Source: a bacterium
GTDB lineage: Bacteria; Chloroflexota; Dormibacteria; Dormibacterales; Dormibacteraceae
Direction of reading: 5' to 3'
DNA length: 64,000 nucleotides
NCBI GenBank assembly: GCA_004299235.1
Contig: SCQL01000031.1
Location: forward strand, 1 to 64,000
Shown: positions 1-64,000 of the stretch, one piece after another
Layout of the letters: each line of letters begins with the position of its first letter
How positions within the stretch are numbered: the stretch's first letter is position 1
The notes under the pieces: generated by a model
Database searches by the model: none
What the model was told of the DNA's origin: nothing
Seen by the model: only the letters and a program-made list of their open reading frames with translations
Made by a program: the position numbers and the translations under genes

Positions 1-85
1 GATCGCGCTGCTGGAACTGCCTGAGCGCCGCTTCCAGATCGGAGAGCCTTGTGCCCCAACCCCCAACATGCGACCATGCTACCAA
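1..85 (-). CDS. Possible 5' end of a gene running off the left edge
   Basis: On the minus strand a frame opening with TTG at 85 stays open to the window edge. It encodes a short lead and then a charged amphipathic stretch, LSDLEAALRQFQQRD, that looks like the start of a coiled coil or long helix. Only about 28 residues are visible, no family can be recognised, and another frame (ATG at 89) is open too. This is a weak call resting only on helix-like composition. Confidence 0.22.
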   Translation of the reverse strand, partial: MVAWSHVGGWGTRLSDLEAALRQFQQRD

Positions 86-174
86 ACATCCGTTCGGGCG
101 TCAAGCAAAAGAAGGCTGTAAATGACGAAAATCTTTCGCCCGCGGCGGTAGCGAGCTCGCGCCCCTCACCCTGA

Positions 175-206
175 CCCTCTCCCCTCGGGGGAGAGGGGCG
201 ATTTTT
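175..206 (+). terminator. Terminator-like hairpin
   Basis: A ten-base-pair perfect stem (175-184 with 188-197), loop TCG, is followed by GCGA and a run of five T (202-206). This has the form of an intrinsic terminator for plus-strand transcription entering from the left edge. The stem sequence is of a C-rich type often dispersed in high-GC intergenic regions, so it may be a repeat and not a dedicated terminator. Confidence 0.4.
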
Positions 207-394
207 CCCCATCGACATCGCTGGTGGGCTCCGAGCGCCCCGGGCCGCCATACCTACCCCAGACGCCCTTTCCTGGTCTCGTCTCTGGCGACTCACCGGC
301 CGGCTGGGCGCGCTGCCGTACCACCAGACTGAGTGTCTTCCCGACTCGGGAGACGAAGCTTGAGCCCGTCGTCGATCGCGTGCCGGGAGTGCTC

Positions 395-400
395 CATACT
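395..400 (+). promoter_or_regulatory. -10-like box for a leaderless thioesterase mRNA
   Basis: CATACT lies exactly 7 nt before the ATG at 408, and no Shine-Dalgarno sequence is visible. The same geometry precedes several other first genes in this window, which supports a -10 element with transcription starting at or near the start codon. There is no clear -35. Confidence 0.35.
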
Positions 401-407
401 GGCCGCG

Positions 408-821
408 ATGACCGACGAGGCGGCGACCGCAGTCATCCGCGCTGTGATGCCGCTGTGCGCCACGCTCGGCGTGCGCACGGAGACCTACTCCGCTGACGAG
501 GTGGCGCTTGCGCTCGACTGGGCGCCCTCGCTCTGCACCAGCGGCGGGATTCTGCACGGGGGAGTGATCATGGCGCTCGCCGATTCGGCGGGCGGCGCCT
601 GCGCCGACTTGAACCTGCCGGCCGGCGCTTCGGGTACCGCCACCATCGAGTCGAAAACCAACTTCTTCGGCGCTGTGAAGGCCGGCACGATCACCGCCAC
701 CGCCACGCCCCTGCACCACGGCGGGACGACGATGGCGGTCGAGACCTCGGTGCGCGACGGCACCGGGCGGCTGGTCGCCAAGGTCACCCAGACGCAGATG
801 ATCCTTCGCCCCCGCGCCTGA
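408..821 (+). CDS. PaaI-type hotdog-fold thioesterase
   Basis: Predicted acyl-CoA thioesterase of the PaaI/YbgC-like hotdog superfamily, which hydrolyses CoA thioesters in the cytoplasm. The 137-residue length fits. The core motif is present: a loop ending GGILHGGVIMALADSAGGA, with the HGG and the following Ala-Asp typical of the PaaI branch, then beta strands around ESKTNFF and a C-terminal TQTQMIL strand. The ATG at 408 was preferred to the GTG at 333 because family proteins begin close to this point and a -10-like box lies 7 nt upstream. It stands alone and converges on PEP carboxylase. The substrate cannot be told from sequence. Confidence 0.85.
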   Translation: MTDEAATAVIRAVMPLCATLGVRTETYSADEVALALDWAPSLCTSGGILHGGVIMALADSAGGACADLNLPAGASGTATIESKTNFFGAVKAGTITATATPLHHGGTTMAVETSVRDGTGRLVAKVTQTQMILRPRA

Positions 822-837
822 CCCCGCCTGGATCGCC

Positions 838-3447
838 CTAGCCCGTGTTCTGAAGTCCCGCCGCGACGCCGTTGACGGTCAGGAGGAGAACCTGCTCGAG
901 ACGTTCCCGCTCCTCCGCGCCCGCGGCCGTGCCGCGCAGGGCCTCCAGGGCGTGCAGCTGGATGTGGGACAGCGCGTCCACGTACGGGTTGCGCAGCTCG
1001 ACCGCCCACGAAAGCACGCGCCGGTTTTCCAGCAGGCGGGTGTGGCCGGTGACGGCGAGCACCTTCTCGACCGTCAGGTCGTACTCGGCCAGGAGGCGTG
1101 CCTTCAGCTCGGGCCGCGAACCCAGGTCGAGATAGCGGGAGGCGATCCTGCGGTCGGTCTTGGCGAGGCTCATCTCCGCGTTGTCGAGAAGGCTGCCGAA
1201 CAGCGGCCATGCCTCATAGGCCTCTTTCAGCTCTCCGATCTCCGCCGCGGCCAGGCCGCTGCCGAGGCCGTACCAGCCTGGGAGGTTCAATCGGACCTGA
1301 GACCACGAGAAGACCCACGGGATGGCGCGCAGCTCGTCCAGCCTGTGGCCGGCCGCTCGACGCGCCGGTCGGGATCCGAGGCGCAGGCGGCCGAGCTCAT
1401 CGACTGGCGTCACCCGGCTGAACCACTCGTCGAAACCGTCCGCTTCGACGAGGGCTCGGTAAGCGGCTCGCGCCGGGCCGTCCACCCGCGCCGCCAGCGA
1501 GCGGAAGCGCCCGGCCGCTCGCTCCACCACCGCCTCCACCTCTGGCTGCGAGCTCAAGAGGACGGCCGAGGTGACCTGCTCGAGGTGGCGGCGCGCGATC
1601 GCCGGCTGCGCGTAGCGGGCGAAGATCACCTCACCCTGCTCGGTGACCTTGAAATGGCCGTCGATCGAACCCGGCGCTTGCGCGCGAATCGCCCGGTTGG
1701 CCGGCCCGCCGCCACGGCCGAGCGAGCCGCCACGACCGTGAAAGATCGTGAGGCGGACCCGCCGGCGCTTCGCCCACCGGACCAGGGCCTCCTGCGCGCC
1801 GTACAACGCCAGGTTCGCCGACACCGGCCCCACCTCTTTGGTGGAATCGGAATATCCGACCATGACCTCGATCCGCCCGGTCTCACGCACCCGGCTCTGA
1901 ACCTGCTCGAGCTCGAGCATGGAGTCGAGGATGGAGGGCGCGCGAGCGAGGTCTTCGGCGGTTTCGAGCAGCGGGACGACGTCGAGGACCACCGGCGGTG
2001 AGTCACGCGTCGCCATCTCGGCCAGGGAGTACACGTTGGCGATATCGGTCGCATCCCTCGTGAAGCTGACGATGTAGCGGCGGCACGACTCGGCGCCGAA
2101 GCGCTGCTGGATGGCGGCCATCGCGCGAAAGGTCGCCAGCACCTCGTCGGTCTCGGCGGAGCGCGGTCCCCCGCTCTCCAGCTCGGCCCGCGCGAGATCG
2201 AGGATCGCGCTGTGCTGCCGCACCTCCACTTGGGCGAAATGAAAACCGAAGGTCTCCACCTGCCAGATGGCGTGCTGCAACTCGCCGAAGGCGAGGCGTG
2301 GCGCACCGGCCGACGCCAGGGACTGCTGCACCACCCGGAGGTCGTCGACCAGCTCCCCCGGGGTCCGGTACCCGCTCGAGGTCGCAAGACGCGTCGCCCG
2401 GACGCGGTCCGCCACGTGCACCAGATACTGGCGGTGCCGCTCGGCCGGCGAGCGGGCTTCGATGTCCGCCCAACGCAGCGGTTCCGAATCGCGCGCCTCG
2501 GCCAACCGAGCTTGCAGTGCGCTGTCCGGCGGAGTCGTGACGGCATCCGCGGTCAGGGCGCGGCCGATCCGCGTGATCGCAGCCTCCAGCGCGATCAGGA
2601 CGTGCTCGGACGCCACCTCGAGCGCTTCCCGTGTGACCTCCGCGGTCACCACGGGATTGCCGTCCCGGTCGGCCCCGACCCAACTGCCGAAGCGAAGGAA
2701 AGGAGGCACCAACGCGGCTCGGCGGCCGGCGTCCCGCGGTTGCAGCGCCGTGTCCAGGTCGCGATAGATCTCGGGCACGATTCGAAACAGGCTGTCGTCG
2801 AAGACGCCCAGCACCGTACGCACCTCATCCAGCGGCCGCACCTGGCTGCTTCGCAGCTGGGCGGTGCGCCACAGCGTGTCGACCTCTTCCAGCAAACGCC
2901 TTCGGGCATCGCGCTGCTCGTGCTCGGAAGCGCGTGGATCGTCGAGCCTCTCGAGCTGAGCGCCGACACGGGAGGTCGCGGCGACGACCGCTCTCCTCCG
3001 CGCCTCGGTCGGATGAGCGGTCAACACCGGGTGGATCGACAGGTCGTCGAGCAGCTCCCGCAGACGACCCTCGCCATATCGAGATCGAATCTCCGCCACG
3101 GCCTGCCCGATCGACTCCGGGGATGGCTCGGGTCCGCGATCGCGCTCGCGCAGGGCTCTGACGCGGTGCCGCTCCTCGGCGAGGTTCACGAGCTGGAAGT
3201 AGCAGGTGAACGCGCGAGCCACCTGCTCGGCCCGATCGAGCGACCACGACGCCACGAGCTGCTGTGCCTCGCGCGCCTGCTCGTCGCTCTGGCGCGCCAG
3301 GATCACGGTGCGGCGCAGCCGCTCCACCATCTCGAAGAGCTCCGCCCCGCCACTCTCGGTGATGACCTGGCCGAGCACCTCTCCCAGCAGGCGGACCTCC
3401 TTCCGCAAAGGCGCCGGCATCTCCTGGCTTGCGCTCTGACGCGACAT
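838..3447 (-). CDS. ppc: Phosphoenolpyruvate carboxylase
   Basis: Carboxylates phosphoenolpyruvate with bicarbonate to oxaloacetate, the main anaplerotic reaction, in the cytosol. The 869-residue length matches bacterial PEPC. Diagnostic motifs are all present: TAHPTE near residue 142 with the catalytic His, GYSDSTKEVG near 530, FHGRGGSLGRGGG near 570, and the C-terminal QNTG that carries allosteric function in the family. ATG at 3447 was chosen over an in-frame TTG at 3456 because the box TAACTT lies 7 nt before it, suggesting a leaderless mRNA. It is a single gene, divergent from the lipoprotein at 3539. Function is firm. Confidence 0.97.
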   Translation of the reverse strand: MSRQSASQEMPAPLRKEVRLLGEVLGQVITESGGAELFEMVERLRRTVILARQSDEQAREAQQLVASWSLDRAEQVARAFTCYFQLVNLAEERHRVRALRERDRGPEPSPESIGQAVAEIRSRYGEGRLRELLDDLSIHPVLTAHPTEARRRAVVAATSRVGAQLERLDDPRASEHEQRDARRRLLEEVDTLWRTAQLRSSQVRPLDEVRTVLGVFDDSLFRIVPEIYRDLDTALQPRDAGRRAALVPPFLRFGSWVGADRDGNPVVTAEVTREALEVASEHVLIALEAAITRIGRALTADAVTTPPDSALQARLAEARDSEPLRWADIEARSPAERHRQYLVHVADRVRATRLATSSGYRTPGELVDDLRVVQQSLASAGAPRLAFGELQHAIWQVETFGFHFAQVEVRQHSAILDLARAELESGGPRSAETDEVLATFRAMAAIQQRFGAESCRRYIVSFTRDATDIANVYSLAEMATRDSPPVVLDVVPLLETAEDLARAPSILDSMLELEQVQSRVRETGRIEVMVGYSDSTKEVGPVSANLALYGAQEALVRWAKRRRVRLTIFHGRGGSLGRGGGPANRAIRAQAPGSIDGHFKVTEQGEVIFARYAQPAIARRHLEQVTSAVLLSSQPEVEAVVERAAGRFRSLAARVDGPARAAYRALVEADGFDEWFSRVTPVDELGRLRLGSRPARRAAGHRLDELRAIPWVFSWSQVRLNLPGWYGLGSGLAAAEIGELKEAYEAWPLFGSLLDNAEMSLAKTDRRIASRYLDLGSRPELKARLLAEYDLTVEKVLAVTGHTRLLENRRVLSWAVELRNPYVDALSHIQLHALEALRGTAAGAEERERLEQVLLLTVNGVAAGLQNTG

Positions 3448-3454
3448 GGCAGCC

Positions 3455-3460
3455 AAGTTA
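3455..3460 (-). promoter_or_regulatory. -10 box (TAACTT) for leaderless ppc mRNA
   Basis: Read on the minus strand, TAACTT fits TANNNT and is separated by 7 nt from the ppc ATG. No ribosome binding site lies between them. It supports the ATG at 3447 as the true start. Confidence 0.45.
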
Positions 3461-3526
3461 CCAGCCGGACAGCTGCCGATGGCTTCCGCCCCTCAAGATG
3501 TAATGGGTGTACAGCCCCCAGCCCAT

Positions 3527-3532
3527 TACAAT
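3527..3532 (+). promoter_or_regulatory. -10 box (TACAAT) before the propeller lipoprotein
   Basis: TACAAT differs from the TATAAT consensus at one position and sits 6 nt before the ATG at 3539, again with no Shine-Dalgarno sequence. It is probably a leaderless promoter. Confidence 0.45.
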
Positions 3533-3538
3533 CGTCAC

Positions 3539-4561
3539 ATGCATCGCACGCGCGGCCGGCTGCCGGCGGGGTTGCTCGCCATCGGCTGCCTCGCGGCCTG
3601 TTCGCAGGCGCCGCCACCGGTCCACGGCTGGACGATGGTCGCGCACGTCAGGGTTGGCCAGACCCCAGGTCCGGTGACGCTCGCCGGCGGCTGGGCCTTC
3701 GTCCCCAACATGAGCGACGGCACGGTGACGCAGATCGATCGGGCTGACGGCAAGGTCGTCGCCACCATCGATGTCGCCGACCCTCACGTGCTGCGTGAGC
3801 AGGGCTGCGCCCCGGACAGCGTCCACGCCTACTACTCAGGTTCCTGGGGCTGGCGCATCTGCGACACGCCGTATGCCACCGCCTGGGACGGCTCGTCGCT
3901 GTGGGCGCTCGACAACGGCCGCCGGCAGCTCGTTCGCGTCGACCCATCGACCCACCGGGCGGCGGACCGGGTCAGCCTGCCCGGCACCGGGTGGGGCGTC
4001 GCGATCAGCGGCACGACGGCCTATGTCTCCGGGTTCGTGGCCGACCGGTCGCTTTACGTGGTCGATCTCGCGGCGCGTCGCGTGACGACCACGCTGAGCG
4101 ACCTCGACCTGGGACCCGCGTCACTGGCGGTGGGCCCCAACGGCGTCTGGGTGGTCTGCGCGCGAGCCGGCACCGGCCACCTCGACCGCATCGACCCGAT
4201 CACCAACCGGGTGGTCGGCCGTTACGAGAGTGAGTGGTGGAGCACCGCCATCGTGGCTGATCACGACTCCATCTACGTCCGTGGCACGTTTGGCGGCGAC
4301 ATCTCCCGAATCAACACCGCGACAGGGATCTCGGAGTGGAACCAGCCGGGCCCCGGTTTCATCGGCCGGCAGGGGATCGATCAGCTCGGCGCGGCTCCCA
4401 ACGGCATCTGGATGAGCGGCCCGACCACCGCCCGCGTCGATCCCGCGACGGGAAGGATCGTGGAAAGGATCCCGCTGCCGTCAACCTCGGTGGCCGCGGG
4501 CGGCAACGAGCTCTGGCTCGTTCGGCTCGACGGCTCGGTATCGGAGTTCAAGCGAGATTAG
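3539..4561 (+). CDS. Secreted beta-propeller lipoprotein (YVTN/Vgb-like)
   Basis: A 340-residue exported lipoprotein of unknown role. The N-terminus has basic residues, a hydrophobic stretch and the lipobox LAAC, giving a lipidated Cys at about residue 21. The rest is a run of roughly 45-residue repeats with motifs such as GWAFVPNMSDGTVTQIDRADGKVVATI, typical of YVTN/NHL-type propellers and of virginiamycin B lyase-like folds. No catalytic motif can be assigned. ATG at 3539 was chosen because the signal peptide starts there. It overlaps the start of the downstream CGNR frame and may be co-transcribed with it. Binding or scaffold roles are common in this family; the ligand is unknown. Confidence 0.75.
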   Translation: MHRTRGRLPAGLLAIGCLAACSQAPPPVHGWTMVAHVRVGQTPGPVTLAGGWAFVPNMSDGTVTQIDRADGKVVATIDVADPHVLREQGCAPDSVHAYYSGSWGWRICDTPYATAWDGSSLWALDNGRRQLVRVDPSTHRAADRVSLPGTGWGVAISGTTAYVSGFVADRSLYVVDLAARRVTTTLSDLDLGPASLAVGPNGVWVVCARAGTGHLDRIDPITNRVVGRYESEWWSTAIVADHDSIYVRGTFGGDISRINTATGISEWNQPGPGFIGRQGIDQLGAAPNGIWMSGPTTARVDPATGRIVERIPLPSTSVAAGGNELWLVRLDGSVSEFKRD

Positions 4562-5168
4562 CCAGGCAGGCAAATGGCGGCCCAACCCCATCCCCTACAC
4601 CGCCTTCGAGCAACCCTGCCTGGACTTCGTCAACAGCGAGTTCACCGAGCACACCGGAAGCGGAGGGCGATTTGACCGCCTGCAGACCGTCGAGTGGCGT
4701 CGCTGGTTTCTGGAGCGCTGGGGCTTTCACCCTCCGACCGGCGTATCGGCCGGCACGCTGGCGCGTCTGAAAGGGCTGCGATCCCTCCTGCGTGAGCTCC
4801 TCGTGGATCACGCCGACCCAAACCGCGGCCAGCTGGAGCGTCTCAATCAGCTGCTCGCGGCGGGACCGTGCACCTGGCGGCTCTGGCACGATCCCGCCTC
4901 GAAACCTGGAGCGAGGCTGGTCATGGAGCTGCGGCCGGTGACCGCCGGCTGGGACGCGGTGCTGGCCGGCGTGGTCGCGTCGTTCGCGGAGCTGGCGGTG
5001 AGCGGGGACATCAAGCGGGTCAAGCGCTGCGGCAACCCGAGCTGCTCGTTCCTGTTCTTCGACGCCAGCGCGGCGCAGAGCCGTCGCTGGTGCGACCCGG
5101 CCATCTGCGGCAATCTGGTCAAGGTTCGCGAGTTCCGGGCCCGGGGCCGGCGGCGCCCCCGACGCTGA
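4557..5168 (+). CDS. CGNR zinc-finger (ABATE domain) protein, start irregular
   Basis: Probable DNA-binding regulator of the ABATE/CGNR family, common in actinobacteria and relatives. The N-terminal ABATE segment is recognisable from CLDFVNS at 4617-4637, and the C-terminal zinc finger has CGNPSC and WCDPAICGN spacing. No ATG, GTG or TTG occurs in this frame before GTG 4803, which would delete the ABATE half. Options are an ATT start at 4557 (GGAG 10 nt upstream, overlapping the previous stop), or the ATG at 4574 preceded by AGGCAGG, which is one base out of frame and would need a one-base correction near 4583. Identity is good; the 5' end is unresolved. Confidence 0.7.
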   Translation: MSQAGKWRPNPIPYTAFEQPCLDFVNSEFTEHTGSGGRFDRLQTVEWRRWFLERWGFHPPTGVSAGTLARLKGLRSLLRELLVDHADPNRGQLERLNQLLAAGPCTWRLWHDPASKPGARLVMELRPVTAGWDAVLAGVVASFAELAVSGDIKRVKRCGNPSCSFLFFDASAAQSRRWCDPAICGNLVKVREFRARGRRRPRR

Positions 5169-5188
5169 GCCGGCCGCGGCCAGCTCAG
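5165..5188. terminator. Hairpin between convergent genes
   Basis: CTGAGC and GCTCAG flank a GGCCGCGGCC palindrome, starting inside the stop codon region of the CGNR gene. It lies between two convergent genes and could terminate both, although there is no T-tract on either side. Confidence 0.35.
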
Positions 5189-5222
5189 AGTCCCGGATGG
5201 AAGCGGGGAGCCAGGCGCGTGC

Positions 5223-6035
5223 TCATCGGCGCGGCCACATGCGGGTGGCGGCGACGAGCACAAACAGGCCGAACACGCCCGCCAGCATTCGCTGCGGCAT
5301 CCAGATGGCAAGCGCCGCGCCGAGGAGCGTCGCGGGCACACCGGCACCGGCGATCCAGCCGACGGAGCGCAGGTCGACATCACCATGGCGGTAGTGGGTC
5401 AGGGCACCGATCGCGGCGGTCGGCAGGATCGCCACCAGCGAAGTGCCCTGGGCCATACGCTGAGCGAGCCCAAAGCCGAGGACCAGTGTCGGCACGGTCA
5501 GAATCCCGCCGCCAACCCCGGCGAGGCCGCTCAGGATCCCGATGACCAGCCCGCTCAGGATGATGAACGCGTACTGCTCGACGCTCACGCTTCGTGAGAC
5601 CAAGCCGCCCGGAGAACCGGACGCACCGAGCGCCGCGTCGTAGACCTGCTTCAGGCCGACGACCACGAGCAGGAGGGCGACCAGCACCCGAAGGGCGCGC
5701 TCCGGGATCCGGCGCGCGACGTAGGCGCCCGCGAACGCGCCTGCCCCGCCGCCCAGGACGAGGAGGAGTGCGACCGTCAGGTCGACCTGAGGCGCGCCGT
5801 TGCCGAAGTAGTAGACACACGCGCCCGCCAGCGCGACGGGAACAATGGCCGCGAGCGAGGTGCCGCTCGCCCGGCGCGGGTCGGTATGGGTCCACATGAC
5901 CTGCAGCGGCACCATGAGGAAGCCGCCGCCCACGCCCAGCAGTCCGCTCGCGAGTCCGGCGACTACGCCGATCGCGGCACTGGCTCTGGGAGTGGAAGCC
6001 AGTCGCGTCTCGATGCTGGGGCTAGCCCGCCGACT
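5223..6035 (-). CDS. TauE/SafE-family sulfite/anion exporter, N-terminus frameshifted or oddly started
   Basis: Multi-pass membrane protein of the TauE/SafE (DUF81) family, which exports sulfite, sulfoacetate or other organic anions. It has two half-repeats, each with a glycine-rich signature: GLLGVGGGFLMVPL near the N-terminus and GLAGVGGGILTVPTLVLG in the middle. The frame is open from 6035, but its first standard start is GTG 5933, inside the first signature. A normal ATGA-coupled ATG exists at 6039, overlapping the livF stop, but it hits TAG after five codons; the family frame lies at +1. The gene may be damaged, use CTG or ATC as start, or contain a base-call error. Its position after livF suggests it belongs to the transport operon. 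Confidence 0.75.
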   Translation of the reverse strand, partial: SRRASPSIETRLASTPRASAAIGVVAGLASGLLGVGGGFLMVPLQVMWTHTDPRRASGTSLAAIVPVALAGACVYYFGNGAPQVDLTVALLLVLGGGAGAFAGAYVARRIPERALRVLVALLLVVVGLKQVYDAALGASGSPGGLVSRSVSVEQYAFIILSGLVIGILSGLAGVGGGILTVPTLVLGFGLAQRMAQGTSLVAILPTAAIGALTHYRHGDVDLRSVGWIAGAGVPATLLGAALAIWMPQRMLAGVFGLFVLVAATRMWPRR

Positions 6036-6767
6036 TCATGAGAGGCGGCCGACGTAAAGGTTGATCACCTCATCATCCTGCAACAGGTCCGCGCCTGTGC
6101 CTTCGAGCCGGTTCTGGCCGAGGACGAGGACATATGCCCATTGGGCGTGGCGCAGGGTCTCGCGCGTATTCTGCTCGATGACCAGGATGGCAACCCCAGT
6201 CGCCTTGATCTCTTCGATCCGCTCCCAGATCAAGCCCTGAAACTTCGGCGCCAGGCCGGCGCTCGGTTCGTCCAGGATGAGCACGACGGGGTCGACCATC
6301 AGCCCGCGGGCGAGGGCGAGCATGGTCCTCTGACCGCCGCTCAGCGTGTTGGCGCGCCGGTGCGACGACACCTTGAGATCCCCGAAGAGGCCGAAAAGCT
6401 GCTCGACCCGGTCCCGCACCCCTGAGCGCCGGCTGTAGCCGCCCATCTCCAGGTTTTCGCGCACCGTGAGCTCCGGGAACACGTTCGCCACCTGCGGAAC
6501 ATAGGCGAGCCCCCTTCTCACGAGCTTCTCGGCCGGCTGCCCGGTGACATCGACCCCCTGAACGGAAACGGTGCCGGCCGTGGGACGGATGAGTCCCGCG
6601 ATGGCCTTCAGCAGCGTGGACTTGCCGGCGCCGTTCGGGCCGACGATGGCGGTGATGGCGGCGCGGTTGACCGCGATGCTGATCCCGTTGATGACCGGGG
6701 GCCCGCCGTATCCCGCCGTCAGCCCCCGCACGGCCAGGATCGGCCCTTCGCCGTTGGTCGGGCTCAT
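6036..6767 (-). CDS. livF: Branched-chain amino acid-type ABC transporter ATPase LivF
   Basis: One of two ATP-hydrolysing subunits of a Liv/HAAT-type importer. The 243-residue length and sequence fit LivF: Walker A GPNGAGKST, signature LSGGQRTMLALARGL, Walker B VVLILDEPSAGLAP. ATG at 6767 overlaps the livG stop by 4 nt (ATGA) and was preferred to GTG at 6770. It ends the five-gene importer set. The Liv family also carries aromatic acids, urea and amides, so the gene name does not prove branched-chain amino acid uptake; the CoA-transferase genes divergent from this operon point to a carboxylic acid. Confidence 0.92.
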   Translation of the reverse strand: MSPTNGEGPILAVRGLTAGYGGPPVINGISIAVNRAAITAIVGPNGAGKSTLLKAIAGLIRPTAGTVSVQGVDVTGQPAEKLVRRGLAYVPQVANVFPELTVRENLEMGGYSRRSGVRDRVEQLFGLFGDLKVSSHRRANTLSGGQRTMLALARGLMVDPVVLILDEPSAGLAPKFQGLIWERIEEIKATGVAILVIEQNTRETLRHAQWAYVLVLGQNRLEGTGADLLQDDEVINLYVGRLS

Positions 6768-7552
6768 CACTGCTTGGCGAGCTCCCCAAGGTATGCGTCG
6801 ATCACGCCCTGGTTCGAGCGCAGCGACTCGAAAGGCCCCTCGGCGATCACGGTGCCCTGCGCCATGACGATGACGTGATCGGTCACGCGCTCGATGAATG
6901 GAAGGTTGTGCTCGACGACGATGACGGACGTTCCCGCTGAGACGAAGCCTTCGATGGCGAGAGCCATCCGCTCGCCGAGTACCGGGTTCACACCGCCCAT
7001 GGGCTCATCGAGGATGACCAGTTGGGGCTCGGCCATCCGGATCCGCGCAAACTCGACGAGCCGCTTCTGACCGCCGCTCAGGTTGCCGGCCCGCTCGTTG
7101 CGCAGCTTGAGGAGGCCGAACTCGTTCAGGATCTCCCGCGCCCTGGCGAGCTCGTGCACGTCGGCGTCGCGTCGGGCGCGCCCAAGTCCCCACACGCCGC
7201 GCCAGAACGTCTCCCGACGCGCATCCCATCGGGCCATGATCACGTTTTCCAGGACCGTGAGCCCTGGCCACTCCCTCGGACTCTGGAAGGTGCGAATCAG
7301 CCCCATGCGCGAGATGCGATGAGGCGCGGCGCCCTGGATCGGCACGCCTTTGAAGAGCACCGTGCCGGAGTCGGGCAGCTTGAATCCCGAGATCAGATCG
7401 ATCGCGGTGCTCTTCCCTGCCCCGTTGGGCCCGATCAACCCTGTCACCTGGCCGGCCGGGGCCTCGAATGAGCACGCTTCGACCGCGTAGACACCGCCGA
7501 AGTGCTTGGTCAGGCCCCTGACCCCCAGAGCCGCGGCCGCCGAGCTCGACAC
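6767..7552 (-). CDS. livG: Branched-chain amino acid-type ABC transporter ATPase LivG
   Basis: Second ATPase of the importer, 261 residues, with Walker A GPNGAGKST, signature LSGGQKRLVEFARI and Walker B LVILDEPMGGVNP. The longer insertion between Walker A and signature (the GLIRTFQSPREWPGLTVLENV region) is characteristic of LivG over LivF. The GTG start at 7552 overlaps the livM stop codon. It is expected to form a heterodimer with LivF at the cytoplasmic face of LivHM. Confidence 0.93.
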   Translation of the reverse strand: MSSSAAAALGVRGLTKHFGGVYAVEACSFEAPAGQVTGLIGPNGAGKSTAIDLISGFKLPDSGTVLFKGVPIQGAAPHRISRMGLIRTFQSPREWPGLTVLENVIMARWDARRETFWRGVWGLGRARRDADVHELARAREILNEFGLLKLRNERAGNLSGGQKRLVEFARIRMAEPQLVILDEPMGGVNPVLGERMALAIEGFVSAGTSVIVVEHNLPFIERVTDHVIVMAQGTVIAEGPFESLRSNQGVIDAYLGELAKQ

Positions 7553-8520
7553 TATGCGGGCCGCGCGGCGAGATCGCCTTCAGGTGAGCGGTCGACCATT
7601 CGCCGTTCTGGGAGCAGGCCCGCGGGCCGGTATCGCAGGAAGAGGACCAGGGCCGCGCCGATCACGATTGGGCGAACGGCGAGCACGATCGTCGGATGCC
7701 CGGGGATCTCGGGCAGGAAGCGTGTGGATTCCTCGATCAACATGATCACGATGAACACGCCCAGCACGACGCCTCTGATGTTGCCGCGTCCGCCGACCAG
7801 GATCGCGGCGTAGAGGATGACCGTCTCGAGCGGAGACCATGCCGACGGGTTGAAGGCGCTGAGGTAGGCGGCGAAGAGGCCGCCGCCAAGACCGCCGATG
7901 CCCGCGCCCAGCACGTAGGCCTTGAGCTTCAGGCGGTAGATGTCGCGCCCGAAGGCCGCCGCCGCCCTTTCGTCTTCACGTAGCGATCGCAGGGCGAGCC
8001 CGAACCGGCTGCCGGAGACGCGTGACAGGAAGAAGTACACCAAAAGAAAGACGGCGATCGCAAAGCCGGCAAAGAAGTACTGGTAGCTCTGGAAGTCGAG
8101 GCCGAGCACGTCGCCCATCGGATTGATGAGACCGAACAGGCCGTTGTAGCCGTCGAACAGGGGAACGTACTGCCCGGCGAACACATAGAGCACGTAGACC
8201 GCGCCGAGGGTGACGATCGAAAAGTAGATGCCGCGAAGGTGCCGCAGCGCGATCAGGCCCACGACCAGGGCCATCGCCATGGCCGACACCACGGCGCATG
8301 CGACCGCGGCGAGGTAGGGCAGCTGGAGACCCAGGATGTATTGCGCCGGCGCGGGCTGACGGCCGATGCTCAGGACCAGCGTCATGTAGGCGCCGAGCGC
8401 GACATAGCCGTAGTAGGCGAGATCGAAATCGCCCGACCACCCCCAGATGACGTTGAGGCCGAGCGCCATGATGCCGAAGATCGCTCCCTCGGTGAGGATG
8501 GAGATCAGGTACTGGGTCAT
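7552..8520 (-). CDS. livM: Branched-chain amino acid-type ABC transporter permease LivM
   Basis: Membrane subunit of the importer, 322 residues with about eight to ten hydrophobic segments. The family signature around YGYVALGAYMT and the cytoplasmic loop FGLALRSLREDERAAAAFG, which docks on the ATPase, identify LivM. The open frame extends much further upstream (to 8991), but that part is out-of-phase livH sequence; ATG at 8520 overlaps the livH stop (ATGA) and starts a proper first membrane helix. Confidence 0.93.
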   Translation of the reverse strand: MTQYLISILTEGAIFGIMALGLNVIWGWSGDFDLAYYGYVALGAYMTLVLSIGRQPAPAQYILGLQLPYLAAVACAVVSAMAMALVVGLIALRHLRGIYFSIVTLGAVYVLYVFAGQYVPLFDGYNGLFGLINPMGDVLGLDFQSYQYFFAGFAIAVFLLVYFFLSRVSGSRFGLALRSLREDERAAAAFGRDIYRLKLKAYVLGAGIGGLGGGLFAAYLSAFNPSAWSPLETVILYAAILVGGRGNIRGVVLGVFIVIMLIEESTRFLPEIPGHPTIVLAVRPIVIGAALVLFLRYRPAGLLPERRMVDRSPEGDLAARPA

Positions 8521-9398
8521 TCGAAGACGGTCCTGCGGGCGTTGACGAAGAGACCGCGCGGCCGGACCAGGATGACCAGCGCCAGGATCGCGAACGCGAA
8601 TGCGAGGTTGTAGCCCGCGCTCACGTAGCCGCCGAAGAATTCCAGCGCGATCCCCACGATGACGGCTCCGACCATCGTCCCAAACGCCCGGCCGAGGCCG
8701 CCCGCGACGGCCGCCGTGAGGGTGATGAGAAAGAAGCTGAACCCGAAGCTCGGATTGAACGTGCCCACGCTCTCGGCGAGGATGAAGCCGGCGTAGCCGG
8801 CGATCAGCCCGGCGAGAAACCAGGTCGCCGAGGCCACCAGGTGGGCGTTGATCCCGCTCACTCGGGCGAGTTCGCGGTTTTGCGAGACCGCGCGCAACGC
8901 CTTGCCGAATTTGGTGTGCGAGATGAGCACGTAGAGGGCGCCGGTGATGCCGAACGCCGAGAGGATGATCTCCATCTCGGTCGGCGTCCACCGGAAGGGG
9001 CCGGCCTGGATGGGCGCGCCGGTCGGAATCGCGTACGCGACGTTGGCGGCGCCGAAAATGATGACGAGCACGTTCTGGATCACGAAGGACAGGCCGAGTG
9101 TGGCGATGAAGATGACCAGGGTCGGGGTGCCGTGGCGTATGAACCGGTCGACCACACCCGCATGCACCACCAGGGCCAGCAGCCCGCCCGCGAGCGCGGC
9201 CGCGATGGCGGCGGCAACCGCGCTCCCGGTGCGCTGATGCGTGACATAGGCCGCATACGCCCCGACGGTGAGGATCTCGCCGTGGGACAGGTTGGCCACG
9301 TTGGTGACGGCGTACTCGAGCGTGAACGCCACCGCGGAGAGGGCGAGGATCGCGGCCGTGACGATCCCGAAGCCGAGGGTCAGGAAGACCTCGTGCAC
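8517..9398 (-). CDS. livH: Branched-chain amino acid-type ABC transporter permease LivH
   Basis: Second permease, 293 residues, with around eight membrane helices, the early NLSHGEILTVGAYAAY segment typical of LivH and the coupling loop FGKALRAVSQNRELARVSGI. The start is GTG at 9398. A 47-nt gap separates it from the binding-protein gene, the largest gap in this operon, which leaves room for higher expression of the binding protein. Confidence 0.93.
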   Translation of the reverse strand: MHEVFLTLGFGIVTAAILALSAVAFTLEYAVTNVANLSHGEILTVGAYAAYVTHQRTGSAVAAAIAAALAGGLLALVVHAGVVDRFIRHGTPTLVIFIATLGLSFVIQNVLVIIFGAANVAYAIPTGAPIQAGPFRWTPTEMEIILSAFGITGALYVLISHTKFGKALRAVSQNRELARVSGINAHLVASATWFLAGLIAGYAGFILAESVGTFNPSFGFSFFLITLTAAVAGGLGRAFGTMVGAVIVGIALEFFGGYVSAGYNLAFAFAILALVILVRPRGLFVNARRTVFE

Positions 9399-9445
9399 CT
9401 AACCCTCAGCTTCGGTTGATGTCGGTTCGACTTGGGTCGGCCAGA

Positions 9446-10732
9446 TCAGGGCGTCGCGGCGGCCAGGTCGTCGGCGGACAGGATCTGGACCTGCACCTGC
9501 TGTCCCGCCAGGCTCTGCTGGAAGGCGCCGTAGGGGCCGAAAACATTGTGGTACTGGTTGTAGTTGAGGTCGCCGCTGGCCCCCTCGTAGTTGATCTTGG
9601 TGCCCGCGGTGATCAGGTCGAGGCAGCTCTTGTAGGTGTAGCACTGCGTCCCGGGTGGGTTCGTCACGTCCATCATCGCGGCGTTGATATCGGGACCGTT
9701 GATGCTCTTGGCCTTGTCGACCGCCAGCGCCTGGCTGATCACCGAGTCGTAGGCATAGTTGGCATTCGCCTCGGGCTGGCTGTTGCTGCCAAACATGTCG
9801 GCGAAGATCCTGTTGAATTCGTCGGCGGCGGCGCCGCTCACCGAAGTTCCGTAGACCGAGATGAGGTGGTCGTGCGCCACCGGGTAGGTGATTGCCTTCA
9901 GGTAGTCATCGCCGCCGGTGACATCCGTGCCGACGAAGGGGATCGCCAGGTTGTTGGCATCCTTGAAGTTCTGGAACAGAACCGCGGCCGTGGCGGCGTC
10001 GGTCTGAGTGAAGATCACGTCCGGGTTGGCGGAGATGACCGCCTGCACCTGCGTGTGGTACGAGGTCTGGTCTGGAGACAGGTCCGTGATCCTGGAGACC
10101 ACCGTTCCGCCCAGCTTCTTCCAGGTCGCCGCGATGGGATCCGCAAACGTCTGCGCTGCGATGTCCGAGAAGAAGAGCAGAGCGGCCTTGCGGTAGCCCT
10201 TCTTGTAGCCGTACAGGGCCATGGCCACGCTGAGCTGCGAGTCGGACGGGCTGTCGCGCCACAGGTAGGGATTGGCGTTGTGGTCGAACAGGGTGCTGCC
10301 GCCCTGGAATTGATCCGGGATCTTGGCCGCCGAGATGATCGGTGCGTCGGCATTGATCTCCTGCGTCTCAGGCCCGATGATCCCGACCAGGTTGTTGGCG
10401 GCCATCAGCTTTCGAAGCGCGGGGACGGAGTCAGCCTCGTCGCACTGCGTGTCGGCGTGGGCGAGGTCCAGCTTCTGGCCCAGGATGCCGCCTCCGTCGT
10501 TGATCGCCTTCTGGGCCATCTGGGATCCCTGGAGCATCGCCGAGCCAAGGCTGGCGAGGGTACCGGTGAAACAGGAGAGCACGCCCATGCTGACCGGGCC
10601 GGTGGGCAGCTTGCCGCCGCCGCCGGACGTGCCGGAACCGCATGCGGTCGCCAGGAGGCCGGCCGCCACCGAGGCCGCCAGCACGCGCCCGAGGCGCCGG
10701 CCGCCGATCCGATCGAGTCTTCCTGCGTCCAT
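9446..10732 (-). CDS. Liv-type ABC transporter substrate-binding lipoprotein
   Basis: Extracytoplasmic receptor for the importer, 428 residues, of the periplasmic binding protein type 1 family (LivJ/LivK-like). A signal peptide with lipobox LLATAC is followed by a Gly/Ser linker and then the ligand domain starting near VSMGVLSCFTG, with the recurrent VGIIGPETQEINADAPIISAA segment. ATG at 10732 is preceded by a strong GGAGGA ribosome binding site. The frame reading back to 10828 has no signal peptide. The ligand is unknown; the divergent genes suggest an acid activated through CoA transfer. Confidence 0.88.
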   Translation of the reverse strand: MDAGRLDRIGGRRLGRVLAASVAAGLLATACGSGTSGGGGKLPTGPVSMGVLSCFTGTLASLGSAMLQGSQMAQKAINDGGGILGQKLDLAHADTQCDEADSVPALRKLMAANNLVGIIGPETQEINADAPIISAAKIPDQFQGGSTLFDHNANPYLWRDSPSDSQLSVAMALYGYKKGYRKAALLFFSDIAAQTFADPIAATWKKLGGTVVSRITDLSPDQTSYHTQVQAVISANPDVIFTQTDAATAAVLFQNFKDANNLAIPFVGTDVTGGDDYLKAITYPVAHDHLISVYGTSVSGAAADEFNRIFADMFGSNSQPEANANYAYDSVISQALAVDKAKSINGPDINAAMMDVTNPPGTQCYTYKSCLDLITAGTKINYEGASGDLNYNQYHNVFGPYGAFQQSLAGQQVQVQILSADDLAAATP

Positions 10733-10787
10733 CGAACTCCTCCTGCCAATGACGCGTTCGGCTGCACCCAAGCGTGGGATCGCGGCG

Positions 10788-10816
10788 AGATTAGTCGAGG
10801 TGGACCAGTTTGTCAA
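10788..10816 (-). promoter_or_regulatory. Sigma-70-type promoter of the liv operon
   Basis: On the minus strand, TTGACA (10816-10811) and TAATCT (10793-10788) are separated by exactly 17 nt. The -35 is a perfect consensus match. About 55 nt of leader with a strong ribosome binding site follows before the binding-protein ATG. Confidence 0.65.
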
Positions 10817-10827
10817 TGGTTGGACCA
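10801..10827. promoter_or_regulatory. FadR-like GntR operators over the divergent promoter
   Basis: TGGTTGGACCA (10817-10827) fits the TGGT-N3-ACCA form of FadR-subfamily operators and abuts the liv -35. A second TGGACCA (10801-10807) lies inside the liv promoter spacer, exactly 20 bp from the TGGACCA at 10821, so both face the same side of the helix. Binding here would block the liv promoter and could act on the regulator's own promoter. The regulator encoded at 10859 is the obvious candidate ligand-responsive factor. Confidence 0.55.
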
Positions 10828-10845
10828 CCTAGCCTCTGAGCCTGG

Positions 10846-10851
10846 TAGACT
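10846..10851 (+). promoter_or_regulatory. -10 box (TAGACT) for a leaderless gntR mRNA
   Basis: TAGACT lies 7 nt before the ATG at 10859, with no ribosome binding site between. The FadR-like operator is about 20 nt upstream, where it could control this promoter as well as the divergent one. Confidence 0.4.
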
Positions 10852-10858
10852 CGTCCCC

Positions 10859-11596
10859 ATGGGCGCCGCGCCGATCAGCTCCCTCCGTCCGCTCGAGCGC
10901 AGCCGTCTTTACGAAGACCTAGGCGAGCGGCTTGGGGAGTTCGTCCGGGAATCCGGCATGGTCCCCGGGGACAGGTTCCCGCCGGAGCGTGACCTCTCGC
11001 GTCACCTGCGCGTCAGCCGGACCTCCGTCCGTCAGGCGATCGTCGTGCTCCAGGCTCTCGGCTTTGTCGACGTCCGCCACGGCGAGGGCATCTTCCTGCG
11101 CCGGACCGGCGGCTTTGGCGAATCGCTGACCAAGCTCCTGGAGCGCCGCCGCCGGCTGCCCGACGTCTTGGAGGCGCGCGAGGCGCTCGAGGTCAAGCTG
11201 GCCGAGCTCGCGGCCACGCGCCGGAGCCAGAAGGACCTCGACGCCATGGACTTCGCGTTGAGCAGGATGAATGGCGAGATCCAGGCCGGCGGGCTCGGCA
11301 CCGAAGGCGACGCGGCCTTCCATCACGCGATCGCCCTGGCCGCTCGCAATGAGGTGCTCCTCCACCTGATCGACGCCATGGCAGAGGTCATCCAGGAGAG
11401 CCGCGTGGAGTCGCTGAGCGAACCGGGGCGCCCGCAACGCTCGCTCGAGGCTCACCGGCGCATCCTGGCCGCCATCGGCGAGGGCAACGCCGCGCATTCG
11501 GCGGAGGCGATGCGGCAGCACCTCAGGGTCGTGGCCGACGTTTCGCTGCTGCGCTGGCAACCGGAGAGTGCGGACGATGGGGACGCTGCAACCTAG
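10859..11596 (+). CDS. GntR-family (FadR subfamily, FCD domain) regulator
   Basis: DNA-binding repressor or activator of 245 residues. The N-terminal winged helix-turn-helix (about residues 15-80) includes GDRFPPERDLSRHLRVSRTS and the wing GFVDVRHGEGIFL. The C-terminal all-helical FCD ligand domain has AAFHHAIALAARNEVL and a late SLEAHRRILAAI, whose Asp/His residues usually bind a metal and carboxylate ligands. ATG at 10859 was chosen from the -10 box and domain start; the frame reads open far upstream but that is antisense to the binding protein. It heads the accDA-CoA transferase-crotonase operon and probably controls liv too through the TGGT-N3-ACCA site. Confidence 0.9.
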   Translation: MGAAPISSLRPLERSRLYEDLGERLGEFVRESGMVPGDRFPPERDLSRHLRVSRTSVRQAIVVLQALGFVDVRHGEGIFLRRTGGFGESLTKLLERRRRLPDVLEAREALEVKLAELAATRRSQKDLDAMDFALSRMNGEIQAGGLGTEGDAAFHHAIALAARNEVLLHLIDAMAEVIQESRVESLSEPGRPQRSLEAHRRILAAIGEGNAAHSAEAMRQHLRVVADVSLLRWQPESADDGDAAT

Positions 11597-13265
11597 CGGG
11601 CCGGCTGACCAGGCGGCGGAGCGGGCTGATTCGTGTCCGATGTGTTCAGCTCCGCTCGACCGGCTTCGAGTTTGCCCCGGCTGCGGTCACCACGCGCCGC
11701 TGACCGCGCGGCAGCGGATCGATCAGCTCGTCGATCGAGGCAGCTTCCAGGAATCCGAGCGTCATCTGTGGTCGGGCAACCCGATCCACTACTCCGACGG
11801 CGCCAGCAGCTACGAGAATCAGGTCGCCGAGGCCCAGCGCGCGACTTCGCTCCTGGACGCGGTGATCACCGGCCGGGCGCGGCTGCTGGGAGGGCGGGTC
11901 GTCCTGGTGGTGTTCGACTTCCGCTTCCTGGGCGGCAGCATGGGCAGCGTGGTCGGCGAGAAGGTCGCGCGCGCGTTCGACATCGCGCGGCGCGAGAGGA
12001 TCCCGGCGATAGTCGTCTCCTCCTCAGGCGGCGCGCGGATCCAGGAAGGCATGGTGGCCCTCTTCCAGATGGCCAAGACGGCCCTGTGCGCAGCCCGCCT
12101 TCGGGAGCAGGGCGTGCCTTTGCTGACGGTGCTGTCCGACCCCACCATGGGCGGCGTGCTCGCGTCATTCGCGAGCCTGGGAGACGTGATCCTGGCCGAG
12201 CCGCACGCCCGGGTGTCGTTTGTCGGACCCCGCGTGCACCTCAAGGCGATCGGAGACCAGGCGCCACCCGGCCGGGCGGAATTCGCCCTGGAGCACGGCA
12301 CCATCGACGCGATCGTCGAGCGTGAGCAGCTGCGCCCGGTCCTGGGCCACCTCGCCGCCGTCCTTCGATCACACGACCGCGCGCCGAGGAAACCGGAACA
12401 TCCGACACCCCTCTACCGCCCCCAGATCCGACGTCCGGTGTGGGAGACGGTTGAGCTCGCGCGACATCCGGCCCGCCCCAGCGGGCGTGAGCTCGCGCAA
12501 CGAGTCTTCACCGACGTCTTCGAGCTGCACGGCGATCGGCGCGGTGAAGACGACGACTCAGTCATGGCCGGGATCGGCCTGCTCGGCGGCAGAGCGGTGG
12601 TGGTCGTGGCGCAGGACCGCCGCTCCGTCCGCGCCGGCAGCACGAGGGCCAGCGGATTTCGCAAGGCGCTGCGAGCGTTCACCCTCGCCGAGCGCTTCGG
12701 GCTTCCGCTCTTCACGTTCGTCGACACGCCCGGCGCCGCCACCGACGCCGAGGCCGAAGCCGATGGCATCACCGGAGCCGTCGCGGAGTCTTTGGCCAGG
12801 CTGGGCCGCCTGCGAACACCGGTGATCAGCACGGTCATCGGCGAAGGGGGCAGCGGCGGGGCGCTCGCGCTGTCGGTCGGTGACCGGCTGCTCATGCTGG
12901 AGAACGCGATCTTCTCGGTGATCGGGCCCGAGGCGGCGTCGGCGATCCTCTACCACGACGCCGACCACGCCCGCGAGCTCGCCGGCCGGCTCAAGCTGAC
13001 CGCCGGCGACCTGGCCGCGCTGCGCATCGCGGACCGGGTCGTGCCCGAGCAGCCGGCCGGGCACGAAGCACCCGAGATGCTGGCGGCGATGCTGCGCCAG
13101 GTCCTGGTCGATGAGCTCGCTACGCTCTCCGGGACGTCGATCGGCAACCTGCTCAAGCGGCGAGAGGCCAAGTTCCGGCAGGTGCACTCGGTGCACGGGC
13201 GGCTGCGCGGCCTGATGCGGCAACAGCCCGACCCGCCCGGTGATGCGCGGGCGCTCCATGCCTGA
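11577..13265 (+). CDS. accDA: Fused acetyl-CoA carboxylase carboxyltransferase (AccD-AccA)
   Basis: Carries both carboxyltransferase halves that move CO2 between carboxybiotin and an acyl-CoA. The N-terminal half (to about residue 275) is AccD-like, with a four-Cys zinc ribbon (CPMC then CPGC) and SSGGARIQEGMVALFQMAKT. The C-terminal half is AccA-like, with LFTFVDTPGAATDAEAE and TVIGEGGSGGALALSVGD. ATG at 11577 has GGAGAG 8 nt upstream; GTG 11568 is an alternative. It overlaps gntR by 20 nt. No biotin carboxylase or biotin carrier gene is nearby, so partners must be encoded elsewhere. It may be the housekeeping enzyme or a specialised carboxylase for the operon's substrate. Confidence 0.88.
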   Translation: MGTLQPSGPADQAAERADSCPMCSAPLDRLRVCPGCGHHAPLTARQRIDQLVDRGSFQESERHLWSGNPIHYSDGASSYENQVAEAQRATSLLDAVITGRARLLGGRVVLVVFDFRFLGGSMGSVVGEKVARAFDIARRERIPAIVVSSSGGARIQEGMVALFQMAKTALCAARLREQGVPLLTVLSDPTMGGVLASFASLGDVILAEPHARVSFVGPRVHLKAIGDQAPPGRAEFALEHGTIDAIVEREQLRPVLGHLAAVLRSHDRAPRKPEHPTPLYRPQIRRPVWETVELARHPARPSGRELAQRVFTDVFELHGDRRGEDDDSVMAGIGLLGGRAVVVVAQDRRSVRAGSTRASGFRKALRAFTLAERFGLPLFTFVDTPGAATDAEAEADGITGAVAESLARLGRLRTPVISTVIGEGGSGGALALSVGDRLLMLENAIFSVIGPEAASAILYHDADHARELAGRLKLTAGDLAALRIADRVVPEQPAGHEAPEMLAAMLRQVLVDELATLSGTSIGNLLKRREAKFRQVHSVHGRLRGLMRQQPDPPGDARALHA

Positions 13266-14445
13266 CGTTCCCGACGCACCCAGGCTGCCGCTGAACGGGA
13301 TCCGCGTCCTCGACCTGACCCACGCTCTCGCCGGCCCGTACTGCACGATGCTGCTGGGCGACCTGGGCGCGGACGTGATCAAGGTCGAGCCGCCAGGCAC
13401 CGGCGACCAATCGCGCCAATGGGGCCCGCCGTTCATCGAAGGCGAGTCCTCCTATTTTCTATCCGTCAACCGCAACAAGCGCAGCGTGGTCCTCGACCTC
13501 AAGAGCGATAGCGGCCGAGCGGCGGCGGTGGCGCTCGCCCTGGCCTGCGACGTGGTGGTGGAGAACTTCAAGCCAGGCACCGCCGCGCGGCTGGGCCTCG
13601 ATCATGAGCAGCTGCAGGCGCAGAAGCCGGAGCTCGTGTACGCCTCGATCAGCGGCTTCGGTCAGAACCAGCCGGCGCTGGCGGGTTACGACCAGATCGC
13701 GCAGGGGACTTCGGGAATGATGAGCGTGAACGCGGTCCCGGACGCGCCGCCGACCAAGGTCGGCGTGCCGATCGGAGACATCACGGCGGGAATGTTCGCG
13801 ACCCACGCCATCCTGGCCGCGCTGGTGGAGCGGCAGGTCACCGGCCGCGGCCGCTATATCGACATCGCCCTCAACGATGCCCTGCTGGCGCTACACACCT
13901 ATCAGGCGGGGAGGCTCTTCGCCACCGGGCACATCCCGAGCCGGGAGGGCAACTTTCACGCCACCATCTCCCCCTACGGGACCTTCGCGGTCGGCGACGG
14001 GTTCATCAACGTCGCCGTCGCGACCGACGCGCAGTTCCGCCGCTTATGCGAAGCCCTGGGAGCCCCCGAGCTCGCCGAGGATCCTCGATTCACCACCAAC
14101 CCGCTGCGCCAGGAGGCACGGTCCGAGCTGGTGCACGAGATCGAGAGCCGCCTTCGAGACGGGACGCGCATGGAGTGGCTGGCGCGCCTGGAGAGCCACG
14201 GCATACCGGCCGGGCCGATCCTGGATCTGGCGGAGGCCTTCGCCAGCCCACTGGCCCAGGCCCGCGGCATGCGCGTGGAGATCGAACATCCCAAGGCAGG
14301 CCGGATCAGCCAGGTGGGCGCGCCCTGGAAGATCGACGGCGCCTCGAGCCCGGTCCGGCTCCCCCCCCCGACGCTCGGCCAGCACACCGAAGAGGTGCTG
14401 CGCGAGCTGCTCGACTCCGACCGGTCGAGGACGCATGAGCATTAG
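13258..14445 (+). CDS. Class III CoA-transferase (CaiB/BaiF/Frc family), copy 1
   Basis: Transfers CoA between carboxylic acids, 395 residues. Family marks are GIRVLDLTHALAGPYCTMLLGDLGADVIKVE at the N-terminus, the NRNKRSVVLDLK segment, and the catalytic Asp, about D174, in VGVPIGDITAGMF, aligned with the active-site Asp of formyl-CoA transferase. ATG at 13258 overlaps accDA by 8 nt. It is followed by a paralogue overlapping it by 11 nt. Acceptor and donor cannot be told from sequence. Confidence 0.9.
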   Translation: MPDVPDAPRLPLNGIRVLDLTHALAGPYCTMLLGDLGADVIKVEPPGTGDQSRQWGPPFIEGESSYFLSVNRNKRSVVLDLKSDSGRAAAVALALACDVVVENFKPGTAARLGLDHEQLQAQKPELVYASISGFGQNQPALAGYDQIAQGTSGMMSVNAVPDAPPTKVGVPIGDITAGMFATHAILAALVERQVTGRGRYIDIALNDALLALHTYQAGRLFATGHIPSREGNFHATISPYGTFAVGDGFINVAVATDAQFRRLCEALGAPELAEDPRFTTNPLRQEARSELVHEIESRLRDGTRMEWLARLESHGIPAGPILDLAEAFASPLAQARGMRVEIEHPKAGRISQVGAPWKIDGASSPVRLPPPTLGQHTEEVLRELLDSDRSRTHEH

Positions 14446-15667
14446 GGTCGGCGCCTTGTCTCCGCCGCTGTCGGGCGTTCGCGTGCTCGAGGTGGGCAAC
14501 TACATGGCGGCGCCCTTCTGCACCATGCAACTGGCCGACCTGGGCGCAGAGGTGATCAAGATCGAGAACCCCGACGGCGGCGACCAGGTGCGCGCGGCCG
14601 CGCCGATGATCGAGGGCGAGGGCTCTGCCTTCGTACGCCTCAACCGCAACAAGCGCTCACTTGCCCTCGACCTCAAGAGCCCGGCCGGCAAGGACGTTTT
14701 TCGCCGGCTCGTGGCCACCGCGGATGTGCTGGTCGAAAACCTGCGACCCGGGACCATGCGCGATCTCGGGCTCGACTACGAGCGGCTCCACCGCATCAAC
14801 CCCGCCCTCATCTATGTCGCGGCGTCGGGCTGGGGCCAGGACGGCCCCCTGAAAGATCAGCCGGGTATGGACATCATGGCGCAGGCGCGCTCGGGGCTGA
14901 TGAGCATCACCGGCATGCCCGACGGCGATCCGGTCAAGATCGGAGTGCCGGTTTGTGACCTGGTGTGCGCGCTTTACGGCGCACTCGCGGCGGTGTCGGC
15001 GCTGCACTCGCGTCGCGACACCGGAGCCGGCCAGTACATCGATGTCTCGCTGCTCGAAGCCGGCGTCTCGCTGGCGATCTGGGAGGCGGGCACCTACTTC
15101 GCGACCGGGGAGATCCCGCGCCCGCTTGGCTCCGCTCATCAGAGCAATGCGCCATACCAGGCGTTCCGGGCCGCCGACGGCTGGCTCACCCTCGGAGCCA
15201 CGACCAAGCCGAACTGGGAAGCGCTGTGCCGCGCGCTGGGTCTTGGGCGCCTGCTCGACGACAGCCGCTACTCCAGCACCAGCCAGCGACACGCGAACCG
15301 CGATACGCTCGTCCCCACGATCGAAGAGGTGACGATGACCGCACCCGCGGGGTACTGGCTCGCCGTACTCGAGGCGGCCGGCGTGCCCTGCGCGCCGATT
15401 CAGAACTTCGGCGAGGTGTTCAACAGTCCACAGCTCATCGCCCGCGATTATTTCTGGGAGGCGCCGCACGCCCGGCTGGGCACGGTCCGACAGCTGGGGT
15501 CGCCAATGCGCTTTTCGCAAACCCCGGTGCGTCGCGACAGGGCGGCGCCGATCCTCGGAGAAGACTCGGCCGCGCTGCTCTCGGAGCTGGGCTACGAGCC
15601 GGCGGTCGTCTCAAGGCTCTTCGAACAAGGCGTCGTGGCGGGGCCGGCGCCGGCGGGGTCCGCTTGA
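14435..15667 (+). CDS. Class III CoA-transferase (CaiB/BaiF/Frc family), copy 2
   Basis: A 410-residue paralogue of the preceding gene with the same landmarks: GVRVLEVGNYMAAPFCTMQLADLGAEVIKIE, NRNKRSLALDLK and a catalytic-position Asp near 175 in VGVPVCDLVCALYG. ATG at 14435 overlaps copy 1; the longer open frame upstream is an antiphase reading of copy 1. Both copies keep the Asp, so each could be active. Adjacent class III pairs form heteromers in known systems such as BbsEF and SmtAB, which makes a two-subunit enzyme a reasonable alternative to two separate transferases. Confidence 0.9.
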   Translation: MSIRVGALSPPLSGVRVLEVGNYMAAPFCTMQLADLGAEVIKIENPDGGDQVRAAAPMIEGEGSAFVRLNRNKRSLALDLKSPAGKDVFRRLVATADVLVENLRPGTMRDLGLDYERLHRINPALIYVAASGWGQDGPLKDQPGMDIMAQARSGLMSITGMPDGDPVKIGVPVCDLVCALYGALAAVSALHSRRDTGAGQYIDVSLLEAGVSLAIWEAGTYFATGEIPRPLGSAHQSNAPYQAFRAADGWLTLGATTKPNWEALCRALGLGRLLDDSRYSSTSQRHANRDTLVPTIEEVTMTAPAGYWLAVLEAAGVPCAPIQNFGEVFNSPQLIARDYFWEAPHARLGTVRQLGSPMRFSQTPVRRDRAAPILGEDSAALLSELGYEPAVVSRLFEQGVVAGPAPAGSA

Positions 15668-16464
15668 GCGCGGCACCGTCGGCACCGGACGAGCTGATCG
15701 TCGAGCGGCGCGGAGCGGTCCAATGGGTCATCTTCAACCGGCCCCAGGCGCGCAACGCCCTGACCTGGAACATGTACGCAAGGCTCGTCGAGGTCTGCGA
15801 AGAAGTGAACCGGGACCGCGAGGTGCGAGCCGTGGTCTTCACCGGGGCCGGCGGGCATGCGTTCGTCGCGGGTACCGACATCTCGCAGTTCCGGGCTTTC
15901 AAGACCGAGAGGGACGCCCTCGACTACGAGGCTCGGGGCAACGAGGTCATGAGCGCGGTGGAGTCGGTCCGCGTACCGACGATCGCCGCCATCGCCGGGC
16001 CCTGCACCGGCGCCGGCGCGGCGATCGCCAACTGCTGCGACATCCGCATCGGCTCGCCCTCCGCGCGCTACGGGTTCCCCATCGCACGCACGCTCGGCAA
16101 CTGCCTCTCGATGGCCAACTACGCCAGGGCCGCGGCGTTGATCGGCATCGCCCGGCTGAAGGACCTGATGATGCGCGCCCGCCTGATGAACGCCCAGGAA
16201 ATGCTCGGCTGCGGCCTGCTGGCCGAGGTCACCGGCGACGAGGAGTCGCTCCTGCCGCGGGCGCAGGCGCTGGCGGAAGAGCTCGCCTCGCTTGCTCCGC
16301 TGACTTTGTGGGCGACCAAGGAAGCGCTGCGCCGGGTGCGCGACCGGCTCATCCCGCAGGGCGCCGATTCGGACCTGATCGTGGCCTGCTACACCTCGAG
16401 TGACTTTCGCGAAGGCGTCGAGTCCTTTCTCGCCAAGCGCAAACCCGAGTGGAAGGGCGAGTGA
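15664..16464 (+). CDS. Crotonase-superfamily protein lacking both hydratase glutamates
   Basis: A 266-residue enoyl-CoA hydratase/isomerase fold protein. The oxyanion-hole segments are visible at HAFVAGTDISQF and AAIAGPCTGAGAAIANCCD. By alignment with classical enoyl-CoA hydratase, the first catalytic Glu (in GGGCE) is replaced by Ala and the second (in QPE) by Ile in YGFPIARTLGN, so simple syn-hydration is unlikely. The TTG start at 15664 overlaps the previous stop (TTGA). As last gene of the gntR operon it probably acts on the CoA ester made by the CoA-transferases. Isomerase, lyase or hydrolase chemistry are all possible. Confidence 0.82.
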   Translation: MSAAPSAPDELIVERRGAVQWVIFNRPQARNALTWNMYARLVEVCEEVNRDREVRAVVFTGAGGHAFVAGTDISQFRAFKTERDALDYEARGNEVMSAVESVRVPTIAAIAGPCTGAGAAIANCCDIRIGSPSARYGFPIARTLGNCLSMANYARAAALIGIARLKDLMMRARLMNAQEMLGCGLLAEVTGDEESLLPRAQALAEELASLAPLTLWATKEALRRVRDRLIPQGADSDLIVACYTSSDFREGVESFLAKRKPEWKGE

Positions 16465-16485
16465 CCGCCGCGAGAACGGCGCGGT

Positions 16486-17250
16486 TCAGATCACCAGCTT
16501 GACGACGGCGGCAAGCCCGGCGACGACGATGATCGCCCGGAGGACCTTCGGGTCGAGGCGGCGCGCGGCCACCGCCCCCAGCTGACCGCCCACCACGCTC
16601 GAAACCGCGATCAAGGCGGCGGCGATCCATGCGACGTGGGCGACCAGCACGAACACGATGGCGGCGACGCCGTTGACGAGGACGGCGAGAACGTTCTTCA
16701 CCGCATTGAGCCGCTGCAGGCCGTCGTTGATGAAGATGGCGAGGACGGCGATGAAGATCACGCCCTGGGCGGCGCCGAAATAGCCGCCGTAGACGGCGGT
16801 CAGGAAAACACCGATGCGGAGCGACCAGGAGTGGCTTTCGTGATCCTGGTGCTGCGCCAGGTACTTCGCCAGCCTGGGCTGGACGATCACCAGCACCACG
16901 GCGAACAGGATCAGGACGGGGACGACGCGGTGAAAGACCGTCTGCGGAAGGGCCAGCAGGAGGATCGCCCCGAGCAAGCCGCCACCGACGGCAGGCACCG
17001 CCAGGGAGGTCGCCCGGTGGCGCTGGCCGGCGAGCTCCGGCCGCTGGCCGGTCACACCGCTGAAGGAGCCGAAGACCAGGCCCACGGTATTGCTGATGTT
17101 GGCGACCACTGGCGAATAGCCCACGGCCAGGAGGGTGGGAAAGGTCAGCAGCGAACCTGACCCGACCACGGTGTTCGCCGCGCCCGCGGCCAGGCCCGCG
17201 GCCAGCACCGCGACCACCGCCAGGGGATCCAATCCGAAAACCATCACCAT
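16486..17250 (-). CDS. TauE/SafE-family anion exporter
   Basis: Membrane permease of 254 residues with about eight hydrophobic segments. The N-terminal signature GLAAGAANTVVGSGSLLTFP and the second-half GGYFGAAQGVIFIAVLA place it in the TauE/SafE family, whose members export sulfite, sulfolactate and related anions. ATG at 17250 is preceded by GGAGGT. It converges on the crotonase gene, 21 nt away, and is clearly different from the other TauE gene in this window. The substrate is unknown. Confidence 0.87.
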   Translation of the reverse strand: MVMVFGLDPLAVVAVLAAGLAAGAANTVVGSGSLLTFPTLLAVGYSPVVANISNTVGLVFGSFSGVTGQRPELAGQRHRATSLAVPAVGGGLLGAILLLALPQTVFHRVVPVLILFAVVLVIVQPRLAKYLAQHQDHESHSWSLRIGVFLTAVYGGYFGAAQGVIFIAVLAIFINDGLQRLNAVKNVLAVLVNGVAAIVFVLVAHVAWIAAALIAVSSVVGGQLGAVAARRLDPKVLRAIIVVAGLAAVVKLVI

Positions 17251-17407
17251 CGACCTCCACGGACCGAACGACCGCGCGGAAGCCGTTCGCTACCGTGCGA
17301 GATGGACGCGCGCGAGACTCGGCGATCGAGCGCGACCAATGGTAGGCGTTGCAGGGAAACGCCCCTGGCGACGTTAGACTTGATCAAACGTCCCGCGGAG
17401 GTAGCCA

Positions 17408-17614
17408 ATGTCTTCTCAACGTCCTGCAACGATCTTCGCCACCTTGGTCAACATGCTCGGCGGTTCGCTGACCGCGGACCTTGAGCCGGATGGGCCTGGC
17501 TGCAGCTGCAAGAGCTGCCAGCGGGCGTGGCGCCGGCGCCGTCCGTCGCTTGCCGCCATGGCCCGCCGCGACGTGCGCCTCGGCTTGTTGCGCCACCGCT
17601 CCGTCGGCTCCTGA
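17408..17614 (+). CDS. Possible small Cys-containing protein
   Basis: A 68-codon frame starting with ATG, preceded at good distance by GGAGG (17397-17401) and by an inverted repeat. The product begins with an ordinary-looking segment, has a CSCKSC cluster near the middle and ends Arg-rich. I do not recognise it. The ribosome binding site and cysteines favour a real small protein; the Arg-rich tail and the existence of competing frames on both strands argue for chance. Confidence 0.3.
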   Translation: MSSQRPATIFATLVNMLGGSLTADLEPDGPGCSCKSCQRAWRRRRPSLAAMARRDVRLGLLRHRSVGS

Positions 17615-17700
17615 CGATCGCGTCCCAGAATTCGCGCGCACGAGCACAAACACGACGGGATAGGACCCGCGCGGCAGGCCACCAAGCTCGTCGCACGTGC

Positions 17701-17706
17701 TATAGG
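17701..17706 (+). promoter_or_regulatory. -10-like box (TATAGG) before DUF6457 gene
   Basis: TATAGG ends 7 nt before the ATG at 17714 and no ribosome binding site intervenes, matching the leaderless geometry seen elsewhere in the window. Confidence 0.35.
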
Positions 17707-17713
17707 TGACCCC

Positions 17714-18019
17714 ATGAATGAATTCTTCGAAGATCTGGGCCGGCGCTGGGTGGCGGCGGCCGGGCGCCGTCACGTTCGTATCGACGCGCCGTCGCTCGAG
17801 CCCCGGGTGGCGCTGGAGCTGCTGGAGCTGGCGCGGGTCGCCGCCCACACTCGTGAGCGCCGGTTCGCCCCGCTCTCATGCTTCCTGGCCGGGGTCGCGG
17901 CGGAGCGTCTGCGCGCGGCTGAGCCGGGGCTCGATGACACCGCCGTCGCGGCATTCGTCGAGGAGGTGCGGCGGGAGCTGGAGGCCGAAGCGCCGCCGGC
18001 GGCGCCTAGCGAACGTTGA
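17714..18019 (+). CDS. DUF6457-type small protein
   Basis: A 101-residue acidic helical protein. The pattern LLELARVAAHTRERRFAPLSCFLAGVAAERL resembles the DUF6457 family, which is frequent in actinobacteria and often adjoins or is fused to molybdenum cofactor guanylyltransferase. That association is from family knowledge, not from anything proven here, but the nearby molybdenum-dependent formate dehydrogenase fits it. The 3' end overlaps the convergent mrp gene by 14 nt. Molecular function is unknown. Confidence 0.6.
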   Translation: MNEFFEDLGRRWVAAAGRRHVRIDAPSLEPRVALELLELARVAAHTRERRFAPLSCFLAGVAAERLRAAEPGLDDTAVAAFVEEVRRELEAEAPPAAPSER

Positions 18020-19094
18020 TGACGGGCAGCTGGCGGAAACTCTGAATCGCTACCCGAGCGGCAAGGGCGGAGGCGACCTTACGCAGAGCCTGGGCCCCCT
18101 GGGTTTCGGGACGCGAAGTGACCACCGGGGCGCCGGCGTCCGCCGCCTCGCGAATCGCCTTCTCGAGCGGGATCGCGCCGAGATAGGGGACGCCAAGCCG
18201 CCGGGCCGCCAGCTCGGCCTGTCCGTGATCGAAGATGTGGTGCTCCTCACCGCAGCGGCTGCAGATGAACCAGCTCATGTTCTCGACCAGCCCGAGCGGG
18301 GTCACATTGAGACCGCGGAACATCTGCAGCGCCTTGACGGCGATGCCCAGCGCGGCATCCTGAGGGGTGCATACGACTGCGACCCCGGTCAACGGCACCG
18401 ACTGCGCCAGGGTCAGCGATGCGTCACCCGTTCCAGGCGGTAGGTCGATGACCAGGTAGTCGAGGTCGCCCCAGAGGACGTCGGTCAGCATCTGTTCGAT
18501 CGCGCGCGAGACCATCGGTCCGCGCCAGACCATCGCCTTGTCCGCCCCCGCCAAAAACCCGATCGACATCAGCTCGAGCCCGAAGGCCTCGAGCGGGACG
18601 AGCTTTTGGTCCTGCACCCTCGGCTGGCCGTGAGTTCCCAGCATCCCGGGCACCGATGGCCCATAGATGTCAGCGTCGAGCAGGCCGACGCGGGCCCCCG
18701 ACAGCTGGAGCGAGGCGGCCAGATTGACGGCCACGGTGGATTTGCCGACGCCGCCTTTGCCCGAGCCGACCGCGATCGCATGCTTGACCCCCGGGATCAC
18801 CTGATCGCGCGGCCGGCCGCCGAAGGCGGCGCGCACGTTGGCCGTCATCCTGAGGTCGACCGCGGTCACACCGGGCAGCCCGCTGACGAGGTCCTTGGCC
18901 AGGGCTTGAAAGCGGTCTCTGACGGGGCACGCGGGCGTCGTCAGCTCGAACGTGAAGCTGACCCTGCCGTCGGCGCCGATGGCGAGGTCTTTGATCATTC
19001 CCAGGCTGACGACGTCACGGTGGAGGTCGGGGTCCTGAATCCCCGCCAACGCGGCCAGCACCTGGTCTGAGGTGGGCGGCGCGCTACTGGGCAC
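18006..19094 (-). CDS. mrp: Mrp/ApbC-family Fe-S cluster carrier ATPase
   Basis: P-loop ATPase of 362 residues that delivers Fe-S clusters to target enzymes in the cytosol. The N-terminal MIP18/DUF59 domain (about 8-90, with LAGIQDPDLHRDVVSLGMIKDL) precedes the deviant Walker A GKGGVGKST near residue 117. DADIYGPS, DLPPGTGD and a cluster-binding CSRC motif near residue 270 follow. The GTG start overlaps the nrfD-type gene by 11 nt. As the last gene of the formate dehydrogenase operon it may help load the many clusters of FdhA and FdhB. Confidence 0.92.
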   Translation of the reverse strand: MPSSAPPTSDQVLAALAGIQDPDLHRDVVSLGMIKDLAIGADGRVSFTFELTTPACPVRDRFQALAKDLVSGLPGVTAVDLRMTANVRAAFGGRPRDQVIPGVKHAIAVGSGKGGVGKSTVAVNLAASLQLSGARVGLLDADIYGPSVPGMLGTHGQPRVQDQKLVPLEAFGLELMSIGFLAGADKAMVWRGPMVSRAIEQMLTDVLWGDLDYLVIDLPPGTGDASLTLAQSVPLTGVAVVCTPQDAALGIAVKALQMFRGLNVTPLGLVENMSWFICSRCGEEHHIFDHGQAELAARRLGVPYLGAIPLEKAIREAADAGAPVVTSRPETQGAQALRKVASALAARVAIQSFRQLPVINVR

Positions 19095-20022
19095 TGAAGA
19101 TGACCGCCGCGCGCAACGCCAGCACGCCGAGCAGCACCAGCGCCGAGACGACCCCCGTGTCGGTCAACGCGGGAGCGATCACCGCCGCGCCGCCCGCGGG
19201 TTGCACGTGGGAGCGTCCCCGCGCGCCCGCAAGGGACGCGGCGATCCCAACCAGCGCCAGCACCCACAGAGGCGCCCAGGCCAGGGTCTGGCCCGCACTC
19301 CCGGCCACGGCGACCGTGGCGAAGAAGACGACCAGCAGGATGAGCTCGAGCCCGGAGAAATAACCGTCAGCCACCCGCAGGCGAGCATGGCTGTACGACG
19401 CTTCGGCACGGTATCGCATCAGAAGCGCGATCAGCGCCGCCGATCCGCTCAGGCCTGACGCCAGGAACAGGCCGCCCAGAGCCCAGGTGTCGCTCCAGAC
19501 GGGCTGGTTGCTGACACTCAGGAGGACTCCCGTGTAAGACGCGATGAACAGGCCGGCGATGGCGCCGGCGATGTTGAATGCCCGGCCCAGGACGCCGCCC
19601 AGCGGAGCGACCCTTGCCGCGGAGGACTGGCGGGCTCGCCTGTCCAGGAAGAACGCCTCCACCGCGGAGACGGTGACCAAGGCGCCGAAGACCAACAGGG
19701 CCCAGGCCCCCACCGACATGGGCGACCAGTACTTGAAGTTGAGGCCCTCCTGACCCGGAGTGACGTTGACCAACATATGCCAGAACCGCGACCAGCTCGC
19801 GCCGAGGTCGACGGTCAGGAAGATGGGACAGGGCAGGGTGGCGACGAAGGCGACGTAAAAGCCGATCCGCGCCGCGGCTTCGTCACGGGCGTCGCCGGTA
19901 GCGCGAAATATGGTCGCGAGGGTGTAGGAGCCGCCGGCGAGCCCGGCGAAGAAGAAGTAGAGGAGGATGTACCACTGCCATTGCGGCGCGCGGACGAAAT
20001 GCTCCGCCGCGAGCAGGATCAC
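19084..20022 (-). CDS. NrfD/PsrC-type membrane anchor of formate dehydrogenase
   Basis: Integral membrane subunit, 312 residues, with about eight to nine hydrophobic segments and the early FFFAGLAGGSYTLATIF motif typical of the NrfD/PsrC family. It would pass electrons from the Fe-S subunit to the quinone pool. The GTG start at 20022 overlaps the fdhB stop (GTGA); the open frame upstream is antiphase fdhB sequence. The classical Fdn enzyme uses a cytochrome b anchor (FdnI); here an NrfD-type anchor takes its place and no heme-binding His pattern is evident. Confidence 0.85.
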   Translation of the reverse strand: MILLAAEHFVRAPQWQWYILLYFFFAGLAGGSYTLATIFRATGDARDEAAARIGFYVAFVATLPCPIFLTVDLGASWSRFWHMLVNVTPGQEGLNFKYWSPMSVGAWALLVFGALVTVSAVEAFFLDRRARQSSAARVAPLGGVLGRAFNIAGAIAGLFIASYTGVLLSVSNQPVWSDTWALGGLFLASGLSGSAALIALLMRYRAEASYSHARLRVADGYFSGLELILLVVFFATVAVAGSAGQTLAWAPLWVLALVGIAASLAGARGRSHVQPAGGAAVIAPALTDTGVVSALVLLGVLALRAAVIFSAQ

Positions 20023-20822
20023 TGCTCGCCTCGCCGCCGGAACGCGACCAATCCGGCGATCACGGCGAGCACCGCGGTCACCAGGGCGCCGGCGTAGCCA
20101 CCGACATTGTTGCGGCTGGGCAGGACCGCGTTGTCCGCATTCGGGAGGCCGTAGGCCTCGGGCTTGTCCATGAGCAGGAAGAACGCGTTCAGCCCGCCGT
20201 AAACCTTGTCGTCGCGGCCGTACAGCTGGGCCTGCGACACGCCCTGGGTGTGGAGCGCCACCAGCCGGATGTCGGCGGCTTTCTGCAGGTCGGCCAGAGG
20301 CCCGAACTGAATGGACTGTGTCGGGCAGGCTTTGGCGCACGCCGGCTCCAGCCCGCCCTGCAAGCGGTCGTAGCACATCGTGCATTTGTGGGCGGTGCCC
20401 GTCTTCTGGTTCATGCCGATGACGCTGTAGGGACAGGCGGCGACGCAGTTGCGGCAGCCGTTGCAGACGTCCTGCTGGATGAAGACGGTGTCGAACTCGG
20501 TGCGGATGATGGCGCCGGTCGGACAGACCTCCATGCAGCTCGCGTGCTTGCAGTGCTTGCAGACGTCGGACATCATCAGCCAGGCCGTGCCGTTGCCGGC
20601 ATTCACCGACTGGTCGGGCACGTCATCGAGGAATTTGACGTGACGCCAGTTCTGGGCGTCGAGCTGGCCCGTGTTGTCGAAGCTGTCAGCCAGGAACGCC
20701 GGCTCGTTGCCCTGCAGCGAGTTCCATTCCTTGCATGCCACCTCGCATGCCTTGCACCCGATGCAGATGCTCGTATCGGTGAAGAACCCGTAAGACTGGC
20801 CCGGCTTGATGTCGAGTGCCAT
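20019..20822 (-). CDS. fdhB: Formate dehydrogenase Fe-S (beta) subunit
   Basis: Electron-transfer subunit of 267 residues with four Cys clusters for [4Fe-4S] centres: CIGCKACEVAC, CKHCKHASCMEVC, CNGCRNCVAAC and CTMC followed by CAKAC. A single C-terminal membrane helix ends in RRRGEQ and would anchor the protein with its bulk outside, like FdnH/FdoH. The ATG start is 4 nt after the fdhE stop. It couples FdhA to the NrfD-type quinone-reducing anchor. Confidence 0.93.
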   Translation of the reverse strand: MALDIKPGQSYGFFTDTSICIGCKACEVACKEWNSLQGNEPAFLADSFDNTGQLDAQNWRHVKFLDDVPDQSVNAGNGTAWLMMSDVCKHCKHASCMEVCPTGAIIRTEFDTVFIQQDVCNGCRNCVAACPYSVIGMNQKTGTAHKCTMCYDRLQGGLEPACAKACPTQSIQFGPLADLQKAADIRLVALHTQGVSQAQLYGRDDKVYGGLNAFFLLMDKPEAYGLPNADNAVLPSRNNVGGYAGALVTAVLAVIAGLVAFRRRGEQ

Positions 20823-20825
20823 ACC

Positions 20826-21701
20826 TCAAAACCCCATGAGATTGGGCAAGATCTTCGAGAACCCGCGCTCCCTGGCTACGAGGTCGAGCGGGATGGCGGC
20901 CAGCTCATCGACCAGAGGCACGGCGCTCGGGTCGCTCGCCAGGTCGATGCTGAGCAGGTATTGCCGGCATGTCTCGCAGGCTTCGACACGAATATGCGGG
21001 AAGAGCACCGTCTCTACCGCGGAGCGGCCGTTGGCGGGACCGGCCGGCAGACCGCGCACGATGCTGCCGCGCTCGCCTGAAGTCGTGCCCTCCTCGCTGA
21101 GGATGGGCAGCCGAACGCTCGAGTCCTCGCCGCAGCCGGCGCACGTCATGCGGGCACAACCCCAACTCGAGTGGCAGCGGGCGCAGAGCAGATAGCGGGG
21201 CCCGGTCGCGAGATCCTCCCCGGCGACGGCGAAGTAGCTGAGCTGCGGCGAGCCGCCGCAGTGCGGGCAGTGCCGCGGATCACGCGACCCCGCGCATGCC
21301 GCGCCGGCCTCCGGTCCCAGCGCCTCGAAAACGGGTGTCAGGGATGCCCGGGCGATGTATCGATCGACGACCGACTGCTCCTCGCCGCGGATCCAGGCGC
21401 CGAGAATGTTGACCGGGTGCTCTTGTTCCAGACGTCGCACCAGCGCCCTCCGCAGCCGGTCCGGGCCCGCGGCCAGGCTCACCTCGTGCACGCCCGGCAC
21501 CACGAGCTCGGCCGCGTAGACCGCCAGGTCGTCTGGCGCCGGTGGTGCCGCACTCGCCTCGACGTAAGCCTGCTCCTGGACCGGGAGCAGAGCCCCGTAC
21601 AGGTCCAGCAGCTCGCCCGCAAACGGTTGTCGGCGTCTGAGCTCGGCGGTGCGGCGCCGCCGATCGGTCCACGGCTCGGCGGCGGTGGCCAGGAGCGACA
21701 T
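20826..21701 (-). CDS. fdhE: Formate dehydrogenase accessory protein FdhE
   Basis: Rubredoxin-like chaperone of 291 residues needed for formate dehydrogenase maturation, probably binding the Tat-targeted FdhA before export. The C-terminal half has paired CxxC motifs (CPHC, CARC, CAGC and CETC) that bind iron in the family, and PHCGGSPQLSYF is typical. It overlaps the fdhA stop by 1 nt. Its location between the alpha and beta subunit genes is unlike the usual distal position in enterobacterial fdo operons. Confidence 0.9.
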   Translation of the reverse strand: MSLLATAAEPWTDRRRRTAELRRRQPFAGELLDLYGALLPVQEQAYVEASAAPPAPDDLAVYAAELVVPGVHEVSLAAGPDRLRRALVRRLEQEHPVNILGAWIRGEEQSVVDRYIARASLTPVFEALGPEAGAACAGSRDPRHCPHCGGSPQLSYFAVAGEDLATGPRYLLCARCHSSWGCARMTCAGCGEDSSVRLPILSEEGTTSGERGSIVRGLPAGPANGRSAVETVLFPHIRVEACETCRQYLLSIDLASDPSAVPLVDELAAIPLDLVARERGFSKILPNLMGF

Positions 21702-24700
21702 CAGATCTTCTCCAGGTTGACCAGGAACGCTTTGAACTCCGGAGTGCGAGCGTTGGCGTCACCGACGAAAGGCGTCAGCGCATTGGCCAGCCAGTACCTC
21801 CCGTGGCTGGGGTCGCTGTCGGCGGCGATGCCGACGTAACCCCAGTGAATCGGGATGCCGATCTGGTACACCTTCTGCCCCGCGACCGTCATCGAGCCGA
21901 GCCGCCGGGTGACGAGCGCGAGCACCTCGACCTTGCCACGCTTGGAGGAGACGCGGACGTGATCTCCGCTCTTGATGCCCTTTTCCGCCGCCAGCTCCGA
22001 CGGGATCTCAACGAAAGGTTTCGGCTGCAGCTGCACCAGGTGAGGCACGTGCTGGGTGACGTAGTGCTCGTGCTCGGTCAGCCGGTAGCTGGTGGCGATG
22101 TAAGGGAACTCGGCCGGGGTGCCGAAGCGGTTCGGCCTGCCGGCCGCCTGGTCGTAGAGGAATGCCACCGGCGAAGCCGAATTGGCCGCGTGCAGCGGAT
22201 TCGCGACCGGTGATTCGACCGGCTCGTAGTGCTCCGGCAGCGGCCCGTCGATCATGCCGTTGCTGAACAGGCGGCCGACGCCCTCGCCATTCATGATGAA
22301 AGGCAGCCAGGCTTTGGGATCCGTGGGGCTCATCGTCGGCGGATAGTCGGGCACATCCCCGACCCATTTGCTGCCGTTCCAGGTGATGCCCGGGCGCGCC
22401 GGGTCCCAGGGCTTGCCCTCCAGGTCGGCCGACGCCCGGTTGTACATGACCCGCCGGTTGAGCGGCCAGCTCCACGCCCAGTTGGGGTAAAAACCCAGGC
22501 CCGTCGGGTCGTTGGTCTTCGGTTCCTGGATGCCGCCGCGGCGCTTCATCAGGTTGCCCGAGTCGACATAGCTTCCGGTGTAGATCCAGTCCCCGGTCGT
22601 GGTCGTGCCGTCGGCTTTCAGGTTGGCAAACGTGGTCATCTGCTTTCCGGTGGTGAGATCCTTGCCGTTGATCTCCTTGGCGATCTCGTCCAGCTCCGGC
22701 TTGAGCGGGTCCTTGTAGTCGAAGGTCAGGGCGGTGATCGGGGCCGCGAACCTGCCCCCCTGGTCTTGGTAGAGCTTTTTGACCCGATGGAAGAGATCGC
22801 TGAGGATCCAGTGGTCGTGGCGGGACGAGCCCTGCGGTGGCAGGACCTGGTCCTTCCATTGCGACCAGCGCCCGCTGTTGACGAACGACCCGTCCTTTTC
22901 GATCCAGTGGGTGGTCGGGAGCAGGAACACCTCGGTCCTGACCTGGCTCGGGTCGACGCCAGGCGCGTGCCAGAACTCCGAGCTGGTCGTGGGCAGCGCG
23001 TCCATCACCACCAGCCACTTGAGGTTGGCCAGCGCCTGCCGCACGAGGTTGGAGTCCGGCCCGATGCTCGCGGCCGTCATCCCGGACAGGATCAGGCCCT
23101 CCATCTTGCCCTTGAGAGCCTGGTCGTAGATCGACATCCACGACGAGTTCTGCGCCGGCTTGGGCACGTAGTCGAAGGCAAACTCGCTGGCCTTGGTGGC
23201 CGCGTCGCCGTACCACGCTTTGAGCGTGCTGACCATGAACTTGCGGTAGTTGATGCCGAAGAAGTTCCATGAATGCGGGTCGGATCTCTTGGGTGCGCTC
23301 TGGGCGACGTAGTCGTCGAGGTTTTTCTGGCCCGGTGCGGGAATCTTCAGGTAGCCGGGCAGGATTTCCCACGAGATGGCGTGGTCGGTGTTGCCCTGGA
23401 TGTTGGCGTGCCCGCGCTCGGCGTTCATGCCGCCGCCCGGCCGTCCCATGTTGCCCAGCAGCAGCTGCAGCACGGCGCCGGAGCGAATGAGCTGCCCGCC
23501 GGTCGTGTGGTGGGTCAGCCCGACCGCGTAGACGATCGTCATCACCTTGTCGGGCTTGCCCATCTGGCCGACCAGGCCGGCCACCTTCTCGAACTGGTCG
23601 ACCGGGATGCCGGTGATGCTCGACACCATCGCCGGCGTGTAGCGGGAGTAGTGCGCTTTCATCAGCTGGAAGACGGAGCGCGGGTCCTGCAGGGTCAGGT
23701 CCCGCTTCGCGTAGCCGCTGCCGTCCGTCTCGTAGCTCCAGCTCGCGATGTTGTAGGCGCGCTTGGCCGGGTCGTAGCCCGAGAAGAGGCCGTCCTTGAA
23801 GCCGAACCCGTCTTTGACGATGAATGACGCGTTCGTGTAGTTGCGCACGTACTCGTCGTGGAAGAGGTTGTTCTGCAGAACGTGGTTGATCAGCCCTCCG
23901 AAGTACGCCACGTCCGAGCCGGTGCGGATGCGGAGGTACATGTCCGCCACCGCCGAGGTGCGCGTGAAGCGCGGATCGGCGTGGATGATCCGGGCGCCGC
24001 GATCGAGCTTGGCCCGCATGAACCACTGGAACCCGACCGGGTGGGCTTCAGCGGGGTTGGCGCCGTTGATCAGGATGAGGTCGGTGTTCTTGATGTCGCG
24101 CCAGTGGTTGGTCATCGCTCCCCTTCCGAACGTGGCGGCCAAACTGACCACCGTCGGGCCGTGTCAAACCCTGGCCTGTTGTTCTAGGTGTACCAGTCCC
24201 AGGCCGCGCATCAGCTTGGTGGCGAAATAGCCCTCCTCCGAGCTGAACGCGGCTCCCCCGGCGAAGGCGATGCCCTCGCACCGGTTCACGGTGTTGCCGT
24301 TGCCGTCGGTGGTGACGAACGTGGCGTCCCGCGACGCCTTGATGTTCTGCGCGAGCCGGTCGAGCATGAAATCCCACGAGACGCTCTTCCAGCCGGTCGC
24401 GCCGGCGGCGCGGTACTGAGGCGACTCCACGCGACGAGGTGAAATCGCCAGTTGCATCGCGGTCGCTCCCTTCGGGCAGAGGCGTCCCTCGTTGACCGGG
24501 CTGTCGGGATCGCCCTCGATCTGGAGCAGCTGCACGCTGCCGTCGCTCTGCTGCCGGGTGTAGGCGACCAGCGAGCAGCCGACCGCGCAGTAAGGGCAGA
24601 TGGAGTGCGACTCGCGAGCGCCGGCAATGCGCAGGCTCTGCTTGACCTTGGTCGACTCCGCCAGCGCGACGTCGAAACCGAGACCGGAGGCCACCAGGGC

Positions 24701-24754
24701 TCCGGCACCGGCGACCCCGACCTTGAGGACGTCCCGACGGGTGACGGTCGGCAC
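21701..24754 (-). CDS. fdhA: Formate dehydrogenase alpha subunit, selenoprotein
   Basis: Oxidises formate to CO2 at a molybdenum (or tungsten) bis-MGD centre. It has 1017 residues if the in-frame TGA at 24166-24164 is read as selenocysteine (residue 197). The context VHLEQQARV-U-HGPTV matches the Sec site of FdnG-type enzymes, and family length (about 1015) is met only by read-through. A Tat signal (TRRDVLK, residues 5-11) directs export. CPYCAVGC with a later Cys binds a [4Fe-4S] cluster. The GTG start at 24754 has GGGAGG about 9 nt upstream. Conventional gene calling would split it into 24754-24164 and 24151-21701. A good promoter lies upstream; selenocysteine machinery is not in this window. 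Confidence 0.93.
24134..24166 (-). promoter_or_regulatory. UGA selenocysteine codon and bSECIS-like hairpin
   Basis: Downstream of the TGA (24166-24164), the segment 24152-24134 can fold into a stem of seven to eight pairs (GGTGGTCA with TGGCCGCC, two G-U wobbles). The apical loop contains GU, the feature SelB recognises in bacterial SECIS elements. The loop starts about 19 nt after the TGA, within the range known for fdhF and fdnG. Confidence 0.7.
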
Positions 24755-24793
24755 GAAGCCAATCCTCCCAATCGCGAACGGGAAGCGAATCTG

Positions 24794-24822
24794 AACCTAG
24801 CTCACCGCCACGGCGCTGTCAA
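24794..24822 (-). promoter_or_regulatory. Sigma-70-type promoter of the fdh operon
   Basis: On the minus strand, TTGACA (24822-24817) and TAGGTT (24799-24794) have a 17-nt spacer, followed by about 39 nt of leader and the GGGAGG ribosome binding site. Confidence 0.6.
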
Positions 24823-24858
24823 GCTCGCCTCACCGCGGCCCCGACGCGTCCGTGGATT

Positions 24859-25608
24859 TCAGCCGGTCGAGACCAGGAGGTCGGTTCGGTCGTCAGGTTC
24901 GGTGTTGCGCAGGAGGTCGACGATGCGCGGCTCCCACGACACGATGACGCCGGTCGCCCCAGCGGTCTCGTAGGCGGCCAGGGTCTTTCCCCATGCCTCC
25001 CGGTCGGGCGGGATCGGGATCTCGACCCACACCTCCCCGCCGCCCGGATCGGCCCTCAGGCCTTCGGGCGGCGAGCCGGGCTGGATGATTCCGTTCGCGA
25101 TGCTCCGCAGCCCATCGCGAGCCGGTCCGTGTGGTGAGGCGATGAGGATCGGTGGCCCCTCGGGCCGGGCACCGCGCGCCAGGCGGACGGAGGGCAACTG
25201 GTAGAACCGTCCATCGAACCGCTCGCCGGAGCCCGAGCACAGCAGCTTCAACACCTGAAGGAACTCCTCCAGCCGGCCGCCGCTCTCCTCCAGGCCAAAA
25301 CCCAGGACCAGCCGGTTGCCGCTGAGCTGGTCGAAGGCGATCACCGTGGCCGCAAAGAGCGCCGGCGGCCACGCCGCCACCGACGGGAAGGCAATCCCCA
25401 ACCTGACGCGACGGGTCACCGCGGCCATCGCCGCCGCCAAGACCCAGGGTTGGAGCTGGGGCTCGACGTGGCTGCCGGCGCCAGGCTGCACCGCGGTGTC
25501 ATGCAGCCAGATCGTGTCGGCCCCTCCAGCCTCGAGGGCGGTGACGTCCGCCAGGTATTCGCCAGGCCGGCCGATGGTGGCGGGTAGCTTGACGCCCACC
25601 CTGAGCAC
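24859..25608 (-). CDS. LLM-class flavin-dependent oxidoreductase (luciferase-like)
   Basis: A 249-residue TIM-barrel protein of the bacterial luciferase/F420-dependent reductase superfamily. Landmarks are LEAGGADTIWLHD near the N-terminus, TRRVRLGIAFPSVAAWPPALFA and RLVLGFGLEESGGR. It is shorter than most members (about 300). Whether it uses FMN or F420 cannot be decided. The GTG start at 25608 is supported by TACAGT ending 6 nt upstream. It lies directly downstream of the fdh promoter region on the opposite side and is a single gene. Confidence 0.75.
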   Translation of the reverse strand: MLRVGVKLPATIGRPGEYLADVTALEAGGADTIWLHDTAVQPGAGSHVEPQLQPWVLAAAMAAVTRRVRLGIAFPSVAAWPPALFAATVIAFDQLSGNRLVLGFGLEESGGRLEEFLQVLKLLCSGSGERFDGRFYQLPSVRLARGARPEGPPILIASPHGPARDGLRSIANGIIQPGSPPEGLRADPGGGEVWVEIPIPPDREAWGKTLAAYETAGATGVIVSWEPRIVDLLRNTEPDDRTDLLVSTG

Positions 25609-25614
25609 GCACCC

Positions 25615-25620
25615 ACTGTA
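25615..25620 (-). promoter_or_regulatory. -10 box (TACAGT) for a leaderless LLM oxidoreductase mRNA
   Basis: Read on the minus strand, TACAGT fits TANNNT and ends 6 nt before the GTG at 25608. No ribosome binding site is seen. Confidence 0.4.
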
Positions 25621-25701
25621 GCTCCGCCGGCGGCCGGCGCCGCGCCTCCGGTCTTAGTCTTTACGCATCAAATCGATGGACCGCAAGCCCGCCGCGGACT
25701 G

Positions 25702-25707
25702 TAATCT
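25702..25707 (+). promoter_or_regulatory. -10 box (TAATCT) before the PIG-L gene
   Basis: TAATCT lies 9 nt before the GTG at 25717 with no ribosome binding site between, consistent with a very short or absent leader. Confidence 0.35.
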
Positions 25708-25716
25708 GCCGTTGCA

Positions 25717-26712
25717 GTGGCAGGCGCTGCCGTCAGGCCACGACGGCGAGCCCGGTTCGCCAGCGCGTTGTGGGCCGCGGCGCTCGCGGCCGCCGTGCTG
25801 GTGTGCGCCGGCAGCCCCGGGCCGGGGGCCGGGAGCGGCGACTTAGTGGCGCCGCGGCTCGATCCCGTCGACGTGCTGGTCTTCGCCCCCCACCCCGACG
25901 ACGAGGTCATCGGCGCCGGCGGCGTGATCCAGCAGGCGCTCGCCGCCGGGCGGCGCGTCCGGATCGTCTTCGCCACCAACGGCGATGGCTACCCGCGCGC
26001 GGCTTCCGCGCTGTTCAGGAAGGACCTGATGGCCCTCCGCCATGACGATTACGACCGGCTGGGGGCCGCCCGCCAGCGCGAGGCGGTGGCGGCAGACGGC
26101 GCGCTCGGCCTAGGCCCGCGGAGCCTGGTCTTTCTGGGCTATCCGGACGGTGTGCTGGCGGACGTCTACGCCGGCGCCGATGGCGCCCCTGTCAAGTCAC
26201 CGACCACTGGCCGCACATCGACGTATGGACCCGCGCTGACCGACTTCCACACGCTAAGCCACGGACGCCCCGCGCCCTACACCTCCGCGGCGGCCCTGGC
26301 CGACGTCGAACAGGTGCTGCGGGAGTCGGAGCCGGCGCTGGTCTACGTCAGCGATGGGGCCGATGAGCACCCGGACCACCGGGCCACGTACGACCTCGTC
26401 AGGGACGCCGTCGCCGCGACCGGCTACACCGGGGAGCTGCTCACCTACCTCGTGCACGGGGGGCAGGAGTGGCCCTGGCCTGAAGGCCCCACGCCAGGTT
26501 TGCCGTTTGAGGTGCACACAACACGCGGCGACGGCCATCCGGCCGGCGTCGCCTGGCCGCCTTCCCTCCGGGTCCCGATCACGGCCGGCGAGAACGCGGT
26601 GAAGCTGCGCGCGATCTCGGCGCACCTGTCGCAGTGGGAGGTCGACGGCCCCTACCTCGAATCGTTCGTGAAGTCGGAAGAGATCTTCTGGAGCGTTCCC
26701 GCGACACGTTGA
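25717..26712 (+). CDS. Secreted PIG-L family deacetylase
   Basis: Zinc-dependent N-deacetylase of the PIG-L/LmbE family acting on sugar-linked amides, 331 residues. The N-terminus has Arg-rich residues and a hydrophobic stretch (about residues 14-32) that make a signal peptide or anchor, so it probably works outside the membrane. Zinc ligands and catalytic Asp lie in APHPDDEVIGAGG, with the third ligand in DEHPDHRATYD. The GTG start at 25717 is supported by a -10 box 9 nt upstream. The substrate could be a cell-envelope glycan or a small glycoconjugate; intracellular mycothiol-type deacetylases lack such a signal peptide. Confidence 0.85.
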   Translation: MAGAAVRPRRRARFASALWAAALAAAVLVCAGSPGPGAGSGDLVAPRLDPVDVLVFAPHPDDEVIGAGGVIQQALAAGRRVRIVFATNGDGYPRAASALFRKDLMALRHDDYDRLGAARQREAVAADGALGLGPRSLVFLGYPDGVLADVYAGADGAPVKSPTTGRTSTYGPALTDFHTLSHGRPAPYTSAAALADVEQVLRESEPALVYVSDGADEHPDHRATYDLVRDAVAATGYTGELLTYLVHGGQEWPWPEGPTPGLPFEVHTTRGDGHPAGVAWPPSLRVPITAGENAVKLRAISAHLSQWEVDGPYLESFVKSEEIFWSVPATR

Positions 26713-26734
26713 ACCGTCGCCAGGGCGCGGGACT

Positions 26735-28129
26735 TCAGCCCTCGGCGAGCTCCAGCAAAGCAGGGGCTCCGAGCGCCCTCAATGCCGGCACGGCTGCGAC
26801 GACGTCGCCGACGATGAGGGTCGCGGGCGCCTCGATCCGCCGCTGATCCGCCAGGCGGGCGATCGCCGCCAGCGGGCCGCGGACGCTGCGCTGATCCGCC
26901 AGCGTCGCGTTGCCGACCAGCGCCGCGGGCCGCGATCCGCCGACGGCTCGGGCCAGCGTTTCGGCCACCTCGGCGAGGTTGGCGCGAGGCATCAGGACGA
27001 TGAGCGTGTCGCAGGCGAGCGCGAGGTCGTGCAGCCGCCCGAGCGAGCCGCCTCCCTGCGCGGTCGTGATCGCGACCGAGGAGGCGACGCCGCGCATGGT
27101 GACCGGGATGCCCGCGGCGGCGGGCGCCGCCAGGGCGGCGGTGACGCCGGGCACGACGACGACCTCGATGCCCGCATCCACCAGGCCGGTGAGCTCCTCG
27201 CCACCTCGACCGAACACGAACGGGTCGCCGCCCTTCAGCCTGACGACGAAGTTGCCGGCCTGCGCGAGTTCGATCAGGCGCGCGGTGATCGCCTCCTGCC
27301 GCGGGCTCTTGCTCCCTCCACGCTTGCCCACGTCTTCGAGCTCTGCCTGCGGCCCGCGCAGGGCCAGCGTCTCGGGCGCGATGAGGGCGTCGTGCAGAAC
27401 GAAGTCCGCGTCGGCGAGCAGCTCCCGGGCCTTGACGGTGATGAGCTCCGGATCGCCAGGCCCGGCGCCGACGAGCGCGACGCGCCCCGGGTGGCCCGCA
27501 CCAGGCCGAGCCAGGGCCGCGGCGCGATCTCCGGCCTCATCGGTCCGGCCGTCGCGGAGCAGCTCGCGAACGTCCGACCTGATGAGGCGGCGATACGCCC
27601 GCGTCTGTTCGGCGATCGGCACGCCGCGCTCCCGCAGCTCGCGCCGGATTCGCCCGACGAGCGCGGTGAACGGCCCCCACTCGCGGCCGAGCCAGCGCTC
27701 GAGCCGAGCGCGCAGCGCCGACGCCAGGAACGGGCTCTCACCCGACGTGGAGATGGCGATCAGCAGCGGATCGCGGCGAACGATCGCCGGGGCGATGAAG
27801 CGGCACTGCGCCGGACGGTCGACGACGTTGATCAGGATGCCCGAGTCCTCCGCCTCCCGCCAGCTGCTCGCGTTGATCCCGGCGTCTTCGCTGGCGTCGA
27901 CCACCAGCCGCGCGCCGGCGAGGTCGCCATGCCGGTAATCGCGCCGCACGGCCCGCACCCGGCCGCCGGCCGCGAGGGCCTCGAGCGTCGGGTTCAGCCG
28001 CGAAGCAACGACGGTGACGAGGGCGCCGGCCTCCAGCAGCGCCTCCGCCTTCTCCGCCGCGAACCCGCCACCGCCAAGGACGACGCACCGCTGGCGGGCC
28101 AGGTCCAGGAATACGGGGTAGTACCTCAA
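26735..28129 (-). CDS. cysG: Siroheme synthase (CysG-type, trifunctional)
   Basis: Makes siroheme for sulfite reductase from uroporphyrinogen III: methylation, oxidation and iron insertion. 464 residues, as expected. The N-terminal Met8-like part has the NAD-binding VVLGGGGFAAEKA and INVVDRPAQCRFIAP. The C-terminal methyltransferase starts near residue 213 with LVGAGPGDPELITVKA and includes RLKGGDPFVFGRGGEE. The TTG start at 28129 overlaps the upstream stop (TTGA); the frame back to 28276 is antiphase. As the last gene of the sulfur operon it supplies the cofactor of the first gene's product. Confidence 0.93.
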   Translation of the reverse strand: MRYYPVFLDLARQRCVVLGGGGFAAEKAEALLEAGALVTVVASRLNPTLEALAAGGRVRAVRRDYRHGDLAGARLVVDASEDAGINASSWREAEDSGILINVVDRPAQCRFIAPAIVRRDPLLIAISTSGESPFLASALRARLERWLGREWGPFTALVGRIRRELRERGVPIAEQTRAYRRLIRSDVRELLRDGRTDEAGDRAAALARPGAGHPGRVALVGAGPGDPELITVKARELLADADFVLHDALIAPETLALRGPQAELEDVGKRGGSKSPRQEAITARLIELAQAGNFVVRLKGGDPFVFGRGGEELTGLVDAGIEVVVVPGVTAALAAPAAAGIPVTMRGVASSVAITTAQGGGSLGRLHDLALACDTLIVLMPRANLAEVAETLARAVGGSRPAALVGNATLADQRSVRGPLAAIARLADQRRIEAPATLIVGDVVAAVPALRALGAPALLELAEG

Positions 28130-29772
28130 GCAGTCGCCTCTCGCTTGGTCGCTTCGCTCAGCACCCGCGCCACCTCGGGTCGTGTGAACTCCGGCGGTAG
28201 AGCCTCGCCCTCCGCCAGGAGCTTGCGCACCGCGGACCCGCTCAACGTTCGGTGCAGGTCCTTGGGATGCGGGCACGTCCGGTTCGAGGCCATGCCGCCG
28301 CAGACCGAGCAGTAAAAGGTGTGCTCGAAGCGCAGGATCTCGATCCCCAGCTCACCCGGTCCGTACTCGTCGAAGATCCGGTGCGCGGCATAGGTGTCGT
28401 AGTAGCTGCCGACGCCCGCGTGATCGCGCCCGACGATGAAGTGCGTGCAACCGTAGTTGCGCCGGACGATGGCGTGGAACACGGCCTCCTTCGGCCCCGC
28501 GTAACGCATCCAGGCGGGGTTGGTCGCAAGCACGGCCCGGTCCGCCGGGTAGTAGCCGTCGAGCAGCTCCTGGTAGCAGCGCATCCGGACCGACGCCGGG
28601 ATGTCGTCGCTCTTGGTCTCACCCACGAGCGGGTGGAGGAGAAGCCCGTCGACGATCTCGAGCGCCACCTTCTGCAGGTACTCGTGGGCGCGGTGGACCG
28701 GGTTGCGCGTCTGGAAGCCGACCATTGTCCTCCACGCCCGCTGCGCTTTGACGGCGCGCACCTGGGCGGGGGTGAGGTCGAACTCCGGGAAGCCTGAGGT
28801 CGGTCGCGCGAGCGCGATCACCTCGCCGCTCAGCGCCCACCGGCCGGAGTCCTTGAGCACGCGCACACCGGGATGGGCTTCATCCTCGGTGCCGTACACC
28901 CCGAGCGCCTCGCGCGCGTGGTCGGTTGGATACGCATCGGCGAGGTTCAGGATTCCCACCGGTCTGTCACCGATGAACAGAGCCACCCGATCGGCTTTCG
29001 GCACCGAGGCGGCGCGCAAGAGGATCGGGATGGTGAACGGCAGGCCGCTCGCCAGCCGTCCGCTCGAAATCACCGCCTCGTAGTCCTCACGGCCCATGAA
29101 CGAATCCACCGGGGCGAGCGCGCCGGCGGCGAGCATGAAGAGGTCGGAGAGCTCGCGCTGGCCGACCTCGAGCCGGGGCAATAGGCGCGCTTCCGCCCGA
29201 AGCGACTGGAGCTCCTCTCCTTCCGGCAGCCGCTCGGGCACCTGTCGCGGCAGGTGGCCGAGACGTTCCAGCGTGTCGATGACCTTGGCCACGGATTCCG
29301 CCAGCGTTTCGGTGGAGGTCTCGCAGACGACCTCGGCCTTCAGAGGTTCCTCGTACGGATCGCTGACGCCGGTGAAGTTGGCGATCTCGCCCGCGATCGC
29401 CTTGCGGTACAGGCCCTTGGTGTCGCGCTCGACCAGCGTGTCGAGCGGGCAGCGGACGAAGACCTCGACAAAACCAGGAGTCGCCTGGCGAACCTCGTCG
29501 CGAACCTCCCGGTAGGGCGAGATCGCGGCGGTGATCGCGACCCCGCCGTGGCGCGCGACCAGGCGGGCGACGTAGCCGATGCGCCGGATGTTGGTGTCTC
29601 GGTCTTCTTTGGAGAAGCCGAGGCCCTTGGAGAGATGGGTCCGCACCTCATCGCCGTCGAGCAGCTCCGCCCGCCGGCCCCGGCGCGCAAGCTCCGCCTG
29701 CAGCGCGTTCGCGATCGTCGACTTGCCGGCGCCCGACAGTCCCGTGAACCAGACAACGAATCCCTTGCTCAA
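28126..29772 (-). CDS. Fused APS kinase (N-terminal) - ATP sulfurylase (C-terminal)
   Basis: Activates sulfate to APS and phosphorylates it to PAPS. 548 residues. The N-terminal kinase has the P-loop GLSGAGKST (residues 11-19), DGDEVR and ISPYREVRDEVR. The C-terminal sulfurylase has QTRNPVHRAHE near 350, the GRDHAGVG motif and a putative zinc site CSVC...CPHP near 487. The kinase-first order is that of animal PAPS synthetase; many bacterial fusions have sulfurylase first. TTG at 29772 has GGAGGAG upstream and overlaps the permease stop; the longer frame is antiphase. Whether the kinase half is active cannot be judged, but its key motifs are intact. Confidence 0.93.
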   Translation of the reverse strand: MSKGFVVWFTGLSGAGKSTIANALQAELARRGRRAELLDGDEVRTHLSKGLGFSKEDRDTNIRRIGYVARLVARHGGVAITAAISPYREVRDEVRQATPGFVEVFVRCPLDTLVERDTKGLYRKAIAGEIANFTGVSDPYEEPLKAEVVCETSTETLAESVAKVIDTLERLGHLPRQVPERLPEGEELQSLRAEARLLPRLEVGQRELSDLFMLAAGALAPVDSFMGREDYEAVISSGRLASGLPFTIPILLRAASVPKADRVALFIGDRPVGILNLADAYPTDHAREALGVYGTEDEAHPGVRVLKDSGRWALSGEVIALARPTSGFPEFDLTPAQVRAVKAQRAWRTMVGFQTRNPVHRAHEYLQKVALEIVDGLLLHPLVGETKSDDIPASVRMRCYQELLDGYYPADRAVLATNPAWMRYAGPKEAVFHAIVRRNYGCTHFIVGRDHAGVGSYYDTYAAHRIFDEYGPGELGIEILRFEHTFYCSVCGGMASNRTCPHPKDLHRTLSGSAVRKLLAEGEALPPEFTRPEVARVLSEATKREATA

Positions 29773-30626
29773 GCTTCTCCTCCAAGCAGGCCCCAGCGCC
29801 GCCGGATGGCAACGTCCAGGCTCCCAAACAGGCTGTCGATGACAACGCCGATGACGAAGATCACGATCATCAAAGCCAGGAGCTGCTCGGCGTCGGCGAA
29901 CTCCCGGGCGAACTGGATTTCCTGTCCGAGCGACGGCTGATGGCCGACGATCCCGATGATCTCCGCCGCCATCAGGCTCCGCCAGGCGAATGCCCAACCC
30001 TGCTTCAGGCCGCCGACGAACGACGGCAGAGCCGCGGGGAGGATCACGTGCCGGTACAGGCCGAGGCCGCGCGCGCCCATGACCCGGCCGACTCGTACCA
30101 AAAGCGGCTGCACATGATCCACGCCGCCAAGGAGTCCACCGGCGATGGCCGGAGCGGCGCCGAGGATGACGACGAACAGGATCGCGGTCTCGCTGAGCTG
30201 GAAGAGCAGGAACGCGAGCGGCAACCACGCGATGGACGGCATCGACTGCAGGCCGAGGATGGCGGAGCCCACCGCCTTGCGAAGGACGGCGATCCGCGCC
30301 ACCAGGATGCCGACCGCGCTGCCGGCGGCCGCCGCGATCGCGTAGCCGACGAGCGCGCGCCGCAGCGTGCTCGCCACGCCGAGGTAGAAATCGAGGTGAC
30401 TCAGGTCCTGATACAGGCGCTGGAACACCGGCCGCGGTCCGGGCAGCAGGTAGTCCGGCTGCCAGCCGGACCAGACGACCAGCTGCCACGCCGCCAGCGC
30501 CAGCGCGACGGCGGCCAACTTCGGCCACAGGCCCGACCACAACCGCACCAGGGAAGCCGGCCGCGGCAGCAGTGCCAATTCCACCGCATCCGGCGCCTGG
30601 AGCTTGCCCGCGAGATCAGCGGCCAT
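29769..30626 (-). CDS. SsuC/TauC-type ABC transporter permease
   Basis: Membrane subunit of a nitrate/sulfonate/taurine-type importer, 285 residues with about six helices. The EAA-type coupling loop is visible as ARGLGLYRHVILPAALPSFVGGLKQGWAFAWR. ATG at 30626. It overlaps neighbours on both sides, so its stoichiometry follows the operon. Position inside a sulfate reduction operon makes sulfate or an easily released sulfur compound the likely cargo. Confidence 0.9.
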   Translation of the reverse strand: MAADLAGKLQAPDAVELALLPRPASLVRLWSGLWPKLAAVALALAAWQLVVWSGWQPDYLLPGPRPVFQRLYQDLSHLDFYLGVASTLRRALVGYAIAAAAGSAVGILVARIAVLRKAVGSAILGLQSMPSIAWLPLAFLLFQLSETAILFVVILGAAPAIAGGLLGGVDHVQPLLVRVGRVMGARGLGLYRHVILPAALPSFVGGLKQGWAFAWRSLMAAEIIGIVGHQPSLGQEIQFAREFADAEQLLALMIVIFVIGVVIDSLFGSLDVAIRRRWGLLGGEA

Positions 30627-31386
30627 CGACCGTCATCTCCTGCTTCAAGCGTTCGGTGATGCGGCCGGCGATGACGGCGAGGTCGGGCGAGTCCAGGCTC
30701 CGCGGCCGGGGCAGGTCGACCTGCACCTCGTGTCCCACGCGACCGGGCCGGCTCGTGAACACCAGCACCCGATCCCCGAGCCGCACCGCCTCGCGGGCGT
30801 TGTGGGTGACGAAGAGGATGGTGAGCCCGGTTTCGCTCCAGATCCGCTCGAGCTCCTCGTGCAGGAGGTCGCGGGTGATGGCGTCGAGAGCGGCGAAGGG
30901 CTCGTCCATTAGGAGGACGTCGGCGTCCTGCGCCAGAGCGCGCGCCAGCGCCACCCGCTGCTTCATGCCTCCGGACAGCTCGTGAGGGCGCCGGCTCTCG
31001 AAACCGCCGAGATGCACGCGACTCAGCAGCTCCCGCGCCACCTCACGGCGCCGGGATCTCCCGACGCCGCGCAGCTCGAGCGCCAGCTCGACGTTGCCCG
31101 CCGCGGTCAGCCACGGGAGCAGCGCCGCCTCTTGGAACATGAGCGCGACTCGCCCATGAACGTGGGCGTGGCCGGCGGTGGGGCGGTCGAGGCCGGCGAG
31201 GACGTTGAGCAGCGTGCTCTTGCCCGAGCCCGACGCCCCCACGACGCAGACCAGCTCCCCGCGCTTGACCTCCAGGGTCGCGCCCTGCAGCGCGACCAGG
31301 AGCCGGTCGTCCTGCGGAAACGCCATGGTCAGGCGGTCGACGCTGACCGCGTGCTTGTCGGAGAGCTGGAGGACGTTGCTGCTCAC
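30616..31386 (-). CDS. SsuB/TauB-type ABC transporter ATPase
   Basis: ATP-hydrolysing subunit, 256 residues: Walker A GASGSGKST, signature LSGGMKQRVALARAL, Walker B VLLMDEPFAALDA and the switch His in LFVTHNAREA. The GTG start at 31386 overlaps the binding-protein stop (GTGA); the open frame to 31767 is antiphase. It pairs with the permease overlapping its 3' end by 11 nt. Confidence 0.92.
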   Translation of the reverse strand: MSSNVLQLSDKHAVSVDRLTMAFPQDDRLLVALQGATLEVKRGELVCVVGASGSGKSTLLNVLAGLDRPTAGHAHVHGRVALMFQEAALLPWLTAAGNVELALELRGVGRSRRREVARELLSRVHLGGFESRRPHELSGGMKQRVALARALAQDADVLLMDEPFAALDAITRDLLHEELERIWSETGLTILFVTHNAREAVRLGDRVLVFTSRPGRVGHEVQVDLPRPRSLDSPDLAVIAGRITERLKQEMTVDGR

Positions 31387-32450
31387 AGGCCGCTGACCGC
31401 CGGTTGGCTGTGCTCGGCGAGCACCTGGTTGAGGAGCGTCAGGTCGTAAATGCCGTTGAGGTCGACGCTGCCGAGCAAGCCGACGCCGTGGGCGCGGTTG
31501 GCGTCGGCCTTGAGCGTGGCGCCAAGCGGGTCGAGGGTGAAGGTCATATGCGACCAGGCGGCGGCCACCACCCCCGCCCCCAGTTTCTGGGACGTGATCT
31601 CGGCGACGGCGTCGTTGGTCGCCTGCTGCGCGCCGGCGGTGTTCGAGTTCAGGTAGCCGATCGCCTGGTAGAGACCCTCGAGCAGGGCCTTGGTTCTCTT
31701 CGGATGCGCCCGCAGGAAGTCGGTTCTCACGATGAGGTTCGTGGTCACGAACTGGCCCCGCGGCCACAAGTCACGCTCATCCACGAGGGCCTTGCCGCCG
31801 CCCTCGACGACCAGCCGGCTCGCCCACGGCTCGGGGACCCAGGCGCCGTCGATCTGGCCCTGCTTGAACGCGACCAGGGTCTGCGAGTTGTCCTGCGGCA
31901 CGATGCTCACGTCGCCGCCGCCGGTGGTGTCGGCATGGAAACCGTGGTCCTTCAGGAACCAGCGCAGGGCGATGTCCTGGGTGCCGCCCAGCTGAGGATC
32001 GGCGATCTTCTTGCCCTTTAGGTCGGCGATCGACGTGATGCTGGGCTTGACCACGAGGAGGGTGCCTCCGGACGTGGCACCGGCGATGACGCGGATGGCC
32101 TCGCCGTGCGACCGCGCGTACGCGATCGTGGTCGGATTCGGACCGGCGAAGCTGACGTCGATCGAATTCGAGAGGATGGCCGTGACCGCTTCGCCGCCGG
32201 CGTTGAAGGTGTGGGTCTCGAGCTTGACGCCGGTGCCGAGGGCGCCGGCGAAGAATCCTTGCCTCACGCCCACCAGGGCGGGCGCGTGAGTGAGGTTGGG
32301 AAAGTAGCCGAGCCGGACCACGAGCGGCGCGTCGTCGGTTGGGGCCGCGGAGCTGACGGCCTGGCCGCAGGCGAGCGGCATCAGGGCCGTCAGCGCGAAG
32401 GCCAGGGTTTTCAACCCCCCGAACCGCGCTCGACCCTTCGTCGGTGTCAC
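31383..32450 (-). CDS. SsuA/TauA-type substrate-binding lipoprotein
   Basis: Receptor of the same importer, 355 residues of the NMT1/SsuA family. The signal peptide ends in lipobox LMPLAC; the ligand domain begins VVRLGYFPNLTHAPALVGVRQGFF and carries SIADLKGKKIADPQLGGTQD and IDGAWVPEPWASRLV, all typical of sulfonate/nitrate-type receptors. The GTG start at 32450 overlaps the cysH stop. No sulfonate monooxygenase (SsuD, TauD) is encoded anywhere in the window, so inorganic sulfate is a real possibility despite the family's usual ligands. Confidence 0.88.
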   Translation of the reverse strand: MTPTKGRARFGGLKTLAFALTALMPLACGQAVSSAAPTDDAPLVVRLGYFPNLTHAPALVGVRQGFFAGALGTGVKLETHTFNAGGEAVTAILSNSIDVSFAGPNPTTIAYARSHGEAIRVIAGATSGGTLLVVKPSITSIADLKGKKIADPQLGGTQDIALRWFLKDHGFHADTTGGGDVSIVPQDNSQTLVAFKQGQIDGAWVPEPWASRLVVEGGGKALVDERDLWPRGQFVTTNLIVRTDFLRAHPKRTKALLEGLYQAIGYLNSNTAGAQQATNDAVAEITSQKLGAGVVAAAWSHMTFTLDPLGATLKADANRAHGVGLLGSVDLNGIYDLTLLNQVLAEHSQPAVSGL

Positions 32451-33184
32451 CGGTTGCGGTTCCCGGGCGTGCTCGGTTGCGGCCGGTCGAGCGTCCAGTG
32501 AAGGCCGCACTCTTTGACTTCGTCCTGCTCCCACCACCACCGGCCCGCACGCTCTGACTCACCGGCCGTGGTGGCGCGGGTGCAGGGCGCGCAACCGATC
32601 GAGGTGTAGCCGTGGTCGTAGAGCGAGTGATAGGGAACCTTGTGCTCGCGTATGTAGCTCCAGACCTGGTCTCTGGTCCACCCGGCCAGCGGCGCGATCT
32701 TGGCGATCCCGCCGTGCTCTGGATCGTCGTCCACGACCGGCGTCTGGGCGCGAGTGGCCAGCTGCGCGCGGCGCAGGCCGGTCACCCAGGCGTCGTAGCG
32801 CGCCAGCGCGAGAGCGAGCGGTCTCGATTTTCGGACGTCGCAGCACAGCCGGCGCAGGTCCGGTGACTGGTGGAAGAGGTTCGTGCCGTGGCGGCTGACC
32901 ATTTCACGGACCTCCTTCGAGGCCGGGGCGACGACGTCGACCGCGATCCCGTACCGCTGCCGCACCCGGTCGATCATGTCGTGGGTTGCCTGCGGCAGTC
33001 GGCCGGTATCCAGGGTGAGCACGTTCACCCTCTTCGTGATCCGCGCCGACATGTCGATCAGCACCGACGACTCGGCCTGAAAGCTCGTGACGAGCGCGAC
33101 TCGCGGGAACGACTCGAACGCCCAGCGCAGAACGGCTTCCGGGCTCGATCCGGACAGGATGGCGGCCGGCGCCGATGCGCTCAC
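32447..33184 (-). CDS. cysH: APS reductase (CysH family, Fe-S type)
   Basis: Reduces adenylyl sulfate to sulfite with thioredoxin, 245 residues. It has the two Cys pairs RLCCDVRK (near 112) and IGCAPC (near 195), which ligate a [4Fe-4S] cluster and mark APS-type reductases, plus the catalytic ECGLH near the C-terminus. PAPS-type enzymes lack those pairs. The GTG start overlaps the sulfite reductase stop (GTGA). It sits between the sulfite reductase and the transporter in the operon. Confidence 0.94.
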   Translation of the reverse strand: MSASAPAAILSGSSPEAVLRWAFESFPRVALVTSFQAESSVLIDMSARITKRVNVLTLDTGRLPQATHDMIDRVRQRYGIAVDVVAPASKEVREMVSRHGTNLFHQSPDLRRLCCDVRKSRPLALALARYDAWVTGLRRAQLATRAQTPVVDDDPEHGGIAKIAPLAGWTRDQVWSYIREHKVPYHSLYDHGYTSIGCAPCTRATTAGESERAGRWWWEQDEVKECGLHWTLDRPQPSTPGNRNR

Positions 33185-34902
33185 GCCGTCTGCTCGCTGA
33201 GGACGAATCGCTCACGCAGCGTGTCGAACCCGACGCGATCGACCCAGTCGCCGAAACCCTCACCGGACTGGCGCTGCGCCCCGAATTCGGCCAACATCGG
33301 TCGCAGCATCGACGTGATCTCCGTGAGCGGCACGTTGGGCGCATAGAGGCGGTTCAAGCGCGTGCCCTCGAAATCTCCGCCCAGCATCACGTCGTACTTG
33401 CCCAGCGTGGTGCCGACAAAGCCGACGTCGCCCAGGTAGGGCCGCGGGCACCCGTTCGGGCAGCCGCCCATGCGGAAGCTGATGCGCTCCTCACCCAGCC
33501 CGAGCCCTTCGAGCACGGAGGCGATCTCCCGGATGAGGTCCGGAAGAGCGCGCTCGGCCTCGGCGACGGCCAGGCCGCACGTGGGGAGCGCCGGGCAGGC
33601 CATCGAGTGGCGCACGGCGCGGGGGATCGACTCGACGGCGGCGATCCCATGCTCCGCCATCAGCTGCTCCACGCGCGGGCGCTGAGCCGGCTCGATGCCG
33701 GCGAGGATGACGTTCTGCTGCGCTGTCAGCCGGACCTGCGGCCGGATCTCCTCGACGATCCTCCGCAGACCGGTTCGCAACCGGACCTCGCCGGCGTCGG
33801 CGATGCGGCCGTTCTCGATGTAGATCCCGACGTAGAGCCCGCCGTCGCCCTGCTCGTGCCAGCCGAGGTGATCGTCGACCGGCTTCCAGCGCAGCGGTTC
33901 GGGCGGTTGGAGAGCGAACGGCAGGCGTCGCTGGACCTCGCCGCGAAACCAATCGAGGCCGCGATCCGCGATCGTGTACTTGAGCCGGGCGTGACGGCGG
34001 TTGGTGCGGTCGCCGTAGTCGCGCTGCACGGCCACCACCTCGCGGGCGACGTCGACGATCTGGTCCGGGCCGATGAAAGCCAGAGGCTGCGCTATCGCGA
34101 CGAACGTCTCGGGCTTGTTGTGGGTCCTGCCGAGACTGCCACCGACCAGGACGTTGAAGCCCCGCAGGGAGCCGTCGGGTCCATGCATCGCGACGAACGC
34201 GAGATCGTTGGCGTATGCGTCCACACAGTTGTCGCCCTCGATGGCGACCGTGGTCTTGAACTTGCGCGGCAGGTACTGCTCGCCGTAGAGCGGTTCGACC
34301 TCGGGCTCGGATGACTGCACGACCTCGCCGTCGAGCCAGATCTCGTGGTAGGCCCCGGTGCGAGGCGTGAGCGCCGCCACCAGGCCGGCTATGGATCGAT
34401 GCAGCTGCTCGTGAAACCGATCCGATCTCGGTTCGGGGCAGCACATGATGTTGCGCTCCACGTCGCCACAGCCGCTCAGGGTGGTCATCAGAGCCGCGTT
34501 GATGGCGGCGATGGATTTCTTGATGTCAGCCTTGAGCACACCGTGCAGCTGGAAGTCCTGCCGGGTGGTCGCGCGCAGCGTGCCGCTCCCCCAGCGCCCG
34601 GCGATGTCGTCGTGGGCAAGATATGCGTCGGCCGAGACAACGCCTCCAGGGACGCGCGTCCGGATCATCAACTGGTGGTACTTGTTGAGACCCATGGCGC
34701 GGGCCTCCTTGCGGCGGTCGCGGTCGTCCTGCTGGTAGACACCGTGAAACTTGAGCACCTGCACCGCTTCCTCGGTGAACGTGGGCGTGTCCTCGAGCAG
34801 CTCCTCCTTGACCAGGCCTCGGAGGTGATTGCTGTTGGCCTTGATCGACTCGTTCTTGGAGAAGCCGTCAAGCGTGGGCGTGCAGCCGCATGCCTTGCAC
34901 AT
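33181..34902 (-). CDS. cysI: Assimilatory sulfite reductase hemoprotein (siroheme, 4Fe-4S)
   Basis: Six-electron reduction of sulfite to sulfide, 573 residues. Sequence follows the CysI hemoprotein from HGVYQQDDRD and RATTRQDFQLHGV onward. The siroheme/cluster cysteines are ACPALPTC near 434 and GGCPNGC near 478. The N-terminus has an unusual MCKACGC cluster before the first family motif. ATG at 34902 has no clear ribosome binding site. No CysJ flavoprotein is encoded nearby, so electrons may come from ferredoxin or a distant reductase. First gene of the operon that ends with siroheme synthase. Confidence 0.93.
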   Translation of the reverse strand: MCKACGCTPTLDGFSKNESIKANSNHLRGLVKEELLEDTPTFTEEAVQVLKFHGVYQQDDRDRRKEARAMGLNKYHQLMIRTRVPGGVVSADAYLAHDDIAGRWGSGTLRATTRQDFQLHGVLKADIKKSIAAINAALMTTLSGCGDVERNIMCCPEPRSDRFHEQLHRSIAGLVAALTPRTGAYHEIWLDGEVVQSSEPEVEPLYGEQYLPRKFKTTVAIEGDNCVDAYANDLAFVAMHGPDGSLRGFNVLVGGSLGRTHNKPETFVAIAQPLAFIGPDQIVDVAREVVAVQRDYGDRTNRRHARLKYTIADRGLDWFRGEVQRRLPFALQPPEPLRWKPVDDHLGWHEQGDGGLYVGIYIENGRIADAGEVRLRTGLRRIVEEIRPQVRLTAQQNVILAGIEPAQRPRVEQLMAEHGIAAVESIPRAVRHSMACPALPTCGLAVAEAERALPDLIREIASVLEGLGLGEERISFRMGGCPNGCPRPYLGDVGFVGTTLGKYDVMLGGDFEGTRLNRLYAPNVPLTEITSMLRPMLAEFGAQRQSGEGFGDWVDRVGFDTLRERFVLSEQTA

Positions 34903-35326
34903 GGACTAGGCCCGCGGGCGCGCGCGCCCGCCTGAACCGAAGACAACGACTATGAGTTCCGACAATTTGGGTGCGCCTCCGCTGAAAAGCTGATGCCGAC
35001 AAAGCCACGCCGAAAGTCAGGCGCGGGATTGAGGAAGGTTCGCCGCTTCCTCGAGAGTCCCTGCGGCGCGGCCGCGGGAGCCGGCTAGCTACAGAAGCAG
35101 CTGGCGCAAAGGGCGTAGTCGATCGCTCGACGGCGTGTGAGCGCCGGCCTTGACCGGGGCCCGACATGCAGGACGTCGCGAGTGAGGAAGCTACGCACCG
35201 TCCAGGTAGCTTAGCGGATGAATTCGAGCGGTGGCGTGTCGCCGTCAGCCAAATGATTCCGCTCAGGTTTGGATGTCACCGCCAATCGCACCCTCGGGAT
35301 CGGCCTCCGGCGCGGCCCTACGACGC
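34903..35326. other. Intergenic region upstream of the sulfur operon
   Basis: 424 nt between the LOG gene end and the sulfite reductase start, both on the minus strand. No supported gene: small frames on both strands look like noise. It holds an inverted repeat at 35188-35212 and GC-rich palindromes near 34915-34932. Sulfur operon transcription must start here, but I could not identify a convincing promoter or a known riboswitch (no SAM or cobalamin core). Confidence 0.5.
35188..35212. repeat. Inverted repeat AAGCTAC-N11-GTAGCTT
   Basis: A perfect seven-base inverted repeat with an 11-nt loop in the sulfur operon's upstream region, about 290 nt before the sulfite reductase start and 115 nt after the LOG stop. 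It could be an operator for a dimeric regulator or a transcript hairpin. No T-tract follows on the minus strand. Confidence 0.4.
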
Positions 35327-35902
35327 TCAGTCCCGCTGCCGTGGCGCCCATTTCGCGGGGACGGGCTGATGGGCGGCCAGTCGGGTCAGCAAACGATCGG
35401 GCTCGCTCTCGGCGATCAGCATCCGTGCGGACTCGTCTCTCATGAACCCCTCATCGACCGCGTGGCGCAGGAGCTGGAGCAGCAAATCGAAGTAGCCGCC
35501 GGCGTTGAGCACGGCGCAGGGCTTGGTATGCAAGCCCAGCTGCGCCCAGGTGAAGGCCTCGAACAGCTCCTCGAACGTGCCCGCTCCACCAGGCAGCGCC
35601 ACGAAGCCGTCGCCGAGCTCGGCCATCAGGGCCTTTCGCTCGTGCATGGTTTCGACGACCCGAAGCTCGGAGAGGCCGGCATGGGCGATCTCACGCGCGA
35701 CCAAAAGACGTGGGATCACCCCGACCGCCTCACCGCCGGCTGCCAGCACCGTATCGGCCAGCACGCCCATGAGGCCGACGGCGGCCCCACCGTAGACGAG
35801 GCTGAAGCCGCGTGCGACCATCTCCCGCCCCAGGCGCCGAACCGCTGTCGCGTACTCCGGCCGGCGGCCGAGCGACGACCCGCAGTAGACAGTCAGCCTC
35901 AC
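35327..35902 (-). CDS. LOG family nucleotide 5'-monophosphate phosphoribohydrolase
   Basis: LOG-type protein of 191 residues that cleaves N6-modified or plain nucleoside 5'-monophosphates to base and ribose phosphate. It has VYCGSSLG at the N-terminus, VYGGAAVGLMGVLAD and the catalytic PGGAGTFEE. GTG at 35902 was chosen since family proteins start at this strand; the frame opens earlier at 35980. The link to cytokinin activation is established for some members; in most bacteria the substrate is unclear. The purine genes downstream make a nucleotide role plausible. Confidence 0.87.
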   Translation of the reverse strand: MRLTVYCGSSLGRRPEYATAVRRLGREMVARGFSLVYGGAAVGLMGVLADTVLAAGGEAVGVIPRLLVAREIAHAGLSELRVVETMHERKALMAELGDGFVALPGGAGTFEELFEAFTWAQLGLHTKPCAVLNAGGYFDLLLQLLRHAVDEGFMRDESARMLIAESEPDRLLTRLAAHQPVPAKWAPRQRD

Positions 35903-35953
35903 GTCCGGAAATCTTGTCAGCTCCGCAAGCTCCGCGCCGTCCCCCGAATGAGA

Positions 35954-35977
35954 AGAGGCGGCCCGAAGGCCGCCTCT
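35954..35977. terminator. Perfect 10-bp hairpin after the secreted-protein gene
   Basis: AGAGGCGGCC and its exact complement flank a CGAA tetraloop. It sits 24 nt past the minus-strand stop at 36002 and before the LOG gene. It should stop or stabilise the 36496 transcript; the absence of a U-tract leaves Rho-independent termination uncertain. Confidence 0.55.
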
Positions 35978-36001
35978 CACATCGTGGAGACCGCGGAATC
36001 C

Positions 36002-36496
36002 TCAGCTCACCGTGCACGAGTCGAAGCTGACGGGCCCCTGCCCGCCGGCGTCAGTGCTGAAATGGAACGCCTCGTGGTATCGGATGGCCGTGCCACCTGG
36101 CAGCGTGAGCTGGCCGTCTGAAGTCGCGTGGGCGACCTGATTCAGGTTGTTGAACGAGATCCCGAACCACTCGGTGGCGCGGCCCGTTATCCCATCGGGC
36201 GAGCTGAGAGCCACGGGGCCCGTCTCCGTCATGGTCGCCCAGAATTCGGGACCGGTGGTGAGCCCCGTCACGTGCGCGATGGTGTTGGCGCTGATCAAGA
36301 GAGCAGACACCCCGACCGCGTTCAGGCACGGGCCGACGAATATCGGCGACGGGACATCCTTGGCCGTCACCGTGCACGTCGCCGCGCCATTCCCGTTGGC
36401 GACGGGAAAGCACGGCGGCCCGCCGGCCGCGGAGACCGGCGCGGGCGTAAACGCGAGCGCACCGAGCACGAGAAGAACAACGACGGCTTTCCTCAT
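36002..36496 (-). CDS. Small secreted protein of unknown function
   Basis: A 164-residue exported protein. A clean signal peptide (residues 1-23, ending VSAA) precedes a beta-rich domain with three or four Cys (PCFPVANG, ATCTV, GPCLNAVG and a C-terminal DSCTV) that could form disulfides. ATG at 36496 is preceded by AGGAGG. A promoter (TTGACG, 17 nt, TACCCT) lies at 36574-36546. I do not recognise the family. The ligand domain HYHEAFHF-like end (RYHEAFHFST) is distinctive and could help homology searches. Confidence 0.75.
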   Translation of the reverse strand: MRKAVVVLLVLGALAFTPAPVSAAGGPPCFPVANGNGAATCTVTAKDVPSPIFVGPCLNAVGVSALLISANTIAHVTGLTTGPEFWATMTETGPVALSSPDGITGRATEWFGISFNNLNQVAHATSDGQLTLPGGTAIRYHEAFHFSTDAGGQGPVSFDSCTVS

Positions 36497-36545
36497 GGTT
36501 GACTCCCTCCTGAAAGCTGCGCCGCCGGCACCCCAGTTGGGGCGA

Positions 36546-36574
36546 AGGGTAGCCACTATCGACCGTGGCGTCAA
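36546..36574 (-). promoter_or_regulatory. Promoter of the secreted-protein gene
   Basis: On the minus strand, TTGACG (36574-36569) and TACCCT (36551-36546) are 17 nt apart and precede a leader with a strong AGGAGG site. Confidence 0.5.
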
Positions 36575-36646
36575 CGCGCCGGCACCACTCGGCCGACCAC
36601 CCGCAGGGCGAGACCGAGACGCCACCCGGGCAGCGCCTGCAGCAAC

Positions 36647-36652
36647 TAGACT
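36647..36652 (+). promoter_or_regulatory. -10 box (TAGACT) before hpt
   Basis: TAGACT lies 9 nt before the ATG at 36662 without an intervening ribosome binding site; the same hexamer precedes gntR at 7 nt. Confidence 0.4.
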
Positions 36653-36661
36653 TGGAATTGA

Positions 36662-37222
36662 ATGGCTGAGGTCGCGACTCGCGTGGCGCCGGTTCCCATG
36701 CACCGGTCCGGCAAGGCGATGATCGCGTCCGACCGCATCGCCCGGCGCGTGTGCCAGCTCGGCCAGCAGATCTCCGAGGTCTACTCCGACATCGACACCC
36801 CGCTGGTCATGGTCGTGATCCTGAAGGGCGCCACGGTTTTCGCGGCCGACCTCCTGCGCAGCCTCAGCATTCCCGCCGAGCTCGAGTTCGTGCGGGCCGC
36901 CAGCTACGGGTCCGGGGTTTCGAGCAGCGGCCGGGTTCAGATCGCCCACATGGTGGACGGCCCGCTGGTCGGCCGCCACGTGCTGCTGGTCGAAGACATC
37001 GTCGACTCCGGGCGGACCCTCGGCACCATCATGAGACGCTTCCGCCGGCTCAAGCCCGCGTCGCTTCGCCTGGCGGCTCTGCTCGACCGCCCGGCGCGGC
37101 GTGAGGTCCCGGTCAGGATCGATTTCTGCGGTTTTGTGATCCCCGATCGTTTCGTCATCGGCTACGGCCTCGACTACGCCGGCCTGTATCGCGAGCTGCC
37201 GGGCATCTATTCGCTCGGCTGA
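36662..37222 (+). CDS. hpt: Hypoxanthine phosphoribosyltransferase
   Basis: Salvages hypoxanthine (and usually guanine) to IMP or GMP using PRPP in the cytosol, 186 residues. The PRPP loop VLLVEDIVDSGRTLGTI and the purine-stacking region VIPDRFVIGYGLDYAGLYRELPGI are typical of Hpt. ATG at 36662 follows a -10 box by 9 nt. It converges on the nucleoside transporter genes and offers the anabolic alternative to the degradative purine island. Confidence 0.93.
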   Translation: MAEVATRVAPVPMHRSGKAMIASDRIARRVCQLGQQISEVYSDIDTPLVMVVILKGATVFAADLLRSLSIPAELEFVRAASYGSGVSSSGRVQIAHMVDGPLVGRHVLLVEDIVDSGRTLGTIMRRFRRLKPASLRLAALLDRPARREVPVRIDFCGFVIPDRFVIGYGLDYAGLYRELPGIYSLG

Positions 37223-37232
37223 GCACCCCGGG

Positions 37233-38198
37233 CTAGCGCTCCTCCCGCACGTACGGCGTGCCCAGCGCGGCCGGCGCGCCCAGCCGCTGCTTGGCCCAGC
37301 CCGTGGAGACGACCACGAGCACGACGACGGTCATCGTGTAGGGCAGCGCCCCGAACACCTCCGGCGGCAGGTGCACCTGTCGCGCCTGGAGCACGAAGCC
37401 AAGGCTCGAGAGGAGCCCGAAGAGGTAGGCGCCGGCGAGGGTCGCCTCCGGGCGCCAGAAGGCGAAGATCACGAGCGCGATCGCGATCCAGCCGGCCCCT
37501 GAGGTCATGCCGTCGATCCAGTTGGGCGTGATCGCCAGGCTGTAGTACGCGCCGGCGACGCCGGCCAGAAGACCGCCGGCCAGCGTGTGCGCGTAGCGGT
37601 ACCGGGCCACGTTCACCCCCATCACGTCGGCGGTCTCCGGCGACTCCCCGACCGCCCTCAGGTGGAGGCCCGTCCGGGTTCGATAGAGATAGAGCCAGGC
37701 CAGGATCACCAGCGCCCAGGAACCGTAGACGAGCGCGTTCTGGTGAAACAGGATCGGACCGACGACCGGCGCGTTCGACAGGCCGAGCACGTTGAGCGCG
37801 CTGAATTCGCGCAGCGCGGGCTGACCTCCGAGTTTGGTCGCGTTGCCGACGTACGAAGAGAGCCCGGTGGCTCCCGCGAAGATCGTGAGCGCCAGCCCTG
37901 AGACGATCTGGTTCGCACGCAGCCCGACGGCGAGGATGGCGTGGATCAGCGCGGTGGCCAGCGCCGCGACGCCGCCGATCAGCGTGGCCAGGAGGAGGAC
38001 GAACCAGTCGGGGCCCGGCAGATGCTGCACGCACCAGAAAGCGGTGACGGCCCCGATCAGCATCATGCCCTCGACTCCCAGGTTGAGAACTCCTGAGCGC
38101 TCCGCCAGCAGCTCGCCCACTGCGGCGAAGACCAAAGGAGTGCCGTAGAAGATCGCCGACGCGGCCAGCACGACGGCGATGCTTTCGTTGACGTTCAT
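37233..38198 (-). CDS. Nucleoside-type ABC transporter permease (second)
   Basis: Membrane subunit of a BMP/NupOPQ-type importer, 321 residues with eight to nine helices. GVLNLGVEGMMLIGA near the N-terminus and the loop TGLHLRAVGESPETADVMGVNVARYR are typical. It starts with ATG 7 nt after the first permease gene. Last gene of the transporter set, convergent with hpt. Confidence 0.9.
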   Translation of the reverse strand: MNVNESIAVVLAASAIFYGTPLVFAAVGELLAERSGVLNLGVEGMMLIGAVTAFWCVQHLPGPDWFVLLLATLIGGVAALATALIHAILAVGLRANQIVSGLALTIFAGATGLSSYVGNATKLGGQPALREFSALNVLGLSNAPVVGPILFHQNALVYGSWALVILAWLYLYRTRTGLHLRAVGESPETADVMGVNVARYRYAHTLAGGLLAGVAGAYYSLAITPNWIDGMTSGAGWIAIALVIFAFWRPEATLAGAYLFGLLSSLGFVLQARQVHLPPEVFGALPYTMTVVVLVVVSTGWAKQRLGAPAALGTPYVREER

Positions 38199-38205
38199 GT
38201 CCAGC

Positions 38206-39345
38206 TCACTCCGCCACCGGCGCGGCGGCCACGGCGCGAGGCGGTTCCGCGCGCCGGGCCGAAAACGAGACTCGATAGCGCAGCAGCAGCTCGCCTCCGA
38301 GAGCGAAGAACAGGATCATCCCCTGCAGCACCCCGACGAGTCCGGCCGGGAAGTCCGGCCCCTGCAGGCTGTAGCCCGCATTCGCCAGGCCGCCGAGAAG
38401 GAACGCCACCACGCCAACCGCGAACGGGTTGTAGCGGGCCAGCGCCGCCACGACGATGCCGGCGTAGCCGAAGCCTGCCTGCTGGAGGCCGCGCGGATCG
38501 AGCACGTGCCGGAAGTCACCGATCTCGCTCGCCCCGCCGAGGCCGGCAAGCGCTCCGGAAAGACCCATCATCGCCACCACGACGCGGCGGGTCCTGACGC
38601 CCGCATAGCGGGCCGCGGGCGGAGAGTCGCCCTGCACGCGGGCGTCGAAGCCGAAGCTCGTCGAACGGTACAGGAGCCAGAGCACCGTGGCGGCGAGGAT
38701 CCCCAGCAGGAAGCCGAAGGGCACGTTCAAGGTGACGATCGGACCGAGGACGAGGTTGAAGTTCGGCCACATCGCGGCGTCGGGCAGCATCTTGCCCTGG
38801 GGAAATGCCCTGGCGCTGAAGGTCGTCAGGTCCCGCCAGTAGGACCTGCTGTCGAAGATGAGGTACGTGAGCAGGAGGCCGGCGACGTAGTTGAGCATCA
38901 GCGTGGTGATGATCTCGTTGGTGTTGAAGTAGGCGCGCAGCAGACCGGGGACGACGGCCCAGGCGGCTCCCGCGACCAGGCCGCCCGCGATCATCCCGGC
39001 GATGATCACCAGGCCCGGCCGGCCGTGCAGGGCAAGGCCGGCGCCGGACGCGCCGACGGCGCCGAGATACAGCTGGCCCTCGGCTCCGATGTTCCAGAGC
39101 TTCATCCGGAACGCCGCCGCGGCCGCCAGCCCGGTCAGGAGCAGCGGCGTGGCGGTGACCAGCGTGTTGGTCAACGCGCCCGGCGCGATGAAGCCGCGGT
39201 CGAAGAGCCGGGCGTAGGTCGCGACGGGATCCTTGCCCGCAACGAGCAGCACGACGGCGGCGGCGGCGAAAGCCGCCACGAGCGACGCGACCGGGACGGC
39301 GACCACGAGCCAGCGCGGGGCGGTCAGGCGCCTCTCGATCCTCAC
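38206..39345 (-). CDS. Nucleoside-type ABC transporter permease (first)
   Basis: Larger permease of the pair, 379 residues. It has ARLFDRGFIAPGALTNTLVTATPLLLTGLAAAAAFRMKLWNIGAEGQ-type sequence, the NTNEIITTLMLNYVAGLL segment and the coupling loop VQGDSPPAARYAGV, as in NupP-like proteins. The GTG start overlaps the ATPase stop (GTGA). Confidence 0.9.
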   Translation of the reverse strand: MRIERRLTAPRWLVVAVPVASLVAAFAAAAVVLLVAGKDPVATYARLFDRGFIAPGALTNTLVTATPLLLTGLAAAAAFRMKLWNIGAEGQLYLGAVGASGAGLALHGRPGLVIIAGMIAGGLVAGAAWAVVPGLLRAYFNTNEIITTLMLNYVAGLLLTYLIFDSRSYWRDLTTFSARAFPQGKMLPDAAMWPNFNLVLGPIVTLNVPFGFLLGILAATVLWLLYRSTSFGFDARVQGDSPPAARYAGVRTRRVVVAMMGLSGALAGLGGASEIGDFRHVLDPRGLQQAGFGYAGIVVAALARYNPFAVGVVAFLLGGLANAGYSLQGPDFPAGLVGVLQGMILFFALGGELLLRYRVSFSARRAEPPRAVAAAPVAE

Positions 39346-40877
39346 GCCGGCGAGCCCGCCATCATCAGGCCGAGCTGCTGGACGTCCGCTTCGCCCCGGG
39401 GGACCACGCCCACGACCCGGCCCTCGTACATGACCGCGATCTGGTCCGCCAGCATCAGGATCTCGTCGAGGTCCTCGCTGATCAGCAGGATGCCGACGCC
39501 ATCGCGCGCCGCCCGAATCAGCAGGGCCCGCACCCCCTCGGTGGCGCCCACGTCCAGGCCTCGGGTCGGGTTGGCGGCCACGATCACCTTCGGCCGGCTC
39601 GAGAGCTCGCGAGCCAGGACGACCTTCTGCACGTTGCCGCCCGACAGGAGCCGGGTCTGGGTGTCAGGACCCGGGGCGGCGATCGCAAAGCGAGTCATCA
39701 GCTCCTTCGCGTGCGCCCTGATGCGGTCGTGGCGCAGCCATCCACGAGTGGAGATGGGCGGGCGCCGGTGGGACTTCAAGATCAGGTTGTCGGCGACCGA
39801 CAGGCTCGGTGAGACGCCGGTGCCGAGCCGGTCCTCGGGCACGTGTGCGATCCCGCGGGCGATCGCCTCCCCCGGATCACCGCTCCGCAGGCCGCGACCC
39901 GCCACCCAAACCGCTCCGCCGGTCCGGGGCCTGGTGCCCGCGATGACCTCGGCGAGCTGCCTCTGGCCATTGCCGGAGACTCCGGCGACCCCGACGATCT
40001 CCCCCTTGTGAACGCTCAACCGGACGTTGTGCAGCGCCTCGATCCCCAGGTCGTTGTCGGCGCAGACGTCGTCCAGCTTCATGACGACCTCGCGATGCCC
40101 GGCATACGGCTCGCCCTTGGCCTGGGCGAAGACGACCTCCCGGCCGACCATCATCCTGGCCAGCTCGGCGGGGCTGGTCCCGCTCGTCTTCACCGTCCCG
40201 ACCAATCCACCCGCGCGCAGCACCGTCACCCGGTCGGTGACGGCCATCACCTCTTCGAGCTTGTGCGAGACGAACACCACGGTCCGGCCTTCATCAGTCA
40301 TGCGACGCAGGGTCTCGAAGAGGTCCTCGGACTCCTGCGGCGTCAGCAGGCTGGTGGGTTCGTCGAGGATCAGGATGCGCGCGCCCCGATAGAGCGCCTT
40401 CAGGATTTCGACCCGCTGCTGCTCGCCCACCGAGAGCTGCCAGATGCGCGCCCTGGGATGAACCGGCATCCGATACCGCTTGGCCAGCTCGCCGACTTGG
40501 GTCTCGATGGTCTTCGGCGAGGTCCGGAGCCAGGCGGCTCCGCGATGGCCGAGGACGATGTTGTCGGCCACGGTCAGAGATGCGGCGAGCCGGAAGTGCT
40601 GGTGGACCATCGAGACCCCGGCCCGCATCGCATCACGCGGCGAGCGGAACTCGACGGTGCGGCCGTGGATCGCGATCTCGCCTGAATCCGGACGGTAAAG
40701 GCCGGCCAGGATGCTGGCCAGAGTCGACTTGCCGGCGCCGTTCTCCCCGAGCAGAGCGTGAACCTCGCCCTCGAGAGCTTCGAAATCGACCGCGTGGTTG
40801 GCCAGAACGCCGGGGAAACGCTTGGTGATGGAACGCATGGTCACCGCCGGGACTGCCCCGGCGGCGACCTGATCCAC
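39342..40877 (-). CDS. Nucleoside-type ABC transporter ATPase (tandem NBD)
   Basis: Double-cassette ATPase, 511 residues, of the sugar/nucleoside (RbsA/NupO) type. NBD1 has GENGAGKST and LSVGEQQRVEILKAL; NBD2 has the degenerate GVSGNGQRQ in place of Walker A and the signature LSGGNVQKVVLAREL. GTG at 40877 gives the usual short lead before MRSITKRF; ATG at 40838 is an alternative. It follows the binding-protein gene by 11 nt. Confidence 0.9.
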   Translation of the reverse strand: MDQVAAGAVPAVTMRSITKRFPGVLANHAVDFEALEGEVHALLGENGAGKSTLASILAGLYRPDSGEIAIHGRTVEFRSPRDAMRAGVSMVHQHFRLAASLTVADNIVLGHRGAAWLRTSPKTIETQVGELAKRYRMPVHPRARIWQLSVGEQQRVEILKALYRGARILILDEPTSLLTPQESEDLFETLRRMTDEGRTVVFVSHKLEEVMAVTDRVTVLRAGGLVGTVKTSGTSPAELARMMVGREVVFAQAKGEPYAGHREVVMKLDDVCADNDLGIEALHNVRLSVHKGEIVGVAGVSGNGQRQLAEVIAGTRPRTGGAVWVAGRGLRSGDPGEAIARGIAHVPEDRLGTGVSPSLSVADNLILKSHRRPPISTRGWLRHDRIRAHAKELMTRFAIAAPGPDTQTRLLSGGNVQKVVLARELSSRPKVIVAANPTRGLDVGATEGVRALLIRAARDGVGILLISEDLDEILMLADQIAVMYEGRVVGVVPRGEADVQQLGLMMAGSPA

Positions 40878-40888
40878 GATCGCGCTCG

Positions 40889-41980
40889 TCAGCTGCCCGT
40901 GGGGCTCCCGATCACACCCTGCACGAACCAGTTCATGGTCAGAATCTGGTCGAGGGTGAGCTTGCTGCCGGCCGGCACCTTGACCGCGCCCGACTGGTCG
41001 TTCAGCGGTCCGGTGAACTCGTAGAACGTGCCGGCGACCAGAGCCTGCTTCTTGGCGTTGATCGCCGCCTGGGACCCGGCGTCGACCGACTTCCCAAACG
41101 GCGCGATGTCGACGAAACCGTCCGCTAGGCTGCCGTAGTAGCTGCCGGTCTTCCACGTCCCGTTCATGGCCGCTCTGATGCGCGTGAGCTCGTACGGGCC
41201 CCAGTGGTAGACGGTGCCCGTGAGCCATGCGTCGGGCGCGAACGACTGCTGGTCCGAGTCGTAACCCGACCACTTCAGACCGGCCGCCTTGGCCGCCTCC
41301 CCGGTGGCCGGGCTGTCCTGGCCCTGACCGAGGACGTCGACGCCCGCGGAGATCAGGCTCTCGGCCGCCTTCTTCTCCTTGGCCGGGTCGAACCACGTGG
41401 TCGTCCAGATGACCTGGACGGTGGCCCCTGGGTGAGTCGCCTGCGCGCCCAGGGTGAAGGCGTTGATCTCCCGGATCACTTCAGGGATCGGGAAGGGGGC
41501 GACGAAGCCGATCTTGCCCGACTTGGTGACAGCGCCCGCCGCCATTCCGGTCAGATAGTCAGCGTCCTCCGCGGCGCCGAAGAATTCAGCGAGGTTGGTC
41601 TCAGTCTTGAACCCGGTCGCCTGCTCGAAGTACACGTTCGGATACTTCTTGGCGGCGGCGTCCATCTGGTCCTGGAAACCGAACGAGGTGCCGAAGATGA
41701 TCTTGTTCCCGTCCGCGACGAGGCTGTCGATCACCTGGGCGGCCTGAGGACCTTCGGGGACGTTCTCTTTGAAGGTGGTGACCAACTGGGATCCGAGCTG
41801 CTGCTGGACGTACAGGCGGGCGTCGTCGTGGGCCTTGGTCCAACCCGCGTCGCTCGCGCTCCCGACGTAGATCCAGGCGGCTTTGAACGGGGGGTTGGAC
41901 GTCGTCGTGGTCGTGGTGCCGCCGCCACAGGCGGCCAGGCCCACGGCCGCCAGCGCGAACACCGTCAAACGTTTTATCAC
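40889..41980 (-). CDS. BMP-family substrate-binding lipoprotein
   Basis: Receptor of the nucleoside-type importer, 363 residues of the basic membrane protein (PnrA/TmpC/Med-like) family. Lipobox GLAAC is followed by a Thr-rich linker and the ligand domain starting WIYVGSASDAGWTKAHDD, with IIFGTSFGFQDQMDAAAKKYPNV. The GTG start at 41980 has AGGAGGG upstream. BMP receptors bind purine nucleosides or, in some bacteria, free purine-type compounds; the adjacent purine catabolic genes favour a purine ligand. Confidence 0.9.
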   Translation of the reverse strand: MIKRLTVFALAAVGLAACGGGTTTTTTSNPPFKAAWIYVGSASDAGWTKAHDDARLYVQQQLGSQLVTTFKENVPEGPQAAQVIDSLVADGNKIIFGTSFGFQDQMDAAAKKYPNVYFEQATGFKTETNLAEFFGAAEDADYLTGMAAGAVTKSGKIGFVAPFPIPEVIREINAFTLGAQATHPGATVQVIWTTTWFDPAKEKKAAESLISAGVDVLGQGQDSPATGEAAKAAGLKWSGYDSDQQSFAPDAWLTGTVYHWGPYELTRIRAAMNGTWKTGSYYGSLADGFVDIAPFGKSVDAGSQAAINAKKQALVAGTFYEFTGPLNDQSGAVKVPAGSKLTLDQILTMNWFVQGVIGSPTGS

Positions 41981-42026
41981 GAGTCGACCCTCCTGTCGGT
42001 TCAACAGCGCCCAGGGGCGCACTTCC

Positions 42027-42054
42027 ATACCAGAGGCGGGACCACTGGATCCAA
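42027..42054 (-). promoter_or_regulatory. Candidate promoter and TGGATCCA palindrome of the transporter operon
   Basis: On the minus strand, TTGGAT (42054-42049) and TGGTAT (42032-42027) are 16 nt apart. An 8-bp palindrome TGGATCCA (42046-42053) covers the -35 and lies between the two divergent purine operons. TATATT at 42061-42066 could be the -10 of the plus-strand operon. Confidence 0.35.
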
Positions 42055-42088
42055 CGTGCTTATATTCTGCGGCTGAGGAGCTGTCAAT

Positions 42089-42511
42089 GTGAGGACCATG
42101 CGAATCGAGGTCGCCGGCATGCGGTTTCTCGCTCGGCTCGAAAACGAGTCGGCGCCGAAGACATGCGCCAGGTTTCAAGCCATGCTGCCGCTGCAGACCC
42201 GGATCATCCATGCGCGCTGGAGCGGTGAAGCGTGCTGGATACCCTTCGGCGAGCTCAACCTGGACCTCGGCTACGAGAACCACACCAGCCATCCGGCGCC
42301 CGGACACCTGCTCCTCTATCCCGGCGGCATCAGCGAGACCGAGATCCTATTTCCCTACGGGTCGGCGTTGTTCGCAAGCAAGGTCGGGCAGCTTGCCGGC
42401 AATCATTTCGCCACCGTCTACGACGGCGCCGATCGCCTCGCCGAGTTGGGCCGGCTCGTCCTGTGGGAGGGCGCGCAGGAGATCACCTTCGAAGAGCTCG
42501 ACGGTCGCTGA
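42089..42511 (+). CDS. DUF3830 (cyclophilin-like fold) protein
   Basis: A 140-residue protein matching the DUF3830 family, which has a cyclophilin-like barrel but no proven function. Landmarks are FLARLENESAPKTCARFQAMLP, RWSGEACWIPF and PGHLLLYPGGISETEILFPYG. GTG at 42089 has GAGGAG 8 nt upstream; ATG at 42098 is an alternative. It is the first gene of an operon with allC and allB, 7 nt before allC, so a role in allantoin or allantoate handling is the straightforward inference. The fold could bind a cyclic ureide or act as a chaperone. Confidence 0.75.
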   Translation: MRTMRIEVAGMRFLARLENESAPKTCARFQAMLPLQTRIIHARWSGEACWIPFGELNLDLGYENHTSHPAPGHLLLYPGGISETEILFPYGSALFASKVGQLAGNHFATVYDGADRLAELGRLVLWEGAQEITFEELDGR

Positions 42512-42518
42512 TCGCGCC

Positions 42519-43751
42519 GTGGGCCACTCCGATGCCGCCACGGCGATGGAGCGCTGCGACATCCTGGGCGCCTGCAGCGAGGAGCCCGACCGCCTGACCC
42601 GACCGTTTGCGTCGGAGGCGATGCATCGAGCCCACGAGCGGGTGTCCGAATGGATGCGCGAAGCGGGGATGGAGGTGCGGCGCGACCAAACCGGCAACCT
42701 CCGCGGCCGGTACGAGGCCGCGGTGCCGGGCAGGCCGACGCTGCTGCTGGGGTCACACCTGGATTCCGTCCGCGACGCGGGTAGGTACGACGGACCGCTC
42801 GGCGTCGTGATCGCCATCGCGGCGGTGCGGCGCCTGCACGACGGCCGGACGCGGCTGCCGTTTGCGATCGAGGTCATCGGCTTTGCCGACGAGGAAGGCC
42901 TGCGCTTCGGCTCGACGTACCTCGGCAGCCGCGCCGTGGCCGGCACCTTCGATGCCGGGGAGCTCGACCGCCGTGACGCGGAGGGCGTCGGCCTGGCCGA
43001 GGCCATCCGCGCCTTTGGCGGCGACCCGGCCCGCATCGACGAGGACCGGTGGCGCGACGGCGCGCTGCTCGGCTACTGCGAAGTCCACATCGAGCAGGGC
43101 CCGGTGCTCGAGGCGCGCGGCCTGCCGGTCGGGGTCGTGTCGGCCATCGCCGGGCAGGAGCGCTACGCCCTCGCGTTCACCGGGGAGGCCGGCCACGCCG
43201 GCACCGTGCCGATGGGCCGCCGGCGCGACGCCCTGACCGCCGCCGCGGAGTTCGTGCTGGCGGTCGAAGCGGACGCACGTGGCCACGAAGGCCTGGTCGC
43301 CACGGTCGGGCAACTGGCCGCACATCCGGGCGCCGCCAACGTGGTGCCCGGCCGCGTGAACCTCACCCTGGACGTGCGGCACGCGGACGACACCGTCCGG
43401 GTGGAGGCATCCCGGCGGATCCTGGGCCGCGCCCGCGACATCGCGCAAACGCGGCAGATCGCCGTCGACACCGAGCCGACGGAGGCAAACCCCTCGGTGC
43501 CCTGCTCGTCGCGCTTGGTCTCCCTGCTGTCGCAAGCCGTCGAGGACATCGGCATCTCGGCCGTCAGCCTGCCGAGCGGCGCGGGCCACGACGGGGTGGC
43601 GATGGCGGCCCTGACCGACATCGGAATGCTCTTCGTCCGGTGCCGGGGCGGGGTCAGCCACAACCCCGCGGAGTCGGTGACGACCGCTGACGTCGCCGTC
43701 GCGATCGACGCGCTGGGCCGGTTCCTGGAGCTGCTGGCTCACCCGGCGTGA
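42519..43751 (+). CDS. allC: Allantoate amidohydrolase / M20-type ureido hydrolase
   Basis: Hydrolyses allantoate to ureidoglycine (released CO2 and ammonia), with two metal ions, in the cytosol. 410 residues, the AllC/HyuC length. Metal and substrate motifs are GSHLDSVRDAGRYDGPLGV, GFADEEGLRF, EVHIEQGPVLE and the dimer-domain GEAGHAGTVPMG. GTG at 42519 gives the family's N-terminal helix before RCDILGACSEEPDRLTR; ATG 42546 is possible. It overlaps allB by 4 nt. N-carbamoyl amino acid hydrolases are close relatives; the context settles on allantoate. Confidence 0.88.
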   Translation: MGHSDAATAMERCDILGACSEEPDRLTRPFASEAMHRAHERVSEWMREAGMEVRRDQTGNLRGRYEAAVPGRPTLLLGSHLDSVRDAGRYDGPLGVVIAIAAVRRLHDGRTRLPFAIEVIGFADEEGLRFGSTYLGSRAVAGTFDAGELDRRDAEGVGLAEAIRAFGGDPARIDEDRWRDGALLGYCEVHIEQGPVLEARGLPVGVVSAIAGQERYALAFTGEAGHAGTVPMGRRRDALTAAAEFVLAVEADARGHEGLVATVGQLAAHPGAANVVPGRVNLTLDVRHADDTVRVEASRRILGRARDIAQTRQIAVDTEPTEANPSVPCSSRLVSLLSQAVEDIGISAVSLPSGAGHDGVAMAALTDIGMLFVRCRGGVSHNPAESVTTADVAVAIDALGRFLELLAHPA

Positions 43752-45112
43752 GCGCCGCCGAGCTGATCCTTCGCGGCGGCCGCGTGGTCACGGCGTCGGG
43801 CGTCGCCGTCGCCGATGTCGCGATTGCGGAAGGCCGGATCGTCGCCGTCGAACCGGATCTCTCCGGCTGGACCGCGAGCGAGGACCTGGAGGCCACCGGC
43901 CTCCACGTCTTTCCCGGTGGCGTGGATTCGCACGTGCACTTCAACGAGCCCGGACGGACCGGCTGGGAAACCATCGCGTGCGGGTCCGCGGCGCTGGCGG
44001 CCGGCGGTTACACGGCGTTCGTCGACATGCCGCTCAACAGCGATCCCGTGACCATCGACGGGGCCGCGTTCGACCTCAAGCTCGGGGCGGCGGCCGGCTC
44101 ATCGCTGGTCGATTTCGGGCTGTGGGGCGGGCTCGTGCCCGGCAACCTCGACCGCCTGGAGGAGCTGGTTCAACGCGGCGTGATCGGATTCAAAGCCTTC
44201 ATGTGCCCCAGCGGCATCGATGCCTTCCCGGGGTGCGACGACCGCACGCTCCGGGAGGGCATGCGGCGCATCGCCCGGCTCGGTTCGATCCTGCTGGTGC
44301 ACGCGGAAGACCCGGCCATCGTCGATGCGCTTATCCACCGGGCGACGGCCGGGGGCCAGAATGGCGCGCTGGATTTCATCCGCTCCCGGCCGGCGGCGGC
44401 GGAGCTGGAGGCGATATCCCGGGCCATCGGCATGGCCGGCGAGACCGGCTGCAGGCTCCACGTCGTGCACGTGAGCACGGCGGGCGGAGTCGAGTTGATC
44501 CGCGAGGCGCGGCGGAGCGGCGTGGACGTGAGTGGTGAGACCTGCCCTCACTACCTTCTATATGTGGAGGAGGACATGGAGCGCCTGGGCGGAGCGGGCA
44601 AATGCGCGCCGCCGTTCCGCTCGGCCGCCGACCGCGATGGGCTCTGGCGGCTGATCGCGGACGGTGCCCTGCCCATGGTGGTGTCCGACCATTCCCCAAG
44701 CTCGCCCGACCTCAAGCGGGGCGGCGATTTCTTCAAGCTCTGGGGCGGCATCTCGGGCTGCCAGTCGACCAGGCAGCTGCTGCTTTCGGGCGACGGATCG
44801 CGATCGTTGGCCCTCCCCACCATCGCCGCCGTGACCGCGACCAATGTGGCCCGGCGCTTCGGGCTGGCGAGCAAGGGCGAGGTGGCGCCTGGATTCGACG
44901 CCGACCTCTGGCTGGTCGACCTCTCGCACGAGGACGTCGTACGCGGGCGCGACCTGCTCTACCGCAACGCGTTCAGCGCGCACGAGGGCCGGCCGATCCG
45001 CGGCCGGACGGTGCGGACGATGGTGCGCGGCCGGACGGTGTTCGCGGCGGGACGCCCTTCGAAAGGACCGGCCGGCCGTCTCATCCGGCCGGCCCCGCCA
45101 GCCTCAGCCTAA
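43748..45112 (+). CDS. allB: Allantoinase
   Basis: Opens the hydantoin ring of allantoin to allantoate, 454 residues of the cyclic amidohydrolase family. Metal-binding motif DSHVHFNEPGRTGWE, the carboxylated Lys in GVIGFKAFMCPSGID, HVVHVSTAGG and VSDHSPSSPDLK with the catalytic Asp all follow AllB. The GTG start overlaps allC (GTGA). The 3' end overlaps the convergent deaminase gene by 4 nt. Confidence 0.94.
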   Translation: MSAAELILRGGRVVTASGVAVADVAIAEGRIVAVEPDLSGWTASEDLEATGLHVFPGGVDSHVHFNEPGRTGWETIACGSAALAAGGYTAFVDMPLNSDPVTIDGAAFDLKLGAAAGSSLVDFGLWGGLVPGNLDRLEELVQRGVIGFKAFMCPSGIDAFPGCDDRTLREGMRRIARLGSILLVHAEDPAIVDALIHRATAGGQNGALDFIRSRPAAAELEAISRAIGMAGETGCRLHVVHVSTAGGVELIREARRSGVDVSGETCPHYLLYVEEDMERLGGAGKCAPPFRSAADRDGLWRLIADGALPMVVSDHSPSSPDLKRGGDFFKLWGGISGCQSTRQLLLSGDGSRSLALPTIAAVTATNVARRFGLASKGEVAPGFDADLWLVDLSHEDVVRGRDLLYRNAFSAHEGRPIRGRTVRTMVRGRTVFAAGRPSKGPAGRLIRPAPPASA

Positions 45113-46464
45113 TCGCGAAGGCGGCGGCCGGCGGCGGCGATTTCCCGCGCCACCTCGTCCTCGTCGGCGGTGAGGAGGCGACCCTCCCGGACCACCACCT
45201 TGCCGTTCACGACCACCGCCTCCGCCCGGGCCGGCGGGGCGAGGGCGAGGGCGGCGAGCACGTCGGCGATGCCGCGGTGAGCCAGATCGTCGATGCGAAA
45301 GCAGGCGACGTCGGCGCGCTTGCCGGCCTCGAGGGTGCCGCATTCGTCCCGCCCCAGGCACTCGGCGCCGCCCTTGGTGGCGAGCCGCCAGGCGGTTCGG
45401 GCGCCCAGCGCCGCCGGGGCGTCAATGCGGCCCGCAATGCCGGCCCGGGCGCGGGCCAGCAGCAACGCCTGGTGGATCTCCCCGGCCAGGTTGGAGTCCT
45501 CGTTGCTCGCCGAGCCGTCGACGCCAAGCCCGACTCGCGCTCCCGCTCGCACCAGGTCCTCGACCCGGCAGGCGCCGGCGCCCAGGCGCATGTTGCTCGA
45601 CGGGCAGTGGGCGATGCCGGTCCCGGCCCCGGCGACGCGGTCCACCTCGGCGTCGCTGAGATGGATGCCGTGGGCGTACCAGACATCGTCCCCGGTCCAC
45701 TCCAGGTCCTCCATCAGCTCCAGCGGCCTCCGGCCGAATCGCTCGAGGCAGAATCGCTCCTCGTCCAGCGTCTCGGCGAGATGGGTGTGCAGGCGGACGC
45801 CATGGCGGCGGGCCAGCGCCGCCGAATCGCGCATCAGCCGCGGCGTCACCGAGAAGGGCGAGCAGGGCGCGACCACAACCCGGCACATCGAACCCGGCGT
45901 GGGGTCGTGGAACCGCCTGATCTTGTCCTCGGTGTCGGCCAGGATGGCGTCCTCGTCCTCCACCACGCTGTCGGGCGGAAGCCCGCCTTTCGACTCACCC
46001 AGGGACATCGAGCCTCGACAGGGGTGAAAGCGCAGGCCGAGCTCCCGCGCGGTATCCACCAGGGTCTCGAAAATGCCGCTCCGGCCTCGCGGGAAGACGT
46101 AGTGGTGATCGGTCGACAGGGTGCAGCCGCACAGCAGGAGCCGTGCCATCGCGGCGCGGGCCGCGGCACGAACCACCTCGGCGTCGATGCGGGCCCACAC
46201 CGGGTACAGGGCACGCAGCCACTCGAACAGCGTGCCGTCCGGGGCGTAGCCGCGAGTCGCCCACTGGTACATGTGGTCGTGGGCGTTGACCAGGCCCGGC
46301 ACGGCGACACAGTTGGGCTCGTCAACCGTGGTGTCGGCCGCCGGCGGCGGGCCGGAACCCACTTCGGCGATCTCGCCGTCGCGGGCCAGCAGCCAGCCGC
46401 TCTCCAGCTCCTGTCCCGTGCCGGTGACCATGAGCCCGGCGCGCAGCAACAGCGAGCCGGCCAT
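45109..46464 (-). CDS. 8-oxoguanine deaminase (amidohydrolase)
   Basis: Zinc-dependent deaminase converting 8-oxoguanine to urate, 451 residues. Sequence follows Pseudomonas-type 8-oxoguanine deaminases closely: NAHDHMYQWATRGYAPDGTLFEWLRALYP-region, STDHHYVFPRG, RGSMSLGESKGGLPP, APCSPFSVTP, HTHLAETLDEE, CPSSNMRLGAG and GLGVDGSASNEDSN. ATG at 46464 is 2 nt after the xdh stop; the long frame upstream is antiphase. Guanine deaminase activity is an alternative, but the motif set favours the 8-oxo substrate. It feeds urate directly into the operon's uricase. Confidence 0.87.
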   Translation of the reverse strand: MAGSLLLRAGLMVTGTGQELESGWLLARDGEIAEVGSGPPPAADTTVDEPNCVAVPGLVNAHDHMYQWATRGYAPDGTLFEWLRALYPVWARIDAEVVRAAARAAMARLLLCGCTLSTDHHYVFPRGRSGIFETLVDTARELGLRFHPCRGSMSLGESKGGLPPDSVVEDEDAILADTEDKIRRFHDPTPGSMCRVVVAPCSPFSVTPRLMRDSAALARRHGVRLHTHLAETLDEERFCLERFGRRPLELMEDLEWTGDDVWYAHGIHLSDAEVDRVAGAGTGIAHCPSSNMRLGAGACRVEDLVRAGARVGLGVDGSASNEDSNLAGEIHQALLLARARAGIAGRIDAPAALGARTAWRLATKGGAECLGRDECGTLEAGKRADVACFRIDDLAHRGIADVLAALALAPPARAEAVVVNGKVVVREGRLLTADEDEVAREIAAAGRRLRD

Positions 46465-46466
46465 GG

Positions 46467-48782
46467 CTAGGTGACGATGTCGTGGGGCCGGACCGGCACG
46501 CGTGCCAGCGGGCGGCCGGTCGCGGCGCGGATGGCGGCGACGATCGCGGGGCCGGACGAGATGGTGGGCGGCTCGCCGACTCCCTTGACGCCGTACGGCG
46601 AGCGAGGGTCGCCCAGCTCCAGCACGTCCATCCGCACGGGCGGCATGTCCAGGATGGTGGGCAGCAGGTAGTCGGTAAAGGAGGGATTGCGAATCACCCC
46701 GTCCTTGACCTGGACCTCCTCCATCACCGCCAGGCCCAGTCCCTGGGCGGCGCCGCCTTCCAGCTGGCCCTCCACCGCCAGCGGGTTGATCGCCTTGCCC
46801 ACGTCCTGCGCAGTGGCGAGCTCGACGACCTTGACCAGGCCCAGCTCGGTGTCGACGTCCACGACCGCGCGGTGAGCCGCGAAGGCGTACTGCATGTGCG
46901 CGTCGGCCTGGCCGGTCTTGGGGTCCAGCCGGTTGGTCCGGCGCGGTCGGAACTCGCGGGTCTCCTCGATCACCTCCTCGCCCAAAAGGGTGGCCAGCGT
47001 GACGATCACCTCCCCGTCCGCGGAGACGATCGCCTCCCGCTCCAGCCGCCAGCCCGCCCCGCTCCTGGACCCCAGCTCCGACTGCGCCAGCGCGAAGATG
47101 CGCTCCCGCACCGCTTCGCAGGCCGCCTTCACCGCGCCACCGGTGATGTAGGTCTGCCGCGACGCCGACGACGACCCCGCCGAGCCGACGCGGGTGTCGG
47201 CGTTGAGGACGGTGACGTCGCGCACGCCCAGCTCGGTGCCCGCGATCTGGGCCTGCACCGTGACCAACCCCTGCCCCACCTCCGCGCCGGCGGTGTGCAC
47301 CTCCGCTCGCGGCCGGCCGCCGGCCGCGGCCAGGGTGACCCGGGCGGTCGAGTAGTCGTCGAAGCCCTCGGAGTAGCCGACGTTCTTGAAGCCCACCGCG
47401 TAGCCCACACCGCGTCGCACCGACTCGCCGTGGGTGGTGTTGGACACGCCCCCGGGCAGCGCGGTCAGGTCCAGGTGGTCGGCGCCGGCGACCGGTGGCA
47501 GCGGCATCTCCTGGACGCGGCGCAGCAGCTCGGCCACCGGTATCGGCCCCTCCATCGCCTGGCCGGTGATCAGGCGGCTGCTGCCGTCCATCGCGTTGCG
47601 CATGCGAATCGCCACCGGGTCCATCCCGAGAGCCGCGGCCAGCTTGTCCATCTGCGCCTCGTGGGCGTAGCAGTTCTGGACGGAGCCGAAGCCGCGCATC
47701 GCGCCGCATGGAGGGTTGTTGGTGTAGACGACCCACCCGTCGATGGTCGCGTTTGGGCACTGGTACGGTCCGACGGCGAAGCAGCTCGCGTTGGCGATGA
47801 CCGCGGTGGAGCTGGAGGCGTACGCCCCGCCGTCGAGCAGGATGCGGGCCTTGACGTAGACCAGCTTGCCGTCGCGCGTGGCGCCATGCTCGTACCGCAA
47901 CCGGCCGGGATGCCGGTGGACGTGGCCGACGAACGATTCCGGCCGCGAGTAGACGATCTTCACCGGCCGTCCGGTGCGCAGGGCGAGCATGCAGGCGTGC
48001 GCCTGCATCGACAGGTCCTCGCGCGAGCCAAACGCCCCGCCCACGCCGGCCAGAGTGAGCCGCACCTGGTCAGGCGCCAACCCCAGGCAGCCGGCCAGCT
48101 GGTCCTGGTCCACGTGCAGCCACTGCGTCGCGACGTACAGGTCGACGCCGCCCTCGCCGTCCGGGATCGCCAGGCCCGACTCCGGCCCGAGCGGCGCCTG
48201 GTCCTGCATGCCGATCTCGTACTCGCCGCGCACCACGACATCGGCGCGAGCGTCCTGGTCGCCGTGCCGGATCGTGACGTGGCGGGTCACGTTGCCGCCG
48301 GGATGCAGGCGGGTAGCCTCCGGCGTGAGCGCCTCCTCAGGGTCCGTCAAGGGCTTTCGAACCTCGTACTCGACTCGCACCTTCCGCGCGGCGCGACGTG
48401 CCTGCTCGGGATGGTCGGCCGCAACCAGCGCCACCGCCTCGCCCCAGTAGCGCACGACGTCGAATGCCAGCACCGGCTGGTCGGGGATCTCGAGGCCGTA
48501 GAGCTTGCGACCCGGCACATCCTCGTGCGTCAGGACGGCCCGGACGCCGGGTGACGCCAGTGCCTCGCTGGTGTCGATGGAGACGATGCGCGCGTAAGGG
48601 TGCGGGCTCCTGCTGGTGGCGCCCCAGAGCATGCCCTCGACCCACAGGTCGGACGAATATGGAAAGTCGCCCCGGACCTTGAGCACGCCGTCGGGCCGGC
48701 GGACGCTCTCGCCGACCCTGCCGGTCACGCTGGCGGCGGCCGCCTGCGGCTGCCGGGTCGGGAGGACGGCGCCCGCGGTCAT
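46467..48782 (-). CDS. Xanthine dehydrogenase molybdenum subunit
   Basis: Large subunit of xanthine dehydrogenase that oxidises hypoxanthine and xanthine to urate, 771 residues, with molybdopterin-binding domains. It shows GVGGAFGSRED, NPPCGAMRGFGSVQ, AGAEVGQGLVTVQAQIA and the catalytic Glu in GVKGVGEPPTISS. ATG at 48782 overlaps the 2Fe-2S subunit stop (ATGA). The three-gene order FAD, 2Fe-2S, Mo is that of separate-subunit enzymes. No XdhC-type maturation factor is in the window. Confidence 0.93.
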   Translation of the reverse strand: MTAGAVLPTRQPQAAAASVTGRVGESVRRPDGVLKVRGDFPYSSDLWVEGMLWGATSRSPHPYARIVSIDTSEALASPGVRAVLTHEDVPGRKLYGLEIPDQPVLAFDVVRYWGEAVALVAADHPEQARRAARKVRVEYEVRKPLTDPEEALTPEATRLHPGGNVTRHVTIRHGDQDARADVVVRGEYEIGMQDQAPLGPESGLAIPDGEGGVDLYVATQWLHVDQDQLAGCLGLAPDQVRLTLAGVGGAFGSREDLSMQAHACMLALRTGRPVKIVYSRPESFVGHVHRHPGRLRYEHGATRDGKLVYVKARILLDGGAYASSSTAVIANASCFAVGPYQCPNATIDGWVVYTNNPPCGAMRGFGSVQNCYAHEAQMDKLAAALGMDPVAIRMRNAMDGSSRLITGQAMEGPIPVAELLRRVQEMPLPPVAGADHLDLTALPGGVSNTTHGESVRRGVGYAVGFKNVGYSEGFDDYSTARVTLAAAGGRPRAEVHTAGAEVGQGLVTVQAQIAGTELGVRDVTVLNADTRVGSAGSSSASRQTYITGGAVKAACEAVRERIFALAQSELGSRSGAGWRLEREAIVSADGEVIVTLATLLGEEVIEETREFRPRRTNRLDPKTGQADAHMQYAFAAHRAVVDVDTELGLVKVVELATAQDVGKAINPLAVEGQLEGGAAQGLGLAVMEEVQVKDGVIRNPSFTDYLLPTILDMPPVRMDVLELGDPRSPYGVKGVGEPPTISSGPAIVAAIRAATGRPLARVPVRPHDIVT

Positions 48783-49249
48783 GCCGCGCCCATCCGGCCG
48801 GCGGCGAGGTGAACGGCGTCGATGATCTTGGCGTACCCCGTGCAGCGGCAGATGTTGCCGGCCAAGGCCTCCCGGATCTGAGCGTCGCTCGGCCGCGGCA
48901 CGCGGCGCAGGAGGTCGTGCGTGGCGACGACCAGCCCGGGCGTGCAGAAGCCGCACTGCACCGCGCCCGCCTCGACGAAGGCTTGCTGCACCGGGTGGAG
49001 CGAGTCACCGTTGGAGAGCCCCTCGACGGTGACGATCTCGCGTCCGTCTGCCTGCCCGCCGAGCACCAGGCAGGCGCAGACCAGCGTGCCGTCCAGGTAC
49101 ACCGAGCAGGAGCCGCACTCACCCTGCTCGCACGCGTTCTTCGAGCCGGGCAGGCCCAGCCGCTCCCGGAGGACGTACAGCAGGCTTTCGCCTGCCCACA
49201 CGCTGTCGGCGACCTGGGGCCGGCCGTTGACCGTGCAGGTGATCCTCAT
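48779..49249 (-). CDS. Xanthine dehydrogenase 2Fe-2S subunit
   Basis: Electron-transfer subunit of 156 residues with two [2Fe-2S] centres: plant-type CEQGECGSCSVYLDG...C in the N-terminal half and CGFCTPG with CRCTGY in the C-terminal half. ATG at 49249 overlaps the FAD subunit stop (ATGA); the upstream open frame is antiphase. Confidence 0.95.
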   Translation of the reverse strand: MRITCTVNGRPQVADSVWAGESLLYVLRERLGLPGSKNACEQGECGSCSVYLDGTLVCACLVLGGQADGREIVTVEGLSNGDSLHPVQQAFVEAGAVQCGFCTPGLVVATHDLLRRVPRPSDAQIREALAGNICRCTGYAKIIDAVHLAAGRMGAA

Positions 49250-50115
49250 GCGCTCCTCTGGTATTCCAGCCACGCCCAGGTGAAGCTGCGGCGAGCCAGC
49301 ACCGAAAGGGCGTGCCGGCGGTAGGCGGCCGTGCCTCGCACGTCGTCGATCGGGCGCGCGGCGGCGGCGACCAGTTCGCCGAAGCGGGCGATGGCAGACG
49401 CATCGACCTCGGAAGGCCGCTCCCACAAGCCCGCCTCCTCGAGCACCCCCGCCATGAATCGCTCGGCGTCGGCGGCCGTGACTGGCGTGGGGGCGGCGGA
49501 CCCGATGCCGGTGCCGATGCGCCTTCGCTTCGGGTCGAGAGCCAGGGCGAACGAGCAGACCGCGATCACCATGGCGTTGCGGGTGCCGACCTTGGAGAAC
49601 TGCTGCGGTCCGCTCGCCGGGTGGATCAGGAACGCGGCGATGAGCTCCTCCGGCCTCGCTGCGTTGCGCTTCGGCCCGATGAAGAACTCACTCACCGGCA
49701 GCCGGCGGCTGCCGTGCACCGACGCCAGCTCGACCAGGGCGTCCATCGCCAGGAGCGGCGGGTGGGCATCGCCCGCCGGCGAGGCCGAACCGAGATTGCC
49801 GCCCACCGTGCCGCGGTTGCGGATCTGCGGCGAGCCCACGGTGCGCGAGGCCATCGCCAGTCCAGGCAGCCGGTCGCCCAGCTCATCGATGATCCGGGCG
49901 TAGGTGACGCCTGATCCGATGCGCAGGAGATCGCCCTCGCCACCCCACTCCGTCAGCTCGGCGACCCGCGTGAGGTCGATGATCGCCGCCGGCCGGTGAC
50001 GGTCCAGGTTGACCTCCACCATGACGTCGGTCCCGCCCGCGATCGGCATCGCCTCCGGGTGGGCCGCCTTCATCGTGAGGGCCTCCGGCCAGCTCGTCGG
50101 TTGCAGGAACTCCAT
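49246..50115 (-). CDS. Xanthine dehydrogenase FAD subunit
   Basis: FAD-binding subunit of 289 residues that passes electrons from the Fe-S centres to NAD or another acceptor. Flavin motifs AGGTDVMVEVN and TVGGNLGSASPAGDAHPPLLA are clear. ATG at 50115 is 5 nt after the uricase stop. Confidence 0.94.
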   Translation of the reverse strand: MEFLQPTSWPEALTMKAAHPEAMPIAGGTDVMVEVNLDRHRPAAIIDLTRVAELTEWGGEGDLLRIGSGVTYARIIDELGDRLPGLAMASRTVGSPQIRNRGTVGGNLGSASPAGDAHPPLLAMDALVELASVHGSRRLPVSEFFIGPKRNAARPEELIAAFLIHPASGPQQFSKVGTRNAMVIAVCSFALALDPKRRRIGTGIGSAAPTPVTAADAERFMAGVLEEAGLWERPSEVDASAIARFGELVAAAARPIDDVRGTAAYRRHALSVLARRSFTWAWLEYQRSA

Positions 50116-50120
50116 CCGTC

Positions 50121-51002
50121 CTACCAGGCCAGGCCGGCCTCGGGGGCGTCGTCGCGGGTGACCGTTCCCTCGATCAGCCCGTACGGACGATCGGCGGCAT
50201 GGAAAACCTCGTTGTCATTCGCCAGCCCAAAGGGCGAGAGATCGACGGCGAAATGGTGCTTGTTCGGCAGCGAAAACCGGATCTCCGCGACCTCCGGCCG
50301 CGCCGTCAGGACCGCCTCGCCCATTGCGTACAGCGTCTGCTGCAGGGCGAGGCTGTGCTTGACGGCGAAGGTTTCGAGGAGGAGGAGGCGCGTCTTTTCG
50401 AACGACTCGGCCCACTCCACCTGCAGACCGGCGTAGCGCCAGCGCGCCACCACCGCCGTCGCCAGGATGCGGTCCTGCGTTTCCGCCAGCGTGGTGTAGC
50501 GATCCCGAGGATAGCCCCAGAACTCGGAGCCGGTGGACTTGAGGACGACCATGTCGCTCAGCCCCGCGACCACCCAGGCGGCGTCTTTGGTGCAGGTCAC
50601 CGTCGCCAGCCGCTTTTCCGATCCCGAATGTACAAAGGCGTACGGATGCGGGCGGCCGGCGACGCTGATGCGCGCCCACCCGTATTCCTCGATCGACACT
50701 CGGGCCCGGCGAACCGCGTCGACGTGTTCGACAAAATGACGCCCGAGACGCAGGCCGAAATCCTCGATCTCGCCGACCGGCGCCTCCTTGGCGAAGGCGA
50801 AGACGGTGTTCTTCTGCGTATCGGTGGGCACGATGTTGCTGTTGTCGCCCGCCACGTGGCTGGCGGCGAAGTCGCCCGCCAAAGCGATGCTGACGCTGAT
50901 GTCCTTGATCTCATGGGTCTCGCCGTCGGGACCGGTCCTGGTGACCCGCACCAGGTGCGTCTCGGCCTTGCCGTACTGGTTTTCCCCGAGCACGATCGTC
51001 AA
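50121..51002 (-). CDS. Urate oxidase (cofactor-free uricase)
   Basis: Oxidises urate to 5-hydroxyisourate with O2, 293 residues. The catalytic triad is recognisable: Lys in YGKAETHLVRV, Thr in VPTDTQKNTVFAFA and His in LPNKHHFAVDLSPFG. The tunnel-fold repeats and ATVTCTKDAAWVVAGLSDMVVLKSTGSEFWG are typical. The TTG start at 51002 has AGAGGG upstream. It lies 11 nt after HIU hydrolase. Confidence 0.95.
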   Translation of the reverse strand: MTIVLGENQYGKAETHLVRVTRTGPDGETHEIKDISVSIALAGDFAASHVAGDNSNIVPTDTQKNTVFAFAKEAPVGEIEDFGLRLGRHFVEHVDAVRRARVSIEEYGWARISVAGRPHPYAFVHSGSEKRLATVTCTKDAAWVVAGLSDMVVLKSTGSEFWGYPRDRYTTLAETQDRILATAVVARWRYAGLQVEWAESFEKTRLLLLETFAVKHSLALQQTLYAMGEAVLTARPEVAEIRFSLPNKHHFAVDLSPFGLANDNEVFHAADRPYGLIEGTVTRDDAPEAGLAW

Positions 51003-51013
51003 CCTAGTTCCCT

Positions 51014-51349
51014 CTACGTTCCTTTATATGTGGTGTAGCCGTATGGGCTCAGCAGCAGCGGGACGTGGAGGTGAGCGCCCGGGTCCTCCAAGTTGAACAC
51101 CACTGCCACCTCCGGGTAGAAGGCGTCAAGGCCCGACCGCTCGAAATACGGCCGGGTGGCGAACTCCAGGCGGTACTCGCCCGCGTCGATCTCGTCATGC
51201 GCCAGCTCACGTATGCGGCCCTCGGCGTCGGTGACCGCCCGGCCGACGACCGTCCAGCCGCCATCCGCCTCGCGCCGGCTGAGACTCACCTCCAGGCCGG
51301 CTGCCGGCAAGCCGCGCATCGTGTCCAGGACGTGGGTCGAGATGCTCAC
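51014..51349 (-). CDS. 5-Hydroxyisourate hydrolase (transthyretin-like)
   Basis: Hydrolyses 5-hydroxyisourate to OHCU, 111 residues. The N-terminal ISTHVLDTMRGLPAAGLEV and C-terminal HVPLLLSPYGYTTYKGT, a variant of the YRGS signature, define the family. The GTG start overlaps uraD (GTGA). Confidence 0.95.
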   Translation of the reverse strand: MSISTHVLDTMRGLPAAGLEVSLSRREADGGWTVVGRAVTDAEGRIRELAHDEIDAGEYRLEFATRPYFERSGLDAFYPEVAVVFNLEDPGAHLHVPLLLSPYGYTTYKGT

Positions 51350-51840
51350 CCTTTCAGGAGCCGCTCCAGGCGGAGGCGGGTGATCTTGCGGTGCTCCTGC
51401 GCCGCCACGCCGATCTCCGTCATCGGGTCGTTGTCCAGGCGCTGCCGGAGCGCCGCCAGGATCTCTTCGGCACCGCGCCCGCCGGCCGAGATGAGGAACA
51501 CGTGCCCGAACCGGGCCTCGTAGCGGCGATTCTCGGTCGCCAGCTCGGCCAGCGTCCGGCTCGACGCCCGCATGACCTCGCTCTGCTCGCGCTCAGACGA
51601 GGCGGGCGAATGGCCGCCGCGCTCCCCGATCCGGGGGTGCGCGGCGAACGCCTCGAGCCAGTCCGATGGAGCGAGCTCCGACCATGCCGCCTCGGCGGCG
51701 GCCCAAAGGGCCGCCAGGTCCTGGTAAGGCCGGCCGGCCGCGACCCGCGAAGCCCACACGCGATTGGCGAAACATTCGAACAGGCGGGGCTCCGCCTCCT
51801 CGGGAGGCAGCGCGTTGAACCGGGCGATGCCATCACTCAA
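51346..51840 (-). CDS. uraD: OHCU decarboxylase
   Basis: Decarboxylates OHCU to (S)-allantoin, 164 residues. The catalytic His lies in AAHPRIGERGG, followed by FGHVFLISAGGRGAEEILAAL, both family signatures. The TTG start at 51840 overlaps the adenine deaminase gene by 8 nt. With uricase and HIU hydrolase it completes stereospecific allantoin formation. Confidence 0.94.
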   Translation of the reverse strand: MSDGIARFNALPPEEAEPRLFECFANRVWASRVAAGRPYQDLAALWAAAEAAWSELAPSDWLEAFAAHPRIGERGGHSPASSEREQSEVMRASSRTLAELATENRRYEARFGHVFLISAGGRGAEEILAALRQRLDNDPMTEIGVAAQEHRKITRLRLERLLKG

Positions 51841-53527
51841 TCCCCAACGGCACCAGCTCGAACCTGGCCACGTCGACCAGCCCGCGGTCGGTGATCTTCA
51901 GTTCGGGGATGACGGACAGGGCCAGGAAGCTCAGGGTCATGAACGGCGCGGTCATCGTCACTCCCATGGTGGCCAGCCGGCGCTCCATCGAGCGCAGCCG
52001 CTCGTGGACCGCGGCCAGCGGCTGGTCGCTCATCAACCCCGCCACCGGCAGGGGGAGCTCCTCCGTGACCCGGCCGGCTTCGGCGATCACGATCCCGCCG
52101 CCGATCCCCGCCAGGCGCATCGCGCAGGCCGCCATGTCGGCGTCGTCCACGCCCAGCACGACCACGTTGTGCGCGTCATGCGCGACGGTCGATGCGAACG
52201 CGCCTCGCTGGAGGCCGACGTTGGTGGCAAAGCCGAGCCCGACGCGGCCGCTCGCGTGGTGGCGCTCGAGGACCGCGATCTTGACCAGGTCCCGTGCCGG
52301 GTCGGCGACGATCCAGCCGCCGCGCGTGGTGGGTTCGGCCAGATCGACGCCGGTGAGGAGCTGGCCCGGGATCACCCGGATGACGCGGATCTTCCTGGCG
52401 CCCGAGGGGATGCCGAACGAGGCGGCGGCCAACGGGGCCAGGTGCACCGTCTGCCGCACCCACTCCGGGACTTCGAGGTCGACGAAGCGCGGCGCCGCGC
52501 CGCGCTTCAGCACCCGCCGCGGGACGAACGAACGCAGGTCGTCGAGGACCAGGATGTCGGCCTGGTAGCCCGGGGCGATCGCCCCCAGATGCCACAGCCG
52601 GTGGTACGTCGCGGGGTTGATCGTGGCCATGATCACCGCGTCCTCTGGGCTGATGCCATCCGCGACCGCCACGCGAACCATCTGGTTGATGTGTCCTTCC
52701 TCGACGATGAAGCTGGGCTCGCGGTCGTCGGTGCAGAACATGCAGCGCTCGCTGCCGTGGCGCTTGACGAGAGGGAGCAGATCGCGCAGGTTGCGAGCGA
52801 TCGACGCCTCACGCAGCATCACCCACATGCCCAGGCGGCGCTTCTCCAACGCCTCCTCATACGTGGTCGCCTCGTGGTCCGAGCGGATGCCGGCCGCGAT
52901 GTATGCGTTGAGTGCCGACCCGCGCACGCCCGGCGCGTGCCCGTCGACGTGGTCCGTGAGCCCGGTGTTCAGCTTCGCCATCTCCGACGCCTGGCCGGCG
53001 ATGACACCGGGGAAGTTCATCATCTCCGCCACGCCGATCGTGCGGTGGCGGCGGAGGAGGCTCTCAATGTCACCCGTGGTGAAGGCGCGCCGTGGCGACT
53101 CGAAGCTCGAGGCCGGAACGCACGACGGAGCCATGACGAAGACGTCGAGGGGCAGGTCGGCGCAGCAGTCGAGGAGCCAGTGGATGCCGTCAGTGCCGAG
53201 GACGTTGGCGATTTCGTGGGGATCGGCCACGACCGCCGTGGTGCCGTGGGCCAGGACCGCACGAGCGAACTCGTCGACGGTGAGCTTGGACGACTCGATG
53301 TGCATGTGTGCGTCAATGAATCCCGGGACGAGGTAAGCGCCGCCGACATCGAGCCGCTCGCGGCCCTCGTAACTTCCGAGGCCGACCACATGGCCGTCCT
53401 TGACGGCGACATCGACCTCCAGCCACTCCTTGGTGAAGACGGAGAGCACCCGGCCGCCCGCCAGCACAAGGTCGGCCGGCTCATCACCTCGGGCGACCGC
53501 CATCCACTGAGCGTCGATGACGGTCAA
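51833..53527 (-). CDS. adeC: Adenine deaminase
   Basis: Deaminates adenine to hypoxanthine with a binuclear metal site, 564 residues as in Ade/AdeC proteins. Metal motif PGFIDAHMHIESSKL, then VADPHEIANVLG, HVDGHAPGV, FCTDDREP and the C-terminal TVAHDAHNVVVLG are all diagnostic. The TTG start at 53527 is supported by the family N-terminus. First gene of the urate-forming operon; a histidine kinase gene ends 60 nt upstream on the same strand. Confidence 0.95.
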   Translation of the reverse strand: MTVIDAQWMAVARGDEPADLVLAGGRVLSVFTKEWLEVDVAVKDGHVVGLGSYEGRERLDVGGAYLVPGFIDAHMHIESSKLTVDEFARAVLAHGTTAVVADPHEIANVLGTDGIHWLLDCCADLPLDVFVMAPSCVPASSFESPRRAFTTGDIESLLRRHRTIGVAEMMNFPGVIAGQASEMAKLNTGLTDHVDGHAPGVRGSALNAYIAAGIRSDHEATTYEEALEKRRLGMWVMLREASIARNLRDLLPLVKRHGSERCMFCTDDREPSFIVEEGHINQMVRVAVADGISPEDAVIMATINPATYHRLWHLGAIAPGYQADILVLDDLRSFVPRRVLKRGAAPRFVDLEVPEWVRQTVHLAPLAAASFGIPSGARKIRVIRVIPGQLLTGVDLAEPTTRGGWIVADPARDLVKIAVLERHHASGRVGLGFATNVGLQRGAFASTVAHDAHNVVVLGVDDADMAACAMRLAGIGGGIVIAEAGRVTEELPLPVAGLMSDQPLAAVHERLRSMERRLATMGVTMTAPFMTLSFLALSVIPELKITDRGLVDVARFELVPLGIE

Positions 53528-53587
53528 GCTTAAGGCCCTGGGGGCCGCGACATCGCCCGCAACCGGCCCCTGCGGCAGAACCGCGCT

Positions 53588-55180
53588 TCAGGTCGGCCGG
53601 GCCACGGTCGCGGCCGTCGACACAACCCGCGGCGACGGCTCAACCGGCACGGAGTCGGGCTCAGCCATCGGCGCCCGCAGTGGCAACGTGAGCGTGAACA
53701 CGCTGCCCTCGCCCAACTTGCTGTCCAGGCGGATCTGCCCGCCGTGGAGCTCGACCAGTCGCTTGGTCAGCGCGAGCCCCAGGCCCGTGCCCCGCTGCTG
53801 CCGCGCGATCCCGGAATCCCGCTGGTGAAACTCCTCGAAGAGACGGCCTCGCTCTGAATCGGCGATACCGATCCCCGTGTCCGAGACGGAGATCTCGACC
53901 GCATCCCCCCGCCGCCGGGCACGAAGGGCCACCGACCCACCTTGGGATGTGAACTTGATGGCGTTGGAGGCCAGGTTGAGCAGCATCTGCCGCAGCTTGC
54001 CGGCATCGGCCAGCAGCACGCCTGCATCGGAGGCGTCAGCCTCGATGCTGATCTCTTTTTTCGCGGCCAGGGGCTCGATGGTCTCTCGCACCTGGTCGAT
54101 GGTCTCGGCCACGGCCACCGCCTCCAGGTGCAGCGCCATCCGGCCGGACTCGATCTTGGAGATGTCGAGGATGTCGTTGATGAGGCTGAGCAGGTGGCCG
54201 CCGCTCGAGTTGATCTGCTCGAGGAACTTGCGCCGTGCCGCGAGCTCGAACTTTCCCTCGGTGTCGTCGATGAGGAGCTCGGAGAAGCCCAGGATGGCGT
54301 TGAGCGGCGTCCGGAGCTCGTGGCTCATGTTGGCCACGAACTCGCTCTTGTTGCGGCTCGCCTCCTGCAACAGACCGTTCGTCGCCTGGAGCTGGTTGAT
54401 GAGGTTTTTGACCTCAGCCGCCATCCTCTCCGCCGTGGCGGCGGCGCTTCGACTCCTCTGGACGACCTCGTGGACCGTCGCGACCAGCACCCAGAGCACC
54501 GCGACGACCAGGATCGCGGTGGCCAGGTCCCCAGGCCGGCTGCCCGCGGCGAGTGCAGGCACGAGCAGCCCGACCGCGGCCAGCCCAGCCGCCGCCCGCA
54601 GCTCCAGACGCGTGTGGTGCAGCGCGGCGAACAGCACGGTGGTGAGCAGGAGCGGGAAGACGAACAGGGCGGAGCGAGTCGATGGACTCGATGCGCCGAC
54701 GGTGGCCTGGAGGATGAAGATGGCGACGAGGCCTCCGAAAACAGGAAGGTTGTGAAGCGGCCGTGGGAGGCGATCCCAGGGCAGACCGTAGATCGCCACC
54801 ACCACCACTCCACCCGCGGCCGCGGCGACGAAGGCCGCGGCTGGGTCTCGGCTGAAATCCGACCCCAGGCCGAGCAGCAGTCCGGCCAGCACGGGCACGG
54901 TCATCGTGAGCCGGGGCAGCCGGTCCCAATCGATCGGGGCCAGCACCGCGCCGATGATCGCGGCGCCGACCGCGACGGCGAGCGCGTCGGTCCATGGCGA
55001 TCGGGCAAAGTCGGGATCGGAGAGGGCCACCAGCGCGACGAGCCCGGCGCCGATGAAAGGCGTGACCCTGCGAACCAGGCCGCGAGTCCGGAACGGCTTG
55101 GTGTCTGGAATGAGATATATCCCTTGCCGCACCTTCAGGATCGAGAGAATGTTAGTTCGAAAGTCCGGGCGAGGGCGCAT
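53588..55180 (-). CDS. Membrane sensor histidine kinase
   Basis: Two-component sensor, 530 residues. About eight hydrophobic segments (residues 30-245) form an integral-membrane sensor of unknown type, followed by a short coiled coil. The H-box is FVANMSHELRTPLNAI with the phospho-His near residue 287. N-box LLNLASNAIKFT, G1 DTGIGIAD and G2 RGTGLGLALTKRLVELHGG complete the ATPase. ATG at 55180 starts the protein; the frame back to 55978 is antiphase. No response regulator gene adjoins it. It precedes adeC on the same strand, so co-transcription is possible. Confidence 0.88.
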   Translation of the reverse strand: MRPRPDFRTNILSILKVRQGIYLIPDTKPFRTRGLVRRVTPFIGAGLVALVALSDPDFARSPWTDALAVAVGAAIIGAVLAPIDWDRLPRLTMTVPVLAGLLLGLGSDFSRDPAAAFVAAAAGGVVVVAIYGLPWDRLPRPLHNLPVFGGLVAIFILQATVGASSPSTRSALFVFPLLLTTVLFAALHHTRLELRAAAGLAAVGLLVPALAAGSRPGDLATAILVVAVLWVLVATVHEVVQRSRSAAATAERMAAEVKNLINQLQATNGLLQEASRNKSEFVANMSHELRTPLNAILGFSELLIDDTEGKFELAARRKFLEQINSSGGHLLSLINDILDISKIESGRMALHLEAVAVAETIDQVRETIEPLAAKKEISIEADASDAGVLLADAGKLRQMLLNLASNAIKFTSQGGSVALRARRRGDAVEISVSDTGIGIADSERGRLFEEFHQRDSGIARQQRGTGLGLALTKRLVELHGGQIRLDSKLGEGSVFTLTLPLRAPMAEPDSVPVEPSPRVVSTAATVARPT

Positions 55181-55226
55181 CAGGTCTGCGGGAGAGCCGG
55201 CCGGCCGGCTTCGAACATGGCGCCCT

Positions 55227-57026
55227 TCACCGGGTCGCCCCGCCGCCCGCCGCCAGTTCCGGGACGTCGTGCGGCAGCCAGAACCAGCGCAGCTGCTCGA
55301 AGTCCGCGCCCAGATCGATGGCGTCGGCCGCGGGGCGTGGAGCCGCAAGGATCGAGCGCGCCTGGGTAAGGTAGCGCGCCAGGGCCGCTTCGGGTTCCAG
55401 GTGCCGGTGCGCCGAGGTCTGGGCGTGGCGGGCATAGCTGATGTCGCGAAGGCTGAGCGGAGCCTCCGGCGCTCCCGCCGCATGCCTCCACAGGCCGGTG
55501 ACGGCGTCGAAGCGGTACTCGGGAAGCAGCCTCCAGCCGTCCTTCGCGACCATGTCCACCGCATCGAGGATGAATTCGAACACCGCCTCGGAGATGAAGT
55601 AGTTGAAGTTGACCCGGACCCAGCCGGGCTTGATCCCCTCACACCCGCGGTTGATCTCGCGCTTGAACTCGTTCGACCGGTCCAGGTCGATGCCGAGCAG
55701 GCGGTGGCCATAGGGTCCGGCGCAGGAGCAGCCACCGCGCGACTGGATCCCGAACAGGTCGTTGAGCAGCGCCACCACGTAGTTGTGGTGGAGGTAGCGG
55801 CCCGCGTGCTTGACCACGAACGACACGATCGAGAGGCGGTCGAGGTCGGGGTTGCCCAGGATCTCGATGTTGGGTTGGCGGCGCCATCGATCGATCGCCC
55901 TGCGGATGAACGATCGCTCGTGACGGCGGATCGCATCCGCTCCGACCTCTTCTTTGAGCTGGAAGACCAGGCCGGCACGGATGGAATCCACGATCGCCGG
56001 CGTGCCGCCCTCTTCCCGATGCTCGACGTCGCTCAGGTAAACGTGCTCGGTGGGGTTCACGTAGGCGACGGTCCCGCCGCCGGGGACGCTCGGCACGCGG
56101 TTTCGAAACAGGTCCCGGCGGGCAGCCAGCACGCCAGGGGTGCCCGGGCCGCCGATGAACTTGTGCGGCGAGATGAACACCGCGTCCAGGTAAGCCTGAT
56201 CCGTCCCCGTCCTGGCGGATCCCATCCGGATCTCCACGTAGGGCGCCGCCGCGGCGAAGTCCCAGAAAGAGAGCGCGCCGTGCCGGTGCAGGAGGCTTGA
56301 AAGGGCTCGCCAGTCCGTGATGATCCCGGTCACGTTGGACGCGGCCGAGAAGCTGCCGATCTTGAGCCGGCGATCCCGATGGCGGATCAGCTCGGCCTCC
56401 AGCTGTTCCTGGTCGACGTGGCCGTCGTGGTCCTCGTGGATGACGACCACCTCGGCGATCGACTCCCGCCAGGGCAGCTCGTTCGAGTGGTGCTCGTAGG
56501 GCCCGATGAAGACGACCGGCCGGTCCGCCGGCGGGATCAGGGCGGAGAGCTGGTAGCGGTCGTCGAGGTCGGCCGGCAGCCGGAGGTTGAGGACGTCGAT
56601 CATCCGGTTGATGGCGGCGGTGGAGCCGGAGCCACAGAAGATGACGGCGTGCTCCTCGGTCGCGCCCAGGGCGTCGCGAATGACCTCGCGCGCCTCCTCG
56701 CGGAAGCGGGTGGTCTGCAGCCCGGTGCCGGAGGACTCCGTGTGGGTGTTGGCGTAGAGGGGAAGCACCACCTCGCGGATGAAATCCTCGATGAAGGAGA
56801 GGGCGCGACCTGAGGCCGTGTAGTCGGCGTAGGTGACGCGGCGCGGCCCGAACGGGCCCATCACCGCCTCGTCCTCGCCGATCACCGCCGACCGGACGGT
56901 TTCGATCAGGTGCAGACCCGCCTGCGCCCTCGCGCTCCGCGGAATCCTGGAACGCGAAGTCGCCACCGTCCAAGGGTGCGCGCACGGAGGCCCGCAGGTC
57001 AACCGCGCGGCCATCTCCTCCTCCAT
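55227..57026 (-). CDS. Class V aminotransferase-fold PLP enzyme (cysteine desulfurase-like)
   Basis: PLP-dependent protein of about 599 residues with a class V fold: cofactor Lys in FISPHKFIGGPGTPG, the FWDFAAAAPYVEI Asp region and a C-terminal active-loop-like RGGCSCAGPYGHRLLG. About 150 extra C-terminal residues lie beyond the usual fold. Cysteine desulfurase or selenocysteine lyase chemistry is conceivable since the Cys-rich loop is present, but the family is poorly characterised. ATG 57026, GTG 57029 and ATG 57014 are possible starts. It is divergent from the amidase, with 29 nt between start codons. Confidence 0.75.
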   Translation of the reverse strand: MEEEMAARLTCGPPCAHPWTVATSRSRIPRSARAQAGLHLIETVRSAVIGEDEAVMGPFGPRRVTYADYTASGRALSFIEDFIREVVLPLYANTHTESSGTGLQTTRFREEAREVIRDALGATEEHAVIFCGSGSTAAINRMIDVLNLRLPADLDDRYQLSALIPPADRPVVFIGPYEHHSNELPWRESIAEVVVIHEDHDGHVDQEQLEAELIRHRDRRLKIGSFSAASNVTGIITDWRALSSLLHRHGALSFWDFAAAAPYVEIRMGSARTGTDQAYLDAVFISPHKFIGGPGTPGVLAARRDLFRNRVPSVPGGGTVAYVNPTEHVYLSDVEHREEGGTPAIVDSIRAGLVFQLKEEVGADAIRRHERSFIRRAIDRWRRQPNIEILGNPDLDRLSIVSFVVKHAGRYLHHNYVVALLNDLFGIQSRGGCSCAGPYGHRLLGIDLDRSNEFKREINRGCEGIKPGWVRVNFNYFISEAVFEFILDAVDMVAKDGWRLLPEYRFDAVTGLWRHAAGAPEAPLSLRDISYARHAQTSAHRHLEPEAALARYLTQARSILAAPRPAADAIDLGADFEQLRWFWLPHDVPELAAGGGATR

Positions 57027-57042
57027 CACCGCGGCCTGGACT

Positions 57043-57048
57043 TACCCT
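57043..57048 (+). promoter_or_regulatory. -10 box (TACCCT) for leaderless amidase mRNA
   Basis: TACCCT lies 7 nt before the GTG at 57056 and favours that start over ATG 57065. The promoter of the divergent aminotransferase gene must overlap this 29-nt interval. Confidence 0.4.
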
Positions 57049-57055
57049 GTGCACG

Positions 57056-58363
57056 GTGGCGCCGATGAAAGTGGATTCCCTCTCCTGGCTGCCGGCGGTC
57101 GAGATCGCCCGACGCGCCGCCGCCGGCGAGCTCGAGCCCCAGGCCGTCGTCCAGGCTCATCTGGCGGCGATCGAGCGCCTCGATTCGCGCATCCACGCGT
57201 ACGTGTACGTCGACCGCGAGGCCCGGGCCTCGGCGGGCCCTCTCGCCGGAGTGACCCTGGCGGTCAAGGACAGCCAGCCAGTCGCGGGTATGCCCTGGAC
57301 CTACGGCACGCCCGCGTGGCGCGACCGGGTCGCGCTCGAGGACGCCATCCCGGTCGCCCGGGCGCGTGCGGCGGGCGCCGCCATCCTCGGCAAGACCAAC
57401 CTGCCCGAGCTCGCGGCCGCGGTCGGGACGGTGAACGTCCTCTTCCCCGCGACCAACAACCCGTGGCGTGAAGGCATGACGCCGGGAGGCTCCAGCGGCG
57501 GCAGCGCCGCGGCGGTGGCCGCGGGGCTCGCCACCGTCGCGCTCGGTGAGGACATGGGCGGCTCCATCCGCATCCCCGCCTCGTGCTGCGGAGTGGTCGG
57601 TCTGCGACCGTCACCTGATCGGGTGCCCAGCGAGATGGTGGATGCGGCCGGGCTCTCGTCCCGTGGTCCGATCACCAGGACCGTGGCCGACGCCCGGCTC
57701 CTCTACTCGGTGCTGAGCGCATCCTCCCCGCCGCCGGCCGCGGCGGTCAGGCGAGGCCTTCGCATCGGCGTGGCGGAATCCAGCCAATCGGGCGCCGATC
57801 CCGCCTGCCGCGATGCTTGCCGCCGGGCCGCCGACGCTCTGGCGTCGGCCGGCCATCACATAGAAAGGATCGAGTGGGATCCGGGGCCGGTGGCCGAGGG
57901 CTATGGTGTCGTGCGGCGGGCGAGCATGGCCAGCTTTCCGGCCGACCTGCGCCAGTTCGGGCCGGGCGTCCGGCAGCAGGCCGAGGAGGGCCGAAGCCTG
58001 ACCGCGATCGACTATTTCCGCGCCTTTGAGCGGGCTACCCTGGCCGCCCAGCAGACCGTCGCGAGGCCGCTTCAGTCCGGTTTCGATTTCCTGCTCACAC
58101 CCACCCTCGGCCTGCCCCCGATGCCGATCGGGGAGGTGCCGGCGTTCCTCGGTGAGGACTGGGCTCGTTACACCCAATTCGTCCTGCCGGTCAGCTTCGC
58201 GCATGTGCCCGCGATCTCCATCCCGGCCGGAACGCACGACGGACTGCCGGTCGGTGTGCAGCTGGTCGGGCGCTTCGGCCGGGAATGGGAGCTGCTCGAC
58301 TTCGCCGAGGTGCTCGAGGCTCAGCCCGGTTTCGGCCACCAGCGGCCGCCCGGGCTGGAATAG
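57056..58363 (+). CDS. Amidase-signature hydrolase
   Basis: Amide hydrolase of the Ser-cisSer-Lys amidase signature family, 435 residues. Catalytic Lys in LAVKDSQPVAG, the cis-Ser and glycine loop in TPGGSSGGSAAAVAAG, and the nucleophile Ser in MGGSIRIPASCCG are present. GTG at 57056 was chosen from the TACCCT box. Seven nt before hyuA, so an operon with the hydantoinase genes is likely. The substrate may be an N-carbamoyl or amide product of ring opening; GatA function is unlikely as no GatB/C is nearby. Confidence 0.87.
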   Translation: MAPMKVDSLSWLPAVEIARRAAAGELEPQAVVQAHLAAIERLDSRIHAYVYVDREARASAGPLAGVTLAVKDSQPVAGMPWTYGTPAWRDRVALEDAIPVARARAAGAAILGKTNLPELAAAVGTVNVLFPATNNPWREGMTPGGSSGGSAAAVAAGLATVALGEDMGGSIRIPASCCGVVGLRPSPDRVPSEMVDAAGLSSRGPITRTVADARLLYSVLSASSPPPAAAVRRGLRIGVAESSQSGADPACRDACRRAADALASAGHHIERIEWDPGPVAEGYGVVRRASMASFPADLRQFGPGVRQQAEEGRSLTAIDYFRAFERATLAAQQTVARPLQSGFDFLLTPTLGLPPMPIGEVPAFLGEDWARYTQFVLPVSFAHVPAISIPAGTHDGLPVGVQLVGRFGREWELLDFAEVLEAQPGFGHQRPPGLE

Positions 58364-58370
58364 GCCGGCG

Positions 58371-60404
58371 ATGAGGATCGGCGTCGACACCGGCGGCACG
58401 TTCACCGACCTGGTGCTGCTGGAGGATTCAGGGCGCGCCACGCAGCTGAAGGTCGCGAGCACCCCCGACGATCCCGCCCGCGCGCTGGTCGAGGGCATCC
58501 GCCAATTGCTCGAGGGTCAAGACCAGGCCGGGGGGGTGCGGGGTGCGCCGAAGATGACGCCGCGGTCGGTCGCGCATGGCACGACGGTCGCGACCAATGC
58601 CATGTTGGAGCAGCGCTTCAGCTCGTTGGCGCTCCTGACCACGCGCGGGTTCCGCCACGTGCTGGAGATCGCACGCCAGAGCGTCCCCTCCGGCTACGGC
58701 AACTCCTATTTCTGGGTCAAGCCCGATCGGATCGTTCCGCTCGAGCGGGTCCGCGAGGTGACGGAGCGGCTGGACTTTCGCGGCGCCGTGCTCACGCCGT
58801 TCGACGACGAGGACGCCCGCACCGCGGCGCGATGGGTGCGGGAGTCGGGCATCAAGGCGGTGGCGGTTTGCTTCCTTCACGCCTACGCGAACCCCGCGCA
58901 CGAGCGGCGGATGCGGGACGTCCTGCTCGAGCAGAACCCGGACGTGCTGGTCTCGATCTCGAGCGAGGTCTGGCCCGAGTACCGCGAGTACGAGCGGGCG
59001 GTCACGACCCTGGTCGACGCCTTCGTCAAACCGCATGTCAACGGGTACCTCGCGCGCGCCGAGCGCAAGCTCGAGGAGATCGCGCCCCAGGCCCCGCTTT
59101 TGATCATGAAATCAAACGGCGGCGTCCTGTCCGCCGCTGGGGTGGCGCGCCGTCCGATATCGACCGCCCTGTCGGGCCCGGCGGCCGGAGCCCTCGGCGC
59201 GAGCTGGCTGGCGCGCCAGGCGGGCTACGAACGGGTCATCACTCTCGACACCGGAGGCACCTCCACCGACGTCTGCCTGGTCGAGGCGGCCGAGCCGCAG
59301 CTCACGCGTGACGGCCGCATCGGACCGTTCCCGGTCCGCATGCCGATGATCGACATCGTTTCGATCGGGACCGGCGGCGGCTCGATCGCGTGGATCGCGC
59401 CGGACGGGGGCCTGCGGGTCGGGCCGCGAAGCGCCGGGGCCGTGCCCGGTCCGATGGCGTACGGCGCGGGCGGCAGGGAACCGACGGTGACCGATGCCCA
59501 CGTCGTCCTGCGGCGTCTGCCGGCCGCGATCGCCGGCTCGATCCAGCTCGACGCGTCGCTGGCCGCCCAAGGCGTGCAAGCGATCGCCGCACGGCTCGGC
59601 CTGACCCTCGAGCGCGCGGCCGAAGGGATCCTCCAGCTGTCCGCTCACAACCAGGCCAATGCCGTGCTGCAGCTGACCGTCAAGCGCGGCATCGATCCCA
59701 GCGGGGACGTCCTGGTGGCATTCGGAGGCGCGGGTCCGTTGCAGGCGGCGCAGATCGCGGAGCTGCTCGGGCTGCGCACGGTGCTGGTGCCGCCCAGCCC
59801 CGGCAATGTCTCGGCATTCGGCCTGCTCGCGGTCGACCTCAAGGACGACTACGTGATCACGCGGGTCCAGCGCCACGACGGGGTCGACGAGGCGGCCGTC
59901 GCCGGCGCGTTCGAGAGCCTTGAGCAGGCGGCGCGCGAGTCGCTGGCCGCGCAGGGCGTGCCCGAGTCGCGAATGGTGCTGCAGCGCTCGGTCGACACGC
60001 GCTACCTGGGAGAGGCGCACGAGATCTCCATCCCGGTGTCGGGCGCGTTCGATGCCGCGGGCGCCCTGGAACGCTTCCATTCGGCGCACGAGCGCATCTA
60101 CGGCTACGCCTACCGAGATGGAGACCACGTGGTCGAGTTCGTCAACTGGAAGCTCACCGGCATCGGGCTGATCGACCGGCCGCGGCTGGGTTTCGAGCTG
60201 ACACGTCCGGCGCGGGCGGCCGGGGGTTCGGGCCGGCCGAGCGGCGAGCGCGGCGGCTTCGCCGTCTATCGACGCGAGGCGCTGCCGGCCGGCTTCCGCG
60301 CCGACGGTCCCGCGATCATCGACGAGTACGGCTCGACGACGGTCGTCGATCCCGGCTTCAGCCTCGAGGTCGACCGCCTGGGCAACCTGGTGCTGACGAG
60401 GTGA
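58371..60404 (+). CDS. hyuA: HyuA-type hydantoinase/oxoprolinase ATPase subunit
   Basis: ATP-dependent ring-opening subunit, 677 residues, of the N-methylhydantoinase A/5-oxoprolinase family. An ASKHA-type phosphate loop opens the protein (RIGVDTGGTFTDLVLLE); SVAHGTTVATNAMLEQR, ALSGPAAGALGASW and LDTGGTSTDVCLV follow. ATG at 58371 is the family start; the longer frame is antiphase amidase sequence. Translation of hyuB is coupled to its stop. Confidence 0.92.
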   Translation: MRIGVDTGGTFTDLVLLEDSGRATQLKVASTPDDPARALVEGIRQLLEGQDQAGGVRGAPKMTPRSVAHGTTVATNAMLEQRFSSLALLTTRGFRHVLEIARQSVPSGYGNSYFWVKPDRIVPLERVREVTERLDFRGAVLTPFDDEDARTAARWVRESGIKAVAVCFLHAYANPAHERRMRDVLLEQNPDVLVSISSEVWPEYREYERAVTTLVDAFVKPHVNGYLARAERKLEEIAPQAPLLIMKSNGGVLSAAGVARRPISTALSGPAAGALGASWLARQAGYERVITLDTGGTSTDVCLVEAAEPQLTRDGRIGPFPVRMPMIDIVSIGTGGGSIAWIAPDGGLRVGPRSAGAVPGPMAYGAGGREPTVTDAHVVLRRLPAAIAGSIQLDASLAAQGVQAIAARLGLTLERAAEGILQLSAHNQANAVLQLTVKRGIDPSGDVLVAFGGAGPLQAAQIAELLGLRTVLVPPSPGNVSAFGLLAVDLKDDYVITRVQRHDGVDEAAVAGAFESLEQAARESLAAQGVPESRMVLQRSVDTRYLGEAHEISIPVSGAFDAAGALERFHSAHERIYGYAYRDGDHVVEFVNWKLTGIGLIDRPRLGFELTRPARAAGGSGRPSGERGGFAVYRREALPAGFRADGPAIIDEYGSTTVVDPGFSLEVDRLGNLVLTR

Positions 60405-62215
60405 GCCGGCTCCGCCCCCCCACCCTGGCCGCCGGCGGCCGGACATCCCCGCCGGTCGAAGAGGTGGATCCGATCCTCCTCCAGATCGTGGAGGGCACGC
60501 TGCACTCGATCGAGGCCCAGGTGGAGGCGGCGATCGAGCGCACCGCCCGCTCGCCGATGATCCGCGACCAGCACGACTACCGCGCCGGCGTCCACGACCG
60601 CCGCTGCCGCAAGCTGACCGGCCGCTCGTACTCGGCCATGGTCCAGCCCGTCGTGCGCGACTTCCCGATCGAGGAGATGCGCGAAGGCGACGTCTTCTAC
60701 CACAACGACGTGTATCTGTCGGAGGGATCGGTGGGGCACCTGCCCGACCTGACGACCACGGTCCCGGTCTTCCACGAAGGCGAGGTGGTCGCTTTCGTGC
60801 AGGCCTTCGGCCACCACGACGACATCGGTGGCATGGTCCCCGGCTCGATGCCGGCCCACGCCACGTCGGCCTTCCAGGAAGGCTTGATGGTGCCGCCGGT
60901 CCGCCTTTTCAAAGCCGGGGTCCGCAACGATGACGTGTACCGCGTGATCGTGCGCAACTCACGCACGCCGGAGTCGTTCGCGGGCGACCTCGACTCCGAG
61001 GTCGCCGCCTGCCAGATGGGCGCACGCCAGCTGCAGAAGTTGTTCGAACGCGCCGGCACGAAGGCCGTGGAAGCGAGCTTCGACGCGCTGGTGCGGCGGT
61101 GCGCCGAAACCTTTCGGCGCGAGATCCTGCCCAAGATCCCCAACGGGACCTACGAGTTCGAGGATTACATCGAGCACGACGGCGTGGATCCGCCGCGGCT
61201 GCACGTGCTGCACATGACCATGACCAAGACGTCCGAGAAGATCGTGTGCGACCTCACCGGCACCGGGCCCCAGGCGAAGGGCCCCATCAACCACGCCGGC
61301 GACTACGCCGACGGCCTGTTCCTGCGCAAGTGGATGGCCTGCATCCTGCGCAACCTGGCCCCATCGCCCGAGCGGGCGGCCGAGCTCGACATCAACGAGG
61401 GGATCTGCGACCTCCTGGAGCTGCGCTTCCCGCCCAAGGGCACGCTCGTCACTCCCGAGTTCCCGGCCCCGACCAACGCCCGCTCATTCCTGATCCTGCG
61501 CCTCCTCGGCGTCTTCGCCGGCTGCATCGCGCAGGCGGTGGGCGGCCGGATGCCGGCCGACCAGGAGACGATCCGCTACTGGGGCATCCACGGCACCGAC
61601 GAGGACGGCCGGTGGTATCTCCTCCGCGAGGTGCTCGGCGGCGGCTCCGGTGGCCGCTTCTACGCCGACGGATCGGACGCCATCCACATCGTGCCGGACT
61701 CCAAGAACCTGCCCGCCGAGTTCGCCGAGACGCGCTTTCCCGTGCTCATCGAGAAGCTGGCCCTGGCCACCGACTCGGGCGGGCCGGGCCGGCGCCGGGG
61801 CGGGCTCGGCTACGACAAGCACATACGCCTGCTGCGCGACGCGTGGTTCGTCTCCACCGCGGACCGGGGGCGGCTCGGCTGTTACGGCGTCGCCGGCGGC
61901 CTGGCCGGGCTGCCGTACGAGGCCTCGGTGGACGGGTCCGCGCTGCCGGGCATGAACGATGATGTGCCGCTGCACGCCGGGACGCTGCTGCGCCTGCGCA
62001 CGACCGGCGGCGGCGGCTGGGGCGACCCGTTCGAGCGAGAGCCGGAGCTGGTCCTCGAGGACGTCGCGCGCGGCCTGGTCTCCGCGGAGTCCGCGGAGCG
62101 CGACTACGGCGTGATCATCCGCGACGGGCGGATCGTCGAGCTGCGGCGACCCGGGCGCGAGCGGCCGCTGTTCGACCGCGGGCCCGGTTACGTGGCGCTG
62201 CGGGACAGTTCGTAG
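60401..62215 (+). CDS. hyuB: HyuB-type hydantoinase subunit
   Basis: Partner subunit, 604 residues, of the hydantoinase B/oxoprolinase family. DVFYHNDVYLSEGSVGHLPDLTTTVPVFHEG, the AFGHHDDIGGMVPGSMP metal-type motif and C-terminal LRTTGGGGWGDPFEREPELV are typical. The GTG start overlaps hyuA (GTGA). It overlaps the convergent molybdenum hydroxylase gene by 28 nt at the 3' end. HyuAB act on N-methylhydantoin, hydantoins or 5-oxoproline; the close relative acetone carboxylase needs a third small subunit, absent here. Confidence 0.92.
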   Translation: MSRLRPPTLAAGGRTSPPVEEVDPILLQIVEGTLHSIEAQVEAAIERTARSPMIRDQHDYRAGVHDRRCRKLTGRSYSAMVQPVVRDFPIEEMREGDVFYHNDVYLSEGSVGHLPDLTTTVPVFHEGEVVAFVQAFGHHDDIGGMVPGSMPAHATSAFQEGLMVPPVRLFKAGVRNDDVYRVIVRNSRTPESFAGDLDSEVAACQMGARQLQKLFERAGTKAVEASFDALVRRCAETFRREILPKIPNGTYEFEDYIEHDGVDPPRLHVLHMTMTKTSEKIVCDLTGTGPQAKGPINHAGDYADGLFLRKWMACILRNLAPSPERAAELDINEGICDLLELRFPPKGTLVTPEFPAPTNARSFLILRLLGVFAGCIAQAVGGRMPADQETIRYWGIHGTDEDGRWYLLREVLGGGSGGRFYADGSDAIHIVPDSKNLPAEFAETRFPVLIEKLALATDSGGPGRRRGGLGYDKHIRLLRDAWFVSTADRGRLGCYGVAGGLAGLPYEASVDGSALPGMNDDVPLHAGTLLRLRTTGGGGWGDPFEREPELVLEDVARGLVSAESAERDYGVIIRDGRIVELRRPGRERPLFDRGPGYVALRDSS

Positions 62216-64000
62216 AGCTTCAGCGGTGAGAGCGGCATCTCGGTGATCGGCACTCCGAGCGCCTCCTCGACCGCCGACGCAATGACGGCGCCGACGGGAA
62301 TCACTCCCGCCTCCCCCGCCCCCTTGACGCCGAGCGGGTTGAGCGGTGACGGCGTTTCGATGTGGTCGATCTCGATCTCGGGCACCTCGGTGGCGTAGGG
62401 CATCAGGAACTCCATGAAGGACGCATTTCGGAGCTGACCTTCCTGGTCGTACGCCAGCCGCTCGTAGAACGCGCCCCCGATGCCCTGCGCGACACCGCCT
62501 TCGATCTGACCCTCGAGCACGAGCGGGTTGATGACGCGACCGCAGTCGTGGACGACCACGTATTTGAGGATCTGGAGCCGGTACGTCTGTGGGTCGACCC
62601 GCACATACGCCGCGTGGCAACCCGACGCCCAGGTGGATCCACTCGGGCTGAAGAATCCAGTCGCCTCGAGTCCGGGCTGCTCGCCCTCGCGCAGCGGCGG
62701 CCCCGGGCGCGCCTTGCCGGCGAACTGGGTGGCCTTATCGGTGCCGCCTCCGAACGCGTACCGGACGGGGTTCGCGAGCACGGCCGCGGCGGCCAGCGAG
62801 ATGCCCCGGTCGGGTGAGCCCTTCACCCGCACCCGGCCGCCGGCCAGCTCCAGGTCGGCCGGATCCACCTCCAGATGCTCGGCCGCGATCTGTCTCGCCT
62901 TCTCGGCCACCATGCCGGCGGCGACGGCCATCGCGTTGCCCGCGGTGACCGCGCTCCGCGATGCGAAGGTGCCCACACCCCACTGAAAACGGCGGGTGTC
63001 GCCGCTCGTCACCTGGACGTCGGCGACGTCCACGCCCAGCTGGTCGGCAACCACCTGCGCCCAGACCGTGGCGTGAGCCTGGCCCTGGCTCGGAACGCCG
63101 GTTGCGGCCACGACCTTCCCCGAGACCAGGACCTGGACGTGGGCGCCTTCGTAGGGCCCGACGCCGGTGCCTTCGACGTAAACGCCAAGCCCCATCCCGA
63201 CGTGGTCCCCGGCCGGCCGGGGCCCGAGCATCTGGACCGCTCGTTCGAGCAGCGCCGGGTAGTTGCCGCTGTCGTAGATGACCTCGTTGCCGTCCTGCCA
63301 GGCGACGCCCAGCTCGTAGGGAAAGTCATCCGGCTGGATGAGGTTTCGCCTGCGAACCTCGACCCGGTCCAGTCCCAGTGCGGTGGCGATGGCGTCGAGC
63401 GTCCGCTCCATCACGAAGCAGGCGTGGGGCCGGCCGGCCCCGCGATATGGCGAGGTCGGGGTGGCGTTGGTGTAGACATCACGGAAGCGGACGCGATAGT
63501 TCGGCACGCGGTACGGGCCCGGCACCTGAGCCGCCGTGATGATGGGAAGGATGATCCCGTACGGCGTGTAGGCGCCGGCGTCGTGGATGAAATCGTCGCT
63601 GAGCGCGAGCACGCGGCCGTCCCCGTCGAAGCCGACCTCGACCTCGTGGACCTGCCCGCGTTCGTGGTTGACGGCCGTGAAGTGCTCCCGCCGGTCCTCG
63701 GTCCACTTGACCGGGCGGCCGAGCTGCATCGCCGCCCACGGCACGAGCAGCTCGTCCGGGTAGAAGAGCATGATCTTGGGCCCGAAACCCCCACCCACGT
63801 CGGGTGCGATGACCTCGACGCTCGATTCGGGCAGCCCGAACAGCACGGCCAGGCCGCCCCTGATCGAGGTTGGCGACTGGGTGGAGTCGTAGACGGTCAG
63901 CCTGCGCTCGGAGGCCGACCACCGTGCCCAGACGGCACGCGCCTCCATCGGGCTCGCGGCGCCTCGCTCGAAGCGCAGGCGCAGGCGCCGGCGATGCGGC
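62188..64000 (-). CDS. Molybdenum hydroxylase large subunit (CoxL/aldehyde oxidase family), 5' end cut
   Basis: Large subunit of a xanthine oxidase-family enzyme; about 604 codons are visible and the frame is open to the right edge (the ATG at 63948 is internal). It has PDVGGGFGPKIMLFYPDE, the loop SPYRGAGRPHACFVMER and the catalytic Glu in GVKGAGEAGVIPVGA. The AYRGAGR-like loop is of form II, without the Cys of true CO dehydrogenase, so an aldehyde or N-heterocycle is a likelier substrate than CO. It is distinct from the xanthine dehydrogenase gene at 46.5 kb; medium and small subunits would lie beyond the edge or elsewhere. Confidence 0.9.
   Translation of the reverse strand, partial: PHRRRLRLRFERGAASPMEARAVWARWSASERRLTVYDSTQSPTSIRGGLAVLFGLPESSVEVIAPDVGGGFGPKIMLFYPDELLVPWAAMQLGRPVKWTEDRREHFTAVNHERGQVHEVEVGFDGDGRVLALSDDFIHDAGAYTPYGIILPIITAAQVPGPYRVPNYRVRFRDVYTNATPTSPYRGAGRPHACFVMERTLDAIATALGLDRVEVRRRNLIQPDDFPYELGVAWQDGNEVIYDSGNYPALLERAVQMLGPRPAGDHVGMGLGVYVEGTGVGPYEGAHVQVLVSGKVVAATGVPSQGQAHATVWAQVVADQLGVDVADVQVTSGDTRRFQWGVGTFASRSAVTAGNAMAVAAGMVAEKARQIAAEHLEVDPADLELAGGRVRVKGSPDRGISLAAAAVLANPVRYAFGGGTDKATQFAGKARPGPPLREGEQPGLEATGFFSPSGSTWASGCHAAYVRVDPQTYRLQILKYVVVHDCGRVINPLVLEGQIEGGVAQGIGGAFYERLAYDQEGQLRNASFMEFLMPYATEVPEIEIDHIETPSPLNPLGVKGAGEAGVIPVGAVIASAVEEALGVPITEMPLSPLKLYELSRSAT

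Follow-up and report, generated by a model that had tools for sequence, protein, structure and literature searches.

The minus strand of the window, the whole 64,000-nucleotide stretch analysed here, carries a formate dehydrogenase (FDH) operon whose alpha subunit gene contains a single in-frame TGA codon. The operon and its features, all on the minus strand, comprise:

21701–24754, minus strand: fdnG/fdhA, putative selenocysteine (Sec)-containing formate dehydrogenase alpha subunit, 1017 aa (translation, TIGR01553, Pfam, E. coli FdnG)
24164–24166, minus strand: in-frame TGA, predicted to be read as selenocysteine 197 (TGA in all readable loci; opposite the FdnG Sec)
24134–24152, minus strand: predicted bacterial SECIS hairpin with a 7-bp stem and the loop AGTTT (24145–24141; fold and comparative pairing)
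20826–21701, minus strand: FdhE-like maturation protein for formate dehydrogenase (PF24860 passes its cut-off at 43.1 bits; TIGR01562, at 51 bits, does not)
20019–20822, minus strand: FdnH-like iron-sulfur beta subunit with a C-terminal hydrophobic segment (PF13247; TIGR01582 at 162.5 bits, short of its equivalog cut-off)
19084–20022, minus strand: NrfD/PsrC-type membrane subunit (PF03916, 63.9 bits)
18006–19094, minus strand: Mrp/ApbC-type iron-sulfur carrier (PF10609, 319.5 bits; synteny)

Translation of 24754–21701 yields one open frame whose sole internal stop is the TGA at 24166–24164, codon 197, so the first-pass annotation, which described two minus-strand frames in the same phase split only by this codon, had the coordinates right. 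The read-through product has 1017 residues, and position 197 sits in the context LEQQARV-U-HGPTV (TGA shown as U), and the length, Sec position and local context given earlier are likewise borne out. Read directly, the DNA around this codon runs ...CAGGCCAGGGTT-TGA-CACGGCCCGACGGTGGTCAGTTTGGCCGCC.... Under translation table 11 the gene falls into two ORFs, 24754–24164 (196 aa) and 24151–21701 (816 aa), both with a GTG start. The expectation that annotation would report a broken gene held in part: table 11 does split the frame, but in a Pseudomonas and an E. coli plasmid record the homologue is annotated as a single fdnG feature. The terminal stop is also TGA, and this one FDH gene would use the triplet twice, for Sec at codon 197 and as the final stop at 21701–21703 (minus strand). 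When TGA is taken as Sec, other long ORFs also arise in the window, most of them frames with many TGAs such as a high-GC genome produces.

Against NCBIfam TIGR01553 (formate dehydrogenase-N alpha; equivalog cut-off 814.2), the read-through protein reaches 1289.5 bits, the match spanning profile positions 2–1009 of 1009 and protein residues 4–1016. E. coli FdnG (1kqf_A) aligns over residues 4–1016 with an E value of 4e-299 and sets its Sec opposite the TGA, confirming the earlier proposal that the site lies in the FdnG Sec neighbourhood. Chance is excluded, since the two halves cover the two parts of a single 1009-position profile and align with E. coli FdnG over its whole length. Pfam matches (PF04879, PF00384, and PF01568) mark the Fe4S4, molybdopterin and dinucleotide-binding domains. 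The active-site motif UHxP is present as U197-H-G-P, and the conserved active-site Arg lies in NAERGHANIQG, aligned with NALRGHSNIQG of FdnG. The protein has a [4Fe-4S] Cys motif, and its N terminus bears a Tat signal whose twin-arginine motif (TRRDVLK) indicates that the alpha subunit is probably exported.

Operon organisation

The FdhE-like gene starts at an ATG that overlaps the TGA stop of fdnG. For the NrfD-type gene the longest ORF begins at 20385, and the probable start is a GTG that overlaps the stop codon of fdnH. The FdhE-like and FdnH-like proteins score below their NCBIfam equivalog cut-offs, so both are named by homology. The order FDH–FdhE–FdnH–NrfD, with the FdhE-like gene beside the FDH, is conserved in most relatives, and the Mrp-type gene accompanies it mainly in the nearest.

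In E. coli, the membrane subunit FdnI is a cytochrome b. The window operon differs in its NrfD-type subunit: an FdnI-type dihaem cytochrome b is absent from the operon, and the membrane gene there matches PF03916 (NrfD). It also contains the FdhE-like gene, and its SECIS sequence is different from that of E. coli. The alpha subunits themselves are alike, FdnG (1KQF/1KQG) sharing full-length alignment, the Tat signal, the [4Fe-4S] and Mo-bisPGD domains, and Sec followed by HGPTV. Judged by these genes, the alpha subunit is an FdnG family member, and the predicted complex differs from the FdnGHI of E. coli.

Among other relatives of the enzyme, Desulfovibrio-type Sec FDHs are soluble periplasmic enzymes that work with cytochrome c. 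Their structures (6SDR and 8CM4) show the same family and Sec site (E value 2e-269), whereas the window operon includes a membrane subunit gene.

Conservation of the in-frame TGA

TGA occupies the Sec site in all 108 readable loci, at protein identities of 49–89%, among Chloroflexi/Dormiibacterota, Actinomycetota, Eremiobacterota, Rokubacteria, and Acidobacteria. These loci combine two partly overlapping sets, a scan of genome contigs and a search of the class, include the window's own locus (L103), and correspond to fewer independent sequences, namely 58 distinct N-free stretches from the TGA to +54. The nearest relatives are 85–89% identical along their entire length, before and after the TGA alike, and outside this codon nearly all full-length relatives keep an open frame. 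Such conservation, at a known Sec/Cys redox position, bears directly on whether a nonsense mutation or a sequencing or assembly error has produced a pseudogene. The two ORFs given by the standard table 11 would fit a pseudogene, but a TGA at the same codon in every readable locus, across many assemblies and several phyla, excludes it, and the open remainder of the frame and the full-length identity also speak against it; site conservation already refutes this explanation, to which we attach virtually no probability.

A sense codon in close relatives, the other observation named earlier as one that could overturn the Sec reading, does not occur here; Cys is present in one distant paralogue of the class. 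Fourteen distant paralogous matches from this class were read: in 13 the Sec site likewise holds a stop, and the exception (L141, G039:C5:1100-4800) reads QARVCHSSTV where its relatives have the stop, which by sequence comparison is a natural Sec/Cys exchange. That the two pieces are separate functional proteins of a split subunit is exceedingly improbable: a GTG five codons past the TGA (24151) does open the 816-aa ORF, but the break would fall in the active site, at Sec and the adjacent His, and in the readable loci the frame runs through the TGA unshifted.

In a tree of 79 FDHs (quick method, midpoint root), the window FDH lies inside a Chloroflexi/Dormiibacterota soil clade. Eremiobacterota, Rokubacteria, and Acidobacteriota form one branch each, and Actinomycetota form two main branches plus one misplaced MAG. 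The Rokubacteria branch falls within the Chloroflexota rows of this quickly built, midpoint-rooted tree, a placement that may reflect gene transfer and does not prove it.

Hairpin downstream of the TGA

The predicted SECIS hairpin, GGTGGTC-AGTTT-GGCCGCC, begins 11 nt past the TGA, with its loop 18 nt past it. Across the 58 distinct sequences, 96.6% of stem cells hold standard pairs. Synonymous recoding with the family's own codon usage (500 runs) reduces pairing to 74.2% (sd 1.7, maximum 80.0%), and sliding the partner arm by 1–3 columns lowers it to 19–68%. The fourth stem pair varies on both sides, being G-C in 44 sequences and C-G in 11. Loop codons AGT (58/58) and TTG (55/58) are kept, and in these genes they make up 4% of Ser codons and 6% of Leu codons, respectively. 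This comparative pattern indicates that selection is acting on the RNA beyond protein coding, as a SECIS requires.

Folded on its own, the single window sequence is no more stable than shuffled controls (z of 0.05, −0.89, and 0.95), so the case for the SECIS is a comparative one. An Rfam scan of the window gave no match, which is uninformative against a bacterial SECIS, as its sequence varies. The E. coli SECIS stem has a bulged U; the window stem has no such bulge. The published bSECIS model specifies a loop of 3–9 nt, a stem of 4–16 bp and a spacing of 16–37 nt, with G as the first or second loop base, usually before G/U (PMC13188914), and the window hairpin fits it with a 5-nt loop, 7 bp, A-G-U, and 18 nt.

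Rare, partly conserved codons flank the hairpin (window 24105–24186, minus strand). AGG precedes the TGA, and GGA and AGG/AGA/CGA, also rare in these genes, lie 13–14 codons after it; the RNA constraint may extend past the 7-bp stem.

Selenocysteine machinery and host lineage

The assembly is a 2.87 Mb draft of 100 contigs, 96.8% complete and 0.92% contaminated. The organism had been predicted to possess genes for Sec synthesis and insertion, a test set beforehand, and selA, selB, selD, and tRNA-Sec were all recovered from it. The tRNA-Sec scores 68.6 bits with anticodon tca (UCA), selA 492 bits with selB directly after it (353 bits), selD 364 bits, and fdhD 169 bits. The tRNA-Sec and sel genes sit on contigs other than the window's. 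In the tRNA-Sec (L001:1501-1596, minus strand), the innermost part of the acceptor stem, as drawn in the Rfam model, contains two non-standard pairs and the variable arm has a 5-nt insertion; the molecule may be of the short-acceptor (7/5-like) form. A second above-cut-off match to the tRNA-Sec model (L002, 48 bits) proved to be a tRNA-Ser (gct).

The selD frame (L019, G000:C9:223513-227451, minus strand) itself holds an in-frame TGA, near 2409–2407, in the context GAG-U-ACKLSP. UxxK is the known Sec site of SelD (PMC13188914), so the SelD of this genome is probably a selenoprotein too.

The machinery and the hairpin also bear on whether the fdnG TGA is read as another amino acid, Trp or Cys, by a code-4-like reading or a suppressor tRNA. 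The Cys of the single distant paralogue is in keeping with such decoding, but against it stand the full Sec pathway, including the tca tRNA-Sec, the SECIS-like constraint downstream of the TGA and the end of the gene itself, where TGA terminates and hence is not generally a sense codon; we consider this reading extremely unlikely. The sequence evidence makes it nearly certain, in our judgement, that the locus is an intact gene for a Sec-containing respiratory FDH of the FdnG type, with TGA read as Sec. The frame, site conservation, hairpin constraint, machinery genes and operon can each be demonstrated from sequence; Sec insertion itself at codon 197 we infer, as we do the metal, the reaction direction and the electron acceptor of the enzyme.

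In the proposed mechanism, SelA and SelD would charge tRNA-Sec(UCA) with Sec, and SelB would deliver it to the ribosome at the UGA, guided by the SECIS hairpin just downstream. The mature subunit would hold Mo or W, Sec, and [4Fe-4S]. Once exported by its Tat signal, it would oxidise formate outside the cytoplasmic membrane, passing electrons to the FdnH-like subunit, from there to the NrfD-type membrane protein and then probably to menaquinone.

Among bacterial selenoproteins, FdhA and SelD are the most widespread, and Sec at TGA is well known for this enzyme; the window gene therefore adds a case of an already known type and leaves knowledge of Sec decoding unchanged. What is modestly new is the NrfD-type membrane subunit and the host, a little-noted soil lineage placed in Dormibacterota ('Chloroflexi') by the nearest FDH relatives. 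The trait, thought in the first-pass annotation to be patchy among high-GC soil lineages, is common in this class, with selA in 79 of 110 genomes and in 34 of the 37 better ones. For the Sec field, the locus adds this lineage and a well-sampled hairpin alignment. The gene, which should not be filed as broken, indicates that an uncultured soil lineage apparently builds the 21st amino acid into a respiratory enzyme.

We found no open-access paper joining Dormibacterota with selenocysteine or formate dehydrogenase, which is weak evidence of novelty, as the search took in few subscription papers. A Sec-dependent, NrfD-anchored respiratory FDH could be a widespread, so far undescribed Dormibacterota trait whose cluster has moved between soil phyla (Actinomycetes, Rokubacteria, and Eremiobacterota) with its SECIS, a proposal we advance tentatively and rate as somewhat improbable. 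If true, selenium supply would condition formate use by Dormibacterota, a soil lineage.

The Sec FDHs of Actinomycetes (Nonomuraea, Streptomyces, Amycolatopsis, and Rhodococcus rhodnii) are 71–74% identical to the window protein and have the TGA and the same hairpin, although they belong to a different phylum and to a separate tree branch. In contrast to the window genome, with its sel genes on other contigs, several of them carry the tRNA-Sec within the same ~13 kb. In L052, L053, L056, L061–L064, and L077, no more than a few kb separate it from this Sec-FDH operon, which suggests that the Sec trait can travel along with its client gene.
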